Shown here in pieces: positions 1-28,337 of a stretch of DNA of 28,337 bases. The first letter of the stretch is position 1. The number at the start of each line of letters is the position of its first letter. A program made the translations under genes and the position numbers. The notes below the pieces were generated by a model. The model worked only from the letters and a program-made list of their open reading frames with translations, searched no databases and had not been told where the DNA came from. The stretch lies in the IMG/VR virus record IMGVR_UViG_3300048784_000153, positions 1 through 28,337 of that record; one strand, written 5' to 3'. This DNA comes from a virus.

Positions 1-137
1 CGGCCAATGCAATACACCGACAGCGCCTTGAAGGTATCGACTTCGTGCGCGTCCACTTTTTCTTTTTTGGACAACCTCTCGGCAAAAGTGATCGCCACCT
101 TATCCAACGCATCCCGCAATTCATCAGGTTTGGTCAT
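1..137 (-). CDS. Small phage protein, truncated by the window edge
   Basis: At least 45 codons are readable on the minus strand from an ATG at 137; the gene runs off the left edge, so its length is unknown. The start overlaps the stop of the upstream 760-aa gene by four bases (ATGA), the coupling used throughout this operon, which fixes the start. The visible peptide begins MTKPDELRDALDKVAITF and is charged and helical, with a Lys-rich stretch (RLSKKEK) near residue 21. I do not recognise the family. It follows the ejection-type proteins, so it probably belongs to the same late operon. Confidence 0.7.
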   Translation of the reverse strand, partial: MTKPDELRDALDKVAITFAERLSKKEKVDAHEVDTFKALSVYCIG

Positions 138-2416
138 TGCGTGGCAGCCTTACCGGCAACCAGGCCGGACAAGGGCGAAGATTTTTCGATGAAGCGGAGG
201 AATGGGTCAATCGGTGATGCTGGCATGGCTGGAGCGCTCAAAATTGGTCCGCCGGACGTGTTTAGCGCCAAGGCCGGGTCAGAAAGAAGTTTGGCGTATT
301 CCTCGTTCAAAAGCGGATTTTGAACAAGTCCAAGATGCCGTTTTGCGCGGAGTAGAGAAACAATGGCGCCGGGGACGTTGCCTGTCTTGAGCTTTGCCGC
401 ACCATGAACGGCGTGCATGGCAGGCGCCAAATCCGGTGTTTCGTCATCAGCAACGCGCCTCGCTGTGGCTGAATTGCCCACTACATATTGCCGGGTATCG
501 GCAATGGCGCGTTCGCCTGATACAGCGGTCAAAAACTGATCCCGCGCTTGTTTTGAAGGAAAAATAGGTGAGAGCCTGGCGCGGGCGCGTTGCTGATCGT
601 CGTTGTTGGCCAACCTTCGGATGGCAGGGTTAAAAACGCCACCATCGTTTACCGCGTCCATATAAGCCTGAGCCGCCCCAAGCCTAAAATGCTCTTGCTC
701 GGCAGGGCTTAGGCGCGAGAAAATACTTGCCACGTCTTCCGGGTGCCGGCGCAGTATGGTTGCTCCTTTGTCCATCGCGGCTTTAGCTTTCGCCGGACCG
801 GCAAAAGCGGCCCGCGCGGGCGCATAAAATGGGTTGAGTCGGTCCAGTTCGCCAATCAGCCCTTTGTTCAAAATCACCAGAGACCGCCCTGTTGCGTCCA
901 GCTTAAGTAATCCGGTGACTTTATCTCTGTAGCCCTCGATCATCTCATCAAGGCCCCTTTTGGCGGCGTCCAAAAGCCTCATGTTGGGCGTTTTTCCGAC
1001 AATCGGATTGCCGTCTTTGTCTTCCCCGACAACAGCATAATCGTGAGGCTGAAAAGGCATCCCGAGGCCGTCCGCCTCGTTTCTTTGAATGCGCCAGCCT
1101 GTAGAGATACCTTTTTGCACGTCGGGATTTTTCAAAAGGCGCGCTATGTAAGGGCTATACACGCCGCCGCGCTCGCCGTTAGCAACCGCTTGTTGCGCGG
1201 CTTTGAGATTTTGTAGCGTGCTCTTATATTCCGATTCCACGTCCATCAAGGCTTGGTGGGCAACCTCTACCGTTTTCTGAGCGGCGCGCATTTCTTCCAA
1301 AGCCGTCGAGTTCAAATACACATCATTTCCAGCGCGAGACAGTTTGGCTGCCGCCAAAGTTACCGCTTGCTGCGCTTGAGATAGAACGCCAGACGCCTCC
1401 TTTTTGGCCTGAGAAATCCGGTCGAATTCGCCCTCAAAATGCGTTTCTAAAGGAGCCAAGCTCCCAGGCTCAAAAGCCTTTTGGTATAGCGGTCGAGACG
1501 CGGCGGCTTGACTGGTGGTTAACGCTTGATGGGTCTCGCGCATGGTCTGCGGGAAGCCAAAAGTTTTCGTCACCACGTCACGAAGCCGCTGTGCAGAACC
1601 TTCAATCCGGTTGTTAAAACTCTTCGGGATGATGTCTTTGGCTGGGCCTTTGCTGCGCGCCACCGAACCCGCAAAGCCTTTCAGGTTTTCGCCGCCAGCT
1701 TCCATGAGCGTCATCGGCACACCAGCCGCGCGGGTTTTGTGGATTAAGTCGGCCACGTCTTGCGCCTTGGTTGTGCCGGCTTTTTCGTCTTGTTGGATAA
1801 CGGAAAGTATTTTCTGCACCGCGGCACTTTTGACGGCCAACGGGTTATTTCTCAGAAGCCAGGAACCAATTCCGGACGCCTTGATGCCTTTCAAAACACC
1901 TTCTGGCACAGCCGTCCCCAGCGCCCCCGCCGCGGTTCCCTCGCCCACTTGGGCGGCTTTGGTGGACCAGAACGGCTGTTGGGCCGGGACGGGTGCTACA
2001 GCCCCCTGCACGCCTCCCAAAACCGCCCCTTGGCCTATCCTGGCGAGGGCACCGGCAGCGGCTTCCGGGGCGGCCAGCATTTGCGGAATGACTTGCCCAG
2101 CGAACTCCCCCGCACCTTCCAAAAAGGGATGAGCAGCGGCGTAGGGCGCGGCTTGCTGGGTGAGCTTGTCTGACCCCTGGGCGGCGTTTTTTTGCAGCCA
2201 ATCACCCGTCTGCTTGCCGCCCAAGTAGCTGTCCGCACTACCGAGTAGTTGCTGCGCGCCTAACATTTGCTGACCGAAACCTTTTCCAGCGCCAGCGAAA
2301 AATGAACTGATTTTGCCGGGAGAGGATGTGGAGGGCGCGCTGACCGGATCGCTGGCGCTCGAGAAATCTAAACCGGAAACGGGGTCGCTCTCGGATGAAA
2401 AATCAGGTTTTGCCAT
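134..2416 (-). CDS. Large virion protein, probable DNA-ejection/internal protein (760 aa)
   Basis: Not assigned by any diagnostic motif. The N-terminus carries a tandem repeat, DFSSESDPVS followed by DFSSASDPVS (about residues 5-26), then a Ser/Pro linker. Residues about 40-180 are Ala/Gly/Gln-rich with hydrophobic helical stretches, and about 330-410 is a probable coiled coil rich in Ala, Gln and Lys. The C-terminal third is charged and helical, with a region like those of other podovirus internal proteins (ILRRHPEDVASIFSRLSP). It is the last of three consecutive large Ala/Gly-rich proteins after the tail genes, where short-tailed phages encode proteins injected with the DNA. The start ATG overlaps the preceding stop as TGATG. 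Role is inferred from size, composition and position only; an adhesin-associated or tail protein is an alternative. Confidence 0.75.
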   Translation of the reverse strand: MAKPDFSSESDPVSGLDFSSASDPVSAPSTSSPGKISSFFAGAGKGFGQQMLGAQQLLGSADSYLGGKQTGDWLQKNAAQGSDKLTQQAAPYAAAHPFLEGAGEFAGQVIPQMLAAPEAAAGALARIGQGAVLGGVQGAVAPVPAQQPFWSTKAAQVGEGTAAGALGTAVPEGVLKGIKASGIGSWLLRNNPLAVKSAAVQKILSVIQQDEKAGTTKAQDVADLIHKTRAAGVPMTLMEAGGENLKGFAGSVARSKGPAKDIIPKSFNNRIEGSAQRLRDVVTKTFGFPQTMRETHQALTTSQAAASRPLYQKAFEPGSLAPLETHFEGEFDRISQAKKEASGVLSQAQQAVTLAAAKLSRAGNDVYLNSTALEEMRAAQKTVEVAHQALMDVESEYKSTLQNLKAAQQAVANGERGGVYSPYIARLLKNPDVQKGISTGWRIQRNEADGLGMPFQPHDYAVVGEDKDGNPIVGKTPNMRLLDAAKRGLDEMIEGYRDKVTGLLKLDATGRSLVILNKGLIGELDRLNPFYAPARAAFAGPAKAKAAMDKGATILRRHPEDVASIFSRLSPAEQEHFRLGAAQAYMDAVNDGGVFNPAIRRLANNDDQQRARARLSPIFPSKQARDQFLTAVSGERAIADTRQYVVGNSATARRVADDETPDLAPAMHAVHGAAKLKTGNVPGAIVSLLRAKRHLGLVQNPLLNEEYAKLLSDPALALNTSGGPILSAPAMPASPIDPFLRFIEKSSPLSGLVAGKAATQ

Positions 2417-4155
2417 CAGCGTTTCCTTCTCACGCTGCCATCGGCGGGATTGATGAAATAGGCGCCAGAAGGAAGCGCTTTGAAAGCGGCATTAGGGTCC
2501 GGCGCCGCCGAAAGATCAAATGGGCTGGCTTGTGTGCCCGCCCCCTTTAATCCCATCGCTTGACCCTGCGAGGACTGCGCGGCGGCCCCTGGTTGCGGAG
2601 AGATCGAAGGCAAGTCGCCGCCCCTGGTATCAGGCGCACCGCCAGCCGAAACACCCCGAGAAATCGCTTCGTTTAACGCCTGAATGGTGACGCTGTAGCC
2701 TTGCTGGCGATTGTTCACATCTTGATTGAAAACATCAAAAACGCCCTGGACGGTGGCTGGATTGCTGTTCGCGCCCAAGAGCGCCACCACCTGTTGACGT
2801 GCCGCGTCGGTAGGTGCCGCCACGCTGGCGGTCGCCCCTGCCATAATTTTGGCTTGCTCATCTAACACGGTTGCCAGAGCGGCGGCGTAGGGCTGGATTT
2901 TCGGGTTGCCGGCCTGAATTTCTCCTGTCTCTACCCACTGGTTTATCAGCGGACTTACGCCACCAGGAATAGCGCCCTCAAGGTTTTGCGCTACCTTCAT
3001 GTTTTTCTGCATCGTGTACTCAAAGCCATAGGACGCGCTGGCGATTTTTTGCTGGTTTTGCAGTGCGGCCTGATTGGCTTTTTCGTCATTCCAAGACAAA
3101 AACATCTGAGCTGGGTCTTGGCCCATCGCCTTAGCCTGTAACGCGGCGGCGTTGATGATTTCATTTCTGGTGTTGCTGCCAGCGCCATAATAACTGCCTG
3201 GCGGCAGTTTGCCCGTCAAACGATACGCGGTTGCTGCGACGCTAACAGCGTCCGGGGTAAGCGGTATGGTGACTGCGGTTGGGCCTTGAGCGTTTATTTT
3301 TGAAAGCTGGTCGCCATTCAAACTAATCGGAGTCAGGCCATCCAAGGTGGTGGCTTGCCCCGTGTTCGGATTGTAACGAACCGTCTGCATTTGGCCGGGA
3401 TTCTTGGGATCGGAAATGTTAACGGTGGTCCATGACTTGTTCATGGCTTCATCCAACCGCGCTCGCGCCATTTGCAAATCTGCGCCTATTCTTTCTCGGC
3501 TGACCGCCAACTCAGCCATTTTGTCGAAATGGCCCAGCGCCAATTGGGCTGCCATAAATGTGTCGCCGTACTCCGCAGAGTACGCCTGAATCATGGCGGT
3601 GCCTTTTTGGATGTTGGTGGACAACATTTTGAGCGCGTCATCCAGATCGGCTTGCTGCGCCTGATGCCGCTCTAAGGCGAGGTCTGTGTTGGTTTTCCAA
3701 GCCTGATAAGCTTGCGCGTACCCAGCCGCATCGTTTTGCTGGCGCGCCTTGATGCCGGCCGCCATCGCGTTCATGGCGTTTATCATCGGCGTGCGCGTGA
3801 AGGCAGACGCGGCGATGGCAAAAATAGAGGCGAGAGACCCGAATTTTTGAGCCGCGGTCAGTTCTGGTGGTGGCGTGGGCGCGGGCGGTGGGTTGAACGG
3901 CTGAACGGCCTGTTGTTCTTGGTTCACGCGCGCCTGATCGGCCTTCATCTGAGTCTGCATGCCGGCCACTACGGGCGCGATTTGAGCGCGCTCTTGAGCG
4001 ATGGTGTTGCCCATAAGTCCTAGCGCCCCAGAGGACGAGGTGGGCATCTGGAAGACTGGCGGTTGGGCGCGTGCGGGTGCCGTGACCTGAATTGTGGGCA
4101 GCGTCGTTGTGGGTGGCGGCTGGATACCGAGAGCCTGTGTTGCGGGCTGGGCCAT
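2416..4155 (-). CDS. Large virion protein, probable ejection protein (579 aa)
   Basis: The N-terminal 100 residues are rich in Pro, Gln and Thr (for example FNPPPAPTPPPELTAAQK). They are followed by a hydrophobic Ala-rich helix (about residues 105-130, ASIFAIAASAFTRTPMINA) that might insert in a membrane, then long Gln/Ala/Lys helices up to about 240. The C-terminal half has another Ala-rich helical part and ends in a basic tail (SVRRKR). No enzymatic motif was seen. Position between two other large low-complexity proteins at the end of the tail block suggests a component of the DNA-ejection apparatus. It lies three bases downstream of the 382-aa gene and is coupled to the next gene by TGATG. 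Confidence 0.75.
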   Translation of the reverse strand: MAQPATQALGIQPPPTTTLPTIQVTAPARAQPPVFQMPTSSSGALGLMGNTIAQERAQIAPVVAGMQTQMKADQARVNQEQQAVQPFNPPPAPTPPPELTAAQKFGSLASIFAIAASAFTRTPMINAMNAMAAGIKARQQNDAAGYAQAYQAWKTNTDLALERHQAQQADLDDALKMLSTNIQKGTAMIQAYSAEYGDTFMAAQLALGHFDKMAELAVSRERIGADLQMARARLDEAMNKSWTTVNISDPKNPGQMQTVRYNPNTGQATTLDGLTPISLNGDQLSKINAQGPTAVTIPLTPDAVSVAATAYRLTGKLPPGSYYGAGSNTRNEIINAAALQAKAMGQDPAQMFLSWNDEKANQAALQNQQKIASASYGFEYTMQKNMKVAQNLEGAIPGGVSPLINQWVETGEIQAGNPKIQPYAAALATVLDEQAKIMAGATASVAAPTDAARQQVVALLGANSNPATVQGVFDVFNQDVNNRQQGYSVTIQALNEAISRGVSAGGAPDTRGGDLPSISPQPGAAAQSSQGQAMGLKGAGTQASPFDLSAAPDPNAAFKALPSGAYFINPADGSVRRKR

Positions 4156-4158
4156 GCG

Positions 4159-5307
4159 TTAACCAGTCGATTGCCTGGGCGAGTACCCGCCGGCCAGAGC
4201 TTCCGCGAGAGACGAAATGGCGGACCCGGTTGCGGTGTTTTGCTGCTGGTTGAACGTCAGAAGATCACCATAAAGCTGGCTCGCGATCTGGCTTTCGTTC
4301 ACCCCCTGAGATAGCAGCGTAGCGGCGATGGACGCGCCCTGCGCCGCCGTGTTCTCTTTGACGCTCGCCAAAGCCTGAGCTTCCATGGACGACCCCGACA
4401 AACCCATAGCAGCGTATTGAGAGCGGATTTCTGCTTCGGCGGCTTGGCTGGCCTCGTCAATGCTGGACTGAACGCCTGTGGGCAGCGTGCCGCTCTGTAG
4501 GTAGCTTTGAAGCTGATTGCCTTGAGCAGCGAATTGGTTGGCCTCGCTCTGCAATTGCGTCAAGCCGGGAATGTTTTGGCTACGGCTGGTGTCGTAGAGC
4601 AGGCCCCCGGCGGCTATTGCGGCGGGGAGCGCATTGGCCTTGGTGATGCCGAGATCGCCCAAAATGCCGCCGATACCGCCGGATGACGCGGGGGCGGGCG
4701 CTGAGGCGGCCCCTGTCGCGGCGGGCGCCCCTATCCCCAAGGCCGAACCAGCGCTGTTGACGGCGTTGCCCAAAATACTGCCGCCCGCACCGCCCAAGCC
4801 CAACCGGGAAGCCGCTGAATTAATGTCGTTACCTATTATGGTGCCTGTTCCCGCGGTTGCGGGTACGGCCGATCCGGCGGCGTTGGTTAGGCCGAGCGCA
4901 CCGCCGACATCTCCGATTCCTGTTTTTACATCCCCAACCAAACCGCTCACATCTTGACCCAGTTGCGAGTTTTCGACGCCAGTAACGGCGTCGCCTGCTA
5001 CGGTGCCACTGAGGCCTTTTCCTACCGCGCTGCCAACCGCGCCGCTGACGCCGCCTTTGCCGAGCAAACTCCCCCCGACTTCATCTAACCCGAACGTTTC
5101 CAGCCCGCCCAGGGCCGCTTGACCCAACGACTTTCCCTCAATCGCCTCGCCGGCAAAGTAGCCGAGACCAGCCCCGATTGGACCGCCTATAGCCGAGCCT
5201 GCCAAGGTCAACACGTCAGGAACCACGTTTTTAAGACTAAAAATTCGCCCGAGAGCCTTGCCGGGGTTGGTGAAAATACCGTGCGATCCGCCAAGCGCTA
5301 AGCCCAT
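4159..5307 (-). CDS. Gly/Ala-rich virion protein, probable ejection protein (382 aa)
   Basis: Extremely rich in Gly, Ala and Ser up to about residue 220, with repeated glycine-zipper-like segments (for example AGSAIGGPIGAGLGYFAGEA near residue 36). These are typical of membrane-inserting or pore-forming segments. The C-terminal 150 residues are helical, with many Gln and Ala (QSSIDEASQAAEAEIRSQYA, then GLSGSSMEAQALASVKE), a pattern I associate with internal or ejected virion proteins of short-tailed phages. The start ATG follows an AAAGG ribosome-binding site that overlaps the end of the preceding gene. A role in forming the channel for DNA entry is an inference. Confidence 0.75.
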   Translation of the reverse strand: MGLALGGSHGIFTNPGKALGRIFSLKNVVPDVLTLAGSAIGGPIGAGLGYFAGEAIEGKSLGQAALGGLETFGLDEVGGSLLGKGGVSGAVGSAVGKGLSGTVAGDAVTGVENSQLGQDVSGLVGDVKTGIGDVGGALGLTNAAGSAVPATAGTGTIIGNDINSAASRLGLGGAGGSILGNAVNSAGSALGIGAPAATGAASAPAPASSGGIGGILGDLGITKANALPAAIAAGGLLYDTSRSQNIPGLTQLQSEANQFAAQGNQLQSYLQSGTLPTGVQSSIDEASQAAEAEIRSQYAAMGLSGSSMEAQALASVKENTAAQGASIAATLLSQGVNESQIASQLYGDLLTFNQQQNTATGSAISSLAEALAGGYSPRQSTG

Positions 5308-5308
5308 G

Positions 5309-5737
5309 TCACACCTTTAGCTCGAATGTGAAACTCTTGTGAACGGAATGCTCGCCAAGGTGCTTGGCAAACGGTTCTACATCGTGGTCGGTGAGCGATC
5401 CGAACGTGAAGCGGAACGCCCCAATTTGCGCGCCCCACAACATCATCGCCCGGTAAATCGCCAAAGCCTCCCAGGGGCTACGCAAGCCAAAAACCCATTG
5501 CTCCTTAACCCAAGGGCGCGGCTCAAACAGGGTTTTGTCCACCGTGGCGACACCGAACGCATGGCCGCACCGGACCATAAAAACCGTCTCGTTGTCCAAA
5601 TTTGCCAGACAGGCTGCCAGCATGGCCGTGGCGTCCATCTGAGGCCAGTATTTGCGAAACACAGGCTCGCCCATGCGGAGGCATTCGCCAAGATCGGCGG
5701 CGGTCATGCGGCGAACCGCTTCTATGCTGCCCTCCAT
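5309..5737 (-). CDS. GNAT-like small protein, copy 2 (142 aa)
   Basis: The start is set at the ATG at 5737, which overlaps the stop of the upstream gene as TGATG; a longer reading frame exists but would run far into the neighbour. The protein begins MEGSIEAVRRMTAADLGECL and shows the strand-helix start seen in GNAT-fold proteins, followed by a strand (TVFMVRCGHAFGVATV). It aligns by eye with the protein encoded immediately upstream (RRM-DL-E, then a short helix and an xFxVRxxxAxAxA strand), so the two look like a diverged tandem duplication. No clear acetyl-CoA-binding Q/R-x-x-G-x-G/A loop is visible, so enzyme activity is doubtful. It may be a structural derivative of the fold. Confidence 0.7.
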   Translation of the reverse strand: MEGSIEAVRRMTAADLGECLRMGEPVFRKYWPQMDATAMLAACLANLDNETVFMVRCGHAFGVATVDKTLFEPRPWVKEQWVFGLRSPWEALAIYRAMMLWGAQIGAFRFTFGSLTDHDVEPFAKHLGEHSVHKSFTFELKV

Positions 5738-6255
5738 CACATGCCCGGAATGGTGGGCAGGGGAATGTGAATGAAGTGCAGCGGGTAAGTCTGCACCGTG
5801 CCCATGCGAGTCTCGATGCGGTTGTTTCCGACATCTGAGTGGCGGCTGATGACGTAGCAGTCGCACCCGGCGTTGACGCAAAACTGATAGAGGTGATGGT
5901 AAAGGTTGGCCGCTTGCTCCTTGCCGCCGTCCATCGCCAAAACAAACCTCTCTTCAACGGAATCGTCCGTCAGGGGGATGCGGACAATCTGAGCAAGTGC
6001 AACAGCCTTGGCGGTGCGAACAAAGCAGCTTTCGTTGCTCTCGCACGCGCCGCGCAAAAACCCCATGACTTGCGCCGGCGATCGGCCGGGATAAACCTTT
6101 TTCAGCCGCTCAATCAGCCAATCCCCCACTTCATCCAAATCCACCCGCGACATCCGGCGTATCTCGCCATACCGCATATCGTCTGTCATCGGCATAATGC
6201 GCTTTGTAACAGAAGCGGCGTCCGGTTTGGCGTCATCGTCGATCACTTCGCTCAT
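5737..6255 (-). CDS. GNAT-like small protein, copy 1 (172 aa)
   Basis: An ATG start at 6255 is preferred over an in-frame TTG one codon upstream because it follows GGAAAG at good spacing and forms a TGATG overlap with a small upstream reading frame. About 25 N-terminal residues are acidic and flexible; the rest resembles a GNAT-like fold (YGEIRRMSRVDLDEVGDWL at about residues 29-47, then CFVRTAKAVALAQIVRIP at about 75-92). It is related to the 142-aa protein encoded next to it. Two cysteines and a histidine-rich segment near the middle (YHHLYQFCVNAGCDCYVI) are notable. No function can be assigned; a virion-associated protein is possible from position. Confidence 0.75.
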   Translation of the reverse strand: MSEVIDDDAKPDAASVTKRIMPMTDDMRYGEIRRMSRVDLDEVGDWLIERLKKVYPGRSPAQVMGFLRGACESNESCFVRTAKAVALAQIVRIPLTDDSVEERFVLAMDGGKEQAANLYHHLYQFCVNAGCDCYVISRHSDVGNNRIETRMGTVQTYPLHFIHIPLPTIPGM

Positions 6256-6320
6256 CAAGGCTTTCCGATCATAAAATATCCGGCATTGTCGCCATAACCC
6301 AATCCGGCCAAAATTGCCAC
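6255..6320 (-). CDS. Possible 21-aa peptide, GTG start, coupled by TGATG
   Basis: In the 85-base gap between two certain genes, one frame reads from GTG at 6320 to a TGA that overlaps the next ATG as TGATG. Its sequence (AILAGLGYGDNAGYFMIGKP after the start) looks like real protein, and the frame stays open upstream as DDRLLNNV without an ATG. There is no good ribosome-binding site in front of the GTG, so translation would depend on re-initiation after the upstream stop. It competes with the overlapping 23-aa frame at 6269-6340; either, both or neither may be made. Confidence 0.35.
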   Translation of the reverse strand: MAILAGLGYGDNAGYFMIGKP

Positions 6321-6340
6321 ATTATTAAGCAGACGGTCAT
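6269..6340 (-). CDS. Possible 23-aa hydrophobic peptide, TGATG-coupled start
   Basis: An ATG at 6340 overlaps the stop of the 113-aa gene as TGATG, the usual coupling here, and opens a 23-codon frame rich in Trp, Met and Leu (MTVCLIMWQF, then WPDWVMATMPDIL). It could be a membrane peptide or just a landing ATG for ribosomes moving to the overlapping frame at 6255-6320. Coupling supports it; short length and odd composition count against it. Confidence 0.3.
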   Translation of the reverse strand: MTVCLIMWQFWPDWVMATMPDIL

Positions 6341-6681
6341 CACGCCACCCCGGTCGTTTGGGCTTCGAGAAAATGCGTGGTAGCGTTCTCAAAAATCCAG
6401 TTTGCCCGCGCTTCCTCGTCTTTCCAATCGACATCGAGCAGGTCGTACCCGGCGGAGATATTCAAGACATCATCAACCGCCGTGTGCATAAGCTGGTGCA
6501 GGTAAGCGATCTGGTTTTGGTTGTCGATTAGAAAAGGGTCGATGGCATAAAGAGGTATTTTTATGCCTTTTGTGCGCTGAATATAGGCAATAACGTCCCG
6601 GTGATGCGCCATGTGCGCAAACGACCACGCCGCCATTTCGGCGTCCGTGCGGGGTATATTGTAAAGGTTAGCGACGGCCAC
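6340..6681 (-). CDS. Hypothetical phage protein (113 aa)
   Basis: Starts with GTG at 6681, just after the TGA of the preceding tail gene; the stop region of that gene (GGGTGA) may serve as the ribosome-binding site. The protein is helical and charged (MAVANLYNIPRTDAEMAAW, then FAHMAHHRDVIAYIQRTKG), ending FLEAQTTGVA. No signal peptide or membrane segment. I do not recognise a function; small proteins of this kind commonly sit between tail and ejection genes in short-tailed phages, so a virion or assembly role is likely but unproven. Confidence 0.75.
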   Translation of the reverse strand: MAVANLYNIPRTDAEMAAWSFAHMAHHRDVIAYIQRTKGIKIPLYAIDPFLIDNQNQIAYLHQLMHTAVDDVLNISAGYDLLDVDWKDEEARANWIFENATTHFLEAQTTGVA

Positions 6682-6684
6682 GCT

Positions 6685-7470
6685 TCACCCATAAATCCCA
6701 ATAGATGGCGAGACCGCCGAGAAGATGATGCCAATGAAGTCGTGAGAGGCGCCACTGGCGGTGGTCAGCCCGCCGGACAAGACCACGCCGGAACCGGCAC
6801 CTAAGGTGACGGTCTGTCCGCTGGTGTTGACAATCCTAAACCGAAATACAACCCCAGGAGAGGCGCCGGTCAGCGCGGCCACGATGTTGGCGGCTGTGTC
6901 GGTGGTATCGGTGATGCCGCCCACGGGAGAGCCGGCGCGCGTGATTATGACCTGGTTGCCGCCGCCCGTAAGCTGGGCCGCTGTCAGCGTCACGCCTGTC
7001 GCGCTGGTGATCGGAGTGACGCCGCCCCTCTCAGGCCACGTCCCGGTTGCGTTGGCCCCGCTCACATTGGCGGGCACATAGTTTAGCCCCTGGCTGGATT
7101 GTAGGTGAAACCCGCCGTTTCCGGAGTTCAGGGCGTTATCGTAAAGCAACACATAGAGGTTGCCCGCCACCATTTCCCCGCCCGTCAGCTCCACCGGGCC
7201 TGCCAAGCTGTCTTTGTAGATAAGCAGCGCGGGAAGGCTGCCAACTTGTGCCGTGGCTGGCCCTGTGTTGTTTGTGCCCCCACACACAAAAGGCATGTAG
7301 TTGGTATATTGAATGACGGATGGCGCATTGAACACGGGAGAAAGCGTCAAATTGTTCATGCCGGTCACGGAACACGGAATAGGGGTGAGCGCGCCCAGAG
7401 CCGCAAAATTGGCGTCCAAAAACGTCGATGTGGCCACGGTTAGGTTGGCGAAAAGATAAGGAAGTGCCAT
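6685..7470 (-). CDS. Beta-rich tail protein with a C-terminal module shared with the spike (261 aa)
   Basis: A Gly/Thr/Ser/Asn-rich, Cys-poor protein with almost no charged residues, typical of tail fibre or adhesin beta structure. Residues about 186-261 (beginning TDTTDTAANIVAALTGA, then FRFRIVNTSGQTVTLGAGSG) align by eye with the last 90 residues of the large spike encoded at 9628-11985, pointing to a common trimerisation or attachment module. The N-terminal half (SVTGMNNLTLSP, YKDSLAGPVELTGGEM) looks like a repeated fibre domain. An AGGGGA ribosome-binding site just before the start overlaps the end of the upstream gene. Probably part of the tail or host-recognition apparatus. Confidence 0.8.
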   Translation of the reverse strand: MALPYLFANLTVATSTFLDANFAALGALTPIPCSVTGMNNLTLSPVFNAPSVIQYTNYMPFVCGGTNNTGPATAQVGSLPALLIYKDSLAGPVELTGGEMVAGNLYVLLYDNALNSGNGGFHLQSSQGLNYVPANVSGANATGTWPERGGVTPITSATGVTLTAAQLTGGGNQVIITRAGSPVGGITDTTDTAANIVAALTGASPGVVFRFRIVNTSGQTVTLGAGSGVVLSGGLTTASGASHDFIGIIFSAVSPSIGIYG

Positions 7471-7472
7471 GC

Positions 7473-9518
7473 TTATCCCCTATACGCCTGCGGCTCTGCG
7501 CCGAGAACAATGAAAATGACCGCCATGTCGGAGGCTATGGTCGAGACGGTGAAGCCTAAAACAGCGCCGTTTTGCGCGATAGCCGTGGGCGGGAAAATCT
7601 GAATGCCGATGCCGGCGGTGTACCAGGTAAGAGCCTGCGCCGACTCGTTCACCCATGGCAGGGATGCCCCTGAAGCGTTCACCCATGTCAAAATACCCGC
7701 CTCAATGTTGAGCGCCGCTTGGTAGGAGCTAATTTCGCTGTCGATAGCGACCTTGAGAGGCACGCCGTCATTGGCGTAGTAGTAGGCCATGCCCCAAAGC
7801 CGCTCGGTCGTCTTAATCGCCAGAATGCTATCCGGCTGACCGAAAAACTTGGATTGCAGAGTTTTTGTGAACGAAGTGGATGGCTTTTGAAAAAGCGGAT
7901 AAACGCTCGTGCCGTCAGTTCCGTAGGCCGTCAGCACAGAGTTTATTTCTTGGCTTTGGATGAACGAAAACTGCACACTTTGATTTGAGGTGAACCATAC
8001 TTTGCCGTTCCACAAGACCAGCTTGTTGGTTTGCTGGCCGGTCACTTGGTCAATGACGGGCAAAAGAAGAATATAGACGCGCTGGCCAAAAATTATCGCT
8101 TTGGCGGAGCTGGGCGCCAAGCCGCCAAAATTTGGCAATGTATTGTAAAAGCCGTCTAGGGCCTCGCTTATTTTTGTAACCGCGCCGCCGTAGCTGATAT
8201 GCACGCCAAAAGCATTCGCAAAAACGATGTTTCGAGAAAATACTTGGACGCTTGGAGCGTAGGGCGAGCCAATTTCGGGATCTGCGTTTTGATTGGTGAA
8301 AGTGGTAATGGCCGGCTCCCCCGACGTGGTGATGCCGCTGATGTAGTTTACTGACGAATCGTTGATAAAGTATAGGAAGCCATTGGTTTGCCGCGGCTGG
8401 ATGAATGACGCGCGCAAAAATGAATCGGTGCTTTGAAACGTTCCGCCGCCTCCTGGCGCACTAAAATTGGTGAGGCTTCCCGGCCCAGAAAATGTGCAAT
8501 TGGGGCCGTTCACGATCCATACTCGGCCCTGATAGGTCTCCGCCGCCGTCCCACCTAATCCGGTGGGCATCACGCCGACATAGGCTTGGATTACAGGGTT
8601 ATCCACGTCGAAAATGAACACTGCGGGCGAGGTGACAAAACCGGAGCCGCCGTTTGTGATGCTGATGCTGGAAACCGATCCGCCAGAGACCACAACCGAA
8701 CCAGTCGCACCCAATCCGCCGCCGCCCAGAAATTGAACGCTGGCTGTGCTGGCGTTATAGAGCGCGCCTCGGTTGATAAGGCTGACGCTGGCAATTGACC
8801 CGCCTGATATGACAGCGCTTCCGGTGGCGGTGATCGGCCCGGCCGGATTGCCTCCCGAAAACGCCAAAACGGCATAATCATTCACCCCCCATCCCGACCC
8901 TGGGTTTGTGATGGACAGCGTTTCAACCGATCCGTCTTGAAGTGACACAGAGAAAGACGCGCCGGAGCCGGCCCCTCCTACCGCCGTAATGGTGGGGTTC
9001 GAGGTGTAGTTGCTGCCATCGCTTTGGATCGTGATGCTTGGGCTGAGCGAGCCGGATTGAAAGAAATTTGTGCCGTCCCACAAAAAATACCCGTTGGGCT
9101 GTTTGGCGACAATGATGATGTATGACGATCCCCACTGGCTAACCCCGCAATTAACCGGGGTGGGGCTTTGGATAGTGCCGGCGGGCGCCATCTGTGTGGC
9201 AACCTTGGTGAGCGTGTTCACCTGAATCACGCTGCCGTCGGTCAAGAACATGATCATGACGGGGTTGGTTGATATGTTACCGAAATTAAAAAACGCCACC
9301 TTGCCTGCTGTGGCGGATGTGTAAATCGGTGCGCCCACGTCTGGCAGCGTGCGCGCATAGTTGGGTCCAACCGGCATGAACCCATCCATGATGGTGCATT
9401 GCTTGTCCTGAATCGCGGGGCGAGGCGAAAGGGTGTTGATACCCTCAAAGCCCTCAAAAACCACCGGAGTCATGGTGGGCGGTATCAGCCCTGATTGTTT
9501 TTCCTGTCTGCCGGACAT
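7473..9518 (-). CDS. Large tail structural protein with inserted beta repeats (681 aa)
   Basis: Overlaps the upstream 36-aa gene by one base (TAATG), which fixes the ATG at 9518. The first 150 residues (FEGFEGINTLSPRPAIQDKQ, then NPVMIMFLTDGSVIQVN) and the region after about residue 305 resemble large beta-rich short-tail proteins of the tail-tube or tail-hub type. Between them, about residues 160-304 hold three copies of a short beta unit built on the pattern G-S-G-(Y/F/W)-x-x-x-P-x-(V/A) followed by GSxxSxSxTN. The same unit occurs in the 309-aa connector and the 373-aa protein. Assignment as a tail-tube/hub component is from size, composition and position between spike and connector genes. 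Confidence 0.75.
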   Translation of the reverse strand: MSGRQEKQSGLIPPTMTPVVFEGFEGINTLSPRPAIQDKQCTIMDGFMPVGPNYARTLPDVGAPIYTSATAGKVAFFNFGNISTNPVMIMFLTDGSVIQVNTLTKVATQMAPAGTIQSPTPVNCGVSQWGSSYIIIVAKQPNGYFLWDGTNFFQSGSLSPSITIQSDGSNYTSNPTITAVGGAGSGASFSVSLQDGSVETLSITNPGSGWGVNDYAVLAFSGGNPAGPITATGSAVISGGSIASVSLINRGALYNASTASVQFLGGGGLGATGSVVVSGGSVSSISITNGGSGFVTSPAVFIFDVDNPVIQAYVGVMPTGLGGTAAETYQGRVWIVNGPNCTFSGPGSLTNFSAPGGGGTFQSTDSFLRASFIQPRQTNGFLYFINDSSVNYISGITTSGEPAITTFTNQNADPEIGSPYAPSVQVFSRNIVFANAFGVHISYGGAVTKISEALDGFYNTLPNFGGLAPSSAKAIIFGQRVYILLLPVIDQVTGQQTNKLVLWNGKVWFTSNQSVQFSFIQSQEINSVLTAYGTDGTSVYPLFQKPSTSFTKTLQSKFFGQPDSILAIKTTERLWGMAYYYANDGVPLKVAIDSEISSYQAALNIEAGILTWVNASGASLPWVNESAQALTWYTAGIGIQIFPPTAIAQNGAVLGFTVSTIASDMAVIFIVLGAEPQAYRG

Positions 9519-9628
9519 TACTGTGCCCCCGATTCAACCATCATGACCTCCGGCTGGGGACCGTCGCCTTCAGGCGACGGAGCGTTCACTGTGTTGCTTT
9601 TGGTTGTGAGGGCCGTGGAAAGCGTCAT
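9518..9628 (-). CDS. 36-aa phage protein with double TAATG coupling
   Basis: A 36-codon gene fitted exactly between two large genes. Its ATG (9628) overlaps the stop TAA of the spike gene, and its own TAA overlaps the ATG of the 681-aa gene, both as TAATG. Such coupling on both sides is strong evidence that it is translated. The peptide is MTLSTALTTKSNTVNAPSPE followed by an acidic Gly/Pro stretch and MMVESGAQ, with no membrane segment. Function unknown. It contains a perfect hairpin (9561-9580) that could control translation of the downstream gene. Confidence 0.7.
   Translation of the reverse strand: MTLSTALTTKSNTVNAPSPEGDGPQPEVMMVESGAQ
9561..9580. repeat. Perfect 8-bp hairpin inside the 36-aa gene
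   Basis: CCGTCGCC and GGCGACGG are exact reverse complements separated by four bases, giving a very stable GC-rich stem with a tetraloop. No T-run follows on either strand, so it is not a rho-independent terminator. It sits within coding sequence about 45 bases before the start of the 681-aa gene and could act as a translational or RNA-stability element. Confidence 0.75.
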
Positions 9629-11985
9629 TAGTTAATAGTTCCGCCGCCGATGTTGTTTAGGGTAATCGCCGGCGTCCCTGTTGCCGTCAGCACAGCTTCA
9701 AAGAGTCGGTTTGTTCCCGCCGCAATGGTCATAGTCCCGCTGGTGGTAACACCCGTTCCGCCCGCGATGGTCTCTGTGTAGGTGCAGTTATTCAGAACTT
9801 TGAACGTGAAGTTGGCCCCCACCGTCGCACTCGGCATTAGATAGTTCATGAGCGCGGTCGCGGTGCCAGTGGTGTCAGTCACATTTGCAGTGCAGCCGGT
9901 TCGATTAATGACCCCTAACTGCAAATTCAGCCCACTCAGCGTACTGTTGCCGGTGCTGCTATCCGCATAGATGCCACCGTTCAAATTCGGTGAGTTGGGG
10001 GGTGGACTGATGCCCCAATTCAGGGCTGATCCCGGCTCACCCTCAAGCGAAACGTGGTATGGTTGGTTTTGAGCCAGCGTTTCGCTGTAGGTGAGGCCAT
10101 TTATGGTGGATGATCCAGAAACCGCCAGCGTATCCGCGCTACCCTGTGGCACAATATAGTAATCGCAGTCAGCAGCATTCTGAATGCCGGACAAAGAGGA
10201 AGGCAGCGTAAAGGTGGTGGCCGTCGAGCCGGTGTTGAGATAGATCGTCTGGCTGCAATCGGAAAATCCAAACGTCTCGCCGGTCGTTAGAGTTTCCGCT
10301 TGCCGTGTAAAGTTTCCAAGCGTGCCCTGGATTGCAGAAAAATTGGGGTTGCCGCCATCTGCGGCGGTTCCCGGCCCGATCACGCTCCACCAATTAGAAA
10401 ATCCACTTGGGAGAGAACCATCAGGGCCGCCGATAGAAACGCCTGAAAAATTGGTCCCGGTCTGGTTCGTATAAAGCTGAACAATGGCTGCCGGATTATA
10501 GGTGGGACTGCCATAAGGCGTAAATTTGACAGTTCCCAGATTAATGGCGGGCATGTTGCTTTCAGCGCCCGATGACCGGGTGACAAAACCCAAAATTACT
10601 CCACCACCAAGAAGCAAACTATCCGTTTGAAGATTGCCCGAACCCGCCGCCAACGCGATTGACGGTGGGTTGGTGATGTTCGACACATTCAGCGCACTAT
10701 CCACTTGAACGCCCGCGTTCAAGTTAAAAGTGCCTGATCCCTGATCTAAGAATACTGGTGTAGCACCCCCGGTCAACAGTCCATGAAGAATAGAAATCTG
10801 ATTGCAGGCATTTCCTGTCCCGGCACCGCTGCAATAAAAAGCCGCGCCATAATAATCCGCGATGTTGCCGTTTTGGCTATCAGAACTAAGCCATTCTTGA
10901 ATGTTTATGTCTCCATACGTTCCGCCGCAACTTCCAGTCAGGCCGCACTGAATACCGTTGGCATCACGGTAAAGATTTAGGTTTCCAGATGCCGTGCCCG
11001 TCAATCCTTTTGAGAGATAAATGTCAGTGCTATCGGGAACGTCCACCACATACGAAAGACGCGATAACGCGGTCCCTGTGTCATGGGCATACATGCCTGT
11101 CGTTACACCAGTCGAACTTGAAACCTGTAAATCGTGAGAACCCGTCACCCCACCCGTCGCAGTCACCGTCACGCTGCCACATGAACCAATCCAATGTCGA
11201 ATATAAAGAAAATTAAAGTGGTTGGTGCCATTGGCTTCGACATCGAAGCCATTGACGCCTGGCACTTCGTTCACATCAACCAACAAACTTCCAAAATTAT
11301 GCACGCCAGCATGAGTGATTGAAATAACCGCCGGGCATACCCCACCGGAAGGTGCCAACCCCGATCCGGCTACAAGACTGATTTGTGGAAGATACAGATT
11401 GGAAACATTAATGTTGAAAGTCTGGTCAACCAAAACCGGGCCGCTGACGTTCAACGCATCCTGACGCACAGAACCACCCAATGTCACCGGCAATGATCCC
11501 ACATAGGTCGCTGCTGCGGTTAGCTGCGTACCGTTATTGTTATTTGGATCGGTGCCCCCATAAAGGACGCCCCACCAGCGCGCATCATAAACAGTTTGCG
11601 GCGCCATGATCCAGCAATAGCCGCTGGTATTCGATGGATGCTGCGCGCCGCCGTCCCCCGCGCCTGAATTGAGTGAGCAAGGTGACGTGGACAAGATGAA
11701 CTCTACCGGCGGGGCGTCCCCGGCCGTAGAATATCCCAGCACACGCGCGGCGGTTCCGCTGGTCATAATCGTGACAGGCAGCGCCTCAAGTGCGGAGACA
11801 GTCGGGACAGCGTTCAAAATCTTGTTGTTCGGAAAGCCGGGGAGGCTCTGCGCTACCAGCGATCCAATAAAGCACAAGCAAAACAGCATAAAAAGCGTGA
11901 CACCGTTAAACGCCGTCGCGCGCGCAAAACAAAGCGCGTGGTCAATAAGCGCATTCCAGAGACGGAGCAACGCAAATTTTTTCAT
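9628..11985 (-). CDS. Tail spike, beta-helix (pectate-lyase-like), with signal-like N-terminus (785 aa)
   Basis: The ATG at 11985 is chosen over a GTG three codons upstream because it overlaps the preceding stop as ATGA. Residues 1-28 carry several Arg/Lys; residues about 29-46 (VTLFMLFCLCFIGSLVAQ) are strongly hydrophobic and end in a plausible signal-peptidase site, unusual for a phage spike. About residues 132-160 (YDARWWGVLYGGTDPNN, then AAATYVG) match the entry motif of pectate-lyase-type beta helices, followed by hundreds of Asn/Gly/Ser/Thr-rich beta residues. The last 90 residues resemble the C-terminus of the 261-aa protein. Likely role: host receptor binding or glycan degradation. 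No catalytic residues could be assigned. Confidence 0.8.
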   Translation of the reverse strand: MKKFALLRLWNALIDHALCFARATAFNGVTLFMLFCLCFIGSLVAQSLPGFPNNKILNAVPTVSALEALPVTIMTSGTAARVLGYSTAGDAPPVEFILSTSPCSLNSGAGDGGAQHPSNTSGYCWIMAPQTVYDARWWGVLYGGTDPNNNNGTQLTAAATYVGSLPVTLGGSVRQDALNVSGPVLVDQTFNINVSNLYLPQISLVAGSGLAPSGGVCPAVISITHAGVHNFGSLLVDVNEVPGVNGFDVEANGTNHFNFLYIRHWIGSCGSVTVTATGGVTGSHDLQVSSSTGVTTGMYAHDTGTALSRLSYVVDVPDSTDIYLSKGLTGTASGNLNLYRDANGIQCGLTGSCGGTYGDINIQEWLSSDSQNGNIADYYGAAFYCSGAGTGNACNQISILHGLLTGGATPVFLDQGSGTFNLNAGVQVDSALNVSNITNPPSIALAAGSGNLQTDSLLLGGGVILGFVTRSSGAESNMPAINLGTVKFTPYGSPTYNPAAIVQLYTNQTGTNFSGVSIGGPDGSLPSGFSNWWSVIGPGTAADGGNPNFSAIQGTLGNFTRQAETLTTGETFGFSDCSQTIYLNTGSTATTFTLPSSLSGIQNAADCDYYIVPQGSADTLAVSGSSTINGLTYSETLAQNQPYHVSLEGEPGSALNWGISPPPNSPNLNGGIYADSSTGNSTLSGLNLQLGVINRTGCTANVTDTTGTATALMNYLMPSATVGANFTFKVLNNCTYTETIAGGTGVTTSGTMTIAAGTNRLFEAVLTATGTPAITLNNIGGGTIN

Positions 11986-12176
11986 GAGATGCACAAAAAC
12001 CCATTGTTGTTCCAGAGCACGCCTGGAGTTGCTGGAAGGGTGGTGGGAAGGGTGTCTAGGCTGAGTGGCGGTCCCCCGCTATCCGCAACCACGCCATTTA
12101 CCACCCAAACCAAGCCGTGGCCTGGCGTGATGGTGCCGCTTTGCAGCACGTAGGGTTGAGGAAGATATTCCGACAT
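11982..12176 (-). CDS. Small tail-region protein (64 aa)
   Basis: Starts at ATG 12176 behind AAGGA, which itself overlaps the TAA of the upstream connector gene (TTAAGGA). The stop overlaps the spike start as ATGA. The peptide begins MSEYLPQPYVLQSGTITPGH and ends TPGVLWNNNGFLCIS, mostly beta-forming and uncharged, resembling fragments of fibre or spike proteins. It may be a small fibre subunit or spike chaperone. No known family could be assigned by eye. Confidence 0.75.
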   Translation of the reverse strand: MSEYLPQPYVLQSGTITPGHGLVWVVNGVVADSGGPPLSLDTLPTTLPATPGVLWNNNGFLCIS

Positions 12177-12189
12177 CGGTTAATTTTCC

Positions 12190-13119
12190 TTAATAACGAC
12201 CGTAAGGGTTGGTGACCCGGCCAGGTCTGGCTGCGGCGGAGTAGCGATGCACCATGTCATCAAAAAGCGCCAACATGCCGCGCGCCGCGTTCTGGTTCTG
12301 CATCTCCAAAAAACCGATATGCGCGGCGTAGTAGGGAATCAAATCATCCCAAGGCTGCGGTATGACCTCGACGCTCTGAAAATCAAGAAGGTCTTGTGGC
12401 ATACAGAAACAATCCCATTCCATTTGATAATAGGTGGATGGAATCGGATAGAGATAAAAACTTCCAGAGCTGCCTTGCCCGAACTGAGAACCAATCGTCG
12501 GGACATACTGATATTGAAACGGATATTGCCGGATTTTGGCCTGATAAGTGGAAAACGAATACATGGGCAGCGAGTAGCGGTAGTTTGAGTAGATGATGCT
12601 GACTGACTTGACCATGTAGATTGCGCCGATGCCAGGAAACGCCGCGAGGTTAATGGAGGAAAACGGATAGACCTCTTGACCCTGATTGGTGGCGTTCAAA
12701 AACGACATATTTGGGGTGACGACAGCGCCCAAGCCGGTAGGGTCTGCGATGGTGAGTTGGGGTTGAAAATAGCTTGAACCGCCAAAACTGATTTGGACCG
12801 CTGTGATCTTGCCGGCCTGCATGGATGCGCTGCCCGTTGCTTGCTGTCCAAGCGGATAGGGTGGCAAGCCGCAAGGATAGTCGGGTGGGGTGATGACGAC
12901 GCTAGGGTTGGTATAGCCCGAACCTTCGGAGGTGACGTTAGCGCTTATGATCGACCCTGAAATGGGCGTGAGAACGCGAAGGCACTGGCAGTGAATCGCA
13001 ATGTAGCGGCGCGCGCGGTTCACGTATTTGCGGATATCCTCTGGGTTGACCAGACTTTGGCCGCCTTGGTGCAAAAACCGCTGCGTCTGTTGTTGGTAGT
13101 CCTCAAGCCCCTGCGTCAT
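12190..13119 (-). CDS. Head-tail connector-like protein with inserted beta domain (309 aa)
   Basis: Related to the neighbouring 244-aa protein. Both start with a helical segment (DIRKYVNRARRYIAIHCQCL here at about residues 28-47), share a (L/D)P(I/L)P-type strand motif (YLYPIPSTYYQMEWD, about 222-236) and end with a conserved helix (VEVIPQPWDDLIPYYAAHIG, about 250-269). This layout is like gp4/tail-tube-A-type adaptors of short-tailed phages. Residues about 52-145 are absent from the paralogue and contain G-S-G-Y beta units (TSEGSGYTNPSVVIT). The gene overlaps the upstream one by four bases (ATGA). Position before the spike supports a tail-adaptor role. Confidence 0.8.
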   Translation of the reverse strand: MTQGLEDYQQQTQRFLHQGGQSLVNPEDIRKYVNRARRYIAIHCQCLRVLTPISGSIISANVTSEGSGYTNPSVVITPPDYPCGLPPYPLGQQATGSASMQAGKITAVQISFGGSSYFQPQLTIADPTGLGAVVTPNMSFLNATNQGQEVYPFSSINLAAFPGIGAIYMVKSVSIIYSNYRYSLPMYSFSTYQAKIRQYPFQYQYVPTIGSQFGQGSSGSFYLYPIPSTYYQMEWDCFCMPQDLLDFQSVEVIPQPWDDLIPYYAAHIGFLEMQNQNAARGMLALFDDMVHRYSAAARPGRVTNPYGRY

Positions 13120-13850
13120 GCCGCACCGGGCCTGCCGCGGGCCATCGCCAACTGTCCAAGCTGCGCGGACATGGTGGGATCAGCGTTTTGAGGATAATTG
13201 CCCGGCAACAGCCCTGGCGTGGCAAAGCGGCGCGCGCGGTTGGTAAACTCCTCGTAAAGCTGAAACATGCGCTGCGCGTCCTGCATCCGGGCGGAGCCTT
13301 GTGACGATAGGAGCGCAAGGTAGGCGGCGAAGTAAGGAACCGCGTCTGTCCACAAATACGGTATGGCCTCCACGTCCGTATCGGATGCAAGAGGGATCGG
13401 ATAGCAAACGGTGTCCGCAAAGACCAAATAAGCCGCGTCAGGCAGGGGGTCGATGTAGATGGTGCCCGATACCCCCTGACCGTATTGCGCCCATCTGGCA
13501 GGCTGCCCTGAGGCCGGAACGGGGTGGTTTAGGGAATAGAGGCTAAACCATTCAAACGAGCGGGGCGTGATCCATTTTTGGCCGGTCGCCACCGAATACC
13601 ATAGGGTATTGACCTTGATGGGTGATTGAATGCCCTGGCCGGCGGGGATCGTGAAGCCAGAGAACGGAAACACGCGCGCGCCTATCGTCAGCGTTTGCGA
13701 GGTGTAGAGCCTGATGCACTCTGATTCGGCCGCAAGCTGACCGCGCGCGGTGTTGATGAACTGCGTGAGAGTTGCGGTGCTGTAGAGGGTGGTTGGAGCG
13801 GCGGGGTTTTGGAGAAGCTGCGCCGTCTGCGTCAGGTATTGATTGAGCAT
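13116..13850 (-). CDS. Head-tail connector-like protein (244 aa)
   Basis: A compact version of the adjacent 309-aa protein: helical start (TATLTQFINTARGQLAAESE, about residues 25-44), central beta part, the YIDPLPDAAYLVF strand (about 132-144), and a C-terminal helix (VEAIPYLWTDAVPYFAAYLA, about 160-179), ending in an Arg-rich tail. This matches the adaptor (gp4-like) class that stacks below the portal and receives the tail tube. It lies downstream of the capsid gene and is coupled by ATGA to its paralogue. Specific assignment as adaptor is by pattern and position. Confidence 0.8.
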   Translation of the reverse strand: MLNQYLTQTAQLLQNPAAPTTLYSTATLTQFINTARGQLAAESECIRLYTSQTLTIGARVFPFSGFTIPAGQGIQSPIKVNTLWYSVATGQKWITPRSFEWFSLYSLNHPVPASGQPARWAQYGQGVSGTIYIDPLPDAAYLVFADTVCYPIPLASDTDVEAIPYLWTDAVPYFAAYLALLSSQGSARMQDAQRMFQLYEEFTNRARRFATPGLLPGNYPQNADPTMSAQLGQLAMARGRPGAA

Positions 13851-13883
13851 GACGGCGCGTTGTCCTATGCCCCAAGGGCGTGA

Positions 13884-15005
13884 TTAGGGAGCCGGCTGCA
13901 TGACGACGGTATCGTTGGCGTAGCCCATGCCGAACACCAGCGTTGCCGCCGTGGTGGGAATGGTGCCGGGCGCGGAAATAACCGGCGAAGGCGCGGAAAG
14001 GAATTTGCCGGTATCGTAGAAGGTGACCGCGCTGATGGTCCCACCCGCATTGGTCGTGCCCGCTCCATTGGCTTCGCGTGGCACAAAATTGGTCAATTCC
14101 ACCCATGGGTTCTTGTTGAGCGAAGTCGCCGGGAATGCGCCGCCTGATGTGCTGACGTTGGGGAACGAGGTGGCGTTACCCCAGCCTGCCCCGCCCGCCG
14201 AGACGGTGGTGCTGGCGATGGTTTGCAGGACGGCGGCGGACAACGACGCCCCGGTGCCGGCGCCCGCCACGGTCAGCGAGAATGAGTTAACGCTGGCGAG
14301 GGGCGTCCCCTGGTTGGTGCATAGCGCGCCCGTCAGCGCGCCGGAGTTTGTGAGCGTGAAGCTGACCGATCCGGCGGATGCTGTTTGATAGTTTGGATCG
14401 TTTGGCGCCGGCAAAAGCAAGGCAGACACGGTGGCGGAGGTGTAGCCCGCACCGTTGTTGATGAGCGTGACGCCAGACACGGTGGAGCCTGTCAGGGTTG
14501 CCGATGCGGAGGCTGGGATTCCGGGGCTGGGCGGTGCGGGGATGAAAACCAAGGGCGGCAGCCCAAAACCCGAACCGGCGTTGTTGATCGTCTGCAAGCC
14601 CAGCGAGCCGCCGATGATGGCCTGCCACGTCGAGGAGCCGGCGGACGGCGTGATGGTGGTGGTGGCCTGCACGTAACCGGACCCAAGTGCGGTGGGAGCC
14701 GCCGCAACCGGACACCCAAGCAAATTGACCATCCGAAGGTTGAAGCCGTCCGACTTCATATAGTGCGGCACGCCGGTGGGCGTGGCGAGCGTTTTCCACA
14801 GCGACGTCACCGGATCTCTGAACTGCAAATCCGAGTATTGGCCGGGGTACAGATACCACACGCCAGCCGGCACATGCACGGCTTGCCCGGCGCTCAAGGT
14901 AATCAGGTTGGTCGGGCAATCCAGCGTAGAGTTGAAAAGCTCCGAAGGGTAGAGATTGCTCGGGTACGGAAGGCCGAGGCCGGGTCCGCCAAGGGGCTGA
15001 GGCAT
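13884..15005 (-). CDS. Beta-repeat structural protein, possible capsid decoration or tail protein (373 aa)
   Basis: The start at 15005 has a strong AAGGAG site that overlaps the TAA of the major capsid gene (TAAGGAG), so it is probably made in large amounts. The first 95 residues are Pro/Leu/Tyr-rich with an unusual VPAGVWYLYPGQYSDLQFRD segment. From about residue 120 onward it consists largely of beta units on the G-(S/A)-G-(Y/F/W) pattern (NNAGSGFGLPPLVF, INNGAGYTSATVSAL, SAGGAGWGNATSF). The same units are inserted in the 309-aa and 681-aa proteins. Immediate proximity to the capsid gene suggests head decoration or fibre; that is inference. Confidence 0.75.
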   Translation of the reverse strand: MPQPLGGPGLGLPYPSNLYPSELFNSTLDCPTNLITLSAGQAVHVPAGVWYLYPGQYSDLQFRDPVTSLWKTLATPTGVPHYMKSDGFNLRMVNLLGCPVAAAPTALGSGYVQATTTITPSAGSSTWQAIIGGSLGLQTINNAGSGFGLPPLVFIPAPPSPGIPASASATLTGSTVSGVTLINNGAGYTSATVSALLLPAPNDPNYQTASAGSVSFTLTNSGALTGALCTNQGTPLASVNSFSLTVAGAGTGASLSAAVLQTIASTTVSAGGAGWGNATSFPNVSTSGGAFPATSLNKNPWVELTNFVPREANGAGTTNAGGTISAVTFYDTGKFLSAPSPVISAPGTIPTTAATLVFGMGYANDTVVMQPAP

Positions 15006-15017
15006 CTGCGCTACTCC

Positions 15018-16070
15018 TTAAAAAGCCGCGCCGCCGAGGCCATAAATCCATGCCCCGGATGACGATTTTGCGGAAACGAAATTATACCCCAAAACCACGA
15101 TGCCTTGCTGGCCGATTTGTCCCAGCGGCACCAGGCTGTAGAACCCGGAGAAGTCCAGGGCGGCATCTTCCGAAATGTAGATGTTCGAGTATTTCGTGTT
15201 GACGGCAAACACGTTGCCTTTGGGCACGAAATAATCGGCGAAGAACGGGACGCCGGATATGTTGAGGTTGGGGAAGGACGAGCGGATGGGCGTATCGGCA
15301 GTGTAGGCGCGGCCGGGCACGGCGAATTGCTGCTCGTTGCCAATGAAGTCGCCGTTCAGGGTGGTGTGATCGCCGGGGTTCATGACCACGAAGGTGGGCG
15401 CTTCGCCGCCGGCTTGTGTGGTGATGTATTCCAGCAAAGCCGCCGCGGATTTGCGGGTCAAACCCACGGTGGCTGTCGAATAGTTGGTGTTCCAATTGGA
15501 GCCGGTGCCGACGTTGATATACTGCCCTTGGAAGGCGGAGTTGCCCTGCCCGAGCCGGTTGATGCCGCCGTAAGTCGGGGCGTTCGTGCCGTTGTCGAAG
15601 GCGTCGATCATGGAGTTGGGGTAGAGCGGATTGGCCGTGTTGTTGGTGAACAGCAGCCGGGCGATGTTCTGGCGGGTGACGGCGTAGGCGTCATTCATGC
15701 GCGCTTTGAGCAGCGGAATGACGGTCTCGGTGGATTGAATGATGGTTTCGCCGAAAGGCAGCGGGATGGGCACAACCCAATAGGCTAGGTTGAACTGCGC
15801 GTTCTGGACGCCGGGGGTGATGACTGGGGAGTTGAAGCCGCCACCGTAGCCGGTGAACTGGCCCTGCACCATGGATTGCCCTTGCAGCGGCAGGGTGACT
15901 TGGTTGAGACCGCCGGCGGCTTTTTGCGAGTTGCCCCAGAGGTAGAATAGTGACGGGGATGCGAAGTAGAGCTGCACAAACAGCTTATCCACAAACGCGC
16001 GGCGCACCACACTGGAAAGCTCCGTAAAGAGTTGCCCTGAGGGGCTTACGCCGGTTCCGCCAAGTGCCAT
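15018..16070 (-). CDS. Major capsid protein (350 aa)
   Basis: Recognised from overall pattern: a helical N-terminus (SVVRRAFVDKLFVQLYFASP, about residues 20-39), a likely E-loop (QVTLPLQGQSMVQGQFTGYG), a long helix (TVIPLLKARMNDAYAVTRQN), the P-domain/A-domain transition around TFVVMNPGDHTTLNGDF, and a beta-rich end (IVVLGYNFVSAKSSSGAW). The size and location after a scaffold-like gene and portal fit an HK97-fold major capsid protein. Start at 16070 is preceded by AAAGGA at good spacing. No protease motif is visible nearby, so maturation may rely on scaffold exit rather than cleavage. Confidence 0.88.
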   Translation of the reverse strand: MALGGTGVSPSGQLFTELSSVVRRAFVDKLFVQLYFASPSLFYLWGNSQKAAGGLNQVTLPLQGQSMVQGQFTGYGGGFNSPVITPGVQNAQFNLAYWVVPIPLPFGETIIQSTETVIPLLKARMNDAYAVTRQNIARLLFTNNTANPLYPNSMIDAFDNGTNAPTYGGINRLGQGNSAFQGQYINVGTGSNWNTNYSTATVGLTRKSAAALLEYITTQAGGEAPTFVVMNPGDHTTLNGDFIGNEQQFAVPGRAYTADTPIRSSFPNLNISGVPFFADYFVPKGNVFAVNTKYSNIYISEDAALDFSGFYSLVPLGQIGQQGIVVLGYNFVSAKSSSGAWIYGLGGAAF

Positions 16071-16083
16071 GATTCAGTGTCCT

Positions 16084-16692
16084 TTACTTGCGGCCCTGCT
16101 GCCCGCGAATCTCGCGCAGCACAGTGCGCGCGTAGTTGTCCGTGATGGCGTCGTTTTGCCCCTTGGTTTCCAGCAGCTTTTTCATGTAATCGGCGTGCTG
16201 GCCTTCCTCTTGCGGCTCGAAAAAATTGAACGCGCCATAAGCGCCTTGGTTTTCAACCGGCGCGGGCGGTGGGTTCAGGCGCTCCCAATGGGCAGCGGCG
16301 ACTTCCAGATCAGGGATGCCCCTTTGGTGGGCGTGCTTTTCCACCGCCGCAATACCGTCATCGGTGAAGCCTTGGGCGCGCAATGCGGCCTTCTGGCCTT
16401 CCCACGTCTTGGCGAACTCTTCATTGCGCTTGGCGGCTTCGCGCGCCGCGGCTTCATCGTCCATGCGCTTGAGAATTTTGGCCTGCTGTTCATGAATTTT
16501 TGCCAGTTCGGCGTTCACTGGCTCTGCCGCGTCGATTTCAGGGACCGGGGCCGAAGGGTCCGCGATTTTGCGAGCCTTCAAAAGCAGGGCGCGCGCCTCT
16601 TTGTTCGCCAGCATCCCATTGACGGCCTGAACCAGGCCTTGGCTTTCCAGAAAAACCGACTCGTCAACCTCAACAACCTTGCGCTGGCTCAT
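16084..16692 (-). CDS. Scaffold-like capsid assembly protein (202 aa)
   Basis: Lies directly upstream of the major capsid gene. It is rich in Glu, Ala and Lys, with a long predicted coiled coil (about residues 60-130, AELAKIHEQQAKILKRMDDE and following) and a flexible Pro-rich region near 145. The C-terminus is basic (LREIRGQQGRK), as often seen in scaffolds that contact the capsid through a positively charged end. It overlaps the upstream 55-aa gene as ATGA. Identification is by composition, position and size; no diagnostic motif exists for this class. Confidence 0.8.
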   Translation of the reverse strand: MSQRKVVEVDESVFLESQGLVQAVNGMLANKEARALLLKARKIADPSAPVPEIDAAEPVNAELAKIHEQQAKILKRMDDEAAAREAAKRNEEFAKTWEGQKAALRAQGFTDDGIAAVEKHAHQRGIPDLEVAAAHWERLNPPPAPVENQGAYGAFNFFEPQEEGQHADYMKKLLETKGQNDAITDNYARTVLREIRGQQGRK

Positions 16693-16856
16693 TTGTTGGC
16701 CGATGGAACGTGCGTGATGGTCATGGCGTCAGACTTGCTGTTCGTCGGCAGGATGGATTTGCGCCCACCGATCTCCTGCGTCTCCATATCGACCCGGATA
16801 ATCATGGGGTCCGACTTCGGAACGCTGGTGGTGGTGTTTTTGAAAATATCAACCAT
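16689..16856 (-). CDS. 55-aa phage protein upstream of the scaffold gene
   Basis: A clear small gene: ATG at 16856 behind AAGGAA at good spacing, and TGA overlapping the scaffold ATG (ATGA). The peptide starts MVDIFKNTTTSVPKSDPMII and ends with SKSDAMTITHVPSANK; it is hydrophilic, with no membrane segment. Unknown family. Its place between the Pro/Gln-rich protein and the scaffold suggests a head-assembly function, but nothing in the sequence proves that. Confidence 0.8.
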   Translation of the reverse strand: MVDIFKNTTTSVPKSDPMIIRVDMETQEIGGRKSILPTNSKSDAMTITHVPSANK

Positions 16857-16867
16857 GACAAATTTCC

Positions 16868-17329
16868 TTATGCGGCCTGCTGTTGGGCGGACGGGTCATC
16901 GCTCTGCGGCGGAGGGGGCGGGACAGCGCCGACATTGGGCGGCTGTTGCATGGCTTTTTGCTGCATGGCCGCCATCAAGGGAGCCATTTGCTGGCGCTTG
17001 AGCATCACGGACTGCATGGCGTTGTTTTCGGCGACGGGCGAAACGGAACCGGGTTGCAGGTGTTTGGCCATGATGCCGATGCACTTGACCAAATCCTGTC
17101 CCGGTTCCGATTGCGAACCCAGCAAGGGTAACGTCTCTTCCGCCAAGCGCAGGATCAGAGAGAGCCTGGCCATGCCAGCCGCTTGCATTCCTTGATTCTG
17201 GGTTGGGCCAGTGGCAGGGGAGGAACCGAACGGCGGCTGACCCGGCTGTGGCTGGCCCGCACCCATACCCGGAGCGCCGCCTTGCGGTGGCTGGCCGGGC
17301 ATTTGAGGTGGGGTGATGCTGGCTGACAT
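16868..17329 (-). CDS. Pro/Gln/Gly-rich hypothetical head-region protein (153 aa)
   Basis: The N-terminal 45 residues are Pro, Gly and Gln-rich (PPQMPGQPPQGGAPGMGAGQ). The middle is an amphipathic helical domain (MARLSLILRLAEETLPLLGS, about residues 53-72, then DLVKCIGIMAKHLQPGS), and the C-terminus is again Met/Gln/Pro-rich. Proteins with this arrangement are often found between portal and capsid genes, but I cannot name the family. It is separated from the 55-aa gene by 11 bases. Possibly a head-assembly cofactor. Confidence 0.7.
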   Translation of the reverse strand: MSASITPPQMPGQPPQGGAPGMGAGQPQPGQPPFGSSPATGPTQNQGMQAAGMARLSLILRLAEETLPLLGSQSEPGQDLVKCIGIMAKHLQPGSVSPVAENNAMQSVMLKRQQMAPLMAAMQQKAMQQPPNVGAVPPPPPQSDDPSAQQQAA

Positions 17330-17347
17330 GGACGGCGGAAAAGCCGG

Positions 17348-17434
17348 TTACTTGCGGTGGGTCTTGCGGCCCCTGCGGGCGGCTTTCTCGATGCGGATCA
17401 TGGTGATGACCTTTCTCTTTGGGTTGCAACACAT
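17348..17434 (-). CDS. 28-aa basic peptide
   Basis: A short frame starts at ATG 17434 with a good GAGGA site eight bases upstream and ends TAA at 17348. The peptide begins MCCNPKRKVITMIRIEKAAR and ends RGRKTHRK: two adjacent cysteines and a very basic C-terminus, suggestive of nucleic-acid or capsid-surface binding. In-frame ATGs at 17449 and 17401 are alternatives. It is the first minus-strand gene after the opposing cassette. Its ribosome-binding site and position support it, but shortness leaves real doubt. Confidence 0.5.
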   Translation of the reverse strand: MCCNPKRKVITMIRIEKAARRGRKTHRK

Positions 17435-17573
17435 CCAAGCGTTCCTCATTCACGCCGCCGCTTGATGCCGAAGCACCCAAAAGGACAAGCGCCGCTCAGA
17501 CGCGAAGGTTGTAGGAATTTTATTTTTTGTTTTGCAATATGGTGATGTGTGGTAATGGAACTATGCCAGCATT

Positions 17574-17588
17574 GGGAGCACTCTAATT
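17574..17588 (+). promoter_or_regulatory. Ribosome-binding site with apparent ATT start
   Basis: GGGAG at 17574-17578 lies exactly seven bases before an ATT codon at 17586-17588, the start of the HTH frame. No ATG, GTG or TTG exists in frame between the upstream stop and the beginning of the HTH domain. ATT is a known rare start codon; a sequencing error is the main alternative. Confidence 0.5.
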
Positions 17589-17783
17589 TCCGCGTTTGAC
17601 GAAGATGACCGCCTAACTCCTAAGCAGGTCGCTCAACTTTTGGGCAAGTCTCGGGAGTGGCTTTATCTGCGGAGGCTGCGGCGTGATCCCAAAGGCCCGC
17701 CCTATTACAAAATTGGAAACCGGGTTTTTTACTTACGTTCCGAGCTGGCGGTTTGGATAGAAACGTGCCGCGTGGCGGCTTGA
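17586..17783 (+). CDS. Excisionase/AlpA-like HTH DNA-binding protein, ATT start (65 aa)
   Basis: Residues following the start read SAFDEDDRLTPKQVAQLLGK, then SREWLYLRRLRRDPKGP, then PYYKIGNRVFYLRSELAVWI. This is the MerR/excisionase-type winged helix (HTH_17): LTP..VA..L..S, xx, YKIGNRV.Y....L..WI. It probably binds DNA as a small regulator or excision factor. The only start giving a complete domain is ATT at 17586, with GGGAG seven bases upstream; an ATG at 17563 is in another frame and stops after seven codons. It is the first gene of a plus-strand cassette opposing the late operon. Downstream, GAGGAGG belongs to the next gene. Confidence 0.72.
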   Translation: MSAFDEDDRLTPKQVAQLLGKSREWLYLRRLRRDPKGPPYYKIGNRVFYLRSELAVWIETCRVAA

Positions 17784-17792
17784 GGAGGTTTT

Positions 17793-18119
17793 ATGTTTCT
17801 TTTAACGGTGGTTTTTGGCGAGAACGATACTCTGTGGCAAGCGTGCTTCGACAATGAAAAAAGCATGTTGGATGCGGCTTTTGAGGCGGGGATTCTCAAA
17901 CAGTGTTTTACAGACGATTACGGCACCGAGATTTTTTTATCAAAGCGGGCGACAGCCTTTCAGGTGCGGGATACGTCAAAAGCCCAACTGGCCGAAATTG
18001 AGATGATGCTGCACAACGCGCGAACGCAAAACAAAGCGCAGCGCGCGGCGGCCACTGACCCGACCTTAAGCGTGCCTCAGTTGGCGGTGCCCACCGGCGG
18101 GATGAACTTTCGGCAGTGA
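17793..18119 (+). CDS. Hypothetical protein in plus-strand cassette (108 aa)
   Basis: Starts at ATG 17793 after a near-perfect GAGGAGG site formed at the end of the HTH gene. The protein is MFLLTVVFGENDTLWQACFD, then a helical middle (NEKSMLDAAFEAGILKQCF) and a Gln/Ala/Asn-rich C-terminal tail. No membrane or catalytic motif. It overlaps the next gene as GTGA, so the three genes are one operon. Family not recognised; the cassette context suggests a host-interaction or regulatory accessory. Confidence 0.75.
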   Translation: MFLLTVVFGENDTLWQACFDNEKSMLDAAFEAGILKQCFTDDYGTEIFLSKRATAFQVRDTSKAQLAEIEMMLHNARTQNKAQRAAATDPTLSVPQLAVPTGGMNFRQ

Positions 18120-18460
18120 GCGCGGCGCGCGTTCGCGTTCGCAGATACAAACCCAAAGGTTCTGACCTTTGGGTGGTCTGCATTCACGAAAGCGACATGA
18201 ATAGCAAGAGAGCCGAGGTGCTGACGCTGTGCCGGCAGGTTATTTTACGATTTGACGATTCGCCTATTGCCGGCTTCGCCCTCGTCGTGTGGGACGAGGA
18301 ATCGTTTTTCGCAGGCGATAGCAAAAATTACGACGGCAAAATACCCAGGGCGCTGATCCCAGACTTTGTGCGAAATTGCCTGCTTGCCGAAAACATTGAG
18401 GATTGGACCATTGCAAGGGTCCGCAGAATGATGGGCTGGTCGCCGCCCGACGCCAGCTAG
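18116..18460 (+). CDS. Hypothetical protein in plus-strand cassette (114 aa)
   Basis: GTG start at 18116 overlaps the upstream TGA (GTGA). Basic at the N-terminus (RVRVRRYKPKGSDLWVVCIH), then a compact alpha/beta region (VLTLCRQVILRFDDSPIAGF; ALVVWDEESFFAGDSKNYDG), ending MMGWSPPDAS. No family recognised. Its TAG and the portal gene's TAG on the other strand share the palindrome CTAG (18457-18460), so the two genes converge with no intergenic space or terminator. Confidence 0.75.
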   Translation: MSAARVRVRRYKPKGSDLWVVCIHESDMNSKRAEVLTLCRQVILRFDDSPIAGFALVVWDEESFFAGDSKNYDGKIPRALIPDFVRNCLLAENIEDWTIARVRRMMGWSPPDAS

Positions 18461-20250
18461 CGCTTGTCGGCCTTCAAATACTGCACCAAAGCAGCCGGGT
18501 CGGCTTTGAGCGTTTCCATAATTTTTTGCCGCTCTTCGGCTTCCTGGGTTTGCTTTATTTTCCACTTACGGATCGCGTCGTCTTTGTTTGGAAAATCAAG
18601 GTTTTCCAGCACGTATTCGCCATCAACCAACCCCTCCTTGGCCGCCGCGCCAATCAGGTCTTTGTGGTCGTCGGAGAAGATGGGCGATGACGAATGGCCG
18701 TCCACTACAACACGGCGGTCCTCCGGCAGGTCGGAAAGCAAAAAGGATGTCTCGGCCATTTTGTCCGGGTCCGTCCAATAGTTGCGGCCATCCTTTAATT
18801 CGAGAAGCGCTAATCTCAAATCCGCGGCTTCCGCGCATTGCCTCTCGACCGTCAAACTGCGGTCTTTGATGCGTGGAGAGGCAGTTTTCATGAGGGTGTT
18901 CGCATGGTTGCCGGCGCGAACCCCAGCCTCACCCTGGCCCGACAAAATGTTGTCGAAGCCGCCCAGCATGTCGATGACCTTCATGATGAACTGAAGCATC
19001 TGCAGGGATTCGGGGGGCAGTTTGGGGGTGAGGTCATTGACTGCGCCGTTGGGGCCGAGATTGATGTACCCTGCCGCCCGGAAGGCATCATACACTTCAT
19101 CCGTGACGCCATCCGCCCCGCTAAACGCCATGATCTTGTCAATTTGAAGTCCAAAAAGCCTTTTGATGTCGTCGGCCCAAGTTGAAAGAAGCCCTTGCGG
19201 CTCCATGAGATCAACCACTTCTGGCCGACCCCATATATAGCCGGCCATCTTGTTGGGTTGAATCAGGGTATAGGGATGAAGCCCGGTGAAAAGCTGACCA
19301 GGTGCTAGAAGGTTGGTTCGTCTGTAGATCGGCGCGATCAAAATATCCGGCTCGATGATTTGGATCGTCACATAGTCGCGGTCGTCCCATAGCCATAGTT
19401 CGTGCATTTTAATGAGATCAACCGCGATGGAAGGGCCTGTCATCGCATAATTGGCGTCGTTGTTCAGTTGCACCACGCCGCCTGGGGTGGGGCGCGACAG
19501 TCCGGTATTGCTGGTGTTGAGCGTGGAGGTGGAAAGAACCTGATGAAAAAAGCTTTGAAACTCATCGGCAACTTGGCCGCGGGTGGCATGGGATTTGATC
19601 CGCGAAAACAATTCGCTGGCGTTGGGAAGGTGCGAGATACGGCGCCACACCTCGGGCAAAGTGAGGTTGATGGTCTCCACCATGGCGGGCTGGCGGCTCA
19701 GTTCTCCTATGGATTCGTTATAGACGCCAAACTGCCACGGCATGACCAGTGAATGGTGGATGACAGGCAACCGATCCGCGCCCTCTTGCTGCGGCCATTG
19801 CTTGAAGATGCAAGCGCCGTACTTGAGCGCCTCAAAAACTCCCATACCAAAACTCACGTCGGCGGAAAGGTTTTCAAAATCGCGCTGCAAACGCCTGGCA
19901 ACCACCTTTGCCCTTTCCAAAATTTGCAGCGGGTAGTCGTTTTCAAAGTCGATGGCGAATTTGAGGCCGAGGGCACTGAAAAGATATGCCGCGAGGCGAT
20001 CATGATGGACATAAAGCATGTTGATGAGGCTGCGCGTGCCGTCCTGGCGCCCGGTCTCGATGATGGCGTTTAGCTGACGGCAATAGGCGGCGCGCGCGGC
20101 CGATGAGGCCCGGCATGCCTCTATGATCTCATTGGCTTTTTTGACCAAAAGATTGGGGTCAGACGGCAAAGAAAAAGCGGTTGCCGGCCGGACCTCCACC
20201 ACATTTGAAGTTTCGTCCGCGTCTTTACTCGTCTGCGCCTTGCGTGCCAT
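18457..20250 (-). CDS. Portal protein (597 aa)
   Basis: The portal is a dodecameric ring at one capsid vertex through which DNA is packaged and released. Identification: 597 aa, directly downstream of terminase, with a helical N-terminal half, a characteristic region around residues 330-360 (NLLAPGQLFTGLHPYTLIQP; KMAGYIWGRPEVVDLMEPQG), and the MKVIDMLGGFDNILSGQGEA and VRAGNHANTLMKTASPRIKD segments that recur in short-tailed phage portals. The C-terminal 80 residues are a charged coiled coil (DAIRKWKIKQTQEAEERQKI). The start lies behind AAGGT overlapping the previous stop. The function itself is confident; the subfamily is not. Confidence 0.87.
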   Translation of the reverse strand: MARKAQTSKDADETSNVVEVRPATAFSLPSDPNLLVKKANEIIEACRASSAARAAYCRQLNAIIETGRQDGTRSLINMLYVHHDRLAAYLFSALGLKFAIDFENDYPLQILERAKVVARRLQRDFENLSADVSFGMGVFEALKYGACIFKQWPQQEGADRLPVIHHSLVMPWQFGVYNESIGELSRQPAMVETINLTLPEVWRRISHLPNASELFSRIKSHATRGQVADEFQSFFHQVLSTSTLNTSNTGLSRPTPGGVVQLNNDANYAMTGPSIAVDLIKMHELWLWDDRDYVTIQIIEPDILIAPIYRRTNLLAPGQLFTGLHPYTLIQPNKMAGYIWGRPEVVDLMEPQGLLSTWADDIKRLFGLQIDKIMAFSGADGVTDEVYDAFRAAGYINLGPNGAVNDLTPKLPPESLQMLQFIMKVIDMLGGFDNILSGQGEAGVRAGNHANTLMKTASPRIKDRSLTVERQCAEAADLRLALLELKDGRNYWTDPDKMAETSFLLSDLPEDRRVVVDGHSSSPIFSDDHKDLIGAAAKEGLVDGEYVLENLDFPNKDDAIRKWKIKQTQEAEERQKIMETLKADPAALVQYLKADKR

Positions 20251-20251
20251 T

Positions 20252-20845
20252 TTACCTTACTCTTTGCCTGTAGCCCGGCATTTGCGTTTCGAGAGCCGGC
20301 GCGTCCGAAACGGTTGTGCCGGCGTGTCCCGCCCCTGCGGTAAAGTCAGAATGCGCCGCCCGCAAGGCTTTTTGCGCCCGCGCTCCCGCGTTGGGGAATG
20401 GCCCGGTGCTGACCGTGGAACTGTACCCAAGGCCGGTCTGCGCCGCATAGCCCACTTGCCCGCCCATTTGCTGCACCTGCGCCATGACGCGCGTGACTTC
20501 ATTATTTACCTCAACCACGGACGTTTCGCCGTAATGAGCGTTATCGCGCATGTTGGTGATTTTGAGGGCGTTTGCCTGTTCGGTATCCAACCCATGCTGC
20601 TCCATCGCCATCTGCGCCCGAAACTCGGAACCAGCCTCAAGCTGACGGTAGGTTTGATCCCCCAGCTTGGCGATGGGCTTACCGATGTGGGGCGCGGTCA
20701 AAACCTGCTGCATCGCGTCGGGATCAAATTCGGTATCAAATCCGCAAAGCGGGCAAAAACGGGGCGGCGGCTCATCTGAGGGATGATGTGTGAAGCTGAA
20801 CCGCCCGACGCATGAAGGGCATTGGTATGTGCGAATCCTGGGCAT
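20252..20845 (-). CDS. Zinc-ribbon protein between terminase and portal (197 aa)
   Basis: ATG at 20845 overlaps the terminase stop as TAATG and is preferred over a GTG six codons upstream. Residues about 8-35 contain CPSC and CPLC, a zinc-ribbon with the pattern Cys-x2-Cys ... Cys-x2-Cys (YQCPSCVGRFSF; RFCPLCGFDTEF). The middle is helical (AGSEFRAQMAMEQHGLDTEQ) and the C-terminus is Ala/Gly-rich with a basic end. A zinc-ribbon in this spot could bind DNA, the portal or terminase; no specific role is shown. Confidence 0.8.
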   Translation of the reverse strand: MPRIRTYQCPSCVGRFSFTHHPSDEPPPRFCPLCGFDTEFDPDAMQQVLTAPHIGKPIAKLGDQTYRQLEAGSEFRAQMAMEQHGLDTEQANALKITNMRDNAHYGETSVVEVNNEVTRVMAQVQQMGGQVGYAAQTGLGYSSTVSTGPFPNAGARAQKALRAAHSDFTAGAGHAGTTVSDAPALETQMPGYRQRVR

Positions 20846-22752
20846 TATCGTCTCGCCTTCCACCGGGCTTGCATGGCCGCGCGAGACGCCGCGCGCCGCT
20901 CGGCTTGCTTTGCCTCGAAAAAATCAGACAATTTGGTTTGCGTAAAAATCTGCATTTGATCCTCAAAACTAGCGCTTCTCTTGGCTTTTTCGGCGGCCCT
21001 GGTACGATTTTCCCGGATGAGCTTGCGCCGCACCCTCTCATCCCAAACCCGCACCCCCATCGCCAAAGTCAAAACTCGGTCGTCTTTTTTGGCTCCCGAA
21101 GCGCCAATCGCGTCTCCATCCCTGGCGATGTAACGCATTTCCTCAATGGTTTCCATCGAAACTATTTTCAACATCCCGTTCGAGACAAAATCCCGAAGGC
21201 GCTCCATGATGGAAATTTTCAGCCGCGTCTGTGTCTGCCATTGCCATGTGTGGCCGGCGGTCATGCTGTCGGAGCGGGTGTAGATGTAGTTTTTTACGTT
21301 CCTGAATATCGCTTCTAAGCCGCGCTCCTGGAATTGTTCTTTGTGATAACCCAATTGAACCTGGGTTTTTAGCGAATTGAAGGCGTTCCAAACCGCTTCG
21401 CCCGGCCCGTTCATTTCCAGGATGAAGTAGCATTCCGACCGTTCGCCGCCGTACCATCCAAGCAGTGAGGCGATGACCCACGCAAACTGACTGGTGTTTA
21501 CCAGTGGCCACGCATACTCCGCCACCTGGTCCAACCCATCTGAATACGCGCGCAGCACTTGAATGGCGCTGCGGTCGTTCCGGTCATCGTGACCGTAGGC
21601 CGGATCGGCGGCGACGATGTAAACCGAACCTTCCTCTGGCGGCTCCCACACCTTCAATTCGGTCATTTTGGCATTGAACGCGGGCATGACCTTGCAGTCA
21701 TAAAACTCCATGCCGCAGATATAGGAATAAGCCTTGAATTTCTTGTTGGCTTGACTGGAAGCCACGCGGTCCAAATCTTCATGCGTGAAGAAAACGCTGC
21801 CCGTAACCTGGAATGCGTCTTGCTCTGTCCAGGGCTGCTCCTGAAGTCGGATGACCTTGGTTTCTAAATCGCCGTCATCCTCATCGCCGTCTTGCGCCGG
21901 GTCCATCTTTTTGCGAACCCACGCGAGTTGTTCGGGTGTTATGTCAAAATCGTAAAGCTCTTTGACATCCTGAATTTTTTTCGCTTCTTTTTGCGTTGGC
22001 GGCTCAATTCCATACCGCTCAAAATCGGGGTGATCCCGGTCAATGCGCTGGCTGTCCTTAGACCACCAGCCCAAAAATATGCACATTTTATGGGCTGGGT
22101 CTTTGCGGGCTTCCAGCCACATATCGCGCCAGCTATTGTAGCCTCGGCCCGTCGATTCCCAGATGTAGAGGCGATCCGGGTTAATGTCAGACAGCGCGTT
22201 GCGGAGCGATTCGACGCCCTCTGTGTTGTCCCACGAGCAAATTTCCGAGGCGTGCAAAAATGAAAGGCCGCGAGACCTCCCCAAGCCGCCGGATGTTTTT
22301 GATTTTTGGATGCCCGCGGACATGAATGCCAGCGATGAGGTGTTGGCGAGCGCGATGCCGGCGCGATTGTTGCCGGTCAGTTCCGGCAGTTTCATGGATT
22401 TCGGCACTTCCCGAATCATGTTGACGATCTCGCTCCGCGCCTCATGGCTGTTGACTGTCGTGTCGAATACCGTGGCGCCGCGAAGACCTCGAATGGCCCC
22501 AAGATAGAAAGTGGAAAGCGCGCGGCTGATGGTGGAAAGGCCAAGTTGGCGTGACTTGAGGATGTAGAAGTCGTGAATGTCTTGTTCTAGTCCATCCAAC
22601 ACGCACGTAATGAAATGCCGCTGGCCCCATGTGATGTGCTTGCCCAGACACGTCCGGCCGCCGGTATCTTTTGAATCAATGTAGGTGTAGTCCAAAAACA
22701 CATAGAAGGATTTTTCAAAAGCCTGCCGCTTGGCGGGCGACCATCCGGGCAT
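20845..22752 (-). CDS. terL: Terminase large subunit (635 aa)
   Basis: ATPase and nuclease that drives and cuts packaged DNA. ATPase: Walker A-like ILKSRQLGLST (residues about 64-74), Walker B-like LSFLHASEI (about 163-171), coupling motif ESTGRG (about 199-204). Nuclease: VAADPAYGHDD with Asp near 384, a second acidic residue in YFILEMNGPGEA (Glu about 446), and a third in AKKDDRVLTLAMGV (Asp about 557-558), the usual RNase-H-like triad. The length is normal. The ATG follows directly after the TAA of the previous gene. All catalytic positions appear intact. No small subunit was recognised next to it. Confidence 0.93.
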   Translation of the reverse strand: MPGWSPAKRQAFEKSFYVFLDYTYIDSKDTGGRTCLGKHITWGQRHFITCVLDGLEQDIHDFYILKSRQLGLSTISRALSTFYLGAIRGLRGATVFDTTVNSHEARSEIVNMIREVPKSMKLPELTGNNRAGIALANTSSLAFMSAGIQKSKTSGGLGRSRGLSFLHASEICSWDNTEGVESLRNALSDINPDRLYIWESTGRGYNSWRDMWLEARKDPAHKMCIFLGWWSKDSQRIDRDHPDFERYGIEPPTQKEAKKIQDVKELYDFDITPEQLAWVRKKMDPAQDGDEDDGDLETKVIRLQEQPWTEQDAFQVTGSVFFTHEDLDRVASSQANKKFKAYSYICGMEFYDCKVMPAFNAKMTELKVWEPPEEGSVYIVAADPAYGHDDRNDRSAIQVLRAYSDGLDQVAEYAWPLVNTSQFAWVIASLLGWYGGERSECYFILEMNGPGEAVWNAFNSLKTQVQLGYHKEQFQERGLEAIFRNVKNYIYTRSDSMTAGHTWQWQTQTRLKISIMERLRDFVSNGMLKIVSMETIEEMRYIARDGDAIGASGAKKDDRVLTLAMGVRVWDERVRRKLIRENRTRAAEKAKRSASFEDQMQIFTQTKLSDFFEAKQAERRAASRAAMQARWKARR

Positions 22753-23016
22753 TTACCTTCTCCCGAACCCGCCGCGCCCTTGAGCCGCTTCTTCAGCTGC
22801 AATTTCAGATAGGCGCACGTCGATCATGCCTTTCAGACTTGCCCAGAAAAGCGATTCGCTGGCGTCGGGAGATATAATGAGGTTTTCGATTTTTTTCCCG
22901 CCAGGCGAGACTACCACAAAGGCGCCGGCAAACACTTCGGCATTGCGCTCAATCCGCTCCCGCATATCCTCAAAAGGTTGCCAGACAGGGGGCGGTGGGG
23001 GCGGTGTTTCAGACAT
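22753..23016 (-). CDS. Hypothetical protein (87 aa)
   Basis: Begins MSETPPPPPPVWQPFEDMRE, then a helix-strand pattern (ERNAEVFAGAFVVVSPGGKK; IENLIISPDASESLFWASLK) and a C-terminal Gly/Arg tail. Starts eight bases inside the KTSC gene and ends one base before the terminase ATG, so it is part of the same unit. Small terminase subunits often sit here, but no HTH is visible, so I do not call it one. Confidence 0.72.
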   Translation of the reverse strand: MSETPPPPPPVWQPFEDMRERIERNAEVFAGAFVVVSPGGKKIENLIISPDASESLFWASLKGMIDVRLSEIAAEEAAQGRGGFGRR

Positions 23017-23224
23017 ATTGATGCCCGTAGTGGCCTTTAATGTTGGCGTGAACGTATTGGCCTATGGAGTGCGCGGTTTGCGCCTGCTGCGCCACTTCCG
23101 GCGGCACGCCGTCATACTTCGATGTCTTGCCAGATTTCCACTGGATATAAAGGGCGGCCTCGCCAGCGTCATATCCCACCGCCTCCACATTGGAAGAGAA
23201 CACCTGTTTCATTTCAACTGGCAT
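23009..23224 (-). CDS. KTSC-domain protein (71 aa)
   Basis: The whole protein fits the small KTSC fold: VFSSNVEAVGYDAGEAALYI followed by QWKSGKTSKYDGVPPEVAQQ and AHSIGQYVHANIKGHYGHQ. The Y-D / Y-x-G-V-P / A-x-S-x-G-x-Y / IK--Y positions typical of this domain are present. KTSC proteins appear in phages and bacteria and are thought to bind nucleic acid or lysyl-tRNA-synthetase-like partners; the function in phage is unclear. The ATG at 23224 has a good GGGGAG site; another ATG four codons in is less likely. Confidence 0.8.
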   Translation of the reverse strand: MPVEMKQVFSSNVEAVGYDAGEAALYIQWKSGKTSKYDGVPPEVAQQAQTAHSIGQYVHANIKGHYGHQYV

Positions 23225-23561
23225 CTAACTCCCCTTCTATGACCTTCGGCACGAATGGATTTTCGTCACCGTCCTTAAGTCCGTGCTGCTTTTTGATGCC
23301 GTTGATGAGTCGGCGCAGATAGTCGTCTTGTTCGGCATCCAACCCGGCCAAATATCTTTCACCGGATGGCGAAATTACGTTATTGAATTTATCAAGGCGG
23401 GTCATGAGGCCCAGATGCACAAGCCGATCTATGGCTTTTTCGTGCGCCGCGATGGCCGCGATGCAGCCGCCTTCGCCAGCCATCATCAGGAGCCGCCGCT
23501 CGTGGTCAGACAACACGATGCGCGGCTCAACTTCCGCGCCTGACTGGTCAATCGTTGCCAT
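23214..23561 (-). CDS. Possible small winged-helix protein (115 aa)
   Basis: ATG at 23561 with GAGGGGG upstream, starting within the end of the glycosyltransferase gene. The middle has a wHTH-like arrangement: LSDHERRLLMMAGEGGCIAA, then EKAIDRLVHLGLMTRLDKFN, then a wing (NVISPSGERYL). The C-terminal third is acidic (LDAEQDDYLRRLINGIKKQH). The fit to a winged helix is only moderate. A regulatory protein or terminase small subunit are both possible from position. Confidence 0.65.
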   Translation of the reverse strand: MATIDQSGAEVEPRIVLSDHERRLLMMAGEGGCIAAIAAHEKAIDRLVHLGLMTRLDKFNNVISPSGERYLAGLDAEQDDYLRRLINGIKKQHGLKDGDENPFVPKVIEGELDAS

Positions 23562-24957
23562 TCAACCGCCCCCTCAGTGCACGGCAGATTCGGTCAAACA
23601 CTGGCTGCCAGGATTCGTGCTGTCCCTGCCGGAAAAGCTTGTGTTTGGGATACCAGATTGATGAGCTTCCGGTATGACCGCATCTATAGTCCCGGCCATA
23701 AAATGAGGCGGGTATCCAGCATTCCTTGCCGAACGCGCCCGCCAAATGTCCCACAAAACTTTCAATGGTAATGACAAGATCAAGCTCCCGGATAATGGCG
23801 GCCGTATCGGTGGCGTCCCTTATCATGGGCGACAAATCTTTCACCAGCGCCGCCGCGCCAAAGCGATGCACGTCAGCCGCATGCTCACCCACCTGCAAAG
23901 AATAAAGCTGAATGCCAGGAACTCGGTACAATTCCAGGAATTGCTCAAGTGCCAAGGAACGCCAGCGGTCTATGTCATTCTGCTTCGATCCGGCCCATGC
24001 GATGCCGATGGCAAACCTTCCCAACACTTTCCAGTGCGCCGGTAAGCGGTAATCCCTTACCACAACGCCGGGGGCGTTTATGAACTCCGCGTCGGTCAGC
24101 CCCAGCGCAACGGGCAGAGAGACAATCGGGCACCAGAAATCCGCGGCGGGAAAGGCGTGAGGTAGCGGTGCTACCTCGACATTCATGGGCAGCGCGTCTT
24201 GCGCCATGCGTGCTATTTCGGGCTGGATTCCCAAAACGATCCGCCGGCATCGCTCGGCAGCTTGGGCGACAAACCGGAGATAGGACAGCGAATCCCCGAT
24301 GCCCTGGTCGCCCACGATATAAACCGTTTGGCCTGGTTCGCCCTTCCAGCGCGTGTAGGGATATTTCAGAAAATTCTGGTCTTTGTAGGCAAAGCGGCAC
24401 TCAAAATGCCGAAGGCCCTCTATAAACTGGCGGTCGAAAAGCAGGGCAAAAGCCAACGCCAGCTCCACAACTGGCGTCTGGTCCAAGGCAAAAGCCTTTT
24501 TGCAGAGTCGGATGCACTCAGCCTGATTGCCGCCCAGGCTTTCGATCATGGACAGGTTGATGAGCGCGTAGGATGAATTTGGGTCTTGTTCGAGCGCGCG
24601 GCGGGTAAATTCTTCCGCCTCCGCCAGCCTGCCCATGTGATATAGCCGATGCCCGATGTTGATGAGCGCCTTGAGCGTCATGGCGGCATCGCGGTCTCCA
24701 CTCTCGCCCGGACCTGTGGGCATTTCCAGAACGCGGCGAAAACACGCCACCGCGGCCGGGCGGAGGTCAAGATCGGAGTTTGAGTTGCCGTGAGCATACC
24801 AAGCCCCGGCAAAGCTCTGGTCGATCTCGCACGCGCTCAAAAGCAGCTTATACGCAAGCTGGTGGTCGCCGCCGGCGCCTTGGACGCCTTGGTTGTGGTA
24901 TTCAGCCGCCTGTTGCCGTTCAAGCGACATGGCTGGGGGTTTTTTAGATGCGCTCAC
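23548..24957 (-). CDS. TPR-glycosyltransferase (GT9/GT41-like) (469 aa)
   Basis: Starts with GTG at 24957, overlapping the previous stop as GTGA. Residues about 32-190 are tetratricopeptide repeats (AAVACFRRVLEMP; LAEAEEFTRRALEQDPNSSY; AECIRLCKKAFALDQ). Residues about 205-460 are a glycosyltransferase with the pattern of bacterial TPR-GT/O-GlcNAc-transferase-like enzymes: VGDQGIGDSLSYLRF (215-229), GIAWAGSKQNDIDRWRS (318-334), LYSLQVGEH (351-359), DTAAIIRELDLVITIES (384-400), GHLAGAFGKECW (403-414). It probably transfers a sugar from a nucleotide donor to a protein or glycan. In a phage operon it could modify host surface sugars or virion proteins. No membrane segment was seen. Confidence 0.87.
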   Translation of the reverse strand: MSASKKPPAMSLERQQAAEYHNQGVQGAGGDHQLAYKLLLSACEIDQSFAGAWYAHGNSNSDLDLRPAAVACFRRVLEMPTGPGESGDRDAAMTLKALINIGHRLYHMGRLAEAEEFTRRALEQDPNSSYALINLSMIESLGGNQAECIRLCKKAFALDQTPVVELALAFALLFDRQFIEGLRHFECRFAYKDQNFLKYPYTRWKGEPGQTVYIVGDQGIGDSLSYLRFVAQAAERCRRIVLGIQPEIARMAQDALPMNVEVAPLPHAFPAADFWCPIVSLPVALGLTDAEFINAPGVVVRDYRLPAHWKVLGRFAIGIAWAGSKQNDIDRWRSLALEQFLELYRVPGIQLYSLQVGEHAADVHRFGAAALVKDLSPMIRDATDTAAIIRELDLVITIESFVGHLAGAFGKECWIPASFYGRDYRCGHTGSSSIWYPKHKLFRQGQHESWQPVFDRICRALRGRLNGND

Positions 24958-25169
24958 GCCGGCTCGTCTGTGGGCTGTGGTGCGTCGGCGGGCACGGCGA
25001 GCGGTTCGCTCAACTCCAAGCAGATTTGACCCAGCGCCGGAAAAATCGAGTTGTCCCGAAGGTCAATGACCGGGCGATGCAGCCGGTCGTGAAGCATCTG
25101 GGCGAACCGCCCGCCAAGCATGAGCGCCGGGTTGGGCGTCTCGGCAATGACGTCTGGTATGTCGCTCAT
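24954..25169 (-). CDS. Hypothetical protein (71 aa)
   Basis: The start is the ATG at 25169, overlapping the upstream stop as ATGA; a longer frame exists but would run deep into the neighbour. The protein reads MSDIPDVIAETPNPALMLGG, then FAQMLHDRLHRPVIDLRDNS and an acidic Pro-rich end (LAVPADAPQPTDEPA). It resembles a short alpha/beta protein with no recognisable motif. Its stop overlaps the glycosyltransferase start. Confidence 0.7.
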   Translation of the reverse strand: MSDIPDVIAETPNPALMLGGRFAQMLHDRLHRPVIDLRDNSIFPALGQICLELSEPLAVPADAPQPTDEPA

Positions 25170-25699
25170 AGGCCAGGAAACCTCTGCTTGGGCGGCGGCC
25201 AAGCGCCGGGGTAGGCGGCGAGCGGCGCGGGCTTCGCCGCTTCTTCCGCCTGATGCGCGAGCCATGAGGTCATGAAGCATTCCGAAAAATCCTCATTTAC
25301 CGGCGGCATCGGCAGGTCTTCGTGGTTTGGTAAAGCTGGGTTTTGCGGTGCTCCATCGTCAAGTTTTCCATGCCCAAACAATAAAACCTCGAAACAGTGC
25401 CGCTTCCCTTCGTGAGTTACGATCCCGGAAACTTTCCCTGCATAGTAGGGAAGAGGGAAAATTTCGATGTGCGCGGTGGTTTCGTTCACAAAAAAATAGC
25501 GCGGAACCCCTAGAAACCCCCTTTGGGTATCCTGATAAATTTTTATCAACTCAATAAACTCCGCCCGCGACACCTCCAGCAAAACAAACTCGTTGTGTTG
25601 TCCGCAGGGTGTCCAAAATACTTCGTTGGGGGGTTTCGTTCCGGGCAACATCTGGCTCAACTCCTGACCCACCATCTCACTCTCCATCATGAAAATCAT
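25166..25699 (-). CDS. Hypothetical protein (177 aa)
   Basis: The ATG at 25699 overlaps the recombinase stop as ATGA. The sequence has an early acidic start (MIFMMESEMVGQELSQMLPG), then NEFVLLEVSRAEFIELIKIY, GVPRYFFVNETTAHIEIFPL and a strand-rich part (KVSGIVTHEGKRHCFEVLLF), ending in a Pro-rich tail. No family recognised. The alternation of strands and helices suggests a small folded domain. Part of the accessory block between recombinase and glycosyltransferase. Confidence 0.72.
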   Translation of the reverse strand: MIFMMESEMVGQELSQMLPGTKPPNEVFWTPCGQHNEFVLLEVSRAEFIELIKIYQDTQRGFLGVPRYFFVNETTAHIEIFPLPYYAGKVSGIVTHEGKRHCFEVLLFGHGKLDDGAPQNPALPNHEDLPMPPVNEDFSECFMTSWLAHQAEEAAKPAPLAAYPGAWPPPKQRFPGL

Positions 25700-26436
25700 G
25701 CTGTTTTCCTTTGTGCCGCCGCCATTTCGGCGTCAAACGCTTTTTTCATCCGGTACAGCGTTGCGTAGCCCGTTTTAGTGACCCTGGCGATCTTTCCCAA
25801 CTTCTCGCCGGCCCGCATCATGTCCCTGATTTGCGCGTGTCTCTTGGGGTCAGACACGTCCAATCCCTTCGGCCCAGGGCGTTTGCCGGCGGCCTTGGCA
25901 AGCTTCAAACCCGCCATCACCCGTTCACGGATCATGCCGCGCTCAAACTCGGCAAACACGCCAAGCATCTGAAACATAGCCCGGCCCGCCGGGGTGGTGG
26001 TGTCAATATTTTGCTGGTGGATGTAGAGGCGCACGCCCGCCTTATCCAACTCGGCCAGCGTCACGATCAGGTTGTGCAGGCTCCGGCCCAGCCGGTCCAG
26101 CGCCCAAACCAGCAGGACATCGTACTTGTTGGCTTCGGCGGCGGTCATGGCCTTGTCCAACCCCGGCCGACGGTCGCGCCCCTTGGCGCCGGATATGCCA
26201 GCGTCCTCAATCTGCTCCACAACCTTCCAGCCGCGGCGCGTTGCCACCTCTCGCAGTTCTTGGCTTTGGTTCCGTGTGTCCTGGTGGGCCGTCGAGACGC
26301 GGCTGTAGATCACGGCGCGCAGGGCCGGCAAGGGGGCGTCGGGTTTTTCGACAAGCCGAACAGCGGGCGGTTTCGGCGCTAACGGCGGCGGCGACTCGAC
26401 CGCTTTCACTTCCGGTTCTGGAAGCTGCCACCTCAA
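25696..26436 (-). CDS. Serine recombinase, resolvase/invertase type (246 aa)
   Basis: Start TTG at 26436 overlaps the upstream peptide's stop as TTGA; a longer frame from a distant TTG runs through that peptide and is less likely. Residues 1-38 are Pro-rich. The catalytic domain follows: AVIYSRVSTAHQDTRNQSQE (about residues 41-60, nucleophile Ser48), AGISGAKGRDRRPGLDKAM, WALDRLGRSLHNLIV (about 111-125, catalytic Arg residues), FAEFERGMIRERVMAGL (about 161-177). A C-terminal HTH (about 200-232, RHAQIRDMMRAGEKLGKIAR) completes the small resolvase/invertase layout. It might resolve phage genome multimers, invert a segment or catalyse integration. No recombination site pair could be confirmed. 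Confidence 0.88.
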   Translation of the reverse strand: MRWQLPEPEVKAVESPPPLAPKPPAVRLVEKPDAPLPALRAVIYSRVSTAHQDTRNQSQELREVATRRGWKVVEQIEDAGISGAKGRDRRPGLDKAMTAAEANKYDVLLVWALDRLGRSLHNLIVTLAELDKAGVRLYIHQQNIDTTTPAGRAMFQMLGVFAEFERGMIRERVMAGLKLAKAAGKRPGPKGLDVSDPKRHAQIRDMMRAGEKLGKIARVTKTGYATLYRMKKAFDAEMAAAQRKTA

Positions 26437-26528
26437 TGCCGCGTCCCTCGCACGAAGACGGCAAACCCGCGCACCGCCCACAAAATCAGGCCAACAGAAA
26501 CCGCAATGGCTAAAATGTCTCCCAGCAC
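26433..26528 (-). CDS. 31-aa single-pass membrane peptide
   Basis: GTG at 26528 with GGGAG eight bases upstream; stop TGA overlaps the recombinase TTG start as TTGA. The peptide LGDILAIAVSVGLILW, then AVRGFAVFVRGTRH, has one clear hydrophobic helix (about residues 6-26) and a basic C-terminus. Coupling and a good ribosome-binding site make it likely to be real. Possible roles: holin-like, host membrane modifier, or inhibitory leader peptide for the recombinase. Its ribosome-binding site lies inside an inverted repeat. Confidence 0.6.
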   Translation of the reverse strand: MLGDILAIAVSVGLILWAVRGFAVFVRGTRH

Positions 26529-26537
26529 GGCGGCGGC

Positions 26538-26592
26538 TCCCTATTGTTGCGGCGGCAGTCGTAACCTCTCTCAATTAAAAATGCAATAGGGA
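26538..26592. repeat. Nine-base inverted repeat over the ribosome-binding site of the membrane peptide
   Basis: TCCCTATTG (26538-26546) and CAATAGGGA (26584-26592) are perfect reverse complements with 37 bases between. On the minus-strand RNA the downstream arm contains most of GGGAG, the ribosome-binding site of the 31-aa gene. Pairing would therefore hide it. Alternatively the repeat is a protein or recombinase binding site. Confidence 0.65.
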
Positions 26593-26605
26593 TTTTGGAA
26601 ACGCC

Positions 26606-26637
26606 AAAAAAAATGGCGCCGGGTGGTGAGCGGCGCC
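26606..26637 (-). terminator. Rho-independent terminator
   Basis: On the minus strand, GGCGCCG and CGGCGCC form a seven-bp GC stem (26615-26621 with 26631-26637) with a nine-base loop, followed after one base by eight T's. This is a textbook intrinsic terminator for transcripts from the replication-like genes. A competing short stem (CGCCA with TGGCG, 26602-26606 and 26614-26618) could weaken it. Confidence 0.85.
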
Positions 26638-26684
26638 AAGTTTAGGGAGGAAACGCATTGCGATGCACCGCACGCGGCACGGCG
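26606..26684 (-). ncRNA. Candidate small RNA or leader ending at the terminator
   Basis: If transcription starts about 26684 from the TTGACA element upstream, the product to the T-run is roughly 79 bases. It would contain two small GC hairpins, a single-stranded UUUCCUCCCUAAAC segment and the terminator. CCUCC is complementary to Shine-Dalgarno sequences, a hallmark of some trans-acting sRNAs. It could instead be the leader of the recombinase operon. There is no transcript evidence. Confidence 0.35.
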
Positions 26685-26690
26685 CAGTTC

Positions 26691-26721
26691 AGGATAATCA
26701 CGGGTGTGGAAGCGGTGTCAA
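26691..26721 (-). promoter_or_regulatory. Candidate promoter (TTGACA, weak -10)
   Basis: A perfect TTGACA lies at 26721-26716 on the minus strand. The best -10 elements are TTATCC or TATCCT at 26697-26691, giving spacers of 18-19 bases, somewhat long. Located between the stop of the RepL-like gene and the terminator, it would give a short RNA or an attenuated transcript of the recombinase block. Confidence 0.4.
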
Positions 26722-26772
26722 GGTTGTAATGACTGGCCTGGATGATACACGCGTCCGATATGGCGGGCGGCT

Positions 26773-27303
26773 TCAAAACGCAATCTCGTCGTCGGGCCCC
26801 CAACGCACCATCGCCCTGGTGCCATCCGCCTGCCTTGGATCGTCTGGCCGGCCCGTGTTGCCCTCCACCTCACGCCGGGGCCTGGCCCACTCTGACCGCG
26901 GCAACTTCACCAAAAAAGGCTGTTCCTGGCCGCCGATCATCAGCGGGTCTTTCAGTTTGCTCATTTTCAAAAACTCGCGCTTGCCCGACCAGACCAAATG
27001 CGAGTTCAGGGTGTAGAGGTTGCTGCTGCCAAATTCGGCCTTACGGGCCACGACCCACTTGTTCTGAACCAAGTATTTTAGCGCCCGGCCGACCGTGCGC
27101 GGGTGACATCCCAAAGCGGCGCCGATCTCCGAATGCGAGATGTAAACGCAGTTCCCAAAACCAACCAAGGCCACCAGAACCGCCGCCACCTGACCCGCGC
27201 GCTGATTAGCCCCAATGAGCCGCGCCAGCGCCATCTGGCCCCCGCGGTCAACGTCAACCCAGTCTTTTTCCAACTCCGGCTTCGGCTGTTTCATTTTTGA
27301 CAT
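26773..27303 (-). CDS. RepL-like winged-helix protein, copy 2 (176 aa)
   Basis: Start set at ATG 27303 (MSKMKQPKPELEKDWVDVDR), 11 bases after the previous stop; a longer frame would enter the neighbour. A winged helix lies at about residues 55-100: CVYISHSEIGAALGCHPRTV, then RALKYLVQNKWVVARK and a wing (FGSSNLYTLNSHLVWSGK). The arrangement is like plasmid/phage RepL initiators or similar regulators that bind DNA before replication or transcription. The C-terminus is acidic and Arg-rich. It is paralogous to the preceding gene. Role as initiator or repressor cannot be separated from the sequence. Confidence 0.75.
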   Translation of the reverse strand: MSKMKQPKPELEKDWVDVDRGGQMALARLIGANQRAGQVAAVLVALVGFGNCVYISHSEIGAALGCHPRTVGRALKYLVQNKWVVARKAEFGSSNLYTLNSHLVWSGKREFLKMSKLKDPLMIGGQEQPFLVKLPRSEWARPRREVEGNTGRPDDPRQADGTRAMVRWGPDDEIAF

Positions 27304-27313
27304 CCCGTTCTCA

Positions 27314-27778
27314 TCAAAACGGCGGATCGCCAACAACCACCGCCGGCACAACCTTCAACGGCTCCTGCGCCCCCAGGTTCGCGTGGTCCGGTTGCTCCTG
27401 CGCCGCCAAAATGACCGTGGCCGTGAACTTCGACACCTGCCGCCGGTCCGGCCGCAGTGACCACGCCGCCCTGCTGTTGAGCACATAAACGGCGCCGCTG
27501 CCGGCCACGTACCGGACCTCAAGCCAGCCGCCGTCCCGCAACACATCCAGCGCCCGCGTGACCGTCCGAACGTGAACCCCCATTTCCGCCGCCATCGTCG
27601 CCCGCGACATTATGATGCCCTGATTCGATTGCATGTGCGCCGCCAAAAACAACATCAACCTAGCTGCCGTGTGAGATGCGGCGTTCAGATCAACCCAAGC
27701 CTTTAAAGCGCCGCGCTCAAACGCCACCCAGTTTTCGGGAAACTCAGTCGGCGCGTTACCAAAATCAATCCGATCCAT
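27314..27778 (-). CDS. RepL-like winged-helix protein, copy 1 (154 aa)
   Basis: ATG at 27778 (MDRIDFGNAPTEFPENWVAF) is preferred; a TTG eight codons earlier lies within the promoter. Winged helix at about residues 52-100: IIMSRATMAAEMGVHVRTVT, then RALDVLRDGGWLEVRYVAGS, then AVYVLNSRAAWSLRPDRRQ. Both layout and details match the downstream gene, so this is a tandem duplication with divergence. There is no ribosome-binding site before the ATG, and the predicted transcription start lies within a few bases, suggesting a leaderless message. Likely DNA-binding regulator or initiator for early functions. Confidence 0.75.
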   Translation of the reverse strand: MDRIDFGNAPTEFPENWVAFERGALKAWVDLNAASHTAARLMLFLAAHMQSNQGIIMSRATMAAEMGVHVRTVTRALDVLRDGGWLEVRYVAGSGAVYVLNSRAAWSLRPDRRQVSKFTATVILAAQEQPDHANLGAQEPLKVVPAVVVGDPPF

Positions 27779-27786
27779 GAAAGACG

Positions 27787-27815
27787 GGCTAACAAAAACC
27801 AAACGAGTTTGTCAA
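27787..27815 (-). promoter_or_regulatory. Promoter with overlapping dyad operator
   Basis: TTGACA at 27815-27810 and TTAGCC at 27792-27787 are 17 bases apart; the -35 matches consensus exactly, the -10 is poor. The dyad CAAAC-TC-GTTTG (27800-27811) overlaps the -35 end and the spacer, where a repressor would block polymerase. The predicted start is about two bases before the ATG at 27778. Confidence 0.55.
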
Positions 27816-28337
27816 CTCTTAAATCGTGAAATGGCTTTCTCAAGCGTAAACCATGTCATTCAACCCATGGCATGGAGATCCCGTTCGTTGCCAAACCGCA
27901 ACTCGCTGATTTTTCGCCGTTTTTTCGCCTTCCATATAAGACTCTTAATAAACGGTTTCACGCACTGGGTTTGGGGTCTTAGGCGACGGAGGGTCAGCTA
28001 ACTTTTCCGCCGCGCCGCCATGCCCTGACCTGCGACCAAATACCCGGATCATAAATTTCTCTCGGAACCTGAATGCGCACCGGCATCCGAAACCACAAAT
28101 CCAATTTCCTGAAATCAAAATTTTTTGGGGGAGGGAGGGGGTGGCCACGCCCGGTTCCTGTGGAACTCGCGTCCGATGCCTTTGCGATTTGGCGCTGGGC
28201 CTGGCTGCCTCGAGCGGCGCTCGGCGAAGCTCGGCCTCCTACCCGCACCCGCACCCCCGCACGCGGTATAATATACAATCTAACGCGCATGTGAGCGTGA
28301 CCACCCACAAATCGTGTAATTTCAAGGCGTTGCGTTC
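27816..28337. other. Gene-poor right end of the window
   Basis: Apart from the doubtful frame above and a 31-codon minus frame at 27840-27935 (MEGEKTAKNQRVAVWQ, weak site AAGAG), I see no gene. The stretch holds a purine tract with three G runs (28127-28141) preceded by six T's, an eight-bp palindrome GTGGCCAC (28141-28148), the hairpin GTTCC-TGT-GGAAC (28154-28166), a CGAGC/GCTCG stem near 28210 and a TATAAT sequence (28267-28272) without a good -35. It may be control or origin DNA. Confidence 0.5.
27994..28308 (-). CDS. Possible unrecognised protein (up to 104 aa)
   Basis: Open frame from GTG 28308 or ATG 28290 to TGA at 27994. The C-terminal half (KNFDFRKLDLWFRMPVRIQV, then REIYDPGIWSQVRAWRRGG) looks like plausible protein; the N-terminal half is Arg/Val/Gly low complexity and no ribosome-binding site is apparent. 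It might be a gene upstream of the RepL-like pair or chance coding in a GC-rich spacer. Confidence 0.28.
   Translation of the reverse strand: MGGHAHMRVRLYIIPRAGVRVRVGGRASPSAARGSQAQRQIAKASDASSTGTGRGHPLPPPKNFDFRKLDLWFRMPVRIQVPREIYDPGIWSQVRAWRRGGKVS

Follow-up and report, generated by a model that had tools for sequence, protein, structure and literature searches.

An opposing-strand winged-HTH gene recurs between the portal and capsid genes of a phage lineage and may start at AUU in one member

We suggest that three rightward genes, lying amid the leftward head genes of a phage, form a conserved divergent regulatory operon. Its first gene encodes a small winged HTH protein, which would regulate the junction between portal and capsid and whose dose would be kept low in this phage by an AUU start codon. 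We hold this reading with moderate confidence. It builds on the recurrence of the HTH gene at the same place in close relatives and on the position of the ATT codon in the alignment of their starts.

Results

Layout of the cassette

The DNA analysed here (the window) comes from IMG/VR, where it is a virus record 28,337 b long. The initial annotation described an opposing three-gene cassette headed by an HTH gene, and this is what we find: three plus-strand genes (17586-18460) lie between portal and capsid, while every other credible gene points leftward. The cassette had been placed from 17561; its coding part begins at 17586. The features are the following.

16868-17329, minus strand: late gene of 153 aa on the other flank of the cassette; junction marker, with homologs equally placed in relatives
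17348-17401, minus strand: tiny Arg/Lys-rich ORF
17402-17585, no strand: divergent gap that separates the cassette from the capsid-side genes, the expected place of promoter and operator; architecture common to relatives
17574-17578, plus strand: GGGAG, likely Shine-Dalgarno sequence of the HTH gene, from the sequence and the spacing in relatives
17586-17783, plus strand: HTH_17 gene (excisionase/MerR-like winged HTH), 65 aa, start ATT, from PF12728, the starts of relatives and a second assembly (L165)
17793-18119, plus strand: gene 2, conserved protein of predicted alpha/beta fold, 108 aa; homologs in relatives
18116-18460, plus strand: gene 3, orphan, 114 aa, GTG start; coding-like codon-position GC
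18457-20250, minus strand: portal gene, convergent with the cassette; homologous to the annotated portals of MW202753 and MW202825

The spacing is that of a tight operon. The HTH stop is followed by GGAGG and the start of gene 2 at 17793, genes 2 and 3 overlap by 4 nt, and the gene 3 stop overlaps the portal stop codon (18457-18459). Portal and cassette stops overlap or abut in several members of the lineage. A terminator would not fit between stops so placed, which makes late read-through antisense RNA across the cassette plausible. The initial annotation had envisaged such RNA, and also that the cassette could be active only while the late genes are off. GC content and codon-position GC of the cassette are coding-like and indistinguishable from the remaining genome. 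No sigma-70 consensus was found in the cassette region or the divergent gap, and an Rfam search of 17200-18600 gave no match. Terminator-like sites numbered 6, against 2.6 (sd 1.8) in shuffles.

Gene 3 contains a perfect 10-bp inverted repeat with a 4-nt loop (18151-18174). Its half-site ACCCAAAGG occurs again, with one mismatch, at 17416, 17475 and 17687. These half-sites cluster near the cassette (5 of the 10 in the window), a pattern that was spotted post hoc. As an operator the half-site has no support from relatives, and the comparison across relatives found no operator or palindrome common to them.

Conservation across relatives

Single-protein scans found few relatives. A large IMG/VR set was reached after portal and terminase had been aligned with those of two Manatee Spring phages, and terminase also with that of Hydrogenobaculum phage 1. 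The close clade has about 40-58% identity in the portal and 52-78% in the capsid protein. Within it, an opposing-strand HTH_17 gene is present at the junction of the portal with the next head gene in 27 of 28 junction-spanning IMG/VR contigs, L114 being the only one without it; near-duplicates among the 28 (such as L102/L113/L125, L104/L105, L096/L097 and L092/L120) bring the independent cases nearer to 22. All 14 large records scanned have an HTH_17 match. L116 has a partial copy at its edge, and L166, a contig from a Patescibacteria MAG, carries a copy as well. In distant relatives, with about 30% identity in the portal, this HTH gene is absent. The initial annotation had pointed to related phages as the place to look for the cassette, and the recurrence there exceeds chance.

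Gene 2 has homologs in 20 relatives, placed immediately after the HTH gene on its portal side; L086 has a C-terminal fragment. The order of HTH gene and gene 2 is conserved. For gene 3 no homologs beyond this phage were found among relatives or in database scans. Other genes occupy the tail slot elsewhere: a GT25 glycosyltransferase in L110, a TPR protein with a KTSC-like ORF in L127. In L007, L119 and L128 the HTH gene is alone. Sequence comparison thus shows the cassette to be a module of the lineage, constant at its head and variable in its tail, or cargo. The opposing ORFs annotated in MW202753 and MW202825 were considered as cassette equivalents and rejected, as they are antisense to tiny basic ORFs.

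The AF2 model of gene 2 (pLDDT 80) predicts an alpha/beta fold. Its fold matches are all weak (Rv3208A, Z 5.8; phage p56 uracil-DNA-glycosylase inhibitor, Z 4.2), too weak to assign a function from, and were set aside.

In L127 the KTSC-like ORF and a TPR/glycosyltransferase-9-like gene stand in the opposing cassette (7273-8961). In the window KTSC and TPR genes lie near each other upstream of terminase (23009-24957). Judging from these positions, the KTSC/TPR module seems to be mobile.

The start codon of the HTH gene

The HTH frame is open from 17556, directly after a TAA (17553-17555), to the TGA at 17781-17783. In the window it has no ATG, GTG or TTG upstream of the domain. GGGAG (17574-17578) is followed by seven nucleotides (CACTCTA) and then by ATT (17586-17588), and several relatives, for example L085, L088 and L127, have a GGAG-like sequence with similar spacing. 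The 5' end of the HTH gene is complete in 27 relatives. An in-frame ATG precedes the domain in 26 of them, and GTG or TTG in the remaining one (L123). In the alignment the ATT of the window sits in the start column (ISAFDEDDRLTPKQ in the window, MAVFSTNGFLTPKQ in L128). Hence both observations of the initial annotation, an intact domain in a frame devoid of the usual starts and an ATT seven nucleotides behind GGGAG, hold on inspection of the frame, on the HTH_17 match and on the alignment with the start codons of relatives.

An indel or a wrong base had been named as a possible flaw. A contig in an Acetobacteraceae MAG (bog_899), L165, is 99.73% identical to the window over 14,971 b, although its sample may share the environment of the window or a nearby one, so that the two are incompletely independent. 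The 40 differences between them all fall outside 16852-19004, and the ATT is identical. A sequencing error at the HTH start is therefore unlikely, and no corrected base giving an in-frame ATG is seen in this second assembly.

The differences between L165 and the window lie in short tracts. A small gene at 23214-23561 holds 22 of the 40 (11 synonymous and 11 non-synonymous), and local replacement is possible there.

A +1 frameshift from the overlapping ORF MELCQHWEHSNFRV (ATG at 17555) was also considered. It is unneeded, since relatives begin translation next to the domain. Upstream of the HTH gene lies a mini-ORF (17563-17586), whose TAA overlaps the ATT by one base; speculatively, this overlap could couple translation.

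The ATT might instead be a recent start-loss mutation, with the HTH gene silent or barely expressed and genes 2 and 3 read from their own ribosome-binding sites. The prevalence of ATG in relatives speaks for this, as do the single substitution that separates ATT from ATG and the strong Shine-Dalgarno sequence of gene 2 itself. However, the HTH frame is intact and codes for a full-scoring domain, the Shine-Dalgarno sequence and its spacing are kept, and the ATT is common to two assemblies that differ at 40 positions elsewhere. We consider start loss unlikely, yet the most serious of the alternatives.

Family and fold of the HTH protein

The protein matches HTH_17 (PF12728) with E 4.3e-10 and 40.1 bits, against a curated cut-off of 27. 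Its AF2 model (pLDDT 82) is a winged HTH only, 65 aa long. The best fold match is the RdfS excisionase (PDB 8dgl; Z 8.6, rmsd 2.2, 59 residues, 30% identity), followed by the GIsul2 and Pukovnik Xis proteins, BldC (Z 6.8) and MerR types (Z about 5). Assignment to MAD1, a methylation-associated defence HTH, was rejected (NCBIfam NF047737, 15.5 bits against a cut-off of 80). An exact DNA pattern search of IMG/VR for further copies of the HTH gene of the window found none. Identity to the window's HTH protein in relatives is 14-41%, compared with 53-78% for the capsid protein; such divergence would fit a DNA specificity that changes from phage to phage.

The fold raises the possibility that the protein is a recombination directionality factor (excisionase) of a phage recombinase encoded away from it. 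Besides the three leading fold matches, recombinases themselves are at hand: of the 14 large records, 10 have a serine recombinase; a further 3 have a tyrosine-integrase match, and no record has both. It is possible that the two types are interchangeable across records G001-G020. The partner integrase of an excisionase is encoded in the same genome, usually adjacent. Only 3 of 21 records show a tyrosine-integrase match, which in one case falls short of the cut-off, and the role of an excisionase is weakened since most relatives have no such integrase. The record of the window, possibly an incomplete one, has none. The window's own recombinase (25696-26574, minus strand, about 8 kb from the HTH gene) is a serine recombinase of the small resolvase type (292 aa, PF00239 and weak HTH_7), and to our knowledge such enzymes need no directionality factor. 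The linkage of the HTH gene is with the head genes rather than with the recombinase. We thus regard an excisionase as rather improbable, and a regulator of the junction as the simpler reading. A ParA partition gene, as a sign of a phage-plasmid, was sought in relatives and none was found.

The initial annotation also allowed for a moron-type accessory. A moron would be a recent insertion with its own promoter. The opposing orientation, the variable downstream cargo and a gene 3 private to this phage fit such an origin; nevertheless the HTH gene stands at 27 of 28 close-relative junctions and the composition is like that of the genome, so that this proposal is disfavoured for the HTH gene and gene 2 and is very improbable for the cassette as a whole, while for gene 3 alone it is possible. 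Least probable of all is a minimal small-terminase-like protein that recognises DNA for packaging: the gene adjoins the portal and the fold matches DNA-binding domains of packaging proteins (7lw0, Z 6.6; 7lwr, Z 6.3; lambda gpNu1, Z 4.2), with Z values of 4.2-6.6 that are no higher than for other winged HTH proteins, but 65 aa leave no room for the oligomerisation and large-terminase-binding parts, the gene is transcribed against the late genes, and it is missing in distant relatives with the same terminase and portal.

Tiny basic ORFs in the same interval

On the late strand of the portal-capsid interval, 91 of 94 related loci contain one or more ORFs 9-18 aa long, in which Arg and Lys make up at least 38% of the residues and which follow a Shine-Dalgarno-like sequence. 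Such ORFs occur at a density of 0.83 per kb in the interval and of 0.014 per kb elsewhere; the antisense strand of the interval has none. Capsid matches to the window stay below about 50% identity in 65 of these loci; that reading frames this short are nevertheless conserved points to their translation. Each phage has one or two; examples are MFTANKRKHRKGRK, MYKKMKRGRKTRR and MARKARKGRKARK, and those of L003 lie at about 4758-4799 and 4879-4919. They possibly encode a DNA-condensing or head-assembly micropeptide. This finding may outweigh the cassette in importance.

Just upstream of the tiny ORF, at about 17410-17465 on the late strand of the window, lies the motif GGCGG(C/T)G..AA(T/C)GAGGA, and a similar one is present in the divergent gaps of L006, L007, L008, L110, L123 and L127. 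It is a possible RNA leader; the window gave no Rfam match.

Discussion

We propose the following scheme for the divergent regulatory operon.

Step 1: The small winged HTH protein, of the excisionase/MerR/BldC fold, would be made first. Ribosomes would start at the AUU behind a good Shine-Dalgarno sequence. The level of the protein would be held low, since IF3 discriminates against AUU.

Step 2: The protein would bind the divergent region that precedes the capsid-side genes. It would also bind the promoter of its own gene, which would thereby be autoregulated.

Step 3: This binding would set the timing or level of both opposed units, the late genes included. Gene 2 would act as a co-expressed partner, and gene 3 would be private cargo.

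The relatives work with ATG; hence a weak start is no general requirement of the system. More tentatively, and with considerable doubt, we picture a lineage-wide divergent switch amid head genes, made up of a fast-evolving DNA-binder and a new gene 2 family. Antisense late transcription would control the output of the switch, as would, in this phage, an IF3-sensitive AUU.

The cassette offers a defined place to seek gene control in a widespread, unstudied phage lineage. It also allows one to ask, in a natural case, whether AUU starts serve phages to keep the dose of a regulator low. Standard gene finders, limited to ATG, GTG and TTG, overlook genes with such starts. Our literature search on opposing HTH genes beside the portal and on phage AUU starts found nothing relevant in the collection of papers that it covered.

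Like phage morons, the cassette is a transcription unit opposed to its late-gene neighbours. Unlike them, its HTH gene is conserved in the lineage and its composition is native. With RdfS and the HTH_17/excisionase family (PF12728, TIGR01764, phrog_66) the protein shares the similar size, the winged HTH over nearly its whole length and the sequence-family match; however, its gene is not beside an integrase but in a divergent operon amid head genes. In the divergent regulator/structural operons of temperate phages the gene of a DNA-binding protein is likewise transcribed away from the operon that it possibly controls. Here the cassette interrupts the head genes at the portal-capsid junction, and the repressor-operator role is a prediction.

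The closest likeness in the start codon is to infC (ATT) and Streptomyces sigR (GTC), whose non-canonical starts are repressed by IF3 (PMC5472188). Unlike these, the gene of the window is a phage HTH gene whose relatives use ATG, and its dependence on IF3 is presumed. In all three cases a non-canonical codon, in the window a putative start, stands behind a ribosome-binding site where a canonical start would be expected, and sigR encodes a regulator of transcription, the role that we predict for the HTH protein of the window.
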